Positions 1-64,000 of a stretch of DNA of 64,000 bases are shown one piece after another; the first letter of the stretch is position 1, and every line of letters begins with the position of its first letter. The notes beneath the pieces are model-generated. The model was not told where the DNA came from and ran no database searches. It worked only from the letters and a program-made list of their open reading frames with translations. Source of the DNA: Cytophagales bacterium (lineage in GTDB: Bacteria; Bacteroidota; Bacteroidia; Cytophagales; Cyclobacteriaceae); the NCBI GenBank assembly GCA_017303795.1, contig JAFLBR010000012.1, forward strand, positions 90,265 through 154,264. The letters run 5' to 3'. The translations under genes were made by a program, and so were the position numbers.

Positions 1-1417
1 GGATTTTCTTTTTGAGGGCGAGTCCGGCTTTGCCCCGCGCACGCAGAATCCACTGAATATCGGAGCCGGTTATTAAAGAAGCATGCGAAGTAATGGCCAG
101 CGAATCGACTGTGAGTTTTACTTTGTTACCCGATTTACCTTGCGCAATAGCGGTTTCAATTAATTGCGGCAATGCGCTTAACTCTTCGGTTAAATCTTTC
201 TTCACCGTATCGGCCAGAATAGCCACAAGGTTATCGTGCATCATCCAATCGGCAGTGTTGAGCAAGGCTTCTTCGGTACTTAAATCGTAACGTAAATTAG
301 TTAACCCGATTACCTGATGAATGGTATCGTAATAGGGCAATGCTTTAAAATAAATTTTACCACGCAGCGCGCCTCGCACCCGAAGTTCAAGCGCCAACTC
401 TTGTTCGCTACCATACAACTCGGCATGGTGCAGTTTTACGATATAGTTATTATATGTGAGCGACATCTTTTCGAGATTACGATTTACAAAGGCATTGATC
501 TGGTAAAACGGCAAGTTGGCATGCACGTATAAATCCAGTTCATCTTCTTCGTTAGGTGCATACCGGTGGCGTGGCAAAGGGCCGGGTTCAATTACCATCG
601 GTTGCTCAAACCAACTATATACCCGCGCCTTTAAGGTTACCATTCCCGAAATGTTTCCATCCGGATTGGGATTCCACCGCGAACTTAAGGCTTCCGCTTT
701 GGTGGTAAGTCCAATCTGCGGTTCAGTCTTTTTTATAATGATGGGTTTATGAATATCGTTCCATACTTTTTCAATCACCTTGCGGCTATCAATTACTTCG
801 TACATCAGGCTATCAAACCGATGGGTAAGTTTTTCTTCGTTGCGTTCCAGATATTTATCGGCCAGCCCGCGCAGGTTTACATTTACAAAAACTACTTTAA
901 GGGTGGGCTCCATTTTCCAGATCACGGTATCAATAGCCGTTGTTGATTTTAAACCCCAGCGGTCGTCCAGCATTACATTTGATTTAAGTCGCATTACTAC
1001 TTCAGCCACCACAGGTTTATCGTTGCTGATACGAATACCAGCAGCTTTTTTCATAAACTTAAACTCAATGCGTAAGGGTACTTCGGCTGTAAGCAGTCCG
1101 GGTTTCCAGTTTAACTTGATTGCATCAAACCGTTCGAGTCCCAGGTAAACACTGTCTTTTTTCTTATCGCCTACGGCCATCCATTCATGTAAAAAAACTC
1201 CACTAAGTTTTTTATTCACGGTTGTTTCCAGATCGCGCAATGAAAAATCGAGTGGAATGCGCAGTGTTGAAACCGGTACCTGCAAGGTTGAGTCGAGCAT
1301 AGAGCGCGGAGGCGCAACCGGCTTTACCGAAGGGTTACGAGAACTATAATACCAACAGGCTCCGGCAGCGCCTATGGCCAGCAGTATGATTAGTAAAATT
1401 ACTCTTCGGATTACCAT
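1..1417 (-). CDS. DUF4403 family protein, runs off the left edge
   Basis: An open frame without stops runs from an ATG at 1417 to the window edge (472 codons; the C-terminus is missing). The N-terminus is a single hydrophobic anchor followed by a Ser/Pro-rich linker. After that come alternating beta-rich stretches such as VPVSTLRIPLDFS and LNWKPGLLTAEVPLRIEF, which I recognise as the Bacteroidota DUF4403 family. Members are predicted envelope-anchored proteins with repeated lipid-binding-like beta domains and no assigned function. It is divergent from the amidohydrolase at 1500, with 82 bases between. The family call rests on sequence recall, not a search. Confidence 0.75.
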   Translation of the reverse strand, partial: MVIRRVILLIILLAIGAAGACWYYSSRNPSVKPVAPPRSMLDSTLQVPVSTLRIPLDFSLRDLETTVNKKLSGVFLHEWMAVGDKKKDSVYLGLERFDAIKLNWKPGLLTAEVPLRIEFKFMKKAAGIRISNDKPVVAEVVMRLKSNVMLDDRWGLKSTTAIDTVIWKMEPTLKVVFVNVNLRGLADKYLERNEEKLTHRFDSLMYEVIDSRKVIEKVWNDIHKPIIIKKTEPQIGLTTKAEALSSRWNPNPDGNISGMVTLKARVYSWFEQPMVIEPGPLPRHRYAPNEEDELDLYVHANLPFYQINAFVNRNLEKMSLTYNNYIVKLHHAELYGSEQELALELRVRGALRGKIYFKALPYYDTIHQVIGLTNLRYDLSTEEALLNTADWMMHDNLVAILADTVKKDLTEELSALPQLIETAIAQGKSGNKVKLTVDSLAITSHASLITGSDIQWILRARGKAGLALKKKI

Positions 1418-1499
1418 TTATACTTAATTTCAGAAGTACTCAACACACAATGATGGTTTAACTTGTTGAAAATACCTACTTTCCAAAAAACATTACTAC

Positions 1500-3074
1500 A
1501 TGCGTCAATTATTTTTCCTCAGTCTGGTTTGCATCACACTGGTAGCACAGGCACAAATCGCGAAAGCACCCGAAGTAAAAGAAGGCGAAGGGCCCTACAC
1601 CCAACTCATCATTCGCGGAGTTATCTTAATAAATGGTACCGGTGCACCACCCATTGGGCCGGTTGATATTGTGGTGAAACAAAATCGCATTGTAAACATT
1701 GCCAACGTTGGTTATCCCGGTGTGCCGATTAATGAAGCCCGCAGACCAAAACTGGAAGCGGGTGGTAAAGAGTTGGATTGCAGCGGCATGTACCTGATGC
1801 CCGGCTTTGTAGATATGCATGGCCACATTGGTGGTAGCCAGGCTCCGTTTGCCGAATATGTTTTTAAACTCTGGATGGCACACGGTATTACTACTATTCG
1901 CGAACCTTCTTCCGGTAACGGATTGGATTGGGTGCTTGAACATAAAACCAAAAGTGCGCAGAATAAGATAACGGCACCTCGCATTTATGCTTACACGGCC
2001 TTTGGTATGGGCGCGAAAGAACCCATTGTTACGGCCGATCAGGCGCGCGCGTGGGTTGTTGAAAACAAAAACAAAGGTGCTGATGGGATAAAATTTTTTG
2101 GCGCTGCACCCGAAGTAATGGAGGCAGCTCTTAAAAAGAATAAAGAACTTGGTTTACGTTCGGCCACACACCACGCACAAATGAGTGTGGCGCAATGGAA
2201 TGTTTTACACTCGGCCCGTGCCGGACTTACCAGCATGGAGCATTGGTATGGTTTACCCGAAGCGTTGTTCACCAACCAAACCATACAAAACTTTTCACTC
2301 GATTATAATTATCAAAATGAAATGGATCGCTTTGGCGATGCCGGAACATTATGGAAACAAGCAGCACCACCACATTCCGATCATTGGAACAAAGTGATGA
2401 ATGAATTGCTGGCGCTGAATTTTACGTTAGATCCAACTTTTAATATTTACGAAGCCAACCGCGACTTGCATCGCGCGCGCAGGGCCGAGTGGCATGAAGA
2501 TTATACGTTACCAACGTTGTGGGCTTTCTATCAGCCCAGCAAAATTTCGCATGGCTCGTACTGGCATGCGTGGGGTACGGAGCAGGAAATTCAATGGCGT
2601 GAAAATTATAGATTGTGGATGGCTTTTGTAAACGAATATAAAAACCGGGGCGGTCGCGTAACCACAGGTTCTGATTCGGGTTTCATTTTTCAATTGTATG
2701 GTTTTGCGTACATCCGCGAACTGGAGTTGTTGCGCGAAGCAGGCTTTCATCCATTGGAAGTTATTCGTTCGGCAACACTTTATGGGGCGCAGGCATTGGG
2801 TGCCGATAAAGATCTGGGCTCGGTTGAAATTGGTAAGCTGGCCGACTTTGTAATTGTAACAGAAAATCCTTTGCCCAATTTGCAAACCCTTTACGGAACC
2901 GGTGCGATAAAACTAACCGATGATAATAAAGTAGTTCGCGCAGGCGGAGTAAAATATACCGTGAAGGATGGTATAGTTTACGATGCAAAGAAACTATTAG
3001 CCGATGTAAAGAAGCTGGTAGAAGAAGAAAAACGTAAAGCTGGATTTACGTTGAAACAACCGGGTAACGAATAA
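1500..3074 (+). CDS. Secreted amidohydrolase family protein
   Basis: A 524-residue metal-dependent amidohydrolase with a signal peptide (hydrophobic core, then AQAQ). The mature part starts with the beta-sandwich typical of the imidazolonepropionase/dihydroorotase-like superfamily. Metal ligands are visible: HGH near residues 107-109, a candidate carbamylated Lys in GIKFFG, then His in THHAQ and MEHWYG, and Asp in TTGSDSG. The C-terminal LADFVIVTENPL segment closes the small domain. These hydrolases act on cyclic amides or dipeptides in the periplasm; the substrate cannot be read here. The TPR lipoprotein starts 12 bases downstream, so the two are probably cotranscribed. Confidence 0.9.
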   Translation: MRQLFFLSLVCITLVAQAQIAKAPEVKEGEGPYTQLIIRGVILINGTGAPPIGPVDIVVKQNRIVNIANVGYPGVPINEARRPKLEAGGKELDCSGMYLMPGFVDMHGHIGGSQAPFAEYVFKLWMAHGITTIREPSSGNGLDWVLEHKTKSAQNKITAPRIYAYTAFGMGAKEPIVTADQARAWVVENKNKGADGIKFFGAAPEVMEAALKKNKELGLRSATHHAQMSVAQWNVLHSARAGLTSMEHWYGLPEALFTNQTIQNFSLDYNYQNEMDRFGDAGTLWKQAAPPHSDHWNKVMNELLALNFTLDPTFNIYEANRDLHRARRAEWHEDYTLPTLWAFYQPSKISHGSYWHAWGTEQEIQWRENYRLWMAFVNEYKNRGGRVTTGSDSGFIFQLYGFAYIRELELLREAGFHPLEVIRSATLYGAQALGADKDLGSVEIGKLADFVIVTENPLPNLQTLYGTGAIKLTDDNKVVRAGGVKYTVKDGIVYDAKKLLADVKKLVEEEKRKAGFTLKQPGNE

Positions 3075-3086
3075 ATTTACATAATC

Positions 3087-4022
3087 ATGAAACGTTTTAT
3101 TTTATTCATTGCATTGGCTTTGGTGGCGTTTGCCTGCAAAGAAAATAATCCTGAACAAGCTGCGGCCGAAGCGGCTGAAGTGTATTCGTTATTGGGTTTG
3201 GAATATTATGCTCCAACCGAACCCAATCCAAAAGCAGATAGCAACCTGGCAGTAGCGCAGAAAAATTTTGATGCCGATGCTTCCGAAGAGAATTACATCT
3301 GGTTGGGGCGTAGGCTGGCGTATAAAGTAAAATACAATCAGGCCATTGATGTGTTTACCGAAGGCATTGAACAATATCCTAACTCTTACAAACTCTATCG
3401 CCATCGCGGGCACCGCTATATTTCGCAACGCAAATTAGATGCCGCCATTGCCGACTTTACCAAAGCGGCTGAGTTAATGCCAGCAACACCATTAGAAATT
3501 GAGCCCGATGGCATACCTAACAAAATCAACAAGCCGTTATCTACTACACAATTTAATGTGTGGTATCATTTAGGTTTGGCGCATTACCTGAAAGGTGAAT
3601 TTGACAAAGCCGAACAAGCTTACTTAAAATGTATGGAGGTAAGCGATAATGATGATCTGATTACGGCCACGGTAGATTGGTTGTACATGACTTACCGCAG
3701 TCAAGGCAAAACAGATGAAGCAAAACTGTTGTTGGAAAAAATTACTCCTAACATGACAATTGTTGAAAATGATTCTTACTTCAAGCGACTCAATCTCTAT
3801 AAAGGCAGCCTTCCCGTTGATTCGGTGCTGAACGTAAGCAGCACTTCAACCGATGCCGACCTGGCCATTGCCACGCAAGGTTATGGCGTGGGCAACTGGC
3901 ATTTGTACCATGGCGATACTGTGCAGGCTATTGCTGTTTTCGAGCGTGTGATAGGCGGAAAACACTTTTCTGCTTTTGGATTTATTGCAGCCGAAGCTGA
4001 CCTGGCGCGGATAAGAGAATAA
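3087..4022 (+). CDS. TPR-repeat lipoprotein
   Basis: A 311-residue protein with a lipoprotein signal (hydrophobic stretch ending VAFAC, acylated Cys about residue 17). Several TPR units follow: YNQAIDVFTEGIEQYPNSYKLY, LDAAIADFTKAAELMP and GEFDKAEQAYLKCMEV, then a last helical pair near the C-terminus (DTVQAIAVFERVI). TPR lipoproteins of Bacteroidota act as periplasmic scaffolds. Its position 12 bases after the amidohydrolase suggests a shared transcript, but no specific partner can be named. Confidence 0.85.
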   Translation: MKRFILFIALALVAFACKENNPEQAAAEAAEVYSLLGLEYYAPTEPNPKADSNLAVAQKNFDADASEENYIWLGRRLAYKVKYNQAIDVFTEGIEQYPNSYKLYRHRGHRYISQRKLDAAIADFTKAAELMPATPLEIEPDGIPNKINKPLSTTQFNVWYHLGLAHYLKGEFDKAEQAYLKCMEVSDNDDLITATVDWLYMTYRSQGKTDEAKLLLEKITPNMTIVENDSYFKRLNLYKGSLPVDSVLNVSSTSTDADLAIATQGYGVGNWHLYHGDTVQAIAVFERVIGGKHFSAFGFIAAEADLARIRE

Positions 4023-4023
4023 A

Positions 4024-4053
4024 TTGCACTGGCTTTATTTTCTCTTAAATTTG
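4024..4053 (+). promoter_or_regulatory. Bacteroidota-type promoter of tRNA-Arg
   Basis: A TTG at 4024-4026 is separated by 19 bases from a perfect TAnnTTTG element (TAAATTTG, 4046-4053). This matches the -33/-7 consensus of the Bacteroidota primary sigma factor. Transcription would start near 4060, about 30 bases before the tRNA. Confidence 0.6.
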
Positions 4054-4089
4054 CGGCCTGTTTGTGAGACTTTAATGCCTCAAAAAACT

Positions 4090-4161
4090 GGTCCCGTAGT
4101 TCAATGGATAGAATAGGAGTTTCCTAAACTTTTGATGCAGGTTCGATTCCTGTCGGGACTA
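4090..4161 (+). tRNA. tRNA-Arg (anticodon CCT)
   Basis: A complete 72-base cloverleaf. The acceptor stem is GGTCCCG/CGGGACT (one G-T pair), the D arm is GTTC/GAAT, the anticodon stem is GGAGT/ACTTT around loop TTCCTAA (anticodon CCT, decodes AGG), and the T arm is GCAGG/CCTGT with loop TTCGATT. The discriminator is A and CCA is not encoded. It sits directly before the AAA-ATPase/DUF4276 pair, and a diverged copy lies beyond that pair at 6406-6477. Confidence 0.95.
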
Positions 4162-4240
4162 CTAATTGTACCTGATGCACCATTTTACGCAAAGTCATTG
4201 ACTTTCGAGTTAGTTAAGAAATGGATTTAATGTAAAAATA

Positions 4241-5692
4241 ATGATTACACGAATTAAAATTGACGGCTTTAAAAGCTTGCTAAATACAGAATTGTATTTT
4301 GGACCTTTTACTTGCATAGCGGGAGCAAATGCAATTGGGAAGTCCAATTTTTTTGATGCTTTGTCTTTTTTATCAAAACTTGCAGATAATACCATCCTCT
4401 ATGCAGCAAAATCAATAAGAAGCGAAGAGCAGAAGCATTCTGACATTAAAGATATTTTTTTTAAAAGCGGTAAAGAATATTACGAAAAAATGTCTTTTGA
4501 GATTGATATGTTAGTTTCTAAAAAAGCAGAGGATGATTTAGGTCAAGATGCAGAGGCAAGTATCACTAGTCTCAGATATTCGCTTGAACTAAAATTGAAT
4601 CTCGATAACACGGAAGGCCAACCGATACAAATAATTAAAGAAGAGCTCAGGCCGATAACTTTGGGTGAAACAAAGAAAGGAATTCATTTTGAAAGGGACA
4701 AAAATTGGGTAAACTCAGTGGTGTTAGGAAAAAAGACAACTGCCTTTATAACCACATTGTCAGAAAAAATAAAACTTCATCAAGATGGAAATAAGGGCAG
4801 GACAACGGAATTTATTGCTGAAAAAATGCCACGGACACTCTTATCGACCGTTACATCCGAGTCGCCTACGGCTTTTTTGGCCAGACAAGAGATGCGAAAC
4901 TGGATTATGTTGCAGTTTGAACCAAGTGCTTTGAGACAACCAAATAGCACTTACGAAGTTAAGAATGCAGAGATAACGGCTAATGGCAGTAATTTACCAG
5001 CAACATTGTACAGGTTGCATACCGAAAAAAATGAAAACGATGTTTATCAAAAATTAACCAATAAATTAAAGAGTCTTGTTAATGATGTAGATGAAATAAA
5101 TGTTGATAAAGACGAAAAGAGAGATTTGTTAACGCTTCAAATTAAGTTTAAAGACGGTCTTGTTTTGCCTGCTCAATCACTCTCTGATGGCACGCTGAGA
5201 TTTTTGGGATTGGCCATTATTCAGGAAGACAACAAAAGCAGCGGACTTATTTGTTTGGAAGAACCAGAGAATGGCATAAACCCTAAAAAGGTAAATGAAA
5301 TGGTAAACTTGTTAGAGGATATGGCAACTGATACGGCCTATGAAGTGAATGAAGACAATCCTTTAAGGCAAGTTATTATTAATTCTCACTCTCCCTTGGT
5401 CGTTAGAACTGTTTCGGCTGAGAGTTTGTATTTAGCTACAGAACGTGAGGTCTATTCTGATTTTTTTCAGAAAAAAATTAAACACACTAAGTTCTCTGCG
5501 TTGAACAATACTTGGAAAACGGATAATTATCTGATAGATGCCACTACTATCGGGGATATTATCTGTTATTTAGATAATTCTCAAGTCAATATCAATAAAT
5601 CAGTGAACGAGTCGTCAGAAGTATACAAGGCCAAAAGCAAAAAGAAAAGGACGGTTGCAGAAAGTATTAATCAATTAAATCTTCAATTCTAG
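4241..5692 (+). CDS. AAA family ATPase (SMC/OLD-like, AAA_21 type), defence-system candidate
   Basis: A 483-residue ABC/SMC-type ATPase. Walker A is GANAIGKSN (residues 28-36). A long helical/variable insert follows, then an ABC signature-like LSDGTLRFL (from about 314), Walker B ICLEEPENG (Glu about 340-341) and the H-loop INSHSPLVV. This is the layout of the OLD, RloA and AriA-like ATPases (COG4637-type), which usually work with a nuclease partner. The partner here is the DUF4276 gene starting 3 bases after the stop. The gene is more AT-rich than its neighbours and lies between two tRNA-Arg copies, which suggests horizontal acquisition. A role in phage defence is inferred from family and context. 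Confidence 0.88.
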   Translation: MITRIKIDGFKSLLNTELYFGPFTCIAGANAIGKSNFFDALSFLSKLADNTILYAAKSIRSEEQKHSDIKDIFFKSGKEYYEKMSFEIDMLVSKKAEDDLGQDAEASITSLRYSLELKLNLDNTEGQPIQIIKEELRPITLGETKKGIHFERDKNWVNSVVLGKKTTAFITTLSEKIKLHQDGNKGRTTEFIAEKMPRTLLSTVTSESPTAFLARQEMRNWIMLQFEPSALRQPNSTYEVKNAEITANGSNLPATLYRLHTEKNENDVYQKLTNKLKSLVNDVDEINVDKDEKRDLLTLQIKFKDGLVLPAQSLSDGTLRFLGLAIIQEDNKSSGLICLEEPENGINPKKVNEMVNLLEDMATDTAYEVNEDNPLRQVIINSHSPLVVRTVSAESLYLATEREVYSDFFQKKIKHTKFSALNNTWKTDNYLIDATTIGDIICYLDNSQVNINKSVNESSEVYKAKSKKKRTVAESINQLNLQF

Positions 5693-5695
5693 AAA

Positions 5696-6340
5696 ATGCC
5701 TGAATTGAGATTTACATTGATAGCCGATGGTAGTTCAGACAGCACCTTATTGACTGTAATTAAGTGGCTATTAGACGATGTATATCCTACCATCGCAGTT
5801 CAAAGAAGTTTTGCGGATTTTAGACATCTTCCGAAACCACCCCAAGCAGGTGACATCCAAGCACGAATAGATTGTGCTAGTCAATATTATCCATTCGATA
5901 TCCTTATTTATCACCGTGATGCTGAAAGTAGAGATAAGGGAATAGTTCTTCAGCGAAAAAATGAAATTTTAGCCAATCTCGTTGATTCAGAAATTGTTGT
6001 GTGTGTTATTCCTGTTGAAATGATGGAGGCATGGCTTTTAATTAGTGGAGAGGCTATAAAAAAAGCGGCTGGAAATCGAGGCTACAATAAGGATATGAAA
6101 CTTCCGGCAATACAAGCAATAGAGGCCGTATCTAACCCCAAAGATCTTCTTCACCAAATATTGAAACAAGTAAGTGGATTGAAGGGTAGGAGACTAAATA
6201 GTTTCAATGTGCATCAAGCTGTTCATTTGGTTGCGGAAAACATTTCAGATTTTTCCTCCTTAAGACAACTAAATTCGTTTCGAGTCTTCGAGAAGGATTT
6301 AAGAGAAGCTGTTGATAAGATAGTGGCAAATGGCAATTAG
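5696..6340 (+). CDS. DUF4276 family protein (TOPRIM-like), partner of the AAA ATPase
   Basis: A 214-residue protein placed 3 bases after the ATPase stop, so almost surely cotranscribed. It shows the DUF4276 pattern: an N-terminal strand ending ADGSSD (residues 10-15), an acidic HRDAE motif (73-77) after a hydrophobic strand, and VEMMEAWLL (about 108-115). DUF4276 proteins are TOPRIM-fold candidates found beside COG4637-type ATPases. The usual Glu of the first TOPRIM motif is replaced by Asp11. A split ATPase plus TOPRIM resembles the architecture of PARIS and OLD systems; nuclease activity here is inference. Confidence 0.82.
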   Translation: MPELRFTLIADGSSDSTLLTVIKWLLDDVYPTIAVQRSFADFRHLPKPPQAGDIQARIDCASQYYPFDILIYHRDAESRDKGIVLQRKNEILANLVDSEIVVCVIPVEMMEAWLLISGEAIKKAAGNRGYNKDMKLPAIQAIEAVSNPKDLLHQILKQVSGLKGRRLNSFNVHQAVHLVAENISDFSSLRQLNSFRVFEKDLREAVDKIVANGN

Positions 6341-6385
6341 ATTAAATCTGCCTGTTGCAAAAATGTATTCAACCCATTCCAATTT

Positions 6386-6393
6386 TACCTTTG
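6386..6393 (+). promoter_or_regulatory. Candidate -7 element upstream of the second tRNA-Arg copy
   Basis: TACCTTTG matches the TAnnTTTG consensus exactly and lies 12 bases before the tRNA-like copy, so this copy may be transcribed. No convincing -33 TTTG is seen at the expected distance. Confidence 0.4.
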
Positions 6394-6405
6394 ACAACTT
6401 TCTTT

Positions 6406-6477
6406 GGTTCCTTAGTTCAATGGATAGAATAGAAGTTTCCTAAACTTTTGATCCCAGTTCGATTTTGGGTGAGACTA
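6406..6477 (+). tRNA. Diverged second copy of tRNA-Arg (CCT), possibly a pseudo-tRNA
   Basis: This 72-base copy is as long as the tRNA at 4090 and is nearly identical in the D and anticodon arms (loop TTCCTAA, same CCT anticodon). The T arm is different but still paired (CCCAG/TTGGG with loop TTCGATT). The acceptor stem GGTTCCT/TGAGACT has two mismatches (positions 5-68 and 7-66), so aminoacylation is doubtful. The repaired T stem argues that it is a tRNA from another lineage rather than random decay. It marks the right boundary of the ATPase/DUF4276 island. Confidence 0.7.
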
Positions 6478-6483
6478 CAAAAT

Positions 6484-7464
6484 TTATCTGCCGGAATAGT
6501 TTCGAAGAATAAATTCAACAATCCACTTTTGAAGGATTGTTTTTTGCTCCGGTGTAGCGAAGGCAAATCCATGATCAGCCCCCTCAACAAAATGAATTTC
6601 GTTTTTCACTTTCAGCGAATCCATTTTAGCCTGTAGTTTAATACTTTGATCAACGGGCACTACCCGATCTTTATCGCCATGAATGATAAGGGTGGGTGGG
6701 GCAGCGCTGGTAAGAAAATTGTAAGGAGAATATGTCTCCATCATTTGCTGCGCACGGACACTATCTTGTTTTGGGTCAAAACCAAAAATGAATTTTGGTA
6801 GATCCAGCCGTCCGCGTAGGCCATTCGGTAACTGCGCCAAGGCTGAATATAATGTATCGATAACGGGAGCCTGATAAATATCTTTTAATCGGGTGGGGCC
6901 GTACACCTCAACCACATACTTAAGTTGAATAGCAGGAAGTTCTTTGGGTTGATTTATGGTGGGTGAATAAGCAACCATCATGGCGATATGAGCACCGGCA
7001 GATTCACCAAAGAGGCCAACATTGTTTAAGTCAAATTTATATTCAGTCGCATGCTCTTGAATCCATTTTAAAGCATCGGTAGCATCGCTAATGCAAGAAG
7101 GGAATGGGCTTTGATTGGACGTTGCCAACGTATAGTTGATGCTGATGATTGCATAACCGGATTTGCGCAGTTGGTTAGCCGCTTCATTGAAGCGATTGAA
7201 GTTTAACCCTTCTTTAATTCCAGTGACCCACGCGCCTCCGTGTATGTAAACAACTACAGGTATTTTATCATAAACATTTTGTGTGGGCAAGTAGATGTCG
7301 AGATCAAGTCCGTCTTTGTATTTGATGTTGCGTATAACCTGCCCGGAAACGATGGGAGCATTATTGGCAATAAGATAGTATGCCAACGCTGAAGCCGAAC
7401 CTGCGATTAGGATCAATAGGTAAATTAAAAATTTCCAACGCTTTTTCAACTTAGGTTGTGCCAT
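6484..7464 (-). CDS. Alpha/beta hydrolase, carboxylesterase-like (BD-FAE/HSL type)
   Basis: A 326-residue membrane-anchored hydrolase with one N-terminal transmembrane helix (about residues 10-30). The oxyanion HGGAW motif is followed by the nucleophile elbow GESAGAH. The Asp lies in the HGDKDRVVPV region and the catalytic His in GADHGFAF. This layout is typical of the alpha/beta hydrolase fold-3 and feruloyl-esterase-like families acting on small esters. It ends 7 bases beyond the second tRNA-Arg copy, so that repeat abuts its 3' end. The substrate is unknown. Confidence 0.87.
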   Translation of the reverse strand: MAQPKLKKRWKFLIYLLILIAGSASALAYYLIANNAPIVSGQVIRNIKYKDGLDLDIYLPTQNVYDKIPVVVYIHGGAWVTGIKEGLNFNRFNEAANQLRKSGYAIISINYTLATSNQSPFPSCISDATDALKWIQEHATEYKFDLNNVGLFGESAGAHIAMMVAYSPTINQPKELPAIQLKYVVEVYGPTRLKDIYQAPVIDTLYSALAQLPNGLRGRLDLPKFIFGFDPKQDSVRAQQMMETYSPYNFLTSAAPPTLIIHGDKDRVVPVDQSIKLQAKMDSLKVKNEIHFVEGADHGFAFATPEQKTILQKWIVEFILRNYSGR

Positions 7465-7563
7465 GTCAAGAGGGAGTTTGTAAAATAGCGATAACTTCTA
7501 TTTTGAATTATTTAACCAGAACGGAATACGTTGCGTTGAAGTTTCTCGATGATTAGTAATAAA

Positions 7564-8133
7564 TCACACCGGAAACACATTCCCTTTAAAAATCTTCACC
7601 GCTATGGCCAGCAGAATTACACCAAAAACCCTGCGCAGTACAGCAAAGCCTGATTTGCCGATTACACGCTCCAGCCAAGAGGAAGATCGCAGCACGAGGT
7701 AAACAAAAAGCAGATTTACAAGAATGCCAATCAACACATTAGTCTCTGCATAAACTGCGCGCAACGAAAGAATGGTAGTTAACGTTCCGGCTCCGGCAAT
7801 TAACGGAAATGCCAATGGCACAACGGAACCCGTACCTTTTGCATCGGGGTCATCTTTAATCAATGTTATTCCCAGAATCATTTCCATGGCTACAATAAAA
7901 ATTACAATCGCTCCGGCCACAGCAAAAGAAGCCACATCCAACCCAAAAAGATTTAGAATAGATTGCCCGAGGTAAAGAAACCCCACCATCAGCGCAGCCG
8001 AAATAAGTGTAGCTTTTTCAGCGTAAATACGCCCCTCTCTTTTTTTGATGAGAATTATAAAAGGCACTGAACCGATAATATCAATTACCGAGAAGAGAAT
8101 TAATGATACCGAAAAAATTTCCTTGAAGTCCAT
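7564..8133 (-). CDS. MarC family membrane protein
   Basis: A MarC/UPF0056 integral membrane protein of about 190 residues with six predicted helices. It shows the family features: an N-terminal SLILFSVIDIIGSVPF, a central FAVAGAIVIFIVAMEMILG and PLAFPLIAGAGTLTTIL. I chose the ATG at 8133 because it gives the usual MarC start (MDFKEIFSVS); a longer frame to 8214 would overlap the divergent gene at 8170. MarC was once linked to multiple antibiotic resistance, but its substrate is unknown. Confidence 0.9.
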   Translation of the reverse strand: MDFKEIFSVSLILFSVIDIIGSVPFIILIKKREGRIYAEKATLISAALMVGFLYLGQSILNLFGLDVASFAVAGAIVIFIVAMEMILGITLIKDDPDAKGTGSVVPLAFPLIAGAGTLTTILSLRAVYAETNVLIGILVNLLFVYLVLRSSSWLERVIGKSGFAVLRRVFGVILLAIAVKIFKGNVFPV

Positions 8134-8169
8134 AAATAGAAATGCGATGCAAAGGTAGCAGAAAATTGA

Positions 8170-8721
8170 ATGGGCGGTTGGCTTATTGCTTATCTTTCCA
8201 AAGTGAAAAGGCAAAACCTATTTTGGTTAGTTACCGCAGCAACCATTGGCTGGATGTTGGTTATGCGCCCGGTTACGCCAACCAATATCATCGAGTTTGA
8301 GTTTGCACGCACGCCCGAGAAAGCTGTAAAAATTTTTATAGACTGGGGTGGAAGCGGAGTAGAGAAAGCAAAAATGAGTATTCTGCTTGATTTCGTTTTT
8401 CTGGTTCTTTACAGTTGGGCCATAAGCCTGGGATGTAAAGTAGCAGCAGGTTTTTCTAATACTTCAATCATTTCAAAAATCGGGTTACGGCTTTCGCGGA
8501 TTATCTGGATGGCAGGTGCCTGCGACATGATAGAAAATGTTTCGCTTCTGTTGGTGATGCGTAACCTGAACGCCATGCTTCTTGAACTTGCTTTTTGGAC
8601 AGATGGTATCAAGTTCACAATAGTAATAATAGCCTTACTTTTTATAATAGTTGCTTTTGGTATTGGCTTGACGCAGAAACTACTTCATTCGAACGAAAAG
8701 AATGACTCAACCTTTTCGTAA
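8170..8721 (+). CDS. Hypothetical four-helix membrane protein
   Basis: A 183-residue protein with about four hydrophobic segments and a polar C-terminal tail. I do not recognise the family. The central ACDMIENVSLLLVM segment carries charged residues within a hydrophobic stretch. A GTG at 8203 (followed by KRQNLFWLV) is an alternative start that would leave more room for promoters toward marC, which diverges 36 bases away. The 3' end overlaps the convergent aminotransferase gene by 15 bases. Confidence 0.65.
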   Translation: MGGWLIAYLSKVKRQNLFWLVTAATIGWMLVMRPVTPTNIIEFEFARTPEKAVKIFIDWGGSGVEKAKMSILLDFVFLVLYSWAISLGCKVAAGFSNTSIISKIGLRLSRIIWMAGACDMIENVSLLLVMRNLNAMLLELAFWTDGIKFTIVIIALLFIIVAFGIGLTQKLLHSNEKNDSTFS

Positions 8722-9747
8722 AACATTCATCAACCTTTTACTGTCTGATGGTTTTATAGCCGGAAAATTGGCAATCCGGAAAGTAATTGGCTTCAACTTA
8801 CCATAACCTTCTCCTAACAAAAAACCAGCTTTGAGCACTCGTGATTTTGTAGCCTTGATTTGTGACTGAGTGCCAGTAACAGCAATTACCGTATCCGATC
8901 GGACAGCAATATTATTTATTAAAGGTTTGATGGTTTTTGTTTCCAGAAGTTTGTACCATTCTTTAGCCTGCTGTTTTAATCTTTTATGAATGACGAGAAT
9001 GAAAGGTGAGTTTTGAAGTACCCGATACAATAAATATATACCCAATACATTTGGTGTGTGCGTGGTCTGAAATTTTTCAGCAAACTGTAGTTGATGCACC
9101 AGACTATTGTAATGCGAACGTTCATTGAGTTGTTGCGCTTTGGTAACTGCACGAGGCGAACAAATCAATACAGCAAGTCCGGCAGGCAAGCCAAAACATT
9201 TTTGTGCAGAAGCAAACCAAATATCACCCACTGAAAAATCCAATGCTTGTCCACCCATTGACGATGTGGCATCAATAGCAATTAGCTTAGCTGGATTTTT
9301 TTTACGCACTTCACGTAAGATTTTATTGCTTACCTGCGTGCCATTACTGGTTTCGTTTTGTGTAATGCAGATTACATCGCCAGCATAAACGGCAACGGGT
9401 AATTCTTGTTGCGGATCGAATCTTATACTTGCGGCACCCGGGTTTAATGCTAGTGTGTAGGTAAACCATTTTTTACCGAATGCACCATTATATATGTGTG
9501 TACTGGTTTGCTTGATCAGCGATTGCGCAATTACTTCCCAGCATTCTGTAGCAGACGACAAGAACAAAACTGTGTACGATTTTGGAGTGCGAAGTTTCTT
9601 CTTTAGTTCATTGGAAGTTTTCTTCACTAAATCCAAGCATGCTGCACTGCGGTGATTCATACTCAGTACACCCAGCCGTTGTGCATCCTTCACATACGAA
9701 GGTATTTTGTTATGGACTTGCGAAGGGCCTGGGTAGAAGGAAATCAT
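8707..9747 (-). CDS. Class V aminotransferase (SerC/AGXT-like)
   Basis: A 346-residue PLP enzyme of aminotransferase class V. The start FYPGPSQV matches the phosphate-cup region of SerC and alanine-glyoxylate transaminase-like proteins. IAIDATSSMGG carries the Asp that contacts the PLP ring, and the Schiff-base Lys is in SAQKCFGLPAG (Lys about 183). A serine- or alanine-related transamination is likely. It could be the phosphoserine aminotransferase of this organism, but serA is not beside it, so no gene symbol is given. Confidence 0.82.
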   Translation of the reverse strand: MISFYPGPSQVHNKIPSYVKDAQRLGVLSMNHRSAACLDLVKKTSNELKKKLRTPKSYTVLFLSSATECWEVIAQSLIKQTSTHIYNGAFGKKWFTYTLALNPGAASIRFDPQQELPVAVYAGDVICITQNETSNGTQVSNKILREVRKKNPAKLIAIDATSSMGGQALDFSVGDIWFASAQKCFGLPAGLAVLICSPRAVTKAQQLNERSHYNSLVHQLQFAEKFQTTHTPNVLGIYLLYRVLQNSPFILVIHKRLKQQAKEWYKLLETKTIKPLINNIAVRSDTVIAVTGTQSQIKATKSRVLKAGFLLGEGYGKLKPITFRIANFPAIKPSDSKRLMNVLRKG

Positions 9748-9759
9748 TCTCTAGTTCGT

Positions 9760-10248
9760 TTATCGGGTAAGCTCACGTAGAATTCTGCTGAAATAATGTT
9801 GTAAATCCAGTTCGCTTTCCTGAATAGAGATGAATCTTACAATCATCAAACCAATTTGAATTAGAATATAGATTACTGCTGTAGCAATTGACGGTGATAA
9901 AAGAATAATCGGAATAAATACAAGAGTAAAAATAATAGCAATTAACCAAGTAAAGAATTTCAAACCACCTGTATCAGGAAAATAGTTGACAATTATTTTA
10001 GTTTGATTGCCGTTGTCATGAAGTTCTGCTTTAATTATGCCTGTAGACTGAAACTTCCTTGCTAAAATATTGTAGTTTCGTTTAACCAGTAACAATTTTT
10101 CATTTACAGAAATACTGGCCAGCTCAAGATATTTTGGATCCATTTTTTCCCATAAATCGGGCTTGTGATCCTTTACTTTATCTTGAATTTTAAGAATAAA
10201 TTCTTCCAATGGTAGGGAAACAAAATAAGTTTTTTTTTGGATACTCAT
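9760..10248 (-). CDS. Hypothetical protein with two C-terminal membrane helices
   Basis: About 162 residues from the ATG at 10248 (MSIQKKTYFVSLPLEEF). A polar N-terminal domain of about 95 residues precedes two close hydrophobic segments and a short charged tail. The frame is open further upstream, but that part would lie antisense to the dienelactone hydrolase, so I reject the longer start. The stop lies 13 bases downstream of the aminotransferase start, so both may be read together. I do not recognise the family. Confidence 0.6.
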   Translation of the reverse strand: MSIQKKTYFVSLPLEEFILKIQDKVKDHKPDLWEKMDPKYLELASISVNEKLLLVKRNYNILARKFQSTGIIKAELHDNGNQTKIIVNYFPDTGGLKFFTWLIAIIFTLVFIPIILLSPSIATAVIYILIQIGLMIVRFISIQESELDLQHYFSRILRELTR

Positions 10249-10371
10249 CTCTGGGAAGCTCTTATCAAAACTTTTCTTTAACACGATTAAAGATGCAAAA
10301 AACTTGTCAATACGAACCTGTGATTTATGGTAAATTATTCTGTACATTTCCTCAACCGAAAAACAACTGCC

Positions 10372-11256
10372 ATGAAACCACTTCAAAAGGAAGACATCAA
10401 ACAAGAAGTTTTTGATCTGTATGACGATTATGCCCATAACCGGATTGACCGGAGAACGTTTCTGGAAAAACTTTCGATGTATGCAGTGGGTGGTGTAACC
10501 GTAGCTGCGTTGCTCAGTTTTATCAGCCCCGATTATCAGATCATTCAGGTGCAAGCCAACGATCCACGCCTAAAGTCCGACTATATAAATTACGATTCGC
10601 CCAAAGGCGGAGGTTCCATAAAGGGTTTACTTTCCAAACCGGCCGATGCAAAAGGAAAACTACCGGGTGTGGTGGTGGTGCATGAAAATCGTGGTCTGAA
10701 TCCATACATTGAAGATGTTGGCAGAAGAGCCGCGCTTGCTGGTTTTATTTCATTAGCACCCGATGCGCTAACTCCATTAGGTGGTTATCCCGGTAATGAT
10801 GATGAAGGTCGAACGTTGCAAAGCAAACGCGATCGGAATGAAATGCTGGAAGATTTTATTGCGGCCTTTTATCATTTAAAGTCTCATCCCGATTGTAACG
10901 GAAAAGTAGGTGTAGTAGGTTTTTGTTTCGGTGGTTGGATTTCGAATATGATGGCGGTACGCGTACCAGAGTTGGCGGCAGCGGTTCCGTTTTATGGTGG
11001 TCAGGCACCGGCAGCTGATGTTCCAAAAATCAATGCTCCTTTATTGTTGCACTTTGCCAGCTTGGATACCCGTGTAAACGAAGGCTGGCCTGCTTACGAG
11101 CAAGCATTAAAAGAAAACAATAAAAAATATATCGCTCACATGTATCCCGATGTTAATCATGGGTTTCATAATGATAGCACACCACGTTTCGATAAACCCG
11201 CTGCTGAGTTAGCGTGGCAACGCACGGTAGATTTCTTTAAAGAAAACCTGAAGTAA
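10372..11256 (+). CDS. Dienelactone hydrolase family protein with Tat-like signal
   Basis: A 294-residue protein. The first about 65 residues hold a twin-arginine-like DRRTFLEKL followed by a hydrophobic stretch, suggesting Tat export. The hydrolase domain shows [17 protein letters not shown] (oxyanion loop with Glu), the nucleophile elbow GFCFGGW with Cys, an Asp in [10 protein letters not shown] and His in VNHGFHND, which is the Cys-Asp-His triad of dienelactone hydrolases (carboxymethylenebutenolidase type). I chose the ATG at 10372 because residues upstream do not look like family sequence. The role of the exported form is unknown. Confidence 0.88.
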
Positions 11257-11257
11257 C

Positions 11258-11833
11258 TTAGTTTAGCTCAAGCTTTGTTAAACGCTTATATCCAAAGTAA
11301 CCCTTCGCTTTAGCGTTAAATAAATCTACATTGCGATACGTTAGTGTAACCTTCTTACCAATCAATTTTTTATAGTCACTTAAAAAATCTTGTGCCCCCT
11401 CAACTTCTGTTAACCAGACTAATCTTACCTCCTGATTTGTGGTTAATTTAAGTGTGATAAATAGAAACTCTTTTTCTTCAACGGATTTTACAACTCCTGT
11501 AACAGATTCATCCGGATTAGGTGGAGGCGGTGGTACTTCCGATTCCTCCATCAGTTTCGAAAAAACATCAGGGCAAATAGGTGCCATTTGCACACCTACC
11601 TTTTCGCCAAACTTTCGCATAGCCTCACCATCGGCCATGTCTACTTCTATTTTGCGAGCCTGAACAACTTCAAACATGCAAAGCCCCAGCGCCATTTCAA
11701 TTGATTTTTTTGAAGCGTTGCTGAGGTTTTTCTTCTGTATACAGTCACAGGTTTCCTGCGCAATGCCTTTGTAATCTTCTTGTGCAAATGCTAGTTTAGA
11801 AACAAACAGTAATGCGAGAATCAATTTTTTCAT
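11258..11833 (-). CDS. Secreted hypothetical protein
   Basis: 191 residues from the ATG at 11833 with a clear signal peptide (MKKLILALLF, then AFAQ). The mature N-terminal half is helical and has a CDC motif and another Cys near residue 50. A Pro-rich linker separates it from a C-terminal beta-rich half (about 110-190, SVTGVVKSVEEKEFLFITLK) that resembles a small OB/SH3-like barrel. No function is recognised. It is convergent with the dienelactone hydrolase gene, whose stop is 1 base away. Confidence 0.65.
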   Translation of the reverse strand: MKKLILALLFVSKLAFAQEDYKGIAQETCDCIQKKNLSNASKKSIEMALGLCMFEVVQARKIEVDMADGEAMRKFGEKVGVQMAPICPDVFSKLMEESEVPPPPPNPDESVTGVVKSVEEKEFLFITLKLTTNQEVRLVWLTEVEGAQDFLSDYKKLIGKKVTLTYRNVDLFNAKAKGYFGYKRLTKLELN

Positions 11834-11921
11834 GACGGTCAAATGTTAGAGATAGAAAGGTAGGTATAATCTTTTAAATCTGGAGCGTGAGGCTCTTACG
11901 TATTTACGGTTCGTTTTATTA

Positions 11922-14900
11922 TTAGAGATTCAGATCAACCGAACTTTTGCTCAACTGTTGTTGATAGTCTTTCGGGTTTAAACCGTACTCAGCCTTAAAG
12001 CATTTGGAAAAGTAGGAGAGATTCGCAAAACCAACTTCATACATAATCTCCGTTACGTTACCACCCTTGTTGCGCAGCAAAATAGCGGCCTTCTTAAGCC
12101 GATACTTTTTAATAATATCATTAGTAGAAAGTTGCGTAAGCGATTTTAGTTTTCGGTATAAGTAGGAGGCACTCATTCCGATCTCTTCGCTTAACTGTTC
12201 TACACCAAAACCCGGATCAGAAATATTGGCTTCGATGACATTCATTACTTTCTTCACAAACTTCTCATCTTCATTTTCTTTGTTAGTAGTAATTGGTGGG
12301 GTATGGAGTATCTGTTTCAGGTAATTCGTCAATTCTTGTTTGCGTGCCAGTAAATGATCTATGTGTGCTTCCAGCAAATCAATGTCAAAAGGTTTGGTAA
12401 TGTACACATCGGCTCCTTCGCGAATTCCCTCCGCTTGTTGCGTTACCAGGGTACGTGCCGTTATCAGAATAATACCAATGTGGCTTGTGCTGGAATTCTC
12501 CTTTATTTTTTTACAAAATGTTATGCCATCCATAACGGGCATCATCACATCGCTTATTATTACTTCGGGTAAGAAACTACTGGTTTTCTGTAATCCTTCT
12601 TCTCCATTTTCGGCTGAAATGAAATTGTATTTGTGTGCCAGGCTGATCTGCACAAACTCGATCATGTCTGGACTATCATCAATCAGTAGTACCAAGGGTT
12701 TGTTCGATTGCAGATCAAGACGATAAGCTTTCTGAGGTAAATGAGTTGGCACTTTAGTAGCCACTAATTCTAATTCTTGTTCTTCGTGTATGGAATCTAC
12801 CGGAAGGTGATGCTTACCTAATGGAAGTTGAACAACAAACGTAGTTCCTTTTCCCTTTACACTTTCAACCTGAATTTGTCCGTAGTGTAGCTTAATGTAT
12901 TCAGAGGCTAATGCAAGGCCGATGCCGGTGCCACTTTCCATCAAGCGGGCTTCATCCGTTTGATAAAATGGTTGGAATATTTTCTCCTTTTCATGAGCAT
13001 TTAATCCAATACCGCTATCACTGATTTCAATTATTGCCGAACCATCAGGAAATCCTTCTGAAGGTGAACCTTGCTTCAGGTTAACGTGAATGGTGCCACC
13101 TTGTGGCGTAAACTTAAATGCATTAGAAAGAATATTGAATAATACAGTCTCAATCTTCTCGCTATCCATCCAAACCGGCAACTCTTGCAAATCAGCCTGA
13201 AAGTGGTAATTAATTTTCTTTCGATGGGCTTTATCGGTAAAGAGCGTCTGGATTTCGTGTGTAAATGCAACAAGATTGGTGCGACTAATTTTTATTTCAA
13301 GTTTGTCGTTCTCTAATTTTCTAAAATCCAAAATTTGATTGATTACCCGCAATAACCGATGTGAATTTTTTTCGGCCAGGCTAATTAAACTACGACTGGT
13401 TGAATCAAGCGTACCCTGTTTGAGAAGTTGCTGTATGGGTGGCATAATCAAACTTACAGGAGTCCGAAGTTCGTGCGAGATGTTGGTGAAGAATTGTTGC
13501 CGTGCCTGAATAAGTGCTTCGCCATGTTGTTTCTCAATCCGTGCTATATTTAGCTCGTTTTGCAATTTTAAACGGGTACTATATATGCGCATCCCAATAA
13601 CGATGGAGGTTATTAGTAATACTCCGTAAAGCGCAAGAAACACTGTACTCAAAAATAACGGTGGTTTTACTTTAATAGTTAAAACAGCTTCCTGTTCGCT
13701 CCATTGTCCGTAGTTATTGGAACCGCGTACCCGGAATGTGTAATTTCCGGACGATAAATTGGAATAGATGGCAAAATTTTTCTGCCCTGAAGTATATAGC
13801 CAATCTTCATCAAAGCCTTCTAACATATATGCGTAAATGTTTGCATGGGGTTGCCAGTAATGCAGCGAAGAAAACTGCATGGCTATTGACCGATGTGCAT
13901 AATCTACAGGCAGATGCGAGGCGATAGAAATATCGCGATCAAGCACATGGCGACCAATGGTATCGCCTTGGTTAACAGTTTTGTTATTGATGGCAAGCGA
14001 AGTGATATAAACTTTAGGTTGAAAATTTAGAAGTTGAGTACGGCTTGTTTGAATGGTGAGATAACCATTATCGCCACCAAACAAAAGCTCACCTTGCGGA
14101 TTGCGGGCACTGCAACCTGAATAGAAACTTTTAAGGGGCAGGTTCTGATCTAATGGAAAAAGTTCTGTAACACGCGCAAGAGGGGAATACTTAATGACAA
14201 AGTGATTGGTAGTACCCCAGATATTTCCATCGTTATCTTCGTTAAGGCTACTAATCAATACATCACGCCCGGTCTTGATAGCATGAAAGTTCGATTTGTT
14301 TTGCTGTGGGTCGTATTCAATCAAACCGTTTTGTGTACCAGCCCACACTTTATTTTTGGAAGAGTAGAATAATCCATGAATATCATTCTTAGTAGCTTCC
14401 GAATTTGCTGCTTCAATTTTTTCTTGCTTGCCAGTGGTAAGATCAAGCCGGTACAAATCGTTATACATGGCAAACCAAAGTGAGTTTGCGCCAGCTACAA
14501 TTTTTTCAGAACCAAATTCATCTGACACACGCTCAAACCTGAGTAGGTCTATGTTTTTCAGATCGCCCTGTGTTTTAAACAAACCACCCTGGTATGTACT
14601 TACCCACATGGTATTATCTGGGCCACGTAGTATGCGTGCAATGTAGTTAGTAATAAGTCCATTGGTTGGATTGGCCGTAATGGCATACATTTTTTGATTT
14701 GCCTCATCCCAGATGTTTATTCCGCCTGCGGTGCCAATCCAGATTCTGTTGTATGCATCTTCTTCCAGTGCATACACGTTGTTGAGTAAGATTTTTTGTG
14801 GTGCTTTGCTATTGGTATCAAAAATAAATATGATTTTCCCGGTCGTGTGATAGAGACCGTGTCTACACATAACAACGGCACTACAAGCTATACCACCAAA

Positions 14901-14948
14901 CGAAGGATGGAATATGATCACGGCAGTCGGCTTAAGAGAGTGTACCAT
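11922..14948 (-). CDS. Hybrid two-component system protein (HTCS), 5'-truncated
   Basis: In order: about six two-component-propeller blades (WIGTAGG, MWVSTYQGG, VWAGTQNG), a Y_Y_Y domain, one transmembrane helix, HisKA (ISHELRTP, His about 491), HATPase (NAFKFTP, DSGIGL, GTGIGLALA), a receiver domain with phospho-Asp in ISDVMMPVMDG (about 799), and a C-terminal AraC HTH. HTCS proteins sense glycan fragments in the periplasm and activate polysaccharide loci. Normal members have about 1300-1400 residues with a signal peptide and about 14 blades. Here homologous sequence stops near 14,820, and the first about 43 codons are antisense to the RHS gene. It lacks a signal peptide and half the sensor, so it is probably non-functional. 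Confidence 0.88.
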   Translation of the reverse strand: MVHSLKPTAVIIFHPSFGGIACSAVVMCRHGLYHTTGKIIFIFDTNSKAPQKILLNNVYALEEDAYNRIWIGTAGGINIWDEANQKMYAITANPTNGLITNYIARILRGPDNTMWVSTYQGGLFKTQGDLKNIDLLRFERVSDEFGSEKIVAGANSLWFAMYNDLYRLDLTTGKQEKIEAANSEATKNDIHGLFYSSKNKVWAGTQNGLIEYDPQQNKSNFHAIKTGRDVLISSLNEDNDGNIWGTTNHFVIKYSPLARVTELFPLDQNLPLKSFYSGCSARNPQGELLFGGDNGYLTIQTSRTQLLNFQPKVYITSLAINNKTVNQGDTIGRHVLDRDISIASHLPVDYAHRSIAMQFSSLHYWQPHANIYAYMLEGFDEDWLYTSGQKNFAIYSNLSSGNYTFRVRGSNNYGQWSEQEAVLTIKVKPPLFLSTVFLALYGVLLITSIVIGMRIYSTRLKLQNELNIARIEKQHGEALIQARQQFFTNISHELRTPVSLIMPPIQQLLKQGTLDSTSRSLISLAEKNSHRLLRVINQILDFRKLENDKLEIKISRTNLVAFTHEIQTLFTDKAHRKKINYHFQADLQELPVWMDSEKIETVLFNILSNAFKFTPQGGTIHVNLKQGSPSEGFPDGSAIIEISDSGIGLNAHEKEKIFQPFYQTDEARLMESGTGIGLALASEYIKLHYGQIQVESVKGKGTTFVVQLPLGKHHLPVDSIHEEQELELVATKVPTHLPQKAYRLDLQSNKPLVLLIDDSPDMIEFVQISLAHKYNFISAENGEEGLQKTSSFLPEVIISDVMMPVMDGITFCKKIKENSSTSHIGIILITARTLVTQQAEGIREGADVYITKPFDIDLLEAHIDHLLARKQELTNYLKQILHTPPITTNKENEDEKFVKKVMNVIEANISDPGFGVEQLSEEIGMSASYLYRKLKSLTQLSTNDIIKKYRLKKAAILLRNKGGNVTEIMYEVGFANLSYFSKCFKAEYGLNPKDYQQQLSKSSVDLNL

Positions 14949-17516
14949 AAATTCAGTACGGAACCGGAGATCCTGTTAGTTGAAAACGAATACAATGAGT
15001 TGGGTCAACTAGTTACCAAGAAGCAACACTCCCGCAACAGCGGCAGTACGTTCGCACAACTTACAGACTACCGCTACAACATCCGCGGGTGGCTCGAGAA
15101 AGTAAATGATCCGGATGCGCCAGAGGTTAATGACTTGTTCAGCATGCAACTCAACTACAATATACCAACAGCCAATGGCGGTGCAGCTCAGTTCAACGGC
15201 AACATCAGCGAAATCCGTTGGAGCAGTGCAGGTATGGATAAACAATCGTATGGCTATAACTATGATGCCATGAACCGCTTGAAAGTAGTCAATTACTTCA
15301 ACGCCATTAAACCTTTGGAAAATGGGCGTTACAATGAAAAACTTATTGGCCCCGGCAACACTTCCGGTTATGATCTGAATGGAAATATTCTTTACCTCTC
15401 CCGAAGCGGCAAACGCGCAGCCACGCCACAAGGAATATTTGATGACCTTACATATAAATATGTTGGTAACCAGTTAAAGATTGTGAACGATGCTATTGCT
15501 GACCATGCCAATGAAGAAGGCTTTAAAGAATTAACCGAAAAGACCTTTAATGTAAACAATACGGATGCTCAGAATGAATATGCCTATGACAAAAACGGCA
15601 ACATGACCAAAGATGATAACAAAGGTATTACAGCGATCACGTACAACCATCTGAACCTGCCGCAGCAGGTAAACAAAGGAACTACCAATTATGTAGTCTA
15701 TACCTATGATGCGACAGGGCGTAAACTCAAGCAGCAGGTGTTTGGCAGTACCCCTAAAACTACAGAATACCTCGGTGAGTTTATTTATGAAAACAATGCC
15801 CTTCAATACATCCTACATGAGGATGGTAGGATTGTGGCCGACAACAGCCCCGGTGCCCCACGCCCGTGGGAGTATCAGTACCATCTCAAAGATCATTTGG
15901 GCAATGTGCGGGTAGGCTTTAGTGAAAAGACTACGACAACCGTAAACAGTGCTACATTAGAAAATGCTACTCAAACAACCGAGCAAGCTACGTTCAGAAA
16001 GTATGGAAACCGCAGTGCGCTCAGCATCTTTAACAAAACACCGGGCGGCACATACTCGCAAGTACTGAATGGTGGCAACAACAACCAGATTGGCCTTGCC
16101 AAAAGTTTTGCTGTAAATCCAGGCGATGTGTTTGACCTGGAAGTGTATGGAAAGTATGAACAACCCACCGCAACTGGCAATAACTTAAACACCTTGTTCT
16201 CCGCATTGGTTTCTGCCTTTACCCTTAACCCAACCGGTGGTACCGGAATAGACGGCCAGCAAGCTTACAATGCCATTAACGGATTGTATGGTGGTGGCCC
16301 AGCCATTACCACGGGCGAGTGGGAAGATGACAATGCACCCAAAGCCTATTTGAATTATATCCTATTCGATCAGAATTTTGCCTTACTAGATATGGGTTGG
16401 GATCAGATCGGTGTTTCTGCCAAGCAAGTGGGTGTTTCTCCTGTAGTTGCGCATGATTTAATGAGCCTGCATGTAAAGGTAAAGCAGCAAGGGTATTTAT
16501 ACATATTCCTGAGCAATGAGAATCCTACCATGAGCAATGTGTACTTTGATGATTTTGTAATCAAACGAAGTACTGCCATTGAGCAGGTGGCCAATTATTA
16601 TGCGTTTGGGTTGGCACAAAATTCAAATGGGTTTGAACGGGAGGGCGGAATAAAAAATCCGTTGTTGTATAATGGAAAGGAATTACAGGATGAACTTAAT
16701 TTAGGGTGGTTGGATTATGGGGCAAGGATGTATATGCCGGATTTAGGTAGGTGGGCATTAATAGATCCAATGAGTGAATTTTATAGTGCCTGGTCTCCTT
16801 ACAATTATGTTTTGAACAATCCTATTAGGCTGATAGATCCTAATGGAATGGCAGTGGTTGAAACAGACAGTAGTTTTGTGTTTACTGGAGATGACATCTT
16901 ACCAATTTGGAATCACATAACTAGACCTAAAACACATACAATCAAAGAAGGTGATACATATTATGGATTGGCAAAAAGGACATACAAAGGTGCGTTTAGT
17001 GTCGATGATTTAAAAGAATGGAACCCGAATGTTGATTTTACCAAATTGAAGAATGGACAAGTCATTAACTTAGCATCTGAAGAAGATAGAAAGTTGGATG
17101 CCCTCGTAAGGTATGTTGCTAAACAAATTGAGGCTGAAGGGATTGATTCTAATGATCCATTAGTGCTGCAAGTTATTTGGCAAAGTTTTGATGGTAAAGT
17201 AAATCCTAATGACATCCAAATTGATGAAGGAGGTAACTTACAAGGTATTGGAATAATTGGAGAACTTAGTGGACCTGTTGCGCAAAAGGAGGCTGGAAAA
17301 TGGTTAGGAAAAAAGATGACTACAGCAGGTGCTTCAGCGGTAGCAACCAAACTAGTTGTTGGCGGTGCTAAAACAGCTGTGGGGACAGTTTTTTCCTTAA
17401 TCTTCATGCTATTAGATCCTAACGATGCTGGAAAAGGCAGTTCACTTACAGAACAGAGAGAGGCAAAAGCGAGCTATATTTCGAAGACGCTTGATACTTA
17501 CCTTGGATTAAACTAA
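14796..17516 (+). CDS. RHS-repeat-associated core protein with LysM and variable C-terminus, 5'-truncated
   Basis: YD repeats (YNYDAMNRLKVVNY, YTYDATGRKLKQQ) lead to the RHS core (LKDHLGNVRV; then YGARMYMPDLGRW near residue 640 and YNYVLNNPIRLIDPNG). A LysM domain (about 712-760, EGDTYYGLAKRTYKG) and a C-terminal tip of about 145 residues with a Gly/Ala-rich hydrophobic segment (VVGGAKTAVGTVFSLIFMLL) follow. In RHS polymorphic toxins the tip after the core is the toxin. The frame begins with a TTG inside HTCS sequence; true RHS homology starts near 14,826, so the N-terminus and export signal are missing. A small membrane protein starts 2 bases after the stop. Confidence 0.85.
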   Translation: MWCFAIGIKNKYDFPGRVIETVSTHNNGTTSYTTKRRMEYDHGSRLKRVYHKFSTEPEILLVENEYNELGQLVTKKQHSRNSGSTFAQLTDYRYNIRGWLEKVNDPDAPEVNDLFSMQLNYNIPTANGGAAQFNGNISEIRWSSAGMDKQSYGYNYDAMNRLKVVNYFNAIKPLENGRYNEKLIGPGNTSGYDLNGNILYLSRSGKRAATPQGIFDDLTYKYVGNQLKIVNDAIADHANEEGFKELTEKTFNVNNTDAQNEYAYDKNGNMTKDDNKGITAITYNHLNLPQQVNKGTTNYVVYTYDATGRKLKQQVFGSTPKTTEYLGEFIYENNALQYILHEDGRIVADNSPGAPRPWEYQYHLKDHLGNVRVGFSEKTTTTVNSATLENATQTTEQATFRKYGNRSALSIFNKTPGGTYSQVLNGGNNNQIGLAKSFAVNPGDVFDLEVYGKYEQPTATGNNLNTLFSALVSAFTLNPTGGTGIDGQQAYNAINGLYGGGPAITTGEWEDDNAPKAYLNYILFDQNFALLDMGWDQIGVSAKQVGVSPVVAHDLMSLHVKVKQQGYLYIFLSNENPTMSNVYFDDFVIKRSTAIEQVANYYAFGLAQNSNGFEREGGIKNPLLYNGKELQDELNLGWLDYGARMYMPDLGRWALIDPMSEFYSAWSPYNYVLNNPIRLIDPNGMAVVETDSSFVFTGDDILPIWNHITRPKTHTIKEGDTYYGLAKRTYKGAFSVDDLKEWNPNVDFTKLKNGQVINLASEEDRKLDALVRYVAKQIEAEGIDSNDPLVLQVIWQSFDGKVNPNDIQIDEGGNLQGIGIIGELSGPVAQKEAGKWLGKKMTTAGASAVATKLVVGGAKTAVGTVFSLIFMLLDPNDAGKGSSLTEQREAKASYISKTLDTYLGLN

Positions 17517-17518
17517 TT

Positions 17519-17704
17519 ATGGCATACACCGAATTAATTAAGTTCTTAGGGAGCCTGTTGAGGTGGGCTGTTAATGGGTTTAAAGGAAAATTTGTTGATT
17601 ATTATGACGAAAAGTTAGAGCGTGAAAACTTTACTTTTGGAATCATTCTAATAATTCTCATAGTGCTAATAATTATCCCTATCATTGGAAATCTCGTTGC
17701 TTAA
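17519..17704 (+). CDS. Small single-span membrane protein, candidate immunity protein of the RHS tip
   Basis: A 61-residue protein. An amphipathic N-terminal half with DYYDEKLERE precedes one strongly hydrophobic helix (FGIILIILIVLIIIPIIG). The ATG lies 2 bases after the RHS stop, the usual place for an immunity gene. The RHS tip also has a hydrophobic segment, so a membrane-acting toxin with a membrane-bound antidote would fit. This role rests on position and topology only; no family is recognised. Confidence 0.6.
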   Translation: MAYTELIKFLGSLLRWAVNGFKGKFVDYYDEKLERENFTFGIILIILIVLIIIPIIGNLVA

Positions 17705-17968
17705 AGTGCTCACCCGCCCCGAAGTTGATGTTGGTCAATTGCTGGTCGCCTGACCAGAAATCTTAATCTTAGGTTATTAATTCAATATGAGAAGGGTTTA
17801 TAGATTGAAACTATTCATTATAGTTTTTGCAGGCATGCTGGGCGACCAGCATGAACATTTGCTTTACCAAGACTAGGTCTCGTCCTAAAATAAGTTTACG
17901 GTTTTTAGTGGATAATCCTACAATAGGTTTACAATGGTAAATGCTTCTTTTCTCCGTATCTTTTCCTT
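17705..17968. repeat. Intergenic region with inverted and direct repeats, possible remnant of a mobile element
   Basis: No coding potential is seen. GCTGGTCGCC at 17741-17750 is repeated as its exact complement GGCGACCAGC at 17841-17850. Each copy also lies in its own hairpin: CTGGTC/GACCAG (17742-17757) and CATGCTGG/CCAGCATG with a GCGA tetraloop (17834-17853). TCCTAAAATAAGTTTAC (from 17883) recurs imperfectly as TCCTACAATAGGTTTAC (from 17916), 33 bases apart start to start. The pattern looks like decayed insertion-sequence ends or regulatory repeats; no transposase is present. Confidence 0.45.
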
Positions 17969-19438
17969 GTGAAACAACTCTTGCTTTTACTCGTGTTTCT
18001 AATAGCCTGTTCGGCCCAAGCCCAGCAAGTGGATAGCTTATTTAGTAAACTAAATCCAGACAGTTTATTCAGGCTCAAGCCGGATACTTTACTCACCAAC
18101 AAAATAAAAAAAGCAGATTCTTTGGCCCTCGGCTTTCAATCCAAAGCGGACAGCCTTCACAACAGCTACCAGCAACAACTCAACAGCATCAATGCCACCC
18201 GCAATAGACTCCAACAAAAAATCGATAGCCTCAATAACCTGAAAGTACCTACGCAGAAACTTACTCAGCAATTGGATAGCTTAAATCAATTGCAAACGCA
18301 AAAGCTAAATGAGGTGACCACCAAAATCAACAACCTCAAAACCAAAGCCACCAAGTCGTTAGATGAAATCAACCTGCCACAGGAATTGCAAGGGCCGGTT
18401 AACAATCTCAAACAGTCCATCAATGGTTTTACTCTGCCGGGAACCAGCCCAAAAAATTTAGCGATCGGCAATCTTGATTTGCCCAACATTACCAACACCC
18501 AACTTCCAACGTTAACGGATCAGATTAAGCTTGATCCTAGCCTTAAAAACTTTTCCAGCGAACTCAGTCAACTCAATGGTTTCGGTAACAACCTCGGTAC
18601 CTATGCCGAAGATGTCAAACAACTTACACAAGGCAACCTCGATGAAGTCAAGAGTGTAGATAAGCTTATCGAGAATAAAGTAGCCGGTATAGAAGGCATG
18701 GAGCAATTGCAGGAAGGAAAAGCCCTCATGGAAAAAGCTAAACCCGATTCAGCTGCATTGGCAAACATGGCTAAAGAAGTGGTGCAGGAACAAATTCTCA
18801 ATTCAGCACAAGATCACTTTGCAGGCAAAGAAGCCGTGTTGCAGCAGGCTATGGACAAGATGAGTAAACTCAAAAACAGATACTCGGAAGTGAAAAGTAT
18901 GGCTGAGTTACCAAAACGATTACCCAATCCCCTAAAGGGCAAACCATTTATTGAACGGTTGGTTCCAGGCATCTCCTTTCAGATTCAGAAGTCGCAATAC
19001 TTTCTGTTGGATGTAAATCCTGTACTACGCTATAAAATCAGACCCAGAATCTCTGCCGGTATGGGTTGGAATGAACGACTCCCGTTTGATGGTTGGAAAA
19101 TACAAGGGGGTAATGAACGGGTCTATGGTCCTCGGGCAGTCTTTCAGGTTGCCTGGACAAAAGGCATCATCTTTACGCTACAACCAGAAGTAATGAATAC
19201 CACCATACCACCGTTGCTGGCAAGTCGGTTGGGTTATGATCCTGCTTACCGCACCTGGATCACCAGCGTGTTCGGTGGAATCAAAAAAGAGTTTACGGTT
19301 TACAAAGGCATCAAAGGCAACAGCGAGTTCCTTTACAACTTCCGCGATAAAGATGGCATGAGTCCCTATGCAGATAAAGTAAATGTTCGGTTTGGGTTTG
19401 AGTCTCCAATGAAAAAGAAACAAAAAATCAAGAACTAA
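17969..19438 (+). CDS. Secreted coiled-coil protein with C-terminal beta-barrel-like domain
   Basis: 489 residues from a GTG start, with a signal peptide ending SAQAQ. Residues about 20-150 are a Leu/Asn/Gln/Ser-rich coiled coil with many short heptad-like units (QLDSLNQLQTQKLN). A helical middle part follows. From about residue 330 (LVPGISFQIQKSQYFLLD) alternating hydrophobic strands resemble an outer-membrane beta-barrel end (RISAGMGWNERLPF, VNVRFGFESP). I do not recognise the family. It follows the RHS/immunity pair after 264 bases of repeat-containing DNA and may be an RHS accessory protein, but this is only contextual. Confidence 0.6.
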   Translation: MKQLLLLLVFLIACSAQAQQVDSLFSKLNPDSLFRLKPDTLLTNKIKKADSLALGFQSKADSLHNSYQQQLNSINATRNRLQQKIDSLNNLKVPTQKLTQQLDSLNQLQTQKLNEVTTKINNLKTKATKSLDEINLPQELQGPVNNLKQSINGFTLPGTSPKNLAIGNLDLPNITNTQLPTLTDQIKLDPSLKNFSSELSQLNGFGNNLGTYAEDVKQLTQGNLDEVKSVDKLIENKVAGIEGMEQLQEGKALMEKAKPDSAALANMAKEVVQEQILNSAQDHFAGKEAVLQQAMDKMSKLKNRYSEVKSMAELPKRLPNPLKGKPFIERLVPGISFQIQKSQYFLLDVNPVLRYKIRPRISAGMGWNERLPFDGWKIQGGNERVYGPRAVFQVAWTKGIIFTLQPEVMNTTIPPLLASRLGYDPAYRTWITSVFGGIKKEFTVYKGIKGNSEFLYNFRDKDGMSPYADKVNVRFGFESPMKKKQKIKN

Positions 19439-19619
19439 ACAGGGTATGGTTATGCACTTCATTTATGATTTTGCTGTTGATGGCTTATCATTTCAACCTG
19501 TTATGGATTTTACGCGGCAGGCGATGTGCGAAATATGAAAATACTTGCAGGAAGTGATATGAAGTTTATTGTGATTGGAAGAAATGATGATTCGGTTTCA
19601 ATTTTTAAAGTGAACGTAC

Positions 19620-21458
19620 ATGACTAAGCTTGTTCCATGTTTTTTGTTACTGCTATGTGGCGCAACAGTTTCTGCGCATGCCCAAACAACAAATTTTAAT
19701 AAACCCCCTAAGTGGGCGAGTGAAGTTACCTGGTACCAAATCTTTGTAGAACGTTTTTATAATGGTGATAAAAACAATGATCCCCATCCGGAAAATATAG
19801 CCATCCCACCTATGAATGTAGCCGCTCCGCAAGGTTGGAGCGTTACACCATGGACGTGGAATTGGTTTACACAGGAAGAGTGGGCTAAAATTCCAGGCCG
19901 ATCTTTTGGAGACATGTTGCAATACCGAAGATACGGTGGTGATTTACGAGGCGTGTTGAATAAGTTGGACTATTTACAAGAGTTGGGAATTACCGCACTG
20001 TTTCTGAATCCGATTAATGATGCGCCTTCGCTACACAAATACGATGCGCGGTATTATCATCACGTGGATGTAAACTTTGGGCCCGATCCGGTTGGCGATA
20101 ATAAAATTATTGCAACCGAAGATCCACGCGATCCGGCCACCTGGAAATGGACTGCCGCAGACAAACTATTTCTTAAACTGGTGGACGAAGCGCATAAGCG
20201 CGGAATGAAAATTATTATGGATTACTCGTGGAACCATACGGGTACCACTTTTTGGAGCTGGTTAGATATTTTAAAGAATCAACAAAAGTCAGCCTATAAA
20301 GATTGGTATTCGATAAAATCATTTGACGATCCTGCCACACCCCAAAATGAATTTGATTACGAGGGCTGGTTAAATGTAAAATCTTTACCCGAAGTAAAAA
20401 AAGTAAACGTTACTACCGAGCGAAAACATGGGTTGCCTTACGAGGGCAACATTCAGGAAGAATTTAAAGCTCACGTTTTTGATGTAACCAAAAGATGGCT
20501 TGCACCCGATGGTGATATCACAAAAGGAATTGATGGCTTTCGGTTAGATGTGGCCGACCAGATAGGCCTTGGCTTTTGGCGCGACTACAGAAAGTTGGTG
20601 CGGGCCATTCAACCCGAAGCGTATTTAGTGGGCGAAATCTGGTGGGAGCAATGGCCTGATAGGTTAATGAACCCTGTGCCTTACACCAATGGCGATATGT
20701 TTGATGCCGTTATGTTTTATCAGGTATATCGGCCCGCGCGTTACTTTTTTGCCAAAACCGATTTTGAAATAGATGCAGCAGCATTTAAAGATAGTCTGGA
20801 GTTTCAGTGGAAGCGATTAGCAAAGGACAATTTATATGCGATGATGAATGTAGCCACCAGCCACGATACACCACGGTTACTTACGGATTTTTTTAATCCG
20901 AATAAATATAAGTTTAATACCTATCCGGATAATCCGGCTTATAAAACCAATAAGCCGGATGCAGAAACCTACAAGCGACTTCAGTTATATCTGGTGCATG
21001 CGTTTACATCAATTGGGGCACCGCACATCTGGAATGGCGAAGAGATGGGCATGTGGGGTGCCGATGACCCGCATCCGCGAAAGCCGCTTATGTGGAAGGA
21101 GTTTACGTTTGAGCCTGAAACCAAAGACAACTACCGGAATAAGCTGAATGAGTTTGATGCAGTAGCATTTAACCAGCAACAGTTTGATTTTTATAAAGAG
21201 CTTATTGCCATTCGCAAAGCAAACCCGGTACTTGTATCAGGTGAATTGGAATTTATTAAAGCAGAAGGAAAACTATTGGGTTACCGCAGGTTTTTGGGTA
21301 AAGATGAGATTGTGGTTTTGTTTAATGTTAGCAACGCGAAGGCTTTGTTTTCGCTCACACCCGGCAACTCGTACCGGTATTTGTGGGGTGGAAAAGGAAC
21401 TTGCAAGAAATCAGTTAGTGTAAACACCTTGCAGTCTGTTATATTGAAAAAGATTTAA
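19620..21458 (+). CDS. Secreted GH13 alpha-amylase family glycoside hydrolase
   Basis: A 612-residue protein with a signal peptide (AHAQ). The GH13 barrel shows conserved region I DYSWNHTG, region II GFRLDVAD (nucleophile Asp about 310), region III GEIWWEQW (acid/base Glu about 339) and region IV TSHDTPR (Asp about 416). A small C-terminal beta domain (LFSLTPGNSYRYLWGGKG) ends the protein. These enzymes cleave alpha-1,4 glucans or cyclodextrins; the N-terminal YQIFVERFYNGD resembles neopullulanase/cyclomaltodextrinase-like members. It lacks a T9SS sorting domain, so it is probably periplasmic. A second GH13 gene follows 26 bases later. Confidence 0.92.
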   Translation: MTKLVPCFLLLLCGATVSAHAQTTNFNKPPKWASEVTWYQIFVERFYNGDKNNDPHPENIAIPPMNVAAPQGWSVTPWTWNWFTQEEWAKIPGRSFGDMLQYRRYGGDLRGVLNKLDYLQELGITALFLNPINDAPSLHKYDARYYHHVDVNFGPDPVGDNKIIATEDPRDPATWKWTAADKLFLKLVDEAHKRGMKIIMDYSWNHTGTTFWSWLDILKNQQKSAYKDWYSIKSFDDPATPQNEFDYEGWLNVKSLPEVKKVNVTTERKHGLPYEGNIQEEFKAHVFDVTKRWLAPDGDITKGIDGFRLDVADQIGLGFWRDYRKLVRAIQPEAYLVGEIWWEQWPDRLMNPVPYTNGDMFDAVMFYQVYRPARYFFAKTDFEIDAAAFKDSLEFQWKRLAKDNLYAMMNVATSHDTPRLLTDFFNPNKYKFNTYPDNPAYKTNKPDAETYKRLQLYLVHAFTSIGAPHIWNGEEMGMWGADDPHPRKPLMWKEFTFEPETKDNYRNKLNEFDAVAFNQQQFDFYKELIAIRKANPVLVSGELEFIKAEGKLLGYRRFLGKDEIVVLFNVSNAKALFSLTPGNSYRYLWGGKGTCKKSVSVNTLQSVILKKI

Positions 21459-21484
21459 TGTGTAATAATTAAAACGTGAGTGGT

Positions 21485-24316
21485 ATGAAGCGATTTTTTA
21501 CAGTATTAATGGTTAGTGTTTGTTCGGTGGCGTGGGCGCAAAATGTAAACAAGATACCCACCATAACACCATCCTTGTTCCAATACAACGATCAGATAAC
21601 GGTTACCTACGATGTTACCGGAACGGCATTGGCCAATTTGCCTAATGCATGGATTTGGGTCTGGATACCCGGAAAAAACATTAATGCCAGGTATAATATC
21701 AATCCCGCAACAGCGGCTGCAGATGCTGCTAAATTCACAAAAGCAGTGGCTGGTGGCACTACCACGTGGAGCATAACATTTAAGCCATCCGATTTTTTTA
21801 CTACCGATATCAGTAATGAAATTCAGATTGGGATGCTGTTAAAAGCAAGCGATTGGTCGGGCGGACAAACGGTTGATCACCTTGCAAACTTCGGGTTCAA
21901 AATTAGTTTGACTTCACCAAATGAATTTCCAATAGCGGTATTGGAAGGCAACACACTTAACATCAATGCAACCGCTCCGGCTTCAGCAAATTTTCAATTA
22001 TTTATAAATGAAGTACTCACCGATTCCAAACCGGCAAGCACGAGTTATACCTATGCTTTTGTTGTACCGGCTTTACCGGCCAATGGTTCTGTTCGCTTGC
22101 TGGCAACTGCAGTTACCGGTGGTGCCACCCATCAGGTAGAGTTTCAATATATAGTGAAGCAAAATAGTCCGGTGGTTGCGCGGCCAACAGGAATTATTGC
22201 GGGCATAAATTATAATGCCGATCCCACTAAAGTTACGTTGTGCTTTTGGGCACCCGATAAATCTTCCATTTACCTGCTAGGCGATTTCAGTAATTGGGAT
22301 GTGAAGTCGGAGAATCTGATGAATCGTGATGGTGAATTTTTCTGGAAAGAGTTAACCGGATTAACACCGGGGCAGGAGTATGGCTTTCAATATTGGGTAG
22401 AAGGTTCACTTCGTATTGCAGAACCATTTGCGGATAAAATTCTGGATCCGGACGATCAATATATACCGGCAGCTTCGTACCCTAACTTAAAAACGTATCC
22501 CGCAAAGGCACGTTCCTCCAAATGGTATGAACAACGCGTTTCTGTGTTTCAAACCAACCAACCTGAGTATGAGTGGCAGGTAACCAACTTTGTAAAACCG
22601 AAAAAGGAAAGTCTGGTGGTTTATGAATTATTGTTGCGCGATTTTTTTGGTTCGGGTAATCGCAACTATCAAACATTGATTGATACACTTTCCTATCTTA
22701 AAAGGTTAGGCGTTAATGCAATTGAACTGATGCCCGTTATGGAATTTAATGGTAATGAGAGTTGGGGCTATAATCCCACTTTTATGTTTGCTCCCGATAA
22801 ATTTTACGGCACCAAGAATAAATTGAAAGAGTTTATAGACAAATGCCATCAAAATGGTATGGCGGTAATCTTTGATATTGCCATGAACCATCAGGACATT
22901 CCCAATTCATTTGCCATGCTGGATTTCAATTTCACCACGTTTAAACCTAACCCAACTAATAAATGGTTTAATGTAAATGCTACGCATCCGTTTAATGTGT
23001 TTAACGATATGAATCACGAAAGTGCATACACCAAAAAATATTTAGATACAGTAAATTATTATTGGATTAACGAATACAAAATTGATGGCTATCGGTTTGA
23101 TTTAACAAAAGGCTTTACACAAACCAATCATCCTAACGATGTAAATGCATGGTCGGCATACGATGCCAGTCGAATAGCATTGTTAAAACGGATGTCAGAT
23201 AAGATTTGGCAACATTCGCCCGATGCGTATGTGATTTTTGAACACCTAGGTGTTAATCAAGAAGAGAAAGAGTTGGCCGAATACCGATCTGGCGAAGGCA
23301 AAGGCATTATGTTTTGGGGAAAGATGACCGATCAATACAATCAGAATACCATGGGGTATGGATCGGGTTCGGATATTACGGGAGTATATCATGGCACACG
23401 GGGCTGGACAGTTCCACATCTGGTGGGTTATATGGAGAGCCATGATGAAGAGCGATTGATGTATAAAAATCTGCAGTTTGGAAATAACGCAGCAGGTTAC
23501 AATGTTAAAACACCAAGTACTGCTTTGAAGCGAATGGAGGCTGCATCAGTATTGTTTTATACCATACCGGGACCTAAGATGCTGTGGCAGTTTGGTGAAC
23601 TTGGTTTTGAGTATAGTATTAATCGATGTGAAAACGGACTCATTAATCCACCCGGTTCCGAAGGAGGTGATGGTGATTGCCGACTATCGATTAAACCTCC
23701 AACTTGGAATTACCTTGATGATTATAACAGGCTCAGTCTTTTTAATCATACCTCCAGCCTTATAAAATTGAAAAAAGCAGCTAATGTATTTCAAGATGGT
23801 GTGGTAACCTTCTCAAGCGATAACCTGGTGAAGGCTGCTTCTATTCGGAATAAGAATTTTACAACTACACCGGCTGATTCGCTGGAGATGAGTGCAGTAG
23901 TGGTGGCCAACTTTGATGTAAGCACCAAAACTTTTAATCTCAGTTTTCCGCATACTGGCACTTGGTACGAATATTACACGGGTGATGAACTTACTGTAAG
24001 TGCGGCTACCCAAACAGTAAATCTTACCGCGGGTGAGTATAGAATGTATACCAACACGCTATTGGTTAAAACTGTAATAACCAGTGTGGCTGACGAGCAA
24101 CATATTTTGCAACTTTATCCTAACCCGGTAGTTAATTATATCGAGAGTGATGAGTTTTTAGATCAGATTACCTTGATAGGTGTAACAGGAGTTCGGTATT
24201 CATTAATACGTCTTAATCCATACCAATGGGATGTCTCGGGTGTGCCAGCCGGGTTCTATGTAGCAGTATCTGTAAAGAATGGCACTGTAACCAAGAATAA
24301 AATTCTAAAACGGTAA
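21485..24316 (+). CDS. GH13 alpha-amylase with CBM48-like domain and T9SS sorting signal
   Basis: About 943 residues from the ATG at 21485; a GTG at 21476 would only add MSG before the signal peptide. N-terminal beta domains precede a CBM48/early-set module (FWAPDKSSIYLLGDFSNW). The GH13 barrel has region I DIAMNHQD, region II GYRFDLTKG (Asp about 539), region III IFEHLG (Glu about 586) and region IV ESHDEERL (Asp about 654). The last about 70 residues are a T9SS type A domain (LYPNPVVNYIES to KILKR), so the enzyme is exported across the outer membrane. With the upstream GH13 it probably forms a starch/glycogen degradation pair: surface cutting first, then periplasmic trimming. Confidence 0.92.
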   Translation: MKRFFTVLMVSVCSVAWAQNVNKIPTITPSLFQYNDQITVTYDVTGTALANLPNAWIWVWIPGKNINARYNINPATAAADAAKFTKAVAGGTTTWSITFKPSDFFTTDISNEIQIGMLLKASDWSGGQTVDHLANFGFKISLTSPNEFPIAVLEGNTLNINATAPASANFQLFINEVLTDSKPASTSYTYAFVVPALPANGSVRLLATAVTGGATHQVEFQYIVKQNSPVVARPTGIIAGINYNADPTKVTLCFWAPDKSSIYLLGDFSNWDVKSENLMNRDGEFFWKELTGLTPGQEYGFQYWVEGSLRIAEPFADKILDPDDQYIPAASYPNLKTYPAKARSSKWYEQRVSVFQTNQPEYEWQVTNFVKPKKESLVVYELLLRDFFGSGNRNYQTLIDTLSYLKRLGVNAIELMPVMEFNGNESWGYNPTFMFAPDKFYGTKNKLKEFIDKCHQNGMAVIFDIAMNHQDIPNSFAMLDFNFTTFKPNPTNKWFNVNATHPFNVFNDMNHESAYTKKYLDTVNYYWINEYKIDGYRFDLTKGFTQTNHPNDVNAWSAYDASRIALLKRMSDKIWQHSPDAYVIFEHLGVNQEEKELAEYRSGEGKGIMFWGKMTDQYNQNTMGYGSGSDITGVYHGTRGWTVPHLVGYMESHDEERLMYKNLQFGNNAAGYNVKTPSTALKRMEAASVLFYTIPGPKMLWQFGELGFEYSINRCENGLINPPGSEGGDGDCRLSIKPPTWNYLDDYNRLSLFNHTSSLIKLKKAANVFQDGVVTFSSDNLVKAASIRNKNFTTTPADSLEMSAVVVANFDVSTKTFNLSFPHTGTWYEYYTGDELTVSAATQTVNLTAGEYRMYTNTLLVKTVITSVADEQHILQLYPNPVVNYIESDEFLDQITLIGVTGVRYSLIRLNPYQWDVSGVPAGFYVAVSVKNGTVTKNKILKR

Positions 24317-24408
24317 TTTTTTTGCACAAAACGGGCATGACATAATTATTTAATTCTTTGTAGTTAGGTAAGAGTTTTTGTTATTTGAACGTGCCTTAAC
24401 TTTTTACC

Positions 24409-26004
24409 ATGGCCAGTACTCTAAAGACCCGATCCCGACTTCTGTTCGCAGTGGTTTCGGTTATTGGAATTTTGCTGGCTATTAATGCCATTCTGATTTA
24501 TCAAAACAGTCTTTCAATTGAGCGCAATCAACTCTTGCTAAAAAATGCAGAGCAGGCTAAACTCAATTCATTAGATGTAATCAGAAATATTCATTTAATG
24601 GATTTAGCCTTGCGGGGTTATGCTTTAACCGAGCAAGAACCGCAGTTAGCCGCCACCGATTCTGCAAAAATTAGTCATCCTAAAATTGTAAAGCGACTGC
24701 GGGAAGCCTTACAAGCCCAGCATTTTGACCGACTTACGGAACTTGATTCACTGGAACTAACCGTTACAGCATATTTCAATCACTGCGACAAGATGTTATT
24801 GTTAGTAAAGAATAAAAAAATGGATGAATTTCTTACGCTATTGCGAGCCAACGAAGGCTACGAAGTTTGGCGTGCCTATAAAACATTCTCCGATCGGGTA
24901 ACAATTTTTGAAACGAAAGTAGTTGCCGATGCAAACGTTAATATTCAGCGGGCCCTACGCGGTAGCTACCTGCTACAATTTTTGATTTTTTTGTTAGCTG
25001 TACCTGCATTGGGTTACATGGCATTTTCAACAGCTAAAACATTTCTATTGTCGGATGAACTAAGGAAGGCGCAACAAGAGAAGAACAAAATTCTTCAGCA
25101 GAATAATGAGGAGCTTGACAGGCAGGTAAAAGCAAAAACAAAAGACTTATTTGAACAGAACGAATCCATAAAAGCGCACAACGAACAATTAATTCTTCAG
25201 CAACGGCAGATTAAACTCGCTAACGAAACCATTGAAGCGCAGGCGTTCCAGATTGAACAAAAGAATAAAGAACTCGCACAAGAAGTAGAACGACAAACAA
25301 ACGACCTGTTGATTGCCAACCGCGAGTTAGGAGAACAGAATACTCGCTTGCAGCAGTTTACCTATATTATTTCGCATAACCTTCGTGCCCCAATGGTGCG
25401 CCTGATGGGATTAGCTAACCTGCTAGAATATAGCGAGGCTGCTGCCGATAAGGATGACATTTATAAAATGGTGGTTAAATCCTGTAGGGATATTGATGAA
25501 GTTATTCGTGATTTGAGTGATATACTCTATGTCCAGCGACAAAATACTCTTACCCGATCGGAAGTTGATTTGAATCAAATGGTTCATAAGGTGCTGGTAA
25601 CGTTACAAGATGAAATCAGTGTGGTGAATGCCACTGTAGATCTACGAATGGGAAATGAAAAAATTCTTTCGGTGGCACCATATGTAGAAAGTGTTTTATA
25701 TAACCTGATTAGTAATGCCATTAAGTACCGTGATCCGGATCGCCTTTTAAAAATTGAAATTGTAAGCTTTATTACAAACTCATTTGTTTGTGTAGAGATT
25801 ACCGACAACGGTTTGGGTATTGATATGACCATGCATCGTGATAATCTTTTTAATCTCTACAAACGGTTTCATCAGCATGTAGAAGGCAAGGGGTTGGGAT
25901 TGTATCTTGTAAAAACACAGATGGAAGCTTTAGGGGGAAAAATTGAGGTAGAGAGTGAAGTAAACAAAGGCACCCGGTTTGTACTTTATTTTAACATAGG
26001 ATAG
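24409..26004 (+). CDS. CHASE3-type sensor histidine kinase
   Basis: 531 residues. An N-terminal transmembrane helix (about 10-30), an extracytoplasmic four-helix CHASE3-like region (about 35-180) and a second transmembrane helix (about 185-205) are followed by a long Gln-rich coiled coil (about 215-310). HisKA carries the H-box ISHNLRAPMVRL, and HATPase has NLISNAIKYRD, DNGLGID and GKGLGLYLV. No receiver or output gene is adjacent, so it is an orphan kinase. The stimulus is unknown. Confidence 0.9.
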   Translation: MASTLKTRSRLLFAVVSVIGILLAINAILIYQNSLSIERNQLLLKNAEQAKLNSLDVIRNIHLMDLALRGYALTEQEPQLAATDSAKISHPKIVKRLREALQAQHFDRLTELDSLELTVTAYFNHCDKMLLLVKNKKMDEFLTLLRANEGYEVWRAYKTFSDRVTIFETKVVADANVNIQRALRGSYLLQFLIFLLAVPALGYMAFSTAKTFLLSDELRKAQQEKNKILQQNNEELDRQVKAKTKDLFEQNESIKAHNEQLILQQRQIKLANETIEAQAFQIEQKNKELAQEVERQTNDLLIANRELGEQNTRLQQFTYIISHNLRAPMVRLMGLANLLEYSEAAADKDDIYKMVVKSCRDIDEVIRDLSDILYVQRQNTLTRSEVDLNQMVHKVLVTLQDEISVVNATVDLRMGNEKILSVAPYVESVLYNLISNAIKYRDPDRLLKIEIVSFITNSFVCVEITDNGLGIDMTMHRDNLFNLYKRFHQHVEGKGLGLYLVKTQMEALGGKIEVESEVNKGTRFVLYFNIG

Positions 26005-26030
26005 GCGAATGCTTCCTCAGCGTAATCAAA

Positions 26031-26852
26031 CTACCCCATTACCGCAACCATTTTCAATACAGGCGCGCTTAAACTTTTGTCGCCAACAACTTTTACGTTT
26101 GCTTCGGCTTGTGCGGGAGTTAAGGCTTTGGTAAACAATTTCCAAGCAGTGTCAGGAGTAAGCGTTAGCGAGGTTGCAATAGGTTGCCCCGATTCCACCA
26201 GGCTCCACTTGCCGGATTGTGATTGAATGATCCATTTGCCGCCCGCATCGCCCGTTATAGTTACCTGAACACAGGTTCCGTCCGGTGCTGTAGTATTTCT
26301 AAAATTGTGCGACAATGCGCGCAGTAACGTGTCAATCATCGGGTAGAAGTATTCACGCGTCATGATACCTTCTTGTTGTACGGCATCGCGTATTTGTTGC
26401 TGATGATGCCAGCGCTCGGTGTATTCGCGTGCAATGTGAAACCAGTTCTTAGATTCATTTTCGCCAGCCCACGCAACCGAAAACATGGCCGGTGCTTCTA
26501 AATCCAGCGAATGATAATACGCAATCATAGGTTGTTGTGTGAGTTGCAAAAAATCGATCAGTGTTTGCGGACTAACGCGCCTCATGGCTTTTACCCAATC
26601 GGCATTAAGCTGGTTAAGGTAATCAACCAAATCCTGATAGGAGTTAATCGCATCGGGCGGATCACCTGCATGTTGCTGCAACATAGCAATGGTTCGCACA
26701 CTGGTGTCTAATAAATGTGCCGCAACATCTTTTACGGTCCACAGTTTGGCAACCGTTGGTTTATTCCAGTCGGCTGGCGATAAACTTTTCAGTAGTTCAA
26801 TCAGTTTTTGTTCGAGTGGTTCGAACAAATGCAACGTATTAATCTTTTTCAT
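26031..26852 (-). CDS. Maleylpyruvate isomerase N-terminal (DinB-like) family protein
   Basis: 273 residues from the ATG at 26852, whose A is shared with the TAA of the upstream peptidase gene (TAATG), implying translational coupling. The four-helix DinB/MDMPI fold is shown by LWTVKDVAAHLLDTSVRT near the N-terminus and by the metal-binding His of EYTERWHHQQQIRDAV. A C-terminal SCP2-like domain (VTITGDAGGKWIIQ) follows. These are thiol-dependent metalloenzymes in actinobacteria; Bacteroidota lack mycothiol, so the true substrate is unknown. Confidence 0.8.
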   Translation of the reverse strand: MKKINTLHLFEPLEQKLIELLKSLSPADWNKPTVAKLWTVKDVAAHLLDTSVRTIAMLQQHAGDPPDAINSYQDLVDYLNQLNADWVKAMRRVSPQTLIDFLQLTQQPMIAYYHSLDLEAPAMFSVAWAGENESKNWFHIAREYTERWHHQQQIRDAVQQEGIMTREYFYPMIDTLLRALSHNFRNTTAPDGTCVQVTITGDAGGKWIIQSQSGKWSLVESGQPIATSLTLTPDTAWKLFTKALTPAQAEANVKVVGDKSLSAPVLKMVAVMG

Positions 26853-29026
26853 TACCGTGGGCCAGGAGGACAATGTTTGCGTAAGTAATCGGAATACAAA
26901 GTGGCTAAATGCTCGGAAGTACCTTCGCCTTCGCTAATACCATGCGTACGGTTGGGGTAAGCCATAAACTGAAATTGCTTGCCGTGTTTAACCAATTCGT
27001 TCACTAACATTTCAGCATTGGCATAATGCACATTATCATCGCCAGTGCCATGAATATAAAGTAAATTGCCCTGAAGATTTTTCGCATAAGTAATAGGCGA
27101 ACCAGCAATAAAGTCTTGCAGATTTTCTTGTGGCAAACCCATGTAGCGCTCCTGGTACAGGTTATCGTAAGTAAGTTGATTGGCTACTGCGGCAACAGCA
27201 ATGCCGGTTTTATAAATTTCAGGATATTGAAACAAGAGGTTAAGTGTTGCTGAACCACCACCGCTCCAGCCCCATACTGCAATTCTATCAGCATCTACGA
27301 AAGGCCATTTCAAAATCTCTTTTGCTGCCAGTGCCTGATCTTTTATATTGACCAAACCGATTTTACGATATACGCTTTTTCGCCACGCTCTTCCCTTTGG
27401 GGCAGGTGTTCCGCGGTTATCAATCGACATATAGATATAACCTTCTTCGGCCATGTCGCCAGTAAATAAGTGATTGTCGGCTGCGCCATACGTATCATGT
27501 ACATTAGCGCCCCACGGTTCCGTATATACATAAAACACCACCGGATATTTTTTGGTCGCATCAAAGTTGGTGGGCTTCACCATCCAGCCATCCATTTCTA
27601 CACCTTCTTCTGTTTTTACTTTAAAGAACTCAACCGTTTTAGGTTGGGTAGCATCTTTCAGTTTAGCCTGAATACTTTCTTTTTTATTTAGAGGGGTGTG
27701 CTTGGGTAAGGCTATCAGTTCATTTACCGGTTTGGTAAAACTGTTGTTGAAGCTATGCGAGGCAAATGTTCCGGTAGGTGATATAGAATAGTCGTGGGTT
27801 CCGGCTAAAGCCGATGGTGTTACCAATTCAGCTTTTCCTTTTCCGTCTAACTTAATTTTATAAAGATATTTCTGCGTGGCATTTTGTGGCGATGCCAGAA
27901 AATACAAGAGGTTATTCTTTTCATCAACCAACCGGATATCCATCACATCATAATCGCCTACGGTAATTAAAGTTTGTTTTGTTCCGTCTTTCGAGATGCG
28001 ATATGCATGCCGCCAACCATCTTTCTCACTCATCCATAAAAATTCTTTTCCACCATTCAGCCACCGGAAATAATGCCTGAAGTCTAACGCATACACATTT
28101 TCCCACGGAGTATAAAGATCAATCCAGGCGGCATCCGTTTCAACATAAACCTGAGTGGCTACACCGGTTTGTGAATGGCACGAAAAGATTTTGCTTTCGT
28201 TTTGTTTGCGATTAAGCTGCTGCACCAGAATTTCGGTAGCGCTGTTCCATTCCATGCGCGGCAGGTAATGTTGTTTCGCATCGCCCGGAAGGGCAAGCCA
28301 GGTTATTTTACCAGATGTTACATCGGCCACGCCAATACGGGCAGGCGAAGGAGTTTGGCCCGCGGTAGGATATTCTACCGGAATGATTTTAGAATAAACC
28401 GAATCGGTATTGTTGATCATGTAGAAATCGCGAATCTGGCGCGCATCCAATTGCCAGAATGAAAGTTGTTTGCTGTCCGGGCTCCATTGAAAGCCATCGC
28501 GACATGCAAATTCTTCTTCGTAGGCCCAATCAAAGGTGCCGTTTATTAACTTCCGGTTGCCATCGGTTGTAATGGCTTTTACCTGCCCGCTGCTCAGATC
28601 TTCCACATATAAATTTTGCTCGCTTACATAGGCGGCTTTGGTGCCATCGGGCGATAACTTGGCAAACATAAGTGAGGAGGCAGGTCTTGATTTTCCGATC
28701 TGCGTTAAGGCTTTTGTTTTCAGATCAAGCACCCAATAATCGCCCCGCGTATCTAAGCGCCATACGCGTTGGGTATTGGTAAAAATCAACAGTTTGGATT
28801 GATCTTTCGAGAAGGCATAGTTGCGTACCCGTAAGGCCTGGGCTCCGGCCGGGGTAAGTTCGGTCCTTGATACAAATGTAGTTTTGGTGTTGGCCGGTAA
28901 GTTATATCGATTGATTTCTCCGCCTTCTACACGGTAGTAGGCGTTTCCTTCAGGTGCCCACCGCAGGCCTTGTGCCTGTATAAACCACGGGGCAATCAGT
29001 AATAGTACAATCAGAATTCTCTTCAT
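26852..29026 (-). CDS. S9 family peptidase, dipeptidyl-peptidase IV
   Basis: 724 residues from the ATG at 29026 with a signal peptide ending IQAQ. The N-terminal part (to about residue 470) is the DPP-IV beta-propeller; it holds the substrate-binding double Glu in DWAYEEEF. The hydrolase domain has the nucleophile elbow GWSGGGS (Ser about 588), Asp in GTGDDNVH and His in RTHGISEG. It removes X-Pro dipeptides in the periplasm. A longer frame to 29086 would add 20 residues before the signal peptide and is rejected. The MDMPI-like gene overlaps its stop codon. Confidence 0.93.
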   Translation of the reverse strand: MKRILIVLLLIAPWFIQAQGLRWAPEGNAYYRVEGGEINRYNLPANTKTTFVSRTELTPAGAQALRVRNYAFSKDQSKLLIFTNTQRVWRLDTRGDYWVLDLKTKALTQIGKSRPASSLMFAKLSPDGTKAAYVSEQNLYVEDLSSGQVKAITTDGNRKLINGTFDWAYEEEFACRDGFQWSPDSKQLSFWQLDARQIRDFYMINNTDSVYSKIIPVEYPTAGQTPSPARIGVADVTSGKITWLALPGDAKQHYLPRMEWNSATEILVQQLNRKQNESKIFSCHSQTGVATQVYVETDAAWIDLYTPWENVYALDFRHYFRWLNGGKEFLWMSEKDGWRHAYRISKDGTKQTLITVGDYDVMDIRLVDEKNNLLYFLASPQNATQKYLYKIKLDGKGKAELVTPSALAGTHDYSISPTGTFASHSFNNSFTKPVNELIALPKHTPLNKKESIQAKLKDATQPKTVEFFKVKTEEGVEMDGWMVKPTNFDATKKYPVVFYVYTEPWGANVHDTYGAADNHLFTGDMAEEGYIYMSIDNRGTPAPKGRAWRKSVYRKIGLVNIKDQALAAKEILKWPFVDADRIAVWGWSGGGSATLNLLFQYPEIYKTGIAVAAVANQLTYDNLYQERYMGLPQENLQDFIAGSPITYAKNLQGNLLYIHGTGDDNVHYANAEMLVNELVKHGKQFQFMAYPNRTHGISEGEGTSEHLATLYSDYLRKHCPPGPR

Positions 29027-29120
29027 AGGTGCCAAGTTTATGTGTTGGGGACTTTGGTAGGGCAAGTTATCTAACCCGATGGGCAAAAAACAACACTCTT
29101 AACTAAAATTGCCCTTATCA

Positions 29121-29182
29121 TAAATTTGGATTAGAAGTTCTTTGATTGTGAAGACCTGTTAAATTTGTATCTTTTCAGGTCT
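29121..29182 (+). promoter_or_regulatory. Promoter candidates and AGACCTG inverted repeat before the gene at 29197
   Basis: Two perfect TAnnTTTG elements are present (TAAATTTG at 29121-29128 and 29160-29167). The second lies between AGACCTG (29152-29158) and CAGGTCT (29176-29182), an inverted repeat placed like an operator or leader hairpin. The same AGACCTG word is part of the hairpin at 38214-38256, so it may be a dispersed repeat. Confidence 0.4.
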
Positions 29183-29196
29183 AATAGACTCCCGTA

Positions 29197-30657
29197 ATGG
29201 CCAAGCTAAAGAACATTGTCAAACAACTTTCGGATACCGATTACAAATCCATCTACGATTCGCTTAGTGAAAGCAATGCCGAGAAGTCTGCACACTTGCT
29301 AAAAGCTTTACGCGAACGCCAGTTATCGGATAGTAAGATTATGGTTGAGTTGGAGGTAAATGCCAATGCGTATTACACGCTGCGGTCGCGCTTAAACCAA
29401 AAAATTGAAGAGCATCTGCTACAGCAGATGGAAAGCCCACGCACTGATATTCTGCGTAAAGTGGCTAACCTGAACGAAGTACTGTTTACCAAGAAGCGCA
29501 CCATTACCATTGCTACATTAAAGAAATTAGAAAAGGAATTATTGGATTACGATCTGGCTAATGAGCTTACCGTAATCTATAAATCGCTGAAAAAGCTGCA
29601 TATCAATTCACCCGATCATTTTCAATACTCACAATTGTATAACCGCCATGTGGCCTACATGCTGGCGGTTGATAAAGCCGAGGACTTACTAACCGAATAT
29701 TTCAGAAAATACGGCAGCTACTTTTTATCAAACGATGAGAACGAGAAGCTGGGGCTTTCATTGCTGATGAAAGAAATGCAGAACGTGGCCCGCATTTACG
29801 AATCGCACCGGCTTTATGTGTACCAGAGTTGTATGCTGGTGTTTCACCGGTTGTTTGTAGAACCTGATGATAACCTGCACCTGGATGGCGAATCGATAGA
29901 AGATATCTTCAAGCATGTTCAGAAAATCTTTGACACCTATAACCTCGACCCACTCTATTATCACCTCAACCTGATTTTCGAATTCCTGAAATTAGAGTAC
30001 TATAATCACTACGGGGTTTATCACCAGGTAGAAAAAAGTTTTGAGGAGGTTAACGATGCGGCCACCAACCTGCTCATCAACTATCCATTCTACACATTTG
30101 CAGCCCGCTTTCTGATTACCAAAGTAGAGCGGCACTTGCGCTTGAATACAGAAAAGGAGATGTATGCCGAGAATGAAGGTTTGTTTGAGGATATTGAATC
30201 GGATACGCAAGACGTAACGCGGCATACCATTCACGTGGTATATCGCGCTCTGGGTTGTTATTATGCCAGTAAGTTTGAAGAAGCAGCCAAGCTGATAAAC
30301 GGGTTACTAAACGATGTAAGCCTGAAACGGTTTCCGTTTGTACACATGGAAGTGAAGGCTATTCTGGCACTTCAGTATTGCATGTTGAAAGATTTCGAAT
30401 TGTTTAATCAACTTACCAGCAGCATTCAGCGCCAGATCAGGCTGTTTGGAAAAGATGAATGTGAGAACGTATTACTCTTCTTAAAAATTTTGAAGATTGC
30501 CACCAGCGAAGCCAAGCGCGAAAAAGCAAAAAAGATTATGCAAGTGATACCTAAATTCAAATCATTAAAGCTGAATTACTTTGCGCCTACTACTTTCATC
30601 CGCATGGATAAAGAGTTTGTAGATAATCTTACGGCTATTGATGCTCCGGGCAGTTAG
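29197..30657 (+). CDS. Conserved helical protein of unknown function
   Basis: A 486-residue, almost fully alpha-helical cytosolic protein with no signal peptide or membrane segment. The first about 80 residues (SDTDYKSIYDSLSESNAEKSAHLL) look like a helical adaptor domain. The rest has TPR-like helical pairs (EKSFEEVNDAATNLLINYP, GCYYASKFEEAAKLINGLL). I know similar hypothetical proteins from Cytophagales but no function for them. It stands alone with its own promoter region and is convergent with a serine hydrolase gene 14 bases away. Confidence 0.75.
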   Translation: MAKLKNIVKQLSDTDYKSIYDSLSESNAEKSAHLLKALRERQLSDSKIMVELEVNANAYYTLRSRLNQKIEEHLLQQMESPRTDILRKVANLNEVLFTKKRTITIATLKKLEKELLDYDLANELTVIYKSLKKLHINSPDHFQYSQLYNRHVAYMLAVDKAEDLLTEYFRKYGSYFLSNDENEKLGLSLLMKEMQNVARIYESHRLYVYQSCMLVFHRLFVEPDDNLHLDGESIEDIFKHVQKIFDTYNLDPLYYHLNLIFEFLKLEYYNHYGVYHQVEKSFEEVNDAATNLLINYPFYTFAARFLITKVERHLRLNTEKEMYAENEGLFEDIESDTQDVTRHTIHVVYRALGCYYASKFEEAAKLINGLLNDVSLKRFPFVHMEVKAILALQYCMLKDFELFNQLTSSIQRQIRLFGKDECENVLLFLKILKIATSEAKREKAKKIMQVIPKFKSLKLNYFAPTTFIRMDKEFVDNLTAIDAPGS

Positions 30658-30671
30658 TTAGCTTTCTTGAA

Positions 30672-32165
30672 TCAAGGAACTCGTGTAAACGCCATTCCTT
30701 CAACTTCAAGTGTTGTGGCGCGACCAGCAGCATTCAGTGTAAACTGAACTTTTGTTTTTCCCCACCAGCGTTTATCATACCACCCGCTAAAGGTATCGTA
30801 ATTCCAATGGTCGAGTTTTGCATTCACTACATTATTAATGGCGAGATTTAAACTATTGCCATCAGTCGTTACGATAATTTCTCCATAAAGATCGCTGGCA
30901 TACTTACCAGTATATTCTGTTAACGCGAGTGATGGTTTTGTATTGAGTATGCGTTGCAGATCTTGTTCTTTCTGTTTCTGTTCATATTGCTGACCAAGAT
31001 TTTTATAAAGTGCCTGAAATTCCGTACTCCAATCGCGGGTACCGCCTAAAGCAAACACATCAAAAGCTTTAAACATTAATGCATGGCGCACTTCGGCATG
31101 ATCAAGATTTCCAAAAACATAAACCCCTAATTTACTTTCGGGTAATTGACCATTGATGGCAGTTTCTCCGGCAAGGCTTCCGGTATGAAAGTTTACTTTC
31201 TTGCCTTTATAATCCTGCTGAAACCAACCCAGACTGTAAGTAGTCCAGTTGGGTTTGGTAAGCTGTGCAGTTGGATAAAACTCATCGGCAGGAACAATTA
31301 CCTGCGGTTTAAAAAGTTCCGCCCAGGTAGTTGGTTTTACCAATCGTCCACCGGCATACTTGCTGCTATCTAACATACAGATTGCCCATTTACTCATATC
31401 GTCAACAGAGGCCCACACACTACCGGCTGGGCCAATAGCATCGGCATTCGTGCGACTAATAACAACTGTCTTGCCATCTACCCAATAATGTTCGCTGCTC
31501 TGATTGGCATCGTTCACCATTTGCAAATGCGGGTAGGTGCGCGTCATACCCAACGGTTCAAAAATTCTTTTCTTAATAAAAACTTCCCAGGGCGAACCAC
31601 TTACTTTCTCAATCACTTTGCCCGCATATAAATAAAAAATGTTCTGATAAATAAAACTGGATCGCAGTGAATAGGTAGGAGGTACTTGTTTCATTCGCGC
31701 CAACACTTCATCCGAAGAAATATCCATCACACTCCATAAAAAATCAGTATTACCAACGCCCGAGTTGTGTGTAAACAAATCGCGGATTTTCAGGTCGCGT
31801 GTAACGTACGGATCATACAATTGAAAATCGGGAAGGTGTTTGATCACCGCATCATCCCAACTTATTTTTCCTTCGTCAACCAACATGGCCATGCAAGTAG
31901 CGGTCATGGCTTTGGTAGTGGAGGCGCACGCAAACAAAGTTTGGTCGTTCACGGCTTCGGGTTTATCAAGTTGCCGTACGCCATAGCCTTTCTTAAGCAA
32001 TACTTTTCCATCCTTCACCACGGTAATAGCAAGGCCAGGTACTTGATATTGCTTGCGCGATTTTTCTACGTACGCATCAAACTCTTTAATCAGTTTGGCT
32101 TCTGGTGTTTGGGCTTGTATGGTAATGGTACCAAGTACAAGAATGATGAGTAAAATTCTTTTCAT
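30672..32165 (-). CDS. Beta-lactamase-family serine hydrolase with C-terminal DUF3471-like domain
   Basis: 497 residues with a signal peptide (TIQAQ). Penicillin-binding/class C beta-lactamase fold: the catalytic S-x-x-K is STTK in FACASTTKAMT, the Y-x-N-like position is YQN in FIYQNIFYLY, and the third motif is HTGSLAG. The last about 100 residues (YTGKYASDLYGEIIV) form the DUF3471-like beta domain. Members act as D-aminopeptidases, esterases or amidases; antibiotic resistance is not implied. It is the last gene of a six-gene operon and follows its paralogue after 3 bases. Confidence 0.9.
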   Translation of the reverse strand: MKRILLIILVLGTITIQAQTPEAKLIKEFDAYVEKSRKQYQVPGLAITVVKDGKVLLKKGYGVRQLDKPEAVNDQTLFACASTTKAMTATCMAMLVDEGKISWDDAVIKHLPDFQLYDPYVTRDLKIRDLFTHNSGVGNTDFLWSVMDISSDEVLARMKQVPPTYSLRSSFIYQNIFYLYAGKVIEKVSGSPWEVFIKKRIFEPLGMTRTYPHLQMVNDANQSSEHYWVDGKTVVISRTNADAIGPAGSVWASVDDMSKWAICMLDSSKYAGGRLVKPTTWAELFKPQVIVPADEFYPTAQLTKPNWTTYSLGWFQQDYKGKKVNFHTGSLAGETAINGQLPESKLGVYVFGNLDHAEVRHALMFKAFDVFALGGTRDWSTEFQALYKNLGQQYEQKQKEQDLQRILNTKPSLALTEYTGKYASDLYGEIIVTTDGNSLNLAINNVVNAKLDHWNYDTFSGWYDKRWWGKTKVQFTLNAAGRATTLEVEGMAFTRVP

Positions 32166-32168
32166 AGG

Positions 32169-33251
32169 TTAATCGAGCCAGTTGTATTTTTTGAGAATGG
32201 AAAGTACGGCAGTTCGTTTTTCTTCTTGTGGTGTGGGAATGTTACACAGCATCACATACACAATTCCTTTTTCAGGAATGCTTACATAATCACCATAAAA
32301 GCCACCTTGTGTGCCCGTATGGTAAATCATTTTGTATCCTTCATCGGTTTGCCCGATAAACCAACTCGCCCCGATAAAAGGCGGTGTAGCATCCTGCCAT
32401 TGCGGATAATTCCAGATGGTTCGCGAAGTGGTAATGATTTCTGCATTTAATATTTTATGATCGCGCAACGATTTTTCATAGAGCACTAATTCTTCCACCG
32501 AACTCCACACACCACCATTACCGGCAGCAGCAAACGTGGGCTCTTCGCCATAATCTTTTTCGATGTAGCCGGTTGGTGTTTTCAGGTAGGCATGCGCCAC
32601 GCCTGTTGTAGGGTAGGGCCCATCGGTAATCGTGCTGGTTTTCATTCCGGCAGGAATAAAAATTCTGTTCTTTACTTCGTCCTGCCATTTGTTGCCCGTA
32701 ACTTTTTCAATGATCAAGGCCAGTCCGTTAAAAGCTGGATTGGAATATTCATAGCGCGACCCCGGTTCGAATAGCAATGAATCATTTAATAGAATCGGAT
32801 TAAAGTTCTCCTGATCTTTCGCTGTAAGCAGAAACACACTGTCCAAATGTTGCCTGCGGTTATCGGGCAAGCCGGAAGTATGTGTAAGCAAATGATGTAC
32901 GCGAACTTTTTGTGCTAGCTGCGGATTTTTAAATTCAGGAAAAAATCTGGCGATGCTATCGTTCAAGGAAAGTTTGCCTTCCTGTGCCAACTCAAGAATT
33001 ACATAGGCAACAAATGTTTTTGAAATAGAACCTGTGTTGAATAAAGTTTGAGTAGCAATTTTTTCTTTTGATGGTAAATCGGCCAGGCCATACGCATGAC
33101 TAAATACTACCGAATCATTTTTTAGAATAAGAACCGCGCCACCGGGTGTATTGCCGTTCAGGTAAGAAAAAATGGCATCAACTTCTTTCTCAAATGTGGG
33201 TGCCTGAGTGCAACCGGTTAGGATGAAAACAAGCGCGATGAATTTTCTCAT
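32169..33251 (-). CDS. Serine hydrolase lipoprotein (beta-lactamase family)
   Basis: 360 residues from the ATG at 33251, a lipoprotein with lipobox LTGC. S-x-x-K is SISK in FNTGSISKTFVAY, Y-x-N is YSN in YEYSNPAF, and the third motif is HTGTQGG. The ATG overlaps the TGA of the upstream membrane gene (ATGA). A longer frame to 33308 overlaps that gene and lacks a signal, so it is rejected. It is paralogous to the next gene but lacks the C-terminal DUF3471-like domain. Substrate unknown. Confidence 0.9.
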   Translation of the reverse strand: MRKFIALVFILTGCTQAPTFEKEVDAIFSYLNGNTPGGAVLILKNDSVVFSHAYGLADLPSKEKIATQTLFNTGSISKTFVAYVILELAQEGKLSLNDSIARFFPEFKNPQLAQKVRVHHLLTHTSGLPDNRRQHLDSVFLLTAKDQENFNPILLNDSLLFEPGSRYEYSNPAFNGLALIIEKVTGNKWQDEVKNRIFIPAGMKTSTITDGPYPTTGVAHAYLKTPTGYIEKDYGEEPTFAAAGNGGVWSSVEELVLYEKSLRDHKILNAEIITTSRTIWNYPQWQDATPPFIGASWFIGQTDEGYKMIYHTGTQGGFYGDYVSIPEKGIVYVMLCNIPTPQEEKRTAVLSILKKYNWLD

Positions 33252-33499
33252 TTCACTGCGGGTTTGCGCATCATTCTGAAAATGGCCACCACTGCAATTA
33301 CAGCCCAAACGGTATTGATAAATGTAAACGGATACGCTTCTTTAAATACACTGTTAATGATGAGCAACACCGCGCCCGTAAGGTTCAACACTTGAAAGAT
33401 GAGTGAATCGGATTTTATTTTTTGCAGGCTGTTTAGTGCATAGGCGGCAATCACAGCCACCGAACCAATCCAACCCATTGCCGTTATCCAAACCTCCAT
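33248..33499 (-). CDS. CBU_0592-like small membrane protein
   Basis: 83 residues with three hydrophobic segments. The pattern GWIGSVAVIAAYALNSLQKI and FQVLNLTGAVLLIINS matches the small CBU_0592-type membrane family, whose function is unknown. The start overlaps the stop of the lactonase gene (TAATG) and the stop overlaps the start of the serine hydrolase lipoprotein (ATGA), so it is translationally coupled on both sides. Confidence 0.8.
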   Translation of the reverse strand: MEVWITAMGWIGSVAVIAAYALNSLQKIKSDSLIFQVLNLTGAVLLIINSVFKEAYPFTFINTVWAVIAVVAIFRMMRKPAVK

Positions 33500-34485
33500 T
33501 ACTTTCTCAGTTTTACCCGAACCAGATACATGTCGGCAGTAATGTACAAGGTTTTTTCATCGGGCGATAGCGCACAGTTAGCAGCCAGTTCGGTTAATCT
33601 GATTTTGCCCAATACTTTTCCGGTTGAGTCAAAAATCCAAACGCCACCGGGCCCCGTAGCATAAATGTTTCCGTTGCGATCAACTTTTAGTCCATCCGGC
33701 AAACCTCTGTCGGTAGCAAGGTTTTCTGTGGCATCATAAAAAATACGGGCATTGGCTACACTGTCCGTATCGGTTAACTCAAACTCATACCAGGTTGCTT
33801 TTTTAGGATCGGAATTAGCTACGATAATTTTTTTCTGATCGGGCATTACAATAATACCGTTTGGTTTAGTCAGGCTATCTACCAAGAGTGAAACCACACC
33901 TGAAGTGTTTACTTTGTAAACCCCATTGTGAGGTTGTTCTTTTTCAGGATCGGCATCGTGTTTGGCTAAGCCGTAAGAGGGATCAGTAAAAAATAATTCG
34001 CCTAAACTATTATAGACTGCATCGTTCGGGCTGCTGAATCTTTTTTCGTTATGCGCAGCAGCTATAGAAATAAACTCTGGTTTCGGATTGCTTAGGGCGG
34101 CATTCATTCGTGCCACTCTGCGATCACCATGCTGACAAAGAATTAATGAATCGTTATAATAGATTAATCCATTGGAGCCAGGCTCGTTGCTGGTGGTAGT
34201 GGTGCCAGTAAATCCGGAAGGCGTAAGGTAAACTTCTGCGCCTTCACTTTCTGTCCATTTATAAACCGTATTCCTGGGTACATCCGAAAACAAAAGCATG
34301 TTTTCTTTTTCTATCCACACCGGGCCTTCACTCCATTCGTAACCTTCGGCAACAATTTCAATAGATGCATCTGCATCCACCAATGCATCCAGTGCAGGGT
34401 CAAGCCGTTCAATGGAGCCAATGGTTTTAGTTTCTTTGGGTGTACAGGCAGCGAGTAAGAGCGCTGCAAGAATAAGGTTTCTCAT
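33499..34485 (-). CDS. SMP-30/gluconolactonase-type lipoprotein
   Basis: 328 residues; lipoprotein signal LLLAACT. A six-bladed SMP-30/LRE beta-propeller with EGPVWIEKENMLLFSDV, a metal-binding Glu at the first motif, SSPNDAVYNSLGELFFTDPSYG (Asn/Asp ligands) and DGLKVDRNGNIYATG. The family hydrolyses sugar lactones or related lactones using a divalent metal. It lies in a tight operon with two serine hydrolases and membrane proteins. The exact lactone is unknown. Confidence 0.88.
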   Translation of the reverse strand: MRNLILAALLLAACTPKETKTIGSIERLDPALDALVDADASIEIVAEGYEWSEGPVWIEKENMLLFSDVPRNTVYKWTESEGAEVYLTPSGFTGTTTTSNEPGSNGLIYYNDSLILCQHGDRRVARMNAALSNPKPEFISIAAAHNEKRFSSPNDAVYNSLGELFFTDPSYGLAKHDADPEKEQPHNGVYKVNTSGVVSLLVDSLTKPNGIIVMPDQKKIIVANSDPKKATWYEFELTDTDSVANARIFYDATENLATDRGLPDGLKVDRNGNIYATGPGGVWIFDSTGKVLGKIRLTELAANCALSPDEKTLYITADMYLVRVKLRK

Positions 34486-34529
34486 GGTAGGTTTATTTTG
34501 CGATGGAAGTTAGGAAAAATGTGCTTCGG

Positions 34530-35228
34530 TTACGCCTTCATCAGCAATTTTCGCAACGACATGATGTGTAAGGTGTAGGCTAACGGTACCAGATAGGCCG
34601 GCAAGAACAAGAATGGAAATTGGGTAACAATTACATTGGCAGGTTCATTATCAAAAAACCGGATTGGTGTTGGCATAGATAGAATAGCGACAGCTACAAT
34701 GTTGATAAGCAGCACGAGTCCGAAAATATTCCAAACAATAAGCCATGGTTTTGAATTCAATAGGAAGCGGGCTGCCAATACTGCTGTAACTCCTGTAAGC
34801 ACATCCCAATTTAATCCTTCAAACGTCATTTGAATAGGCAACAGGTTTTGAAGAAATAACATCCAGAGAATAATTTCTACAAACACCCGAAATACCTGAA
34901 GCTGGGTTAATGCCTTTAATGAAATGTGGTGCAGAATATCTTTCATGGTGCTGCTAAAGAGTAAAAACAAAATGGTTATCAGCGGCAGAACAACTACAGG
35001 CATGGCGTTGGCCGGAAATAAATCGAACCGCGAAGTAAACCCAGAGGCAGAAGCTGCACTAACGGCAACAGCCCAAAGAATAAATCCGATTAAAATCCGC
35101 AAGCTGATTTTTTGTTTTCGTTCGGGTATCCAGTTGGTTTTAGCTATGGCCGATTTTAATTCCCGATACAGCAACACAATGAAGATGAGTGTAATAACAG
35201 GAAAACCGAGGGTACTGATAATTTTCAT
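34530..35228 (-). CDS. Hypothetical six-helix membrane protein
   Basis: 232 residues, about six transmembrane segments spread over the whole length, with a short charged C-terminus (MSLRKLLMKA). I do not recognise the family. The ATG overlaps the stop of the upstream TauE/SafE gene (ATGA), and the lactonase gene begins 44 bases downstream, so it belongs to the same operon. Confidence 0.7.
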   Translation of the reverse strand: MKIISTLGFPVITLIFIVLLYRELKSAIAKTNWIPERKQKISLRILIGFILWAVAVSAASASGFTSRFDLFPANAMPVVVLPLITILFLLFSSTMKDILHHISLKALTQLQVFRVFVEIILWMLFLQNLLPIQMTFEGLNWDVLTGVTAVLAARFLLNSKPWLIVWNIFGLVLLINIVAVAILSMPTPIRFFDNEPANVIVTQFPFLFLPAYLVPLAYTLHIMSLRKLLMKA

Positions 35229-35968
35229 ACTGAATGATTTTTTGTTGCAATAAATTCCTGAACCAACATCAGCAAGCCGATTGCCAGTATAAGATACAAA
35301 ACCAGTTTTTGAAATGTGGCTTGATTAAGCTTACCCAGAATAATTTTGCCTGCGTAACTTCCGCCAAAAGCAGCTAACACCAGCAACGGCACATACCATA
35401 TAAATTCTTTTTGTAAAAAACCAAAGTTGAGATACAGCACCGATCGCGCTACATCCACACCAAAGTCGATAGCGGCAGAAGTGCCTACAAACAAATTTTT
35501 TTCAAGTTGATAAGCCGTTAGCGCCAGCCCACGAATAGCCCCACCAGTTCCGATAAACCCAGCCATAAATCCGGCCAGCGATCCCGTCCACACCAAGTTG
35601 GCATGTGTAGGTTTAAGACTTGCCTCTGGATTTCGGAGAAAGAAAATTGAAAAGCCAACTAAGAAAATTCCCAACAAGGTTTTGGCGTATGTGAAAGCAA
35701 CCAGTTGGGTAAGCCATGCGCCAATCACCACAAACACTATGCTGCCTGCGCCCAACCACAATACCAGCTTCCAGTTAATGGTTTTATAAAACAAGATGAG
35801 TTTAGCTGTATTGCTGAATACATGAAGTAAACCGGTTAAGGCAAGCACGGTTTGAAAGTCGAAGAAGAATTGTGCGAGCGGAACAAAAAGTACCGATGAA
35901 CCAAAGCCACCTACCGTGCCCAGAATTTCGGACAGCAGCAGAATAACCAGAAAGAGAAACAGGTTCAT
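35225..35968 (-). CDS. TauE/SafE family permease
   Basis: 247 residues from the ATG at 35968 with about eight transmembrane helices. Family features are GTVGGFGSSVLFVPLAQFF near the N-terminus and the paired motif AGFIGTGGAIRGLALTAY in the second half, the two Gly-rich re-entrant regions of TauE/SafE anion exporters. Such proteins move sulfonates, sulfite or organic anions. The longer frame to 36157 lies antisense to the peptidase gene and is rejected. It is the first gene of the six-gene operon. Confidence 0.88.
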   Translation of the reverse strand: MNLFLFLVILLLSEILGTVGGFGSSVLFVPLAQFFFDFQTVLALTGLLHVFSNTAKLILFYKTINWKLVLWLGAGSIVFVVIGAWLTQLVAFTYAKTLLGIFLVGFSIFFLRNPEASLKPTHANLVWTGSLAGFMAGFIGTGGAIRGLALTAYQLEKNLFVGTSAAIDFGVDVARSVLYLNFGFLQKEFIWYVPLLVLAAFGGSYAGKIILGKLNQATFQKLVLYLILAIGLLMLVQEFIATKNHSV

Positions 35969-36019
35969 AATTCTTTTTATGAAAGGTAATTCATTACTTT
36001 GAAACCAAATACTTATCGC

Positions 36020-37741
36020 ATGAATTCTGTTTCTATTCCTCAGCGCCCGGCTCGCCATTTTCTTCCAACTGATTTTGCCGTTACTACCTGGCAAGAAATT
36101 AAACCGTATTTCGATGATCTGGCCGCTCGCGTGCTTTCGAATGAAAGCGATCTGCAACGCTGGTTGTCCGATAGAAGTGAGTTGGAATCTGTGATTAGCG
36201 AAGATTTAGGCTGGCGGTATATCAAGATGACTTGTTATACCGAGAATGAAACATACAGCAAAAGTTATCAGGACTTTGTAGAGAACATTCAGCCGCAGAT
36301 AGCACCGTATGCCGATCAACTTAATCGTAAATTAGCGGAGTCGCCATTTCTTACTAACCTCGAATCAAAAGCTGGTTATAAAATTCTGATCCGCAATCTG
36401 AAAAAAGATATTGAGTTGTTTCGCGAAGCGAACATCCCCCTCTTTACGCAAATCAATACCGAAACACAGAAGTATGCGCAGCTATCGGGCGCCATGACAG
36501 TGATGATTGGCGACAAAGAACTTACGTTGCAACAAGCTGCGGTTATTCTGCAATCAACCGATCGCGCCAAACGCGAAGAGGCTTATCATAAAATTTCGGA
36601 ACGCAGATTAAAAGATAAAGAAACATTGGATGGTTTATTCACCACACTAATTGGTTTGCGCCATCAGGTATCGGTAAATGCAGGGCAGCAAAACTTTCGC
36701 GATTACATGTTTAAATCTTACGGCCGGTTTGATTATACGCCAAAAGATTGTTTTGATTTTCATGAGGCTATTGCTACCGAAGTTGTACCAATTCTTAATC
36801 AATTAAGTAAAGAGCGTAAGCAAAAACTGGGTGTGGCTAAACTAAAGCCGTGGGATAAAGCTGTGGATGCCGATGGGTTGCCACCTTTAAAGGCGTTTGA
36901 AAATGGTAAAGACCTTACTGAAAAATCGATTTCGTGTTTTCAAAAGTTAGATCCGTTTTTGGGTCAGTGTTTATCTATTATGAAAGAGATGGGCCATCTC
37001 GATCTGGAGTCCAGAAAAGGAAAAGCACCGGGCGGTTATAACTATCCGTTGGCTGAGATTGGTGTGCCGTTCATTTTTATGAATGCCACCTCAACCATGC
37101 GCGATATGACAACCATTATGCATGAAGGCGGCCATGCCGTGCATAATTTTCTAACGAAAGATTTAGCGTTAGCCGATTTCAAATCGCCACCGATGGAAGT
37201 TGCCGAATTGGCATCTATGAGTATGGAATTAATTTCGATGAAGCATTGGGATATTTTCTTTCCGGATGAAGCCGAACGGAAACGTGCAAAGCGTGAACAG
37301 TTAGAAGATATTATAGAAACCTTGCCTTGGGTAGCCACTATTGATCAGTTTCAACATTGGCTTTATGAAAACCCAACGCACACACCTGAACAACGCAAAG
37401 AAAAATGGAATGAAGTGTTTGCGCGGTTTGCCGATACTGTAACCGATTGGACTGATCAGGAAATTGCGCGAGATTACCTGTGGCAAAAACAATTGCACTT
37501 ATACGAAGTACCATTCTATTATATTGAATATGGCATGGCGCAACTAGGAGCTATTGCGCTTTGGCGGAATTACAAGCTCGATAATCAAAAAGGCTTGCAA
37601 GGTTATATGAATGCGTTGAAGCTAGGCAACCTGAGTACCATTCCAGAAATTTATGCTGCGGCTAATATCCGGTTTGATTTTAGCCGCGAGTATATTAAAG
37701 AGTTGATGGATTTTGTACGGACAGAATTAGCAGCAATTTAA
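36020..37741 (+). CDS. M3 family oligopeptidase (PepF/oligoendopeptidase-like)
   Basis: 573 residues from the ATG at 36020; a TTG at 35999 is a weaker alternative. A helical N-terminal lobe precedes the gluzincin motif MHEGGHAVH (HExxH near residue 368) and the third ligand region FKSPPMEVAELASMSMEL. This is a cytosolic zinc peptidase degrading short peptides. It has no signal peptide. The 3' end overlaps the convergent MarR gene by 4 bases. Confidence 0.92.
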   Translation: MNSVSIPQRPARHFLPTDFAVTTWQEIKPYFDDLAARVLSNESDLQRWLSDRSELESVISEDLGWRYIKMTCYTENETYSKSYQDFVENIQPQIAPYADQLNRKLAESPFLTNLESKAGYKILIRNLKKDIELFREANIPLFTQINTETQKYAQLSGAMTVMIGDKELTLQQAAVILQSTDRAKREEAYHKISERRLKDKETLDGLFTTLIGLRHQVSVNAGQQNFRDYMFKSYGRFDYTPKDCFDFHEAIATEVVPILNQLSKERKQKLGVAKLKPWDKAVDADGLPPLKAFENGKDLTEKSISCFQKLDPFLGQCLSIMKEMGHLDLESRKGKAPGGYNYPLAEIGVPFIFMNATSTMRDMTTIMHEGGHAVHNFLTKDLALADFKSPPMEVAELASMSMELISMKHWDIFFPDEAERKRAKREQLEDIIETLPWVATIDQFQHWLYENPTHTPEQRKEKWNEVFARFADTVTDWTDQEIARDYLWQKQLHLYEVPFYYIEYGMAQLGAIALWRNYKLDNQKGLQGYMNALKLGNLSTIPEIYAAANIRFDFSREYIKELMDFVRTELAAI

Positions 37742-38187
37742 TCGCGGCAGCTATCTAATAGTGCATTCAGTTTTTTTGCATCCGCAGATGTTAACCGCAT
37801 TACTTCCGTATCGAGAGAATTGATTACGGAGTCGAGTTTTTCGAGCAGGGTTAAGCCTTGAGTGGTGATGCGAATTTCAGAAGAGCGCTTGTCTTGCTTG
37901 CTGGTTGATTTCTCAATTAATTTTTTTCCGATAAGCCGATCGAGTAAACGCGAAACGTCAGAGTTCTTATCCAACATCCGGCTTTTAAGTTCGTACGCAC
38001 AGATACGATTGGGGTGCTGACCTCTTAAAATGCGAAGTATGTTGTATTGCTGGCCGGTAATACCAAACGGTTCAAAAAATTCTTTTTGCAATGTCTGAAT
38101 CCAGTTGGCCGTAAACAAGATATTGAGTACAGCCTTTTGTTGCTCACTCTTAAATTTTTCTTGTTTGATTTCCTGTTCCAGTTTCAT
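37738..38187 (-). CDS. MarR family transcriptional regulator
   Basis: 149 residues with the winged-helix MarR fold: ITGQQYNILRILRGQHPNRICAYEL, recognition helix region DVSRLLDRLIGKKLIEK and wing DKRSSEIRIT. It lies 93 bases downstream of a yceI-type gene on the same strand; in Bacteroidota MarR and YceI genes are often neighbours, so it may control that gene. A strong hairpin lies in the gap. Confidence 0.9.
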   Translation of the reverse strand: MKLEQEIKQEKFKSEQQKAVLNILFTANWIQTLQKEFFEPFGITGQQYNILRILRGQHPNRICAYELKSRMLDKNSDVSRLLDRLIGKKLIEKSTSKQDKRSSEIRITTQGLTLLEKLDSVINSLDTEVMRLTSADAKKLNALLDSCRD

Positions 38188-38213
38188 AAAAAAAGAAGGC
38201 TGTATTAATGCTA

Positions 38214-38256
38214 AAACCTTCCAGGTCTAATGATATAATATAGACCTGAAAGGTTT
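38214..38256 (-). repeat. Hairpin repeat (AGACCTG-type) between yceI and marR
   Basis: Arms of 16 bases (38214-38229 and 38241-38256) pair with one mismatch around an 11-base AT-only-like loop. The position just after the yceI stop suggests a terminator or attenuator between yceI and marR, though no long T-run follows. The AGACCTG core recurs before the gene at 29197. Confidence 0.55.
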
Positions 38257-38280
38257 GTAACTCAGCCTCGTTCAATAAAA

Positions 38281-38844
38281 TTATTGAGCCTTAAATTCAC
38301 CTTTGGCAGTAATGGTTACTTCATCGCCTGCACCTGGGCCCGACTTACCTACACCATAATCAATACGGTTTAAAGTAGTAGTAGCCTTGAAGCCTGCAAT
38401 TTTCTTTCCATCGCGACCAGCAGCTGTACCGATAAGGGTAAGATCAAGCGTTACTGTTTTAGTAACTCCGTGCATAGTAAGGTCGCCTGTAACTTTGTAA
38501 GCTTTGTCGCCAGTCTTTTTGAATGACGTGCTTTTGAAAGTTAGCGTAGCAAATTTCTCTACATCAAAAAAGTCAGGGCTTCTTAAGTGCTTATCGCGAC
38601 CTTCGTTGTTGGTATCCACAGAGCTGATATCAGCAGTCAGTTCGATAGTAGCATCAGCAAAATCTTCGCCTGTTGAAGTGATGGTAGCATCAAACGAATT
38701 GAATTGACCTTCTACTTCTGAGATCATCAGGTGAGTAATTGAAAAGCCAAGTTTAGAGTGGGCTTTGTCAACCTTCCAGGTTGTTTGCGCAGTTGCAACT
38801 CCGGCAACGAACAGCAACGCAACTAATACATTCAGTTTTTTCAT
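38281..38844 (-). CDS. YceI family protein
   Basis: 187 residues with a signal peptide ending VATAQ. YceI lipocalin-like barrel: TWKVDKAHSKLGFSITHLM at the N-terminus, FADATIELTADISSVDTNN, the RDKHLRSPDFFD motif, and the GDLTMHGVTKTVTLDL strand pair. YceI barrels bind isoprenoid lipids in the periplasm and are often stress- or pH-induced. A MarR gene follows on the same strand. Confidence 0.93.
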   Translation of the reverse strand: MKKLNVLVALLFVAGVATAQTTWKVDKAHSKLGFSITHLMISEVEGQFNSFDATITSTGEDFADATIELTADISSVDTNNEGRDKHLRSPDFFDVEKFATLTFKSTSFKKTGDKAYKVTGDLTMHGVTKTVTLDLTLIGTAAGRDGKKIAGFKATTTLNRIDYGVGKSGPGAGDEVTITAKGEFKAQ

Positions 38845-38950
38845 GTGTTGTTTTTTAGTTTGGTTTTGTTGTGCAAGTATAACACCACTTTTTACAATGA
38901 ATGTTTAAACATGTAACTATCTTTTGTTAACAGCTTGTTAATCAGTGGTA

Positions 38951-38993
38951 AAAAATTACCGAAAGCCTGAACCAGGTCTGAAATCAGGCTTTC
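38951..38993 (-). terminator. Rho-independent terminator overlapping the methyltransferase stop codon
   Basis: On the minus strand GAAAGCCTGA and TCAGGCTTTC form a perfect 10-base stem (38984-38993 with 38961-38970), followed by GGTAATTTTTT. The TGA stop of the TrmN6-like gene is part of the upstream arm. Confidence 0.65.
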
Positions 38994-39694
38994 AGGTAGA
39001 ACGCTTTTGTAAGGCTTTTGTAGGCTTCGGTCCAGGTTTCGCCCGATTCGTAAAGAATCAGTTCTTCCAATTGCTGCGGTTGTGGCTCTAAACTCAGCTC
39101 CACTAAAATTCGCTCCACCGGCTTGGCTTGCCGCGAACGAAACGCACACCTTCGAATGCAATACCAACCATGTTCAGCACTTAGTTGAACTAATTGCAGG
39201 GCTTCTGTTTCGGGTAAGATTACACTTAACCTTCCGGCAGGAGAAAGCAAACGCTTGCCGTGATGTAGCAAATCAAGTTGCGATAAAGTTTCGGTATGCC
39301 GCGCCTGCATTCGTTTTTCAGTTGGTGGTTTGTAACTGTTTATAAAGTAGGGCGGATTACTTACAATCAAATCGAACGGTTCAGAAACAAATTGTTGCAC
39401 TGAAGTATGCTGTACCACTATTTTTTCCGGCCACGGAGATTGACTTATATTTTCTTGCGCTACTTCACAGTCTTCTTCCGAAAGATCAATCGCGGTAATG
39501 CGCACATCGGTTTGTGTACGCTGGGCAAGCATAAGAGCAATTACACCGGTGCCGGTTCCCACATCTAATATACGTTTGGCATTTTCAAGGTTAGTCCATG
39601 CGCCCAGTAAAACGCCATCGGTACCAACCTTCATGGTTGCTTGCCGATGACTAATGTTAAATTGTTTAAACCGGAATACGCTTTTATCGCGCAT
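38984..39694 (-). CDS. tRNA1(Val) (adenine(37)-N6)-methyltransferase, TrmN6-like
   Basis: 236 residues, class I SAM methyltransferase. FKQFNISHRQATMKVGTDG precedes the SAM loop LDVGTGTGVIALML, then TAIDLSEED, and the catalytic motif VSNPPYF typical of N6-adenine methylation. The length and N-terminal H/M-K-VGTDG pattern match the YfiC/TrmN6 family, which modifies A37 of tRNA-Val. It is cytosolic. The stop lies inside a terminator hairpin. Confidence 0.88.
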   Translation of the reverse strand: MRDKSVFRFKQFNISHRQATMKVGTDGVLLGAWTNLENAKRILDVGTGTGVIALMLAQRTQTDVRITAIDLSEEDCEVAQENISQSPWPEKIVVQHTSVQQFVSEPFDLIVSNPPYFINSYKPPTEKRMQARHTETLSQLDLLHHGKRLLSPAGRLSVILPETEALQLVQLSAEHGWYCIRRCAFRSRQAKPVERILVELSLEPQPQQLEELILYESGETWTEAYKSLTKAFYLKA

Positions 39695-39696
39695 GG

Positions 39697-41076
39697 TTAT
39701 CGCGGTAACGCATCAATCACTTTAGAAACAAAGCGGTTCATATCCAACTCGTTTGTCTGGCTTAAGCCTAGGCGCACCACTACTAATTTTTTAGAAGGCA
39801 CTACAAATACAAACTGGCCTTCAAAACCTTCGGCTTGAAAAGAATCGGCAGGTGCATCAGGATAAGTACGGTTGCGCTGATCATCCATACTGCCGGCATT
39901 GGTCCACCATTGTGCGCCATACTCACCACGCTTGGCAGCAGTAGCGGCTGTGGCCGAGTAAGCAACCCAGCCTATTGGGAGAATTTGCTCGTCATTAAAA
40001 ACGCCATCGTTAAGATATAACAAACCGAAGCGGGCCCAATCGCGCGCAGTAGCCCACCCGAATGAAGAACCTACGTATGTACCTCCGGCATCGGGTTCAA
40101 TTACCATACTGCGGGCACCAATTTTTTCAAACAACTCGCGGTAGTAAAATTTATAGTAATCATCATCACCAATGGCTTCTCTAATCAACCGCGAAATAAT
40201 GTTGGTGGTACCGCTGGAATATTCAAACACGGTGTTGGGCTCTGATTCCAATGGCGATTGCATCGCGTAAAGCCCCATGTCTTTTTTATTAAAAATCATT
40301 TTTGTTGCGGGACTTGGGCCTGCATAAAATTCTTCCCACTCAAGACCGCTGCTGGCTTGTAATAAATTGTGCAGTGTAATTTTTTTGCGATCGTCATTTT
40401 GCCATTGCGGAATTGGCGCAGGGTCAAAAACTTTCATGCGACCATCTTTGGTAAGAATCCCGGTAATGGCATTGGTAATACTCTTGGTCATAGACCAACC
40501 CATGTGGCGCGAGTTAACATCATAACCCGATGCGTACCGCTCTGCAATAATTTCACCATTGTAAAGAACTACAACGGCACGGGTATTTACAGGCCCGGCC
40601 GAATCGGTTTCGGTAAAGGCAAAATCCAAAGCTTCTTTCAATACGGTTACAAAAATCCCGGTATCAATCGCAGGTTTAATCATATTGCCCATCGGCCACG
40701 GAATGGTATCCTGATTAACAGGAGCCATGGTGTGGAAATTTATTTTCTGACCGCGCAGTTCTGCTTCCGAAATTTCCGAAACCAACGTGCACCCCAAACC
40801 TTTGCGGTAAATGGCTTTGCGTTTGGCTAACCCAAAAACAGTTCCGGTAACGGTTGAATCGTTTGCATTCACATCAAAGCTACCGAGACTTTGCAACCCG
40901 GCACCCAGTTCCTGCCGGATTACATCATCGGCAGTGCGCCCATTCAGAAACACACAGGTACATAAATCTTTCGCTCCAAACGCACTGATAATGGGCAATG
41001 CCTGCCAGGCATACCGAAGTCCATAGCCTACAACCAGTATAACTATAACCAGAATTGATCGCTTGATGATTTTCAT
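39697..41076 (-). CDS. Membrane-anchored serine hydrolase (beta-lactamase family)
   Basis: 459 residues from the ATG at 41076 with one N-terminal transmembrane helix. S-x-x-K is SMTK in GWSMTKSITNAITG; the Y-x-N-like tyrosine is in FEYSSGTTN. Residues about 30-115 hold a CTCVFLNGRT segment with paired cysteines, as in the 6-aminohexanoate-dimer hydrolase-like group. Function likely amide or ester hydrolysis; no resistance role is implied. A longer frame to 41145 lacks a sensible start and is rejected. It ends 2 bases before the methyltransferase start, so both may share a transcript. Confidence 0.88.
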   Translation of the reverse strand: MKIIKRSILVIVILVVGYGLRYAWQALPIISAFGAKDLCTCVFLNGRTADDVIRQELGAGLQSLGSFDVNANDSTVTGTVFGLAKRKAIYRKGLGCTLVSEISEAELRGQKINFHTMAPVNQDTIPWPMGNMIKPAIDTGIFVTVLKEALDFAFTETDSAGPVNTRAVVVLYNGEIIAERYASGYDVNSRHMGWSMTKSITNAITGILTKDGRMKVFDPAPIPQWQNDDRKKITLHNLLQASSGLEWEEFYAGPSPATKMIFNKKDMGLYAMQSPLESEPNTVFEYSSGTTNIISRLIREAIGDDDYYKFYYRELFEKIGARSMVIEPDAGGTYVGSSFGWATARDWARFGLLYLNDGVFNDEQILPIGWVAYSATAATAAKRGEYGAQWWTNAGSMDDQRNRTYPDAPADSFQAEGFEGQFVFVVPSKKLVVVRLGLSQTNELDMNRFVSKVIDALPR

Positions 41077-41220
41077 AACGGTGATTTTCTTAATCGGGAC
41101 ACTAAAATACAGGCTGCACCCGAGGGGCCAAACAAAACCAACCAATAAACTCCCGGCAGACCTTTTATGTGTGGTATTTACTAAGATTATCCCAATAAAA
41201 TCACTTTCGATTAATTAGGC

Positions 41221-41228
41221 TACCTTTG
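41221..41228 (+). promoter_or_regulatory. -7 element of the DEAD-box helicase gene
   Basis: TACCTTTG fits TAnnTTTG exactly and lies 22 bases before the ATG at 41251, giving a very short leader. No good -33 element is visible at 19 bases. Confidence 0.5.
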
Positions 41229-41250
41229 CAGCTTATTACAACAACAATTA

Positions 41251-42987
41251 ATGAAATCATTTGAAAGCCTGGGACTTTCCGGGCAATTGGTGGAATCGAT
41301 CCGCCAACTGGGTTTTGAAACCCCAACCCCAATTCAGGAAAAAGCTATTCCTATTTTATTACAAGGCAATCTGGATCTGGTAGGTCTGGCCCAGACCGGC
41401 ACCGGTAAAACGGCTGCCTTTGGTTTGCCTTTGCTGGAATTGGTAAACGAAAACAACCGCGCCACACAGGCATTGGTTATTGCGCCTACGCGCGAGTTAA
41501 GCGTACAGATTACAAACGACCTGGAACGATTCTCGGCATCTTTTAAAAAGTTAAACATTGTAACCGTTTATGGTGGAGCCAGTATTCGCGATCAGATAAT
41601 GAAAGTGAAACGTGGCGCGCAAATTATTGTAGCCACACCGGGCCGGTTAATGGATTTGCTTTCGCGGAAAGTAGTGGACCTTACAGCCATACAATACATT
41701 GTGCTTGACGAAGCCGATGAAATGCTGAACATGGGTTTTAAAGAAGATATTGACGAAATACTTTCTACCACACCCGAAGAAAAAAATGTGTGGCTCTTTA
41801 GTGCTACCATGCCACGCGAAGTGCGTGAGATTTCTAAAAACTACATGCGTAACCCGCAGGAGTTAACGATGGGCGAACGCAATCAGGGTAACGAGAACAT
41901 CGACCACCAATACATAGTGGTAGATGAACGCGACAAGTATCTGGCGCTGAAACGATTTGTAGATAATACACCCGACATCTATGGCGTAATTTTTTGCCGT
42001 ACTAAAATCGATACACAAAAAATTGCCGAGCATTTAATTAAAGACGGCTATAGTGCCGATCCGTTGCATGGCGACCTTACCCAACAGCAACGCGACCGGG
42101 TAATGAAAAGCTTTAAGAATAAGTCGTTGCAATTATTGGTTGCAACCGATGTGGCTGCCCGTGGTATTGATGTGAGTAACCTGACGCACGTAATACACAT
42201 GAATATGCCCGATGAAATGGAGTATTACACGCACCGCAGCGGGCGCACAGCCCGTGCCGGTAAAAAAGGAATTTCCATTGCCATTATCTCCAAGCGCGAG
42301 ATTGGAAGAATACAACAAGTGGAGCGCAGCATTAAGCGGAAGTTTACGCGCATCAATGTGCCTACTGGCGATGAAGTTTGTCAGAACAAATTATTGGCGC
42401 TGGTACATAAAGTGAAACAGGTTGAGGTAAATGAAGAAGAGATTGATTCATTTTTACCGGAAGTGTATCACGAGTTGAAAGACTTAAGCAAAGAAGACAT
42501 CATCAAGCGTTTTGCTTCTATTGAGTTTAATCGCTTTCTGGAATATTACCGCGATGCACGCGACCTGAATAAATCGGAGAAAAGAACATTTGAGTTTGCC
42601 GAAGAAGATGATCGCTACCTAACCGGTGACCGCGTATTTATTAACGTAGGTAAAATGGACGGCTTGGAGAAAGGAAGTCTTATTGATCTGATTGTTGATT
42701 TTGGTGAAGTAGATAAGAAAGTGATTGGCAAGATTGACCTGAAGGGCGCCTATTCTTTCTTTGAACTTGAAAAAGGAGTGTTTGAAAAACTCATTCAAAA
42801 CTTTGAAGGTGTAGAACTGCGTGGTCGCAAGGTGCGGCTGGAGTTAACTTCGCCACACAAAGAAAAATACTCCGAGAAAAAGAAAGAACGTTTTTATAGT
42901 TCGAAAGGAAAAAGCGGTGGCTACGAAGGTGGAAACCGGGATAGAGGCAGCAGAGATAGAGATTCTGGGAAGCGGAAGAGATATTAA
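41251..42987 (+). CDS. DEAD-box RNA helicase with DbpA-type RNA-binding domain
   Basis: 578 residues. Q motif (FETPTPIQEKAIP), motif I AQTGTGKT (47-54), DEAD at 153-156, SAT in WLFSATMP, motif V ATDVAARGID and motif VI HRSGRTARAG. A DbpA-like RNA-binding domain follows (about 465-540, VFINVGKMDGLEKGSL), then a short Lys/Gly/Arg-rich tail ending in RGG-like repeats. Such helicases (CsdA/DeaD group) act in ribosome assembly and cold-stress RNA remodelling. It is a single-gene unit with a strong terminator downstream. Confidence 0.95.
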   Translation: MKSFESLGLSGQLVESIRQLGFETPTPIQEKAIPILLQGNLDLVGLAQTGTGKTAAFGLPLLELVNENNRATQALVIAPTRELSVQITNDLERFSASFKKLNIVTVYGGASIRDQIMKVKRGAQIIVATPGRLMDLLSRKVVDLTAIQYIVLDEADEMLNMGFKEDIDEILSTTPEEKNVWLFSATMPREVREISKNYMRNPQELTMGERNQGNENIDHQYIVVDERDKYLALKRFVDNTPDIYGVIFCRTKIDTQKIAEHLIKDGYSADPLHGDLTQQQRDRVMKSFKNKSLQLLVATDVAARGIDVSNLTHVIHMNMPDEMEYYTHRSGRTARAGKKGISIAIISKREIGRIQQVERSIKRKFTRINVPTGDEVCQNKLLALVHKVKQVEVNEEEIDSFLPEVYHELKDLSKEDIIKRFASIEFNRFLEYYRDARDLNKSEKRTFEFAEEDDRYLTGDRVFINVGKMDGLEKGSLIDLIVDFGEVDKKVIGKIDLKGAYSFFELEKGVFEKLIQNFEGVELRGRKVRLELTSPHKEKYSEKKKERFYSSKGKSGGYEGGNRDRGSRDRDSGKRKRY

Positions 42988-43012
42988 TCGATTATTGATC
43001 TAAGTTTCATGG

Positions 43013-43046
43013 CAGGCATATCAAACTTTGATATGCCTGTTTTTTT
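43013..43046 (+). terminator. Rho-independent terminator of the helicase gene
   Basis: A perfect 13-base inverted repeat (CAGGCATATCAAA and its complement, separated by one C) is followed by seven T. It lies 26 bases after the helicase stop. Confidence 0.9.
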
Positions 43047-43055
43047 ATGCCTGAT

Positions 43056-44291
43056 TTAATCTGCGGCCACACCACTCTTTACAGATTGAATCGTTTCAAC
43101 ACCCGCCACCAATCCGTTTGCAATAAAATTATTTCCAACGCTTACTTTCGAAATGGTAAACGTTTGCTGATGGCCCGGCAAGTGGGTAATGGTGGTTAAT
43201 CGTTCCGGCCCGTTAGCGGTTATAAATAAATCACCGGGTTCAATTTTTTGAATACTTTCAAACCCTTCGTATTGAGCTGAATGATCGGGCTTAAGCGAAG
43301 CCCAACCTTTTTTGAGAATGTGATAGGGATGATCTTGTGTGGAAGTAATGATGAGTCCACTTTCAAACTGATAGGTAACTAAGCCATGATGCACTACACT
43401 TTCCAACTTTTCGATGGTGGTGACTTTTAGTTCCTGCGATTCAAAATCAAAATAAGAAATTTGATCACCCACGTTTAAGTCTTCGATGTTGCGCGTTGAC
43501 TTATCGGCCATTTGGATCTGAGTTCCTTTTGCAAAACAATGCACATCCAGTCCGTCAAAGTATAACTCGGAAATAACTACATCATCGTACTTCAAACCTT
43601 TGTACACTTCCATTATTTCAAACTTCAGCGTCCAATCGGGTTTGCGTTGAAGGGCTTCAAAGTCTTCGCGGTTTGCACTGCCGAGTGGCTCAACCTTAAA
43701 CGTTTGTAATGCTCTTTCGTCTTTCAGATTAAGAATGGCGTAGGGTTTATTGTTTACATACATTTTTAATTTCTTCACGCGTGAGTTATTAGCCCACGCA
43801 GTCTGGCTTTTTACAAAACCATTTGCAATCAGAATTTCAGTAACGCGGGGCGCAGCCGCACTAAAGCTGTACTCCAGAAACTCGCCAATGCCATAACCCG
43901 CTACGCCTTCTACCCAGGCGTTTTTATAATTAAAGTCGTGCGCGTTTTGGGCTTCGTAGGTGTTGGTGCCTTGTGCTTTTAAATAACTGGAAGCTGTTAC
44001 TTTTTTCGGACCTTCACCACAATACCAACTGCAGCCATCGCCTATGCTGGCCCAATAATCCTGATTGGTTTCATCTACTGCCGAGTACGCTTTTTTTTCA
44101 GCGGCCGTCAGGTCATCGTACTTTACGCCCGAGGATAGTTTGTCATCAATCTTCTTAAACAACACCAATGCATTCGCGAAAGCTTTTTCGCCTTCGGCAC
44201 TAAAAGTAAGCGTAGTTACTGTTGCCGGATTTAATTCTTTAATCTGGCACACGGCTGCATGGGCGAGGAAGAGTAGGAGGAGAGTTTTCAT
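43056..44291 (-). CDS. Secreted NADase-type glycan-binding domain fused to a Hint domain
   Basis: 411 residues from the ATG at 44291; signal peptide ending AAVCQ. The middle part (about 90-240) looks like the discoidin-type NADase-type glycan-binding fold (ASSYLKAQGTNTYEAQNAHD, YGIGEFLEYSFS, VVISELYFDGLDVHC). The last about 160 residues are a Hint (hedgehog/intein) domain: Cys about 252 in HCFAKGTQIQM, the block-B-like TSTQDHPYHI, and the end NNFIANGLVAG. Hint domains cleave the peptide bond at their first Cys, so the glycan-binding part could be released or esterified. Activity is inferred; the pairing is unusual. Confidence 0.8.
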   Translation of the reverse strand: MKTLLLLFLAHAAVCQIKELNPATVTTLTFSAEGEKAFANALVLFKKIDDKLSSGVKYDDLTAAEKKAYSAVDETNQDYWASIGDGCSWYCGEGPKKVTASSYLKAQGTNTYEAQNAHDFNYKNAWVEGVAGYGIGEFLEYSFSAAAPRVTEILIANGFVKSQTAWANNSRVKKLKMYVNNKPYAILNLKDERALQTFKVEPLGSANREDFEALQRKPDWTLKFEIMEVYKGLKYDDVVISELYFDGLDVHCFAKGTQIQMADKSTRNIEDLNVGDQISYFDFESQELKVTTIEKLESVVHHGLVTYQFESGLIITSTQDHPYHILKKGWASLKPDHSAQYEGFESIQKIEPGDLFITANGPERLTTITHLPGHQQTFTISKVSVGNNFIANGLVAGVETIQSVKSGVAAD

Positions 44292-44371
44292 TTGGGGGAA
44301 ATGATAATGTTGTTTTCTAACGAGGTGGCCGTACACTGCTAATTAGTGTTATAAAAATAGGTAGTAGGGTT

Positions 44372-44713
44372 TCAATTCATTTTCTTTCTTATTTCGTCAA
44401 GGTTTGCAAGAACGTATTCGAAATTATCAAGGATTGATAGCGCAAATTCCACTTGGGTCCTTTTGTTATGATACTTATTGACTGAAAAGTAGCCATAGAA
44501 ATTTCCCTCTTTATCAACCAAGATTGGGGCTTGATTTGTGTACTCGTTCCAAGGACTAAATTGACCGTACTTATTACCATATGTTCCAAATTGATTCCAT
44601 ATCGAATTAACTCCGTGTTTATTACCATGCAAGCCAAACTCATTCCATATTGAAGTAACATCATGTTTGCTACAATTTAAGCATCCCATCTTGATAATAT
44701 CATCCCAGTACAT
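44372..44713 (-). CDS. Small hypothetical protein with internal W-N-x-F-G repeats
   Basis: 113 residues without a signal peptide. The N-terminal half contains three copies of a 15-residue repeat (SIWNEFGLHGNKHGV, SIWNQFGTYGNKYGQ, then SPWNEY). A conserved-looking part (APILVDKEGNFYGYFSVN) follows, and the end is helical. I have seen similar hypothetical proteins, but no function is known. CxxC occurs at the N-terminus (CLNC). Gene call is supported by the strong repeat constraint and protein-like composition. Confidence 0.65.
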   Translation of the reverse strand: MYWDDIIKMGCLNCSKHDVTSIWNEFGLHGNKHGVNSIWNQFGTYGNKYGQFSPWNEYTNQAPILVDKEGNFYGYFSVNKYHNKRTQVEFALSILDNFEYVLANLDEIRKKMN

Positions 44714-44780
44714 AATTTAAAAAGTAGAATGCAATTTCATTATCTACACTAAAATAACATTTCAATCCTCACCTCACAAC

Positions 44781-45248
44781 TCACACCGGCTTAAACTGCT
44801 CAAAGGCTTCTTTGCAACTGTGGCAATAATAAAGGGCGCGGCAGAGGGTAGGGCCAAAGGGAGTTTTTAATTCGGTATTGGTGCCGTTGCAACGGGGGCA
44901 CGTGGCGGTTTCTAAAATTTCCAGATCGGTGAATAACTTGTTATCGGGTGGCGGGGCAAGGCCGTATTTTTTCAACGCAGCTTTTCCCTTTTCAGAAATC
45001 AAATCTGAGCTCCATGGTTTTTCAAAGGAGATGGTAACATGTGGTTTATACCCGTGTTGTTGCAAAGCAGTTTCTACTTCGGCTTTCATGTAATCCATAG
45101 CCGGGCAACCCACAAAAGTAGGCGTCATTTTTACGAGTACAGTATCGCCATCAACCACAACATCTGTAATCACACCGAGGTCAACCAGCGAGAGCACGGG
45201 GATCTCTGGGTCTTTTACGGTTTCGAGGATGTGGAGGATTTTGTTCAT
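44781..45248 (-). CDS. paaD: 1,2-phenylacetyl-CoA epoxidase subunit PaaD
   Basis: 155 residues. An N-terminal MIP18/DUF59 domain (DPEIPVLSLVDLGVI, PTFVGCPAMDYMK) with its Cys is followed by a C-terminal zinc-ribbon-like part with CPRC and CHSC. PaaD belongs to the SufT/MIP18 family and is thought to help mature iron sites of the PaaABCE complex that epoxidises phenylacetyl-CoA. It is the last gene of the local paa cluster. A 142-base palindromic tandem repeat separates it from paaC. Confidence 0.95.
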   Translation of the reverse strand: MNKILHILETVKDPEIPVLSLVDLGVITDVVVDGDTVLVKMTPTFVGCPAMDYMKAEVETALQQHGYKPHVTISFEKPWSSDLISEKGKAALKKYGLAPPPDNKLFTDLEILETATCPRCNGTNTELKTPFGPTLCRALYYCHSCKEAFEQFKPV

Positions 45249-45250
45249 TT

Positions 45251-45385
45251 TTTAGTCTCTAGTCTTGAGTCCTTAGTAGTTAGTCTTGAGTCCTTAGTAG
45301 TTAGTCTTGAGTATTTAGTCCTTAGTATTTAGTCCTTAGTATTTAGTTGAAACTTACTCAGGACTATATTCTAACTACTCAAGAC
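45251..45385. repeat. Tandem and inverted repeat between paaC and paaD
   Basis: Two to three copies of a 21-base unit (TAGTCTTGAGTCCTTAGTAG core, 45259-45321) pass into a 14-base unit (ATTTAGTCCTTAGT, 45313-45340). The complement TACTCAAGACTA lies near 45375-45386, so a long hairpin can form. It lies inside the operon with no coding content. Confidence 0.85.
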
Positions 45386-45390
45386 TATTC

Positions 45391-46143
45391 TCACCATTCC
45401 GCAGAAGGATCAATCCGAAACACTTCGCTCATTTCATCCAACAAGGGTTGCAGGTGTTCGCTGTGTTTGCCGGTTCGGCCTCCGTAAACAGGTATTATTG
45501 TTTTCCAGTCGGGTAGGTGCAGGTGGGTTTGGTTGAGCGTGGCTTCAATTTTCTCCAACCATTTTTTCTGTAAGTCTGCTTCGCCACTAAAAATTTTTTC
45601 AGAAATCAGTTCAGCTTCATAAGGTGAAGGTTCAAAAATTCCAAGTGCATAAGGCATGGCAACGACTAATGAATTTTGAAGTCGCGTAATGCTTTCTTCG
45701 GTAGCGGAACCGAGTTGTTTAATCCACGTGTTGGCATGTAATGTATGGTAGCGTAGCTCGCCCCGGATTTTGCGGGCTAATTGTGCCAGCGGTTCGTAAG
45801 AAGAATTACTCAACGCTTCAAAGCGCAGGGCTTCGGCTGTATCAAACAAAAAATGGCGGATTAAACTGAAGTCGTATTCCTGATTGGGCAACTCAACCAA
45901 AATACAATTATGGAATTGGTTGGCATTGCGCGTAAAGGCAACGGTATCGGGATCACTTTCGCCCAAGGTTTGAAGTAAAGTGTATAACGCCAGACTTTGC
46001 CCCACTTTATCTTGCGCCATAGATGAGAAGGCAATGTCTTCTTCCAGCAAAGGCCCAAAGCCAGTCCATTCAGAATTACGATGGCCGAGAATCAACTGGT
46101 CATCAGCTAATTTGTAGAGGAGTTCTTTAAGTGCGAGGCTCAT
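45391..46143 (-). CDS. paaC: 1,2-phenylacetyl-CoA epoxidase subunit PaaC
   Basis: 250 residues, ferritin-like helical fold. The N-terminal LADDQLILGHRNSEWTGFGP and FSSMAQDKVGQSLALY, plus helix LARKIRGELRYHTLHANTWI, match PaaC, the structural partner of the catalytic subunit PaaA. Iron ligands are not expected in PaaC; here the D-E-x-G-H of PaaA is DKVGQ. The ATG overlaps the stop of an inserted membrane-protein gene (ATGA), so translation is coupled to the insert. Confidence 0.95.
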   Translation of the reverse strand: MSLALKELLYKLADDQLILGHRNSEWTGFGPLLEEDIAFSSMAQDKVGQSLALYTLLQTLGESDPDTVAFTRNANQFHNCILVELPNQEYDFSLIRHFLFDTAEALRFEALSNSSYEPLAQLARKIRGELRYHTLHANTWIKQLGSATEESITRLQNSLVVAMPYALGIFEPSPYEAELISEKIFSGEADLQKKWLEKIEATLNQTHLHLPDWKTIIPVYGGRTGKHSEHLQPLLDEMSEVFRIDPSAEW

Positions 46144-46469
46144 GTTTTTTTTCGGGAGTAAAAAAATTTGGAACTCTCAGACCCAAACGAATATACAGTA
46201 AGGCCCACACAGATTAATATCATGTTATTTACATTTGCCAGTAATGCTTGAAGTGCCAGTGTAATAATTATTAAGAGAATAACCACAAGGCTTATTCGTT
46301 TGGAAGACCACATTTTCTTTTTGATTTCGGTTATCAGAAACCAAACACTTACAGCCAATGAAAAAATGTAAAGCAGAAGTCCGCTCCATTCAACTTTAAG
46401 AATGTATAACCCTATTAGCGTTAGAAAGCATACGATAATAATGTAGTCGATAGTGCGGTTTGATTTCAT
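46140..46469 (-). CDS. Hypothetical small membrane protein within the paa operon
   Basis: 109 residues with about four short hydrophobic helices (for example IIIVCFLTLIGLYIL and VVILLIIITLALQALL) and a basic C-terminus. I do not recognise it. It lies between vapC (2-base gap) and paaC (ATGA overlap), so it came with, or follows, the toxin-antitoxin insertion. The sequence is more AT-rich than paa genes. Confidence 0.65.
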   Translation of the reverse strand: MKSNRTIDYIIIVCFLTLIGLYILKVEWSGLLLYIFSLAVSVWFLITEIKKKMWSSKRISLVVILLIIITLALQALLANVNNMILICVGLTVYSFGSESSKFFYSRKKT

Positions 46470-46471
46470 AG

Positions 46472-46870
46472 TTACTTTGTCCAGTTTTCAATTTTCAAGT
46501 CTTCTACTCTGCTAAACTCCTTTTCATTATTTGTTACCAAAGTAAGGTCTTGGCTTTTTGCTATTGAGGCAATCAACAGATCATTTCCTCCAATCAATTC
46601 GCCTTTTCTTTCAAGCAATACTCGAATAGTACCGTATTGCTTTGCAGCCTTTGAATTAAAGTTTACAACCTTTAACCGAGAAAGAAAGTCACTTAGATTT
46701 TTTGAATTACGTTCTGTTAGTTTGCTTTTTGTAACTCCATATTCGAGTTCGGCAACAGATATTGACGAGACAAAAAGAAGATTTGGATTTGCCGATTCAA
46801 ATTTTTCATGAACCAGAGACATTTTCTTCATTATAAAAACACACGTGTCAGTATCAAGTAGATAGGCCAT
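46472..46870 (-). CDS. PIN-domain toxin, VapC-like ribonuclease
   Basis: 132 residues with the PIN fold: MAYLLDTDTCVFIM (Asp6), a central Glu in SVAELEYGV, the third acidic residue in GGNDLLIASIAKSQDLTLVTNN. VapC toxins cut initiator tRNA or rRNA in a magnesium-dependent way. The ATG shares its A with the TAA of the antitoxin gene (TAATG), the usual TA coupling. It sits inside the paa operon. Confidence 0.9.
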   Translation of the reverse strand: MAYLLDTDTCVFIMKKMSLVHEKFESANPNLLFVSSISVAELEYGVTKSKLTERNSKNLSDFLSRLKVVNFNSKAAKQYGTIRVLLERKGELIGGNDLLIASIAKSQDLTLVTNNEKEFSRVEDLKIENWTK

Positions 46871-47106
46871 TAGTCAAACATTTTTCCGCGGTTTTCCAAA
46901 GGAAGCTGAATCCTATCGGTCATAAAATCGGCAGGAGCTGTGGTCTCAGTGTTATTCCACCATTCCTTCCACTTTTTACGCTTTTCTTCTTCTGATTCTT
47001 CTGTACTATTTTTTTCTGAAATCGAAATCAGAAAATCGTGGACTTCATCTAAAAGATTCTCCGGAAGGTTATCCACTTCTTTTTTTATCTGTTCTTTCGT
47101 AACCAT
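46870..47106 (-). CDS. VapB/DUF2281-like antitoxin
   Basis: 78 residues, acidic and charged. The N-terminal KEQIKKEVDNLPENLLDEVHDFL resembles DUF2281-type antitoxins that pair with PIN toxins. A disordered acidic linker and a C-terminal toxin-binding-like tail (DRIQLPLENRGKMFD) follow. It overlaps vapC by the TAATG junction. The gene begins 12 bases after paaB ends, so the TA pair is read as part of the operon. Confidence 0.85.
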   Translation of the reverse strand: MVTKEQIKKEVDNLPENLLDEVHDFLISISEKNSTEESEEEKRKKWKEWWNNTETTAPADFMTDRIQLPLENRGKMFD

Positions 47107-47117
47107 ATCCTTGCTTT

Positions 47118-47723
47118 TTATTTAAAGTTACTCTTTTCCAAAAACTCTTTCAACTTGTCACCGCCCTTATAATCCGAAGCATCGCGGAATTTTTTTTCCG
47201 GCAACGTAATCCATAATTCTTTTTCTTCGGCTGTTGTAAATCGGATGGCATCAGTAGCAATGGCCCAGATATTATAAACCTGTTTCCCTGTATTTAATTG
47301 TTGCTTGGCTACACCCATAGCTTGTTGGGGTGTTGCTGCCAGTACGCTACCGGCATGTACGTGTTGTTTGCCACGCTTCACCAAATGGTAAACCTCAAAC
47401 GATTCTGTAACACCAGTCGCATCCACTTGCGGAATCAGATCATAGGCATTCTGATCACCTTCCGTTAAGGGCGAAACAAAAACTTCGCGTGTATCCACCA
47501 CATAAAGCGAAGTACAAGTAAACCTGCGGGTAAATGTTTCCTTAGCCAATACGTAGGCCAGTTCAATATCAGGGGCATGTACAATTCCTTCATGCTGAAA
47601 GGGCTTGCCGTCTTTTGGTTGTACAAACACTTCGAACGTACCAAACTGATCTAATGGAGCTTTGGGTAAAATCGGCTCGTTGATCTTTGGTAATCGGGCT
47701 ACACGTGGATCGAGGGAATTCAA
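47118..47723 (-). CDS. paaB: 1,2-phenylacetyl-CoA epoxidase subunit PaaB, tandem two-domain form
   Basis: 201 residues, about twice the length of the typical PaaB (about 95). Two related PaaB-type units are visible: FEVFVQPKDGKPFQHEGIVH (from about 30) with ELAYVLAKETF, and FEVYHLVKRGKQHVHAGSVL (from about 108) with QAMGVAKQQL. PaaB bridges PaaA and PaaC subunits of the epoxidase. The doubled form may reflect lineage-specific duplication. The upstream gap to paaA holds an AT-rich repeat; a VapBC pair follows directly. Confidence 0.92.
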   Translation of the reverse strand: MNSLDPRVARLPKINEPILPKAPLDQFGTFEVFVQPKDGKPFQHEGIVHAPDIELAYVLAKETFTRRFTCTSLYVVDTREVFVSPLTEGDQNAYDLIPQVDATGVTESFEVYHLVKRGKQHVHAGSVLAATPQQAMGVAKQQLNTGKQVYNIWAIATDAIRFTTAEEKELWITLPEKKFRDASDYKGGDKLKEFLEKSNFK

Positions 47724-47734
47724 AGATTTAATAT

Positions 47735-47838
47735 TTCGGATTTAGAATTTTGGATTTAGATTTTGGATTTCGGATTTAAGATTTCGGATTTGATTGCCTG
47801 GTACTAATTCGAAATTTTAAATTTTCAATTCGAAACTG
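47735..47838. repeat. AT-rich word repeat between paaA and paaB
   Basis: Several near copies of the words TTTCGGATTTAG and TTTTGGATTTAG (47745-47796) are followed by AATTCGAAATTTTAAATTTTC-like inverted words. The same ATTTCGGATTTAG word appears at 50069-50165. No reading frame is supported. Confidence 0.8.
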
Positions 47839-47840
47839 AT

Positions 47841-48824
47841 TTAAGCTAAAGGCGTAACGTAACTTGTTTTAGAAGTCTTTAAGGCTTCGCGTACCCACTT
47901 GCCGCGGGCTTCTGCTATTCTGCGCACTTCCAGTCGCTCTTTATTGCAAGGGCCATCGCCATTAATAACGCGTTTAAATTCTTCCCAATCGGGTTCGGTG
48001 TATTCCCACTTACCGGTTTCATTTTTTTTCAGGTTCGGATCGGGAATAGTAAAACCAAGTTCCCAGATTTTAGGAACATACATATCCAGAAACTGATTGC
48101 GCATTTCATCATTGGTACCCATCTTCACTTTCCAGCGCATCAGCACTTCTGTGTGTGCCGAAATTTTATCAGACGGACCAAAGAAGTGCATCATGGGTGG
48201 CCACCAACGGTTTAATGCCTCCTGAAACATTTGCCGTTGTTTGGCAGTGCCACTTGCCAGATAAATCACACAATGATGGCCGTACTTTAAGTGAAAGGAT
48301 TCTTCGGCACAAATTCTTTCCAACGCCCGGCAATAGGGCCCGTAACTTCCTTTTGCATTCGCCAACTGATTTACAATAGCACCAGCATCTACCAGCCATG
48401 AGATAAAACAGCAATCGGCCCACGTAAGGGTGGGGTAGTTAAAAATGTTAGAGTATTTCGATTTGCCGGTAATCAGGTCATCAATCATTTGCTCGCGCGA
48501 TTTGCCCAACGTTTCGGCAGCACTGTATAATAATTGTGCGTGACCAACTTCGTCCTGCACTTTAGCCATTAGCGACATTTTGCGTTTAAAGCCCGGAGCC
48601 CGTGTAATCCAGGTACCTTCAGGAAGCGCCCCAATAATTTCGCTGTGCGCATGTTGCTCAATCATGCGAATGAGTTGCTTGCGATAAAGCTGTGGCATCC
48701 AGTCGGTGGGTTCAATTTTTTCGCCACGCGCAATGCGGGCTTCAAATGCAGCCAGCAGTATCGGGTCTTCCTGCGCCAGGCCATCGGTTTTAATGCCTTC
48801 AAAAGTATTTCCGCCTCCGTACAT
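47841..48824 (-). CDS. paaA: 1,2-phenylacetyl-CoA epoxidase subunit PaaA
   Basis: 327 residues, the catalytic diiron subunit. Ferritin-like fold with [17 protein letters not shown] (D-E-x-x-H) and [13 protein letters not shown] (E-x-x-H), plus the conserved substrate-binding region [19 protein letters not shown]. PaaA with PaaB, PaaC and the reductase PaaE inserts oxygen into phenylacetyl-CoA. It is the first paa gene after the TetR-type regulator. No paaE is in the window, so electron supply must be encoded elsewhere. Confidence 0.97.
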
Positions 48825-48858
48825 AAATATAGAAAATTATTTGCCTAACAATCGTTTG

Positions 48859-48893
48859 CAAATATAACAGTTACCAACCTAAGAAGGTTACTG
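48859..48893 (-). promoter_or_regulatory. paa promoter and candidate TetR operator
   Basis: On the minus strand TATATTTG (48859-48866) fits the TAnnTTTG -7 consensus, 35 bases upstream of the paaA ATG. Directly upstream lies a near-palindrome CAGTTACC (48868-48875), 10-base spacer, GGTTACTG (48886-48893), matching 7 of 8 positions. It is well placed for repression by the upstream TetR-type regulator. Confidence 0.5.
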
Positions 48894-48923
48894 AAAACGA
48901 GTTAATAAAAAGGCGGGGTATGA

Positions 48924-49508
48924 TTATTTTTTCAGGCCATTTACCAGCATATCAGCCAGTTGGTGACCTAATTCTGCAGGTACAATTTTGCTTGACGGAT
49001 CGTACCACATCGGCATCCAGTTAAGAGACGAGAAGAGCGTCATTACCGCGAGTTTCTTATCGATTGAGTCTTTAAACTCACCTTTGCTGGCGCCTTCTTC
49101 AATTATAGACTTGAAGCGGTTGATGTAGTTAATGCGCAGCAAAAGAAAATCGCGCAGGTAAGGCTGGCTTAAATGGCGGTGTTCGTTCATAAACACAGCC
49201 GAGGCGGTAAGGTCTTTCGCCATTACCTGTATGTGGCCAATAATGCCGAGGCGTAATTTTTCTGATGCCGATACATTTTGTTTCTCCACTTCGGCCAACG
49301 ATTTTCTGAATTCGGCAGCCATATCGAAACAAAGGTGCTGCAGAATTTCTTCTTTGGACTTAATGTGCGAGTATAAACTTGCCGCTTCAATACCCAGCTT
49401 CTGGGCCAGGTCGCGCATGGATGATGCCGCATAGCCTTTCTCGCGAAATAATTCGGCTGCGCTGCGGATTACTTGTTCTTTGCGGGATAAATTTCCTGTT
49501 ACTTCCAT
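48924..49508 (-). CDS. TetR/AcrR family regulator, probable paa regulator
   Basis: 194 residues from the ATG at 49508. The TetR HTH is at the N-terminus: VIRSAAELFREKGYAASSMRDLAQKLGIEAASLYSHIKSKEEILQHL. The C-terminal ligand domain is helical (SAVFMNEHRHLSQPYL, LLLRINYINRFKSIIEEGASK). It lies 99 bases upstream of paaA on the same strand, suggesting it is the PaaR-type repressor that responds to phenylacetyl-CoA; this is inferred from position. Confidence 0.88.
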   Translation of the reverse strand: MEVTGNLSRKEQVIRSAAELFREKGYAASSMRDLAQKLGIEAASLYSHIKSKEEILQHLCFDMAAEFRKSLAEVEKQNVSASEKLRLGIIGHIQVMAKDLTASAVFMNEHRHLSQPYLRDFLLLRINYINRFKSIIEEGASKGEFKDSIDKKLAVMTLFSSLNWMPMWYDPSSKIVPAELGHQLADMLVNGLKK

Positions 49509-49542
49509 GATGTGGTACAAATCACAGGCTAAAGTAATTAAT

Positions 49543-49550
49543 TAAATTTG
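49543..49550 (+). promoter_or_regulatory. -7 element upstream of the gene at 49574
   Basis: TAAATTTG fits TAnnTTTG exactly, 23 bases before the ATG at 49574. A convincing -33 is not seen. Confidence 0.4.
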
Positions 49551-49573
49551 ATAAAATTCAGAAGTGCAAAAAA

Positions 49574-50068
49574 ATGAAGTTTAACTCAGTTAAGGAGTAT
49601 TTCTATCGACTCAACAATACCGGCTACCAACTGATGATGGTGCCCCTGATCATCTTTATTTATCATTATGCCAGTATTTATACCACATCGTTAGCGCTTG
49701 AACTAACCGATGTCATAGTTTACTATGCGTTAATCGCTATAAACGTACTTGCTGTAATAGCCCTAACAACTGTTCATTTTTATGTGCGATGGCAAGCACA
49801 GAAACTGACCAAACTTACCGGCCTCGGTTTGAAGCTGGAGAAACTGGGAAGTGTGTTAATGAAACGATTGATTGTATTGGCATTGGTAGCGTTGTGTATG
49901 CCAACGGCACTTGTGCTTACGCACCATAATGGTTTTGCGATTAGTTTTGGAGTTACGCTACTCTGGTACTTTGTAAACTGGCCCACACCGGGGCAGGTAA
50001 GTAAACTGTTACGCCTTAAAGGTGATGAAGAAAAAATGGTGTTGAGTAAAGGTGAAGCGTTTAAATAA
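49574..50068 (+). CDS. Hypothetical four-helix membrane protein
   Basis: 164 residues with four hydrophobic helices (MMVPLIIFIYHYA, YYALIAINVLAVIALTTV, LIVLALVALCMPTAL, FAISFGVTLLWYFV) and a positively charged loop between helices 2 and 3. The polar tail ends KGDEEKMVLSKGEAFK. Family not recognised. It diverges from the TetR gene and is convergent with a beta-barrel gene across a hairpin repeat. Confidence 0.75.
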   Translation: MKFNSVKEYFYRLNNTGYQLMMVPLIIFIYHYASIYTTSLALELTDVIVYYALIAINVLAVIALTTVHFYVRWQAQKLTKLTGLGLKLEKLGSVLMKRLIVLALVALCMPTALVLTHHNGFAISFGVTLLWYFVNWPTPGQVSKLLRLKGDEEKMVLSKGEAFK

Positions 50069-50165
50069 TTTTAGATTTAAAATTTCGGATTTAGAATTAA
50101 GAACGAGCTTAATCTAAATCCGAAATTCTAAATCCAAAATTTTAAATCCGAAATCTTTGATCCGA
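50069..50165. repeat. Palindromic AT-rich repeat between convergent genes
   Basis: AATTTCGGATTTAGAATTAAG and its near-complement (one indel) flank the loop AACGAG, forming a long hairpin (about 50080-50130). More copies of AATCCGAAAT-type words follow to 50165. It can serve as a bidirectional terminator for the two convergent genes. It shares the ATTTCGGATTTAG word with 47735-47838. Confidence 0.8.
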
Positions 50166-50167
50166 AA

Positions 50168-51169
50168 TCAAAACGTTATTCCAAAACTAAATGCATTCAA
50201 CTGCGGGCCTTTGTTTTCTACGAACAGTTCGTTCAAATCGTAGTTGAAGAAGAGATCAATATCATCGAAGCCAATTTGTGCGCGTAAACCATAGCGAATA
50301 TTGTTCAGGTAAAAGTTATCGTGGTTGCGGGGTTTACGTTCGGCATCATTTTCTTTAAACACTTGTTTGCTGTAGCTGGCTATACGATAACCTGCGTAAG
50401 GTCCCACACCTATCCGAAACGAATCGGCATTGTAGCCATCAAAGAAACTGGGCTTGCGTCTGTTGCCACCAAAATCCAGCATGGGTACTAGCGAGGCATT
50501 CAAATAAGCGGCAGTGAGTTTGCTCTTTTGAAAATCAGCATCGCGGCTATCGAGTTGAAAAATTACACCGTTATTGTCTTTGCTGATTTGGGTTTGTGCA
50601 TTTTCAAACTTAAAGTTATACCAGCTAGCGCCCAGTGCCCACTCTACATAAAACTTATTGGCCAATCGTGTACGTTGCACCGAATTGATGCCCACATACC
50701 ACGAGCCCCAGGGCTTTACGGTATAGAAACTATTGTTTTGGTCGGGGAAGCCTTCTTGCGTAACGTAGTTGTTTGTACCCAGATCGAAATTCATGGAGTG
50801 ATACGTACGCTTGCGAAATTTTTTACTCTCTTTATGATCGCTACTCCAATCCACACCCCAGTCTTCGTTGGTGTTGGCTTCCTCAACTGCTTTTACTTCA
50901 GCAATTTTTGCAGTATCGGGTTTCAAATATTCTATTGATGCCTTTTGCAATTTTGCCGTATCTTCTTTTTCCAGTTTGGCAATCAAATCGGTAATCAGTT
51001 TCTGAAAATCATATTGCTTCATGGTCTCCAGATCTTTTTTGTCTTGCACAGCCAATATCAGTTTGCTGCCTGTGCCCACCTTAATCACAACTGTATCGGC
51101 TGGTTTGGTTTGACTAAATCCAACCGCACCCCACATAACCAAACAGGCTAGTATTACATTCCGCTTCAT
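50168..51169 (-). CDS. Outer-membrane beta-barrel-like protein
   Basis: 333 residues from the ATG at 51169; signal peptide ending GFSQ. A helical region of about 80 residues (LITDLIAKLEKEDTAKLQKA) precedes a C-terminal beta-barrel: YVEWALGASWYNFKF, FRIGVGPYAGYRIASYSK, IRYGLRAQIGFDDIDLFF, and a terminal aromatic (FSFGITF). The barrel resembles PorT/OMP_b-brl families. It is the third gene of the sigma/anti-sigma operon, 2 bases after the anti-sigma stop, so it is probably part of that regulatory unit. Confidence 0.8.
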   Translation of the reverse strand: MKRNVILACLVMWGAVGFSQTKPADTVVIKVGTGSKLILAVQDKKDLETMKQYDFQKLITDLIAKLEKEDTAKLQKASIEYLKPDTAKIAEVKAVEEANTNEDWGVDWSSDHKESKKFRKRTYHSMNFDLGTNNYVTQEGFPDQNNSFYTVKPWGSWYVGINSVQRTRLANKFYVEWALGASWYNFKFENAQTQISKDNNGVIFQLDSRDADFQKSKLTAAYLNASLVPMLDFGGNRRKPSFFDGYNADSFRIGVGPYAGYRIASYSKQVFKENDAERKPRNHDNFYLNNIRYGLRAQIGFDDIDLFFNYDLNELFVENKGPQLNAFSFGITF

Positions 51170-51171
51170 AA

Positions 51172-51855
51172 TCAATTTCTTTTTGTTTTGTCTTTTCTAA
51201 AATCGAGTGCGAACAGTTCGTTCTTGGCATCGCGTAAGCTACCCAGTTCGCTATCTCCGTTTTTAATATCACGCGCTTTCTCGAGAATCTTTTGTAAACC
51301 ACTCTTGTCATCATCTGCACTGGCCAGCACAACTGGTGGCTCTGTTACAGCCGGCATTGGTTCCAAAGTAAATTCAATTACGATGGGCTTGCGGGCAGTA
51401 GCGGTTTCAGTTTTATTTTCAGCAACCAATACTTCGGTTTGTGATATTACAACCACTGGCTCTTCTGCCTTTACTTTTTCTACTTTTTCAGGTTGTGTTT
51501 CTTTTTTAGTTTCTGAAGTATTGGTCTTGGTTGCCTTTTTCTTTGATTGTTCTGGTTTAGGTTTTACTTCAGCTACCAGATTCTGTTTCTGTTCTTCCGG
51601 TTGCTCGGGCACTGTATTTTCTTTTTGCGGAGTGTTTGGTTGTTGAACCAGTTCAGGTTGAGCTTCGGAGTTTGTATTCCACAAATACCACGCCCCACTC
51701 AGCAATCCAAACAATACAAATGCAGCCGCCAGCCGCCACACCCAGACGTTATTTTTTTTTGTTAAACCGGCTGCTACTTTTTGCCACGCATCGGCCGATG
51801 GTGCAACCTGGTGGTTAGCCAGTTTGTTTTTAAAAAGTTCATCTATTCGGTTCAT
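51172..51855 (-). CDS. Putative anti-sigma factor, single-span membrane protein
   Basis: 227 residues from the ATG at 51855, which lies inside the end of the sigma gene (17-base overlap). The cytoplasmic N-terminus (IDELFKNKLANHQVAPSADAWQKVAAGL) is typical of Bacteroidota anti-sigma-like proteins. One transmembrane helix (about 40-60) follows, then a long Lys/Glu/Pro/Thr-rich periplasmic linker and a short helical end. A longer frame to 51918 would lie fully inside the sigma gene and is rejected. The role is inferred from gene order and topology. Confidence 0.8.
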   Translation of the reverse strand: MNRIDELFKNKLANHQVAPSADAWQKVAAGLTKKNNVWVWRLAAAFVLFGLLSGAWYLWNTNSEAQPELVQQPNTPQKENTVPEQPEEQKQNLVAEVKPKPEQSKKKATKTNTSETKKETQPEKVEKVKAEEPVVVISQTEVLVAENKTETATARKPIVIEFTLEPMPAVTEPPVVLASADDDKSGLQKILEKARDIKNGDSELGSLRDAKNELFALDFRKDKTKRN

Positions 51856-52426
51856 AGCCTTTTTGTTTGTAGAGCAAATCTTGCTCTGCGTTTTGTAAAC
51901 TTTTTTGTAAAGCCACACGGGCTCTGCTCAATTGCGACTTCGAAGTGTTTTCACTGATGTTCAACTGCTCGGCAATTTCTTTGTGCGAGTAGCCATCAAT
52001 GGCATACAGATTAAACACTATCCTATACCCGGCCGGCAACGCTTCAATCATCTTCATCAGGTCTTCGGCTTCCAGATGCGCTTCCAGGTTTTGGTAGTCG
52101 GGTTCGTAATCGGCTGCTTCAATGTCGGTTTCCAGGTACATGTTTTTATGCTTGCGCAGATAGCTAAGCGATTCGTTCACTACAATCTTGCGCATCCAGC
52201 CTTCAAAGTTTCCTTCGCCTGTGTATTGATCAATTTTGTTCAGGATTTTAGTGAAGGCGGTTATCCACACATCTTCGGCTTCCATTTTATCTTTGATGTA
52301 CCGGCAACAGAGGGCGTAAAGTTTTGAGGCATAGCGATCGTACAAACGTTTTTGCGCCTGGCGATCGTTGCGCCTGCAACCTTCAATCAATTCCATGTCC
52401 TTGGCCCGGTAAACCTCAAATTCCAT
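51839..52426 (-). CDS. ECF-type RNA polymerase sigma factor
   Basis: 195 residues. Region 2: DRYASKLYALCCRYIKDKMEAEDVWITAFTKI and EGWMRKIVVNESLSYLRK; region 4: LPAGYRIVFNLYAIDGYSHKEIAEQLNISENTSKSQLSRAR. This is the sigma-70 family ECF layout. The stop is inside the start of the anti-sigma gene. In Bacteroidota such sigma/anti-sigma/barrel operons respond to envelope or nutrient signals. Confidence 0.95.
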   Translation of the reverse strand: MEFEVYRAKDMELIEGCRRNDRQAQKRLYDRYASKLYALCCRYIKDKMEAEDVWITAFTKILNKIDQYTGEGNFEGWMRKIVVNESLSYLRKHKNMYLETDIEAADYEPDYQNLEAHLEAEDLMKMIEALPAGYRIVFNLYAIDGYSHKEIAEQLNISENTSKSQLSRARVALQKSLQNAEQDLLYKQKGYEPNR

Positions 52427-52489
52427 GTAAAGCAGCTAATCAATACCAAGATGCAGGTTGTGTGGGCGGGGTTGCATGGAGGGTGAAAT

Positions 52490-52565
52490 TTTTTAACCTC
52501 ACCTTGCACAAGGCGAGGGACATGCCCGGCCCCGCTCCGGAGGAGAGAGGAGGAGTTATCCTTAT
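52490..52565. repeat. GC-rich palindromic element upstream of the sigma gene
   Basis: This patch is clearly richer in G and C than its surroundings. It contains CTCACCTTGCACAAGGCGAG (a palindrome with one mismatch pair) and a purine/pyrimidine-biased GCTCCGGAGGAGAGAGGAGG. It resembles a dispersed intergenic element; no coding content. The rest of 52427-52642 shows nothing clear. Confidence 0.45.
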
Positions 52566-52642
52566 GTAGACGAGGTTTCTTGTATTGAATGGCTTTGAAA
52601 GTAATACGCATTGTAGTTAATAGCGATTTCCGTGAGTCCAAC

Positions 52643-54043
52643 TCATATCCCACTAAAAAGTTCAAAACTTTCTAAATACTCCGGCACTATTACATTCCAG
52701 CCTTTGGCTTTTATTTTTTCAGCAAATGTTTCAGCACTTGTTTTTTCACCGTGGGTGATGAAGGTGAACTTGGGACTATCTTTAAAATTTTCGAGCCATT
52801 GCAACAGTTCGCTTTGATCGGCATGAGCCGATAAGCCATGAATTGTTTTAACATGACACTTTACCGGAACTTCTTCTCCAAAAATTTTCACCATTGGTTC
52901 ACCTTCCTGAATTCTTCTTCCACGCGAACCTTCAGCCTGATACCCGGCAAACAACACGGTATCGTTTTCGTTGCGTAGCCGATGAAATAGATGATGCAAC
53001 ACGCGGCCACCCGTAGCCATGCCACTTGCTGAGACAATAATGGCAGGACCTTTTAAATCGTTTAAGGCTTTTGATTTCTCGCGGGTATCGCAGAAATGAA
53101 TGTGTTTCGAATCGAAGATGCTAATGAGTTGCCCATCTTGATGCTCGACTTTTATTTTATGGTTGTAGCCGTGGCGTTCATATAATTCCGTTACATCTAT
53201 CGCCATAGGACTATCTACAAAAACCGGGATTGATGGAATAAGTTTTTGTTCCATCAGTTTATAGAAATAATAAATCAGTAGTTGTGTTCGCCCTACCGCA
53301 AAGGCTGGTACCACCATTACGCTTCTGCGTTGCACAACTTCGTTAATAATCTGTTGCAGATCGGTAATTACATTGTCAATTGGATTTAACCGGTCGCCAT
53401 AAGTAGATTCAATCAGTAAAACATCTGCTTTTGAAATAGCTTCGGGTGGGTACATCAATTCATCCTGATAGCGACCCAGATCTCCGGAGAAAACAAGTTT
53501 CTTTTCTTCGGATTTAGTTTTGAGTGTAAGTTCAACAATGGCTGAACCGAGAATATGCCCAGCGTTAAAAAACTTTACGGTAAGATTTTTTAAGACCTTA
53601 ATTTCTTTTTGATAACGAACGCTTTCCACCATTGGGAACACGCGCTCCGCATCTTCTTCAGTAAACAAAGGTTCGGGTTTGCTGTGTTTGGAGTAACCGT
53701 GCTTATAGGCAAATGCAGCTTCTTCTTCCTGTAGTTTAGCGGCATCGCGCAGCATAATTTTCATCAGGTCTTCGCTGGCATGGGTGCAAATTATTTTTCC
53801 GCGAAAGCCGTCTTTAACCAATCGGGGTAAATACCCGATGTGATCGATGTGTGCATGTGTGATTATTACGGAATGAATGGATGCCGGATCGATGGGTAAA
53901 GGTTGCCAGTTGCGCAGCCGTAATTCTTTCTGCCCTTGAAACAGACCGCAGTCGATCAGGATTTTTTCTTTGTCAAGCTCCAGTAAATATTTGGAACCGG
54001 TTACGCTTTGCGCAGCGCCTAAGAATTTTAATCGCACATTCAT
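52643..54043 (-). CDS. MBL-fold metallo-hydrolase with beta-CASP domain (RNase-like)
   Basis: 466 residues from the ATG at 54043. The metallo-beta-lactamase motif is THAHIDHIG, with further His/Asp ligands in FNAGHILGSA and FSGDLG. The beta-CASP region includes PAFAVGRTQLLIYYF, DSPMAIDVTELY and VSASGMATGGRVLHHL, and RMM domain end with LSAHADQSELLQWL. Such proteins process RNA (CPSF-like exo/endonucleases). It is cytosolic. A longer frame to 54112 has no suitable start. Confidence 0.92.
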   Translation of the reverse strand: MNVRLKFLGAAQSVTGSKYLLELDKEKILIDCGLFQGQKELRLRNWQPLPIDPASIHSVIITHAHIDHIGYLPRLVKDGFRGKIICTHASEDLMKIMLRDAAKLQEEEAAFAYKHGYSKHSKPEPLFTEEDAERVFPMVESVRYQKEIKVLKNLTVKFFNAGHILGSAIVELTLKTKSEEKKLVFSGDLGRYQDELMYPPEAISKADVLLIESTYGDRLNPIDNVITDLQQIINEVVQRRSVMVVPAFAVGRTQLLIYYFYKLMEQKLIPSIPVFVDSPMAIDVTELYERHGYNHKIKVEHQDGQLISIFDSKHIHFCDTREKSKALNDLKGPAIIVSASGMATGGRVLHHLFHRLRNENDTVLFAGYQAEGSRGRRIQEGEPMVKIFGEEVPVKCHVKTIHGLSAHADQSELLQWLENFKDSPKFTFITHGEKTSAETFAEKIKAKGWNVIVPEYLESFELFSGI

Positions 54044-54090
54044 ATCAGTGTAGTAACACCGAAATGTAGGCAAAAAGACATTGCAAAGAG

Positions 54091-54154
54091 TTGACAGTTG
54101 ACAAAAACACACTTGACAAAGCCGCTTGTCAAGTGCTCATTTGTCAACTGTCAA
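54091..54154. repeat. Two-tier palindrome built from TTGAC words
   Basis: The outer arms TTGACAGTTGACAAA (54091-54105) and its exact complement (54140-54154) enclose a second perfect pair ACTTGACAA (54111-54119) and TTGTCAAGT (54126-54134). It lies between the stop of the PspC gene (54164) and the start of the beta-CASP gene (54043), as a terminator-like or repeat element. Confidence 0.85.
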
Positions 54155-54163
54155 TTATAGTTT

Positions 54164-56542
54164 TTACTTATCTACCACTTCTGCATCACCTCTATGCGAT
54201 ACCGAACTGGTTATATCTTTCGTGATGGTTAGCTTACGCGATACATTTACTTTGGATGAAGACACCCCGCGTGCGGCAATAATGGCTTCATCAACTTCAT
54301 AATTAAATGCCCGCAATGAGGAGGCACCGGTGGCATTCGCTTCCATAAAATCTCCGCGGCCGCGCAATTCCAGTATGGTTGCTCCGGTAAGCTCTATAGT
54401 AAGATTACGCGCTTCCATATCGCCATCGGCTACCATGGCTCCGGTTAATTCTATTTCGGTATCATCTTCGCGGAAGCCTTTGAAGTTAATTTTGCCAGCA
54501 CCTTTTGCTTTCAGTTCTTTTAAAGCAGGCATAGTAATTTTAATTTTTACTTTGTCTTCATCCAGAATATCGCCATCCCAAAACATTTTACGATTGGTTC
54601 TATAATCGATGGTAAGCGTTTCGCCTGTGCGAGATACCGAGTAGCGTGATTTTTCTTTTTCAGGGCCATCCAACTCAATGGCATACGTTTCGCCTTGCTG
54701 AATTTCAACATCAAAAATTCCGGTTAAGTCAACACGTGCAAATTCATTCAATCCATATTGATCGCTCAACCGCACTTTCTGTTCTTCTGATGGATGTTCA
54801 CAATTCACACATTCAAATCCGTTGGTAGTCATGCGCCAGGTTTTACCAAAGTTAGAATCCATGTACCCGGCATAATCCTGATACCAATTATCAATTATTC
54901 GCCACATGGGTTCTTCGATTACAAACAATGTATTGTACGGAATGTATAACTCCATATCCAAACGCTGTGCTCTGAATTTTGCTTCAGGTTTAAAGGTCAT
55001 GTTCGAATCGAAAAGTAGTACACTGTCTTGTTGTTCTACATTGTACACTACCATTTGTGCATTTTCGGCTGCTACCTTGCGGGTATTACCTTGTGCTTTA
55101 AAGCGTTGAAACAATTTTATGTCGGTGCCTTCGTACCCTTTAATGATTAGCGAAGTCATGTCGTAATCATCTAAACCAGTTTCGTTAACACGCAGTACGG
55201 CTATCTTACCATTTGTAGCAAAGGTTTTTTCGGTTTTGAATTCACTCTTTTCTTTAAAAGAGTAAACCATTTGCGGAACACTTACCCCAACCGCAGCCAC
55301 GCTGATAAAGAACAAGACAAACAGCGACCAGCCTACCAGCGGATTGAAGGTAATGCGCTTGGCGATAATTGAATTTCCAATCAGGTTGACAAACAGAGCC
55401 GGAATAAACATTACCAGAAAAGCAAAGATCACCGTCCATGTAGGGAATGTATTGCGGAATGCTTCTAATGGCAAACCAATTTCGCCTACGTTGTCGCTCC
55501 ACCAACCCCAATCGTTCAAATGAAATATTCCGAAGATGATGCCGAGTGTAAACAACAGCGAAAGCATAATGGCTAATCCTGTAAGGCTAAACACTAAACC
55601 AATCGCAACCCGAAACACCTCTAAGATAACTTTAAACACCGGCCCCAACACTTTTGTAAGGCCTTCAATAATCATAGCGATTAACCGGAAGGGAAATAAT
55701 ACTACTTTGGCCAGCGTGCTTTCCTCGTCATTCTCTTTTTCATTCAACCCTTTCTTAACCGTGGATTCAATATTAGAGAGTGTTACCGGCTCACCTTGCA
55801 TTTGTATTTTTTCGGTAATGGTTTTGGCTTCCGGCAATACTATCCAAAGAATGATGTAGGCCAGAAAGCCAACTCCGAAAATGGCGAAGATTACAAACAA
55901 TAACCGGATCACCGCAAGGTCGGCACCAAAGAAAGCCGCTACGCCACCGGCTACACCACCAATTACTCTACGCTCGCTGTCGCGATACATTTTCTTTACG
56001 CTGGGTTCATCTTCCAGTTCAGTTGAACCTGGTAACAAAATCCAAAGCAGGATATAAATAAGGAGCAAGCCACCATAACTACCCAATACCAACAGGGCAA
56101 ACAATAACCGCGGCCACACGGGGTCTATATTAAAATAGTGTGCAAAACCTGAACACACCCCACCCAGAATTTTTCTTTTTTGATCGCGCAATAACTTACG
56201 CGGAGCAGCATTGCTTTCGGATTTGCCCGAAGTTTCTTTAGCGGATGAGGTGTAGTCTCCGGCAAACTCTTGTTCTTCGGCCGCTTTAAAATCGTTCACG
56301 CTACCCATGGTGGCCATCAGGCTGTTTACATCTTCGGATGTAATTACCTGTTTACCTTCGTTTAGTTTGGCCAGAAAAATTTCGGCAATGCGACTTTCAA
56401 TGTCGGCCAGAATTTCGCTGCTGTCTTCAAACGTGGCAAAGTACCGCTTTATAGAGTCTAAGTATTTGCGCAGGGTTTCATAGCCATCTTCTTCAATGTG
56501 AAAGATGATGCCGCTGATGTTGATACTGATATTCTTTTTCAT
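54164..56542 (-). CDS. PspC-domain protein with two PspC repeats and C-terminal head GIN (DUF2807) domain
   Basis: 792 residues. An N-terminal cytosolic domain (about 1-85, ISINISGIIFHIEEDGYETL) precedes PspC unit 1 (RKILGGVCSGFAHYFNID) and PspC unit 2 (RRVIGGVAGGVAAFFGAD). Several more transmembrane helices follow (about 300-440), then an extracytoplasmic region and a C-terminal beta-helix-like head GIN domain (LKAKGAGKINFKGF, ELTGATILELRGRG). PspC proteins sense membrane stress in other bacteria. It lies 24 bases after the PadR gene on the same strand, forming a two-gene operon. Confidence 0.9.
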   Translation of the reverse strand: MKKNISINISGIIFHIEEDGYETLRKYLDSIKRYFATFEDSSEILADIESRIAEIFLAKLNEGKQVITSEDVNSLMATMGSVNDFKAAEEQEFAGDYTSSAKETSGKSESNAAPRKLLRDQKRKILGGVCSGFAHYFNIDPVWPRLLFALLVLGSYGGLLLIYILLWILLPGSTELEDEPSVKKMYRDSERRVIGGVAGGVAAFFGADLAVIRLLFVIFAIFGVGFLAYIILWIVLPEAKTITEKIQMQGEPVTLSNIESTVKKGLNEKENDEESTLAKVVLFPFRLIAMIIEGLTKVLGPVFKVILEVFRVAIGLVFSLTGLAIMLSLLFTLGIIFGIFHLNDWGWWSDNVGEIGLPLEAFRNTFPTWTVIFAFLVMFIPALFVNLIGNSIIAKRITFNPLVGWSLFVLFFISVAAVGVSVPQMVYSFKEKSEFKTEKTFATNGKIAVLRVNETGLDDYDMTSLIIKGYEGTDIKLFQRFKAQGNTRKVAAENAQMVVYNVEQQDSVLLFDSNMTFKPEAKFRAQRLDMELYIPYNTLFVIEEPMWRIIDNWYQDYAGYMDSNFGKTWRMTTNGFECVNCEHPSEEQKVRLSDQYGLNEFARVDLTGIFDVEIQQGETYAIELDGPEKEKSRYSVSRTGETLTIDYRTNRKMFWDGDILDEDKVKIKITMPALKELKAKGAGKINFKGFREDDTEIELTGAMVADGDMEARNLTIELTGATILELRGRGDFMEANATGASSLRAFNYEVDEAIIAARGVSSSKVNVSRKLTITKDITSSVSHRGDAEVVDK

Positions 56543-56565
56543 AATAATTATAGCCCGTTATGAAG

Positions 56566-56895
56566 TTAGCTAATCGATTTTGATTTTATAAGGTTAGTTG
56601 ACTGCACCAGGTCATCCCATGTTTCGGAAAGTCCATGCAAAAACTTTTCGCCATCGGTAGTCAGTTTATAATACTTGCGTGGTGGCCCCGATTTGGATTC
56701 CACCCATTTGTATTCCAGCAACCCCGCATTCTTTAATCGTGTAAGCAGGGGGTACAAGGTACCTTCAACCACAATCATTTTGGCGGCTGTCAGTTCGTCA
56801 ATCATATCGGTGGCATAAACTTCACCCCGCGAAATGATGTGCAGGATGCAGTATTCGAGTATGCCTTTTCTCATCTGCACTTGTGTATTCTCCAT
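56566..56895 (-). CDS. PadR family transcriptional regulator
   Basis: 109 residues from the ATG at 56895 (MENTQVQMRKGILEYCIL). Winged helix features: IISRGEVYATDMIDELTAAKMIVVEGTLYPLLTRLKNAGLLEY and the wing ESKSGPPRKYYKLT. In Bacteroidota PadR genes are often placed before PspC/GIN envelope genes and repress them. Two overlapping palindromes lie just upstream of its start. Confidence 0.93.
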   Translation of the reverse strand: MENTQVQMRKGILEYCILHIISRGEVYATDMIDELTAAKMIVVEGTLYPLLTRLKNAGLLEYKWVESKSGPPRKYYKLTTDGEKFLHGLSETWDDLVQSTNLIKSKSIS

Positions 56896-56905
56896 GTTCA
56901 TTTGT

Positions 56906-56945
56906 TACCGACTTTTACCGGTCGGTACTTGGCATGACCAAGTAC
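56906..56945 (-). promoter_or_regulatory. Candidate PadR operator (two overlapping inverted repeats)
   Basis: TACCGAC/GTCGGTA (arms 56906-56912 and 56921-56927) overlaps GTACTTGG/CCAAGTAC (arms 56925-56932 and 56938-56945, 5-base spacer). Both are perfect. They lie 11-50 bases upstream of the padR ATG, suited to autoregulation. Confidence 0.55.
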
Positions 56946-57158
56946 TAAGCCAAAATGATTAGCACACAAAAATGCCTTAAAATGAGTTAAAAACGCAATT
57001 TTTATTTTTTCGACTTTTGGATTCTGGTCATTTCTGAACAGGTAAAAAAATAAAATCGTACAACAAACAGCCTGATTTTGCTCAAGATTTAAAGGCGATG
57101 CCACCAGTTACCCGTATTTTTACCAAGGTATGTAACGTAATAACTTTAAGGGAATACT

Positions 57159-60100
57159 GTGCGGTTTGGATTTTGGTTTTCATTCGTGTTTTTGGGTAGC
57201 TTTTTTTCAGCGGCTGCTCAATACTCCAATTCGTGGGTTACGCCCGGGCAAAGTTATTATCGCATTCCCATAGCGCAGAAAGGAGTTTACAGACTTACGC
57301 ATACCGATCTGCAAAACGCAGGTGTGCCGGTAAATGCTATAGACCCACGGCAGATTCAGATTTTTCATCGCGGTGTAGAGCAAGCCATTCTGGTAGCCGG
57401 GCAAGACGATGCGGTCTTTAATTCTTCCGATTACATCGAATTTTTTGGACGCGCCAATGACGGTACACTGGATAAGGATCTATATAAACCATCAACACTA
57501 CAGCCACACAATTATTATAATCTTTACAGCGATACCACCGCTTACTTTCTTACATGGCCGTTGGCTGTTACTCCGGGTAAAAGAGTTACAACCTTCTCAG
57601 AAGTGAATGTAAGCGCGCTTCCGGCACAAACACATCATACCTCAGAGCGTTTACTCGTTAACAAAGAACAATACTCGGGCGGTAATTTGCTTAGCGATGT
57701 ATTGCGCTTTACGCACTTTGATGAAGGCGAAGGCTGGACAGGTGCGGCCATCAGGCAAAACCAGAACGTTGATTATGTAATTGATTTGGTCACACAGACA
57801 GTTCCGGCAGCTGGCAATCCACAATTAGAAATTTTATTGGTTGGTCGCGATCAGATTCCACATACAGTCCAGATTTATGTTGGCCAAAATACAGCATCGT
57901 TACGTTTGCTGGACACCTACAGTTTTAGTGGCTTTGCTGCTGCTAAACTTAGTTACTCACTTTCGTGGAGCGATGTAGATGCAGAAGGGCGCGTAACAGT
58001 ACGATTGGCAGCTCCGCCTGAAGCCAATAACCGATTTCAATTCAGCGCCTCGTATGTGCGCGTTGCGTTTCCGCAGAATTTTCAAATTACAACTCCAACT
58101 GCGCACACATTTAGCTTAGCTGAAAATGCAGGTGGTAAATCGTATGTAGAATGGAGTGGCGCAAACGGGAATACGCGGGTGTGGGATGTAACCAATCCTG
58201 AAAGTCCGGTAACGATTGGTACACAACTAACAGGTTCAACGTTGCGCGCTATGGTTGATCAGACACAAGCTTCGCGCGAACTTTTTGTTTTTGACCATGT
58301 ACGTTCAGCAACGGTGAAGCGTGTTACGTTCAGATCGATTGTAGCCGCGCAGCATAATTATATTGTGATCTCGCATAAAGATTTAATGCAAGCTGCTGGT
58401 GGTTATGCAAACCCGGTAAAAGCGTATGCGGGTTATCGCGCAAGCGAAGTGGGTGGTAGTTACGATACGCTGGTGGTAACAGTCGATCAGCTTTACAATC
58501 AGTTTAACTATGGCGAAACTTCACCGCGTGCCATTTATGAGTTTATGCGTTACATGGTGGGCGAAGGTTCACCCAACTATTTGTTTCTGATTGGAAAGGG
58601 GAGAGATGTTAGTTCGGGTTATCATCGACTCACTAATCTATCAGCTTCTATTACAAAAGATTTTGTGCCGCCCGCGGGTTCGCCCGGAGCGGACATAACG
58701 TACACGGCAGGCTTGAATGGCACGACCTACGAACCTGCGGTGCCTACAGGAAGATTATCGGCTACAACACCTTTACAAGTAGCTGCTTATTTGAATAAGA
58801 TTATTGAATCGGAAACTACTGCGCCTCAAGCCTGGCAAAAGAAAGGCTTGCATTTAAGTGGCGGGATACTACCAACCGAGTTAATCATCTTTCGCGAATA
58901 CATGGATGGCTTTAAATCTACAGCTGAGTTGCCGCAATGGGGTGGTTCTATTGCTACCATTGCCAAGCGCGATCCGAATCCGGTTGAGTTGATCAACATT
59001 TCGGATCAGGTAAATGCCGGAGTAAATCTGGTAACCTTCTTTGGCCATTCTTCATCCAGCACCATTGATATTGATATTGGTTTTGCCACTGACCCAACTT
59101 TAGGGTATGCTAATCCGGGTAAGTATCCGGTATTCTTAATTAACGGTTGTAATGCCGGTAACTTTTTTTCTAACGCGCAGGCCTTTGGCGAAGATTGGAT
59201 GAATGCCCAGAGCAAAGGGGCGAGGGCTTTTATTGCACACAGTTCGTTTGGGTTTACCTATTCACTACAATATTATTCCAGTTTGTTTTATCAGGTTGGT
59301 TTTACCAATAGCAATTATGTAGGTAAAGGTATTGGCGATGTACAAAAAGAAGTTGCACGACTATATATGCAATCGGCCCCGGCTATTATGGCTAACATCA
59401 CACAAGTGCAACAAATGGTTTTGCTTGGCGACCCGGCCGTTAAACTTTTTTACTTTTCAAAACCCGATTATGAAATCAAACCTGCTGATCTGGCGTTGGT
59501 TTCGTTTGATGGAAAGCCTGTAACGGTGGCCAGCGATTCGTTTGCTATTCGCATAGTGCGGCACAACCTCGGCCTGGCAAAAGATGAGCCAATAAAAATT
59601 TCTGTTACGCGGGCATTGAATGATGGTTCGCAAATGCACTATGATTCTTTGTTTGTACCTGTCTTAAATACCGACACTGTTTTTTTTCACCTGAAAGGTT
59701 TACCGCAAAGTGGAGGCATGAATCAGTTTACGGTTATGCTGGATGCTGATGAGTCAATCGAAGAATCGAATGAAGCAAACAATGAGGCGGTGTTGGAAAG
59801 TTTTATAGCAACCAGTACCACACTTAATTTATTTCCTAAAAATTTCGCATTGGTTGGTCAACGCCAAATAAAATTACTCTGGCAATCTACCAACCTGCGT
59901 TCCGCAGATCGTGATTATGAAGTAGAGATAGACACCGTACATACATTTAACAGTCAATTTAAAATTAGCCGAACAGTAGCGGGCGCAGTATTAGCTGAGA
60001 CAGAACTGACACTGGCTATGGCAGACTCAACGGTTTATTATTGGCGCACACGATTTAAAACACCAGAACAGGGTGAGAGTAATGAATGGGTTGCCAGTAG

Positions 60101-62087
60101 CTTTTCATATATCAAGGATAGTGAAGCGGGTTGGGCACAACTGCGGTCGCAACAAGTTCAGGATAATTCATATCTGAATTTAATTGCGCCTGCCGGAAGT
60201 ATTCCGTTTTCATTTGAAGAAACACAAACGCAGATTTCAGTAACTACTTTTGGGAGCGAGAGCCCGTTACCGTATACCGATGCTTCTATAAAGATTAATG
60301 GTTCGGAATTTAATCTGGCCACACAAGGCCAACCTTGCCGCGATCATTCTTTCAATTTAGTTGCCTTCAACAAGAATACCGCAATTCCATATCCGGCTTT
60401 GCCTTTTAATTTTCAAGATCCGCGCACGTGTGGTCGTGAGCCGCAGGTGATTAATAGTTTTTTATATTCTGAAATGGAGACTGGCAATGGCGATGATCTT
60501 GTTGCATTTGTGAATGTTGTAGCACAAAGCGACTCAGTAATTATGTTTACTATTCATAACGCATCGTATGTGGCATGGCCGGTTGCTGCTAAAAATGCAT
60601 TGGCTGAGTTAGGTGTTAACCCTACTGATCTTAGTTTGCTTCAACCGGGTGAACCGATTGTAATTTTCGGAAAGAAAGGTGCGCCTGCCGGAAGTGCCCG
60701 TATTGTTCGCTCTTCTATTTCGCCAGCCAACGAACAAGTGTTGAGTGTTTCAGGTTCGATTACAGGTCGTAATTCAAGTGGTACAATGAAATCAACGCGT
60801 ATTGGGCCTGCATTAAGTTGGAAAGAATTTAAGCGTACTGCCGCACTTGTTGAGGCAGGTGATGAATTTTCATTTTCTATCTATGGTTTAAATACTGCGG
60901 GTCTTGAATTTCTGCTGGCAGATGAAGTTACCGTTGAATATGACTTAACTACTATTGATGCAACAGAGTTTCCTTATCTGCGTGTAGTATTTACTACTAC
61001 CGATGAAACTAATCTTACTCCCGCGTTGTGGAAAAACTGGATAGTGCTTTATGAATCGCCAGCAGAAGGTTTGTTGATGCATACCGGAACGGAAGAAGAG
61101 CAACACGTACAGGAGGGCGAGGAATGGAGTACCACATTTGGTTTCAGAAATATTTCCGACAAGGCATTTACCGGATTGCTACCCGTAACACTTGAGGTAA
61201 TCAACACACAAACGCAAGCGCGCGAAACCCAGACTTTTGAAATTTCACCACCGACTCCGGGAGCCACCACTTCATTTGAGATTACCTCACTCACCACGGG
61301 TAAAGCAGGAAGCAATACCATCAATGTTGCTGTGAACAATAACGCACTTCTGGAGGAGTATTATGAAAATAATTTTTTATCAATGCCTGATTACTTGCTG
61401 GTGCAGCCTGATCAAACTCCACCCATTTTAAACGTGACAGTAGATGGTCGCCAACTTCGCAACAATGATTTTGTTTCGGCAAGTCCTTTGATAGTAATTG
61501 AACTTGTTGATGAAAATACTTTTTTACTCAAAACCGATACACTGGGCTTTACCTTGCTGCTGGGTACTAACTGCAACGCACCAGCCTGTACCTTTAAACG
61601 CATAGCTTTCAGTAGTACTGAAATTATTTGGCATCCGGCAACGGCCACAACTCCTTTCCGGATTGAGTACCGGCCAACTTTACAAAATGGACTTTACGAA
61701 CTTTCTGTGCAAGGTGCTGATGCGAAAGGTAATTTTGCAGGAAGTGTACCTTACAACGTTTCTTTTCAGGTGGATAGTGCGCCATCGTTACAATGGAAAG
61801 GTGTTTATCCTAATCCTTCGCAAGGCCGGTTTGCGTTTCAGTTTGTGTTAACGGGCGAACTACCAACAGAATTTCAACTGGAAATATTTTCTTCGCAAGG
61901 TACGCGCCTTCAACAGTTCGGATTTTCTGATTTATTACAATTTCATGTGGGCATCAACGAACTGGTTTGGAACGGTACCGATGCAACTGGTGGTTTGCTG
62001 CCACCTGGTATTTATTATTATAACTTACAACTCAGCGCTCCAGGCAACAGCATAAGCGAGCGAGGTAAGATGGTGTTGATTCGTTGA
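57159..62087 (+). CDS. C25-family (gingipain-like) peptidase, PorU2-like T9SS-linked surface protein
   Basis: 1642 residues from a GTG start; signal peptide ending SAAAQ. Residues about 400-770 are a caspase-like C25 domain: His in TFFGHSSSS (about 630) and the nucleophile Cys in INGCNAGNFF (about 664). A CARDB-like module (DADESIEESNEANNEAVLE) and a second one near 1400 follow. The C-terminus is a FlgD/T9SS-type sorting domain (VYPNPSQGRFAFQF to GKMVLIR). C25 proteins include gingipains and the T9SS sortase PorU; the long two-CARDB form matches what is called PorU2. It may process or attach T9SS cargo such as the GH13 enzyme. Confidence 0.88.
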   Translation: MRFGFWFSFVFLGSFFSAAAQYSNSWVTPGQSYYRIPIAQKGVYRLTHTDLQNAGVPVNAIDPRQIQIFHRGVEQAILVAGQDDAVFNSSDYIEFFGRANDGTLDKDLYKPSTLQPHNYYNLYSDTTAYFLTWPLAVTPGKRVTTFSEVNVSALPAQTHHTSERLLVNKEQYSGGNLLSDVLRFTHFDEGEGWTGAAIRQNQNVDYVIDLVTQTVPAAGNPQLEILLVGRDQIPHTVQIYVGQNTASLRLLDTYSFSGFAAAKLSYSLSWSDVDAEGRVTVRLAAPPEANNRFQFSASYVRVAFPQNFQITTPTAHTFSLAENAGGKSYVEWSGANGNTRVWDVTNPESPVTIGTQLTGSTLRAMVDQTQASRELFVFDHVRSATVKRVTFRSIVAAQHNYIVISHKDLMQAAGGYANPVKAYAGYRASEVGGSYDTLVVTVDQLYNQFNYGETSPRAIYEFMRYMVGEGSPNYLFLIGKGRDVSSGYHRLTNLSASITKDFVPPAGSPGADITYTAGLNGTTYEPAVPTGRLSATTPLQVAAYLNKIIESETTAPQAWQKKGLHLSGGILPTELIIFREYMDGFKSTAELPQWGGSIATIAKRDPNPVELINISDQVNAGVNLVTFFGHSSSSTIDIDIGFATDPTLGYANPGKYPVFLINGCNAGNFFSNAQAFGEDWMNAQSKGARAFIAHSSFGFTYSLQYYSSLFYQVGFTNSNYVGKGIGDVQKEVARLYMQSAPAIMANITQVQQMVLLGDPAVKLFYFSKPDYEIKPADLALVSFDGKPVTVASDSFAIRIVRHNLGLAKDEPIKISVTRALNDGSQMHYDSLFVPVLNTDTVFFHLKGLPQSGGMNQFTVMLDADESIEESNEANNEAVLESFIATSTTLNLFPKNFALVGQRQIKLLWQSTNLRSADRDYEVEIDTVHTFNSQFKISRTVAGAVLAETELTLAMADSTVYYWRTRFKTPEQGESNEWVASSFSYIKDSEAGWAQLRSQQVQDNSYLNLIAPAGSIPFSFEETQTQISVTTFGSESPLPYTDASIKINGSEFNLATQGQPCRDHSFNLVAFNKNTAIPYPALPFNFQDPRTCGREPQVINSFLYSEMETGNGDDLVAFVNVVAQSDSVIMFTIHNASYVAWPVAAKNALAELGVNPTDLSLLQPGEPIVIFGKKGAPAGSARIVRSSISPANEQVLSVSGSITGRNSSGTMKSTRIGPALSWKEFKRTAALVEAGDEFSFSIYGLNTAGLEFLLADEVTVEYDLTTIDATEFPYLRVVFTTTDETNLTPALWKNWIVLYESPAEGLLMHTGTEEEQHVQEGEEWSTTFGFRNISDKAFTGLLPVTLEVINTQTQARETQTFEISPPTPGATTSFEITSLTTGKAGSNTINVAVNNNALLEEYYENNFLSMPDYLLVQPDQTPPILNVTVDGRQLRNNDFVSASPLIVIELVDENTFLLKTDTLGFTLLLGTNCNAPACTFKRIAFSSTEIIWHPATATTPFRIEYRPTLQNGLYELSVQGADAKGNFAGSVPYNVSFQVDSAPSLQWKGVYPNPSQGRFAFQFVLTGELPTEFQLEIFSSQGTRLQQFGFSDLLQFHVGINELVWNGTDATGGLLPPGIYYYNLQLSAPGNSISERGKMVLIR

Positions 62088-62111
62088 GGATTGATTAAAT
62101 AGAAATAATTT

Positions 62112-63068
62112 ATGAAACTTTTGCTAACGTTAGCCTTTACTTTGGTTTTGCTATCCGGCAATTCTCAAAACCAATTGCAAGTAACTTCACCACCTGAAAT
62201 GGTTGAGTTAGTCGGCTCTGGATTTATATCCACTGCCATGAACGAGCGCGACTTTGCGTTATCACCCGATGGAAAAGAAATTTACTTTACCATCTCAACA
62301 CCCAAGTCCACGTTTCAAACTATTGTGTTTTGCACTAAAACAAAATCGGGTTGGTCTAAACCAGCAATTGCACCGTTTGCCGGAAAGTACAGCGATCTGG
62401 AACCGGCATTCAGTGCCGATGGTAATACATTGTACTTTGCTTCCAATCGACCCTTATCTGGTCATGCTATAAAAGATTTTGACATCTGGAAAGTAACCCG
62501 TACCAATAACAAGTGGAGCGAACCTGAAAATCTGGGCACCACCATTAACACAGCATCCGATGAATTTTATCCGTCTGTTGCAAAGAATGGAAATCTATAT
62601 TTCACTGCAACTTATGCGGGCGGCCCCGGTCGAGAGGATATTTACATGTCCCGGTTTCATCAAAACCAATATCAAAAACCCATTGCATTAGATTCCGGTG
62701 TGAATACAAAGTTTTATGAGTTCAATGCATTTGTATCGCCCGAGGAGGACTATATTATTTTTACCTCTTACGGACGTAAAGATGATACAGGTGGTGGCGA
62801 TCTCTACATCAGTTTGAAAGATGAACACGGGAACTGGAAACCCGCTAAACACCTATCGCAGATAAACTCAAAGCAACTGGATTATTGTCCATTTGTTTCT
62901 GCTGATGGAAAAAGTTTATTTTTTACTAGCGAGCGACATCAACTGCCAACATCATTTCCAACAAACACCAATTACCAAACCATTTTCGAATCCAAAGACA
63001 AACCCATAAACGGAACCGGAAATATTTACTGGGTTAATTTTCAGACATTATTGAATTCACTCAAGTGA
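62112..63068 (+). CDS. PD40/WD40-like beta-propeller protein (TolB-like)
   Basis: 318 residues with an N-terminal signal peptide ending GNSQ. PD40 blades are visible: FALSPDGKEIYFTIS, PAFSADGNTLYFASNR, YPSVAKNGNLYFTATY, AFVSPEEDYIIFTSYG and PFVSADGKSLFFTSER. It follows the C25 peptidase gene by 24 bases and overlaps the SGNH hydrolase gene by GTGA, so these form an operon. Probably a periplasmic or exported binding propeller; ligand unknown. Confidence 0.88.
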   Translation: MKLLLTLAFTLVLLSGNSQNQLQVTSPPEMVELVGSGFISTAMNERDFALSPDGKEIYFTISTPKSTFQTIVFCTKTKSGWSKPAIAPFAGKYSDLEPAFSADGNTLYFASNRPLSGHAIKDFDIWKVTRTNNKWSEPENLGTTINTASDEFYPSVAKNGNLYFTATYAGGPGREDIYMSRFHQNQYQKPIALDSGVNTKFYEFNAFVSPEEDYIIFTSYGRKDDTGGGDLYISLKDEHGNWKPAKHLSQINSKQLDYCPFVSADGKSLFFTSERHQLPTSFPTNTNYQTIFESKDKPINGTGNIYWVNFQTLLNSLK

Positions 63069-63670
63069 TTAAGTATTTTGTTTCATTTGGGTTAATACTG
63101 TGTTGTGCTTTTAGTGCGCAACCTAACAAGGCACCGGTTCGCATACTATTTGTTGGCAACAGCCTAACTTATGCCAACAACCTTCCGCAACTGGTAACGC
63201 AAGTTGCTTCAAAGAATGACCTTAATGTGAAGACAGAAATGCTTGCTTATGCAAACTATGCACTTGAAGATCATTGGAACGATGGTAAATTACAAAAACT
63301 GATTGCAAGTGGCAGATTTGATTATGTGGTAGTTCAACAAGGACCATCATCGCAGGCTGATGGAAAAGCAATGTTGCTGGATTATGGCGAGCGTATTAAA
63401 TCGCTCTGCATCAAACATAGAGTGCAACTAGCTTTTTACATGGTTTGGCCGGCATACAGCAATTACAAAATGTTTGACGGTGTAATTGCAAACTACACAC
63501 TTGCGGCAACTGAAACTAACTCCATACTTTGTCCGGTAGGGCAAGTGTGGAAAAATCATTTCGAGGCCACACAGGATTTTTCTTACTATGGCCCGGATGG
63601 TTTTCATCCTTCGCTTGGCGGAAGCCAGCGTGCAGCCGAAGTGATTTTTGAATCTTTAAAGCTCCAGTAA
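63065..63670 (+). CDS. SGNH/GDSL-type hydrolase
   Basis: 201 residues from a GTG that overlaps the TGA of the propeller gene. A signal peptide (LILCCAFSA) leads to block I VGNSLTYANNLP with the catalytic Ser, block III-like VVVQQGPSS, and the end DGFHPSLGGS with Asp/His. SGNH enzymes are exported esterases on carbohydrate or lipid esters. Its coupling to the propeller protein suggests a shared substrate. Confidence 0.9.
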   Translation: MIKYFVSFGLILCCAFSAQPNKAPVRILFVGNSLTYANNLPQLVTQVASKNDLNVKTEMLAYANYALEDHWNDGKLQKLIASGRFDYVVVQQGPSSQADGKAMLLDYGERIKSLCIKHRVQLAFYMVWPAYSNYKMFDGVIANYTLAATETNSILCPVGQVWKNHFEATQDFSYYGPDGFHPSLGGSQRAAEVIFESLKLQ

Positions 63671-63683
63671 TAATACTTGCTTA

Positions 63684-63875
63684 CTAAAATCTGTGATACA
63701 CAGTTTTATTGCCACCATATTCATACACTAATGTATCTGCATGTAGTTTATACATCCATGCGGTTATGGTATCATCGGGATAATAGATCATTAAGCTATC
63801 GCCTTTTTTGAAAAAGCGGGCTTTGTTTTGAGGCATATTACTGAAAAATAGTTGGTGATACCCCCTTGGGGACAT
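63684..63875 (-). pseudogene. Possible C-terminal remnant of a hypothetical protein
   Basis: 63 residues from an ATG at 63875. The sequence is protein-like (FFKKGDSLMIYYPDDTITAW, KLHADTLVYEYGGNKTVYHRF) and looks like the last part of a larger beta-rich protein. A TGA lies shortly upstream, so the 5' part is missing or in another frame. No family is recognised. Confidence 0.35.
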
Positions 63876-63897
63876 TGACAATCATTGCGTTACAAGG

Positions 63898-63931
63898 AGT
63901 TTAGTGAAAGTGGTTTCACTAAACTTTTTTT
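63898..63931 (+). terminator. Strong hairpin with T-run near the right edge
   Basis: AGTTTAGTGAAA and its perfect complement form a 12-base stem around GTGG, followed by at least six T. It has the form of a rho-independent terminator for the plus strand, although the nearest plus-strand gene ends 228 bases earlier. An ATG lies only 5 bases after the T-run. Confidence 0.7.
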
Positions 63932-63935
63932 GTTT

Positions 63936-64000
63936 ATGAGAAACACAAAAAAAACGATGTTGGGCATGTGGAAGTTTAGCCGTAATTCGCTGGGGAATTC
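63936..64000 (+). CDS. Start of an unidentified gene, cut by the right edge
   Basis: An ATG at 63936 opens a frame of 21 codons (MRNTKKTMLGMWKF and onward) to the window end. It lies directly after the hairpin at 63898. Too short for assignment; coding status unproven. Confidence 0.3.
   Translation, partial: MRNTKKTMLGMWKFSRNSLGN

Follow-up and report, generated by a model that had tools for sequence, protein, structure and literature searches.

In the window, by which we mean the whole 64,000-base stretch of contig JAFLBR010000012.1 that was analysed, an island of two genes, coding for an ATPase and a DUF4276 protein, lies between two full-length genes for tRNA-Arg(CCT) that carry different alleles. 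Such a full-length, two-allele duplication of a tRNA at an island is unusual, and we put it at about an even chance that a HEC-01-type pair entered here via recombination within the body of the tRNA gene, which is a target of repeated insertion in the genus ("genus", "family" and "order" being kinship labels assigned by the search tool).

Both tRNA-Arg(CCT) genes, the intact copy 1 (4090..4161, + strand) and the diverged copy 2 (6406..6477, + strand), were called by ARAGORN and by covariance scoring with Rfam RF00005, confirming the pair of full-length tRNA genes around a two-gene island that had been described in an earlier note made from the letters of the sequence. Against RF00005, copy 1 scored 63.0 bits and copy 2 scored 44.3 bits; of the 34 tRNA matches that the window's genome gives, none scores lower than copy 2. 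Of 73 positions compared, 12 differ between the copies: the T arm and 3' acceptor strand account for 9, the 5' acceptor strand for 2 and the anticodon stem for 1. This position-by-position comparison bears out the altered but paired T arm and the two acceptor mismatches previously reported for the second copy, in which the T stem is fully paired and the mismatches fall at 5-68 (C-A) and 7-66 (T-T). Among the genus relatives, 46 of 48 tRNA-Arg(CCT) genes are fully paired and the remaining two have a single mismatch, at 5-68. Copy 1, being fully paired, is probably the working gene, and copy 2, with its mismatched acceptor, is probably a relic or a weak gene.

The direct repeat (4089-4174 and 6405-6490, 81% identity) comprises the tRNA alone. 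The further claim that a promoter-like element is repeated along with the tRNA did not hold, as the repeat stops at these limits and flank comparison found the upstream flanks of the two copies to be unrelated. A TAnnTTTG motif, which we take to be a Bacteroidota-like promoter motif, was nonetheless picked up by motif scan upstream of each tRNA: TAAATTTG (4046..4053, + strand) starts 44 bases before copy 1 and is likely its native promoter element, lying in a flank that matches the relative G032, and TACCTTTG (6386..6393, + strand) starts 20 bases before copy 2. Across the genus the motif occurs within 60 bases of tRNA-Arg(CCT) at 27 of 49 loci, the window's copy 1 counted. As had been noted, no integrase lies between the copies, and the genome's 6 integrase-domain matches are all on other contigs. 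The window's island resembles an integrase-driven tRNA island in being inserted at a tRNA gene, and in G031, and probably in G020, an island of that kind seems to use this very tRNA. The repeat of an integrase-driven island is the 3' end of the tRNA, whereas here it is a full-length tRNA of another allele with no integrase. A classical attL/attR pair was rejected, given that the repeat spans the whole tRNA and that the element has no integrase.

Between the tRNAs there are two genes only, with 3 bases separating the stop codon of the ATPase from the start codon of the DUF4276 gene. The first (4241..5692, + strand, 483 aa) codes for an AAA_15/AAA_21 ATPase by Pfam and matches the PADLOC HEC-01A model PDLC04184 at E 5.4e-97; the second (5696..6340, + strand, 214 aa) matches the HEC-01B model PDLC04210 at E 9e-27, while its Pfam DUF4276 match (E 0.00089) falls below the family cut-off. 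These are the best-matching models for the two proteins, and gene order and adjacency, ATPase first, are also as in HEC-01. Judged by sequence, the pair is a member of HEC-01, a candidate defence system catalogued in PADLOC, with an SMC/RecF/OLD-like AAA ATPase; it differs in that the HEC-01 relatives examined have no tRNA-Arg repeat whereas the window's pair has one. PARIS likewise joins an AAA ATPase to a small effector, and its AriA model matches the window's ATPase at E 2.1e-27, but HEC-01A scores far above AriA. Its effector AriB is, according to PMC12409363, a Toprim tRNase that cleaves tRNA-Lys; no AriB (DUF4435) match for the second protein was present among 12 PADLOC matches, and Pfam gives DUF4276 only. 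The MAD3 ATPase of MADS is also related to the window's ATPase, at 149.1 bits, which is far below the curated cut-off of 420 bits.

To characterize the DUF4276 protein, we aligned 67 proteins (66 from the loci of 80 relatives passed length and start filters), revealing invariant G12, H73, D75, R87, E111, W113 and K149 in 67/67; all 67 proteins also match PDLC04210. Its AlphaFold model is confident (pLDDT 94.6) and found no significant match in the PDB by Foldseek (1,087 matches at E <=10, none at <=0.001, best E 0.045), so that the predicted fold was not assigned; a sequence profile found no match among solved structures up to E 5. By analogy with ATPase-effector pairs such as PARIS, the ATPase would sense a phage trigger and then license the DUF4276 protein as effector, which on the same analogy is probably a nuclease. 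Literature searches for HEC-01 and DUF4276 gave no report of activity among the matches listed.

We next consider whether this pair is tied to tRNA-Arg elsewhere. When one genome per species was scanned, 327 ATPase relatives came up, of which 80 were kept; a recognisable DUF4276 partner accompanies 77 of these (76 downstream on the same strand, 1 on the opposite strand). No tRNA-Arg lies in the flanks of these 80 (up to 4 kb, several contigs ending sooner), and a search of 160 flanks, each at most 600 bases long, with copy 1, copy 2 and 30 tRNAs of the window's genome gave no tRNA fragment at E 0.01. Because the pair is found elsewhere with no tRNA-Arg beside it, the data lend no support to the idea of an ATPase/nuclease system travelling with tRNA-Arg, and we rejected the pair as a tRNA-Arg-linked system. 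Ten loci from whole-genome searches (one of them, L185, apparently being the contig already represented among the 80 as L250) likewise had no tRNA-Arg repeat. Other tRNAs near relatives were a single tRNA-Ser among the 80, 2.2 kb away, a tRNA-Glu at distances of 2 to 4 kb in three very remote relatives, which are among the most distant, and tRNA-Leu 5 kb from one; a distant relative of the pair in G220 (33%) lies ~150 bases from a single tRNA-Arg(CCG), with no repeat in its 3.5-kb contig. Two candidates were set aside: an ARAGORN call of undefined isotype inside one relative's ATPase gene, taken as spurious, and a tRNA-like 15-base match ~150 bases past the pair of G354 (L184), at E 0.043, on the other strand and coding-like. 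Plasmid and phage searches returned distant ATPase relatives only (3 plasmid records and 1 phage record).

The chromosomal site, in turn, could be followed through the two conserved genes upstream of copy 1, an amidohydrolase gene (1500-3074, + strand) and a TPR-repeat gene (3087-4022, + strand), both named by Pfam and found syntenic by tblastn in 8 genus genomes. Anchoring the search on these genes beside tRNA-Arg(CCT) located the same site in G186, G009, G018, G013, G024, G032, G008 and G030; five genomes with both upstream genes and no adjoining tRNA-Arg(CCT) in the stretch (G027, G020, G183, G034, G181) are not among the 8. Neither the ATPase nor the DUF4276 gene is at the site in any of the 8, within the stretch fetched, and each has one full-length tRNA-Arg(CCT), accompanied by fragments in four. 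The earlier note had considered that relatives without the genes might still keep both tRNAs; instead all 8 carry one full-length copy and none carries two, and we regard the doubling in the window as more than chance. The site itself is variable, with the tRNA inverted in G008, 2.8 kb from the TPR gene in G018, preceded by broken copies in G009 and G186, and followed by remnants in G030 and G032. When 61 other genus genomes were searched for the esterase gene adjoining copy 2, just one had a relative at E 1e-50 (63% identical), for which reason the downstream side of the empty site is not reconstructable. Comparison of window positions 6406-11256 with G032 (L103 5233-8587) showed, as a separate observation, that the segment that starts with MarC and runs as far as the gene at 10327-11256, presumably dienelactone-hydrolase-like, lies beside tRNA-Arg(CCT) in G032 in the opposite orientation to that in the window.

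The alleles of the two copies point in opposite directions. Using T-arm types A, B and C, labels set in this analysis, bases 48-73 of copy 1 best match type A (25/26; G191, G178, G175, G031, G015, G003), a type that occurs at other loci and at the site in 0 of the 8 relatives, whose alleles are type B or C, with a variant in G030. The same bases of copy 2 best match G195, G186 and G009 (25/26), two of which share the site, giving copy 2 a 3' half of native type behind a mismatched 5' acceptor strand. Complete pairing would be possible between this 3' half and the 5' half of 19/48 genus genes, and the 5' half of copy 2 has one mismatch against the 3' half of copy 1 versus two against its own. 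As for the flanks, the one upstream of copy 1 matches the syntenic flank of G032 (z 15.4; next by score 5.7), and no clear match was found for the flank downstream of copy 1 (z <=2.1) or for those of copy 2 (<=3.4 and <=3.0, the highest among those listed).

The simplest account of these patterns is an exchange within the tRNA gene, through which the pair would have arrived and the alleles would have been swapped. Copy 1 would then consist of the native promoter and native 5' end joined to an incoming 3' part, and copy 2 of an incoming promoter and 5' part joined to the native 3' part. A single crossover needs an extra step, because the D loop reads AATGG in both copies and AACGG in the type-B relatives at the site; copy 1 could also be wholly incoming. 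Some decay of the acceptor in copy 2 is possible, the 5-68 mismatch being present in 2/48 other genes. We found no donor with both a type-A tRNA and HEC-01. As to the choice first posed between a cassette with its own tRNA-Arg and insertion into a tandem pair, the allele pattern fits a tRNA-bearing arrival better, and the part of the cassette idea that did not stand is the tie of the pair to a tRNA elsewhere.

Insertion at this tRNA is recurrent in the genus. We assessed 48 relative loci with tRNA-Arg(CCT), which represent 47 genomes (G006 contributes two; G187, with no CCT tRNA, was dropped; flanks were shorter than 1 kb at G006, G006b, G025, G178 and G184), and tRNA-Arg fragments lay within 1 kb at 17/48 (E 0.05), against 1/56 control flanks around 28 other tRNAs of the window's genome, that one being a neighbouring tRNA gene. 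A small GIY-YIG gene together with broken tRNA copies stands beside 7/48, a frequency that applies to these loci only, and all four of these hotspot genes that were checked against Pfam match PF01541.

Individual loci illustrate the variety of these structures. In G016 (L121 8097-8839), two broken and one intact tRNA-Arg(CCT) form a tandem array in which the copies are spaced 335 bases apart and each is preceded by a GIY-YIG match, the first only partial; G186 (L158 7870-8560) has four ~146-base units at tRNA-Arg(CCT) with no GIY-YIG match; and G195 (L319 1087-1838, reverse strand) has two GIY-YIG units downstream of an intact tRNA-Arg(CCT). G031 (L177, L178, L180) has an integrase-domain match 0.7 kb past tRNA-Arg(CCT) and 17- and 16-base repeats of the 3' end of that tRNA ~32 and ~68 kb downstream, possibly reflecting nested or tandem islands. 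Lastly, in G019 and G182 an older tRNA-Arg(CCT) is interrupted by a tRNA-Arg(CCT) allele that has inverted repeats on either side; such an allele also stands free in G024 and G013 (L124 ~2858-3044, reverse strand; L230; L094 8440-8540; L118 7960-8050), and it looks like a mobile tRNA unit.

Three other histories were weighed against recombination in the tRNA body. The pair may have inserted between tandem tRNA-Arg(CCT) genes that already existed through an old duplication, the second of which is now decaying. This is simple, it accounts for a copy 2 that keeps a promoter-like motif of its own and most of its structure, and the genus often has broken copies in tandem; we nevertheless think it unlikely, given the absence of two full-length copies at the site in all 8 relatives and the clustering of differences in the T arm and acceptor, which fit two allele families and not scattered decay. 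The doubled tRNA could alternatively be the product of a tRNA-targeting GIY-YIG unit, with the pair later replacing or joining the GIY-YIG gene. Such units do occur at the 7/48 loci above and, in the window's own genome, at tRNA-Leu and tRNA-Met, but a search of the window's first 14 kb with one query found no GIY-YIG gene, and the Pfam model gave no match on its contig at E 1e-6. Neither copy has any of the four searched 6-base palindrome cores within 600 bases, and the stretches 3900-4260 and 6300-6700 showed no inverted repeat. Copy 2 is moreover full length, which most broken copies are not, and we judge this origin improbable.

Under the third history, the second tRNA would be functional cargo, the effector cleaving tRNA-Arg and the altered tRNA protecting the host or acting as a sensor. 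Defence by tRNA cleavage has precedents in PARIS (PMC12409363) and in Septu, a defence system that cleaves tRNA according to PMC13096335, and the G220 relative does lie close to a tRNA-Arg. Against this, tRNA-Arg is missing from the flanks of all 80 relatives, as are tRNA fragments from all 160 flanks, and G220 has one tRNA and no repeat, leaving cargo very improbable.

Returning to recombination at a recurrent insertion site, one could extend it to a broader reading in which small mobile units of the genus re-supply the tRNA that they break, insertion swaps the allele, and the window's unit carries defence cargo; we offer this only tentatively and consider it rather unlikely as a whole. Some such units would carry a GIY-YIG endonuclease and others look like a tRNA framed by inverted repeats. 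The site matters more than the pair, as it presents one tRNA gene, several alleles, and repeated break-and-restore insertions, both with and without integrases, in a single genus.

Small GIY-YIG genes beside tRNAs extend well beyond tRNA-Arg(CCT). In the window's genome, 5/6 GIY-YIG matches (a UvrC-sized one aside) are within 140 bases of a tRNA; counts outside this genome refer to fetched loci only. Across 8 genus genomes, chosen partly for having such units (27 small and 3 large loci of 68 places), a tRNA lies in the 1.5-kb flanks of 21/27 small GIY-YIG loci versus 0/3 large-protein loci. A further partial copy of the adjoining tRNA was detected at 18/21 of these small loci at E 0.001 and at 20/21 at E 0.05; several of the 21 overlap, and together they amount to ~16 distinct sites, of which 13 hold such a copy at E 0.001. 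Among 25 control tRNA loci of the window's genome with no GIY-YIG match, partial copies numbered 1 (E 0.001) and 4 (E 0.05), one of the 4 being L032, which has a GIY-YIG gene missed by the single query. In a sample from the order (20 small and 9 large loci; L318, already counted, was left out), a tRNA accompanied 7/20 small loci, with a partial copy in 6 (E 0.005), and 0/9 UvrC-sized loci.

At several loci the small GIY-YIG gene has an intact tRNA on one side and a broken version of it on the other, and the broken version often contains a perfect palindrome (window's genome, L318 1418-1793 and L343 1340-1838; relatives, L095, L109, L114, L121 and L234), and many broken copies are at or near a perfect palindrome. 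Partial copies beside GIY-YIG genes were seen for tRNA-Arg, Leu, Met, Val, Asn, His and Ser, and in other families for tRNA-Asp, Pro, Glu and Lys. These genes resemble SegB, which PMC13096335 describes as a phage homing endonuclease that amplifies tRNA segments; SegB is phage-borne, however, and the window's island has no GIY-YIG gene. No chromosomal counterpart of SegB appeared among the top literature matches listed, a search with most subscription journals outside its scope. GIY-YIG genes beside broken copies at many tRNAs may be more novel than the window's island, and the breaking and restoring of tRNA genes in this genus is worth separate study. If endonuclease units cause it, essential RNA genes in the chromosomes of bacteria would be homing targets, as phage tRNA segments are, and defence genes could accumulate at such sites. 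At one locus of the window's genome (L005 1182-1575), tRNA-Val has beside it a partial copy that covers its positions 15-76, together with a weak GIY-YIG trace at E 0.003, and the locus is perhaps a decayed unit of this kind.
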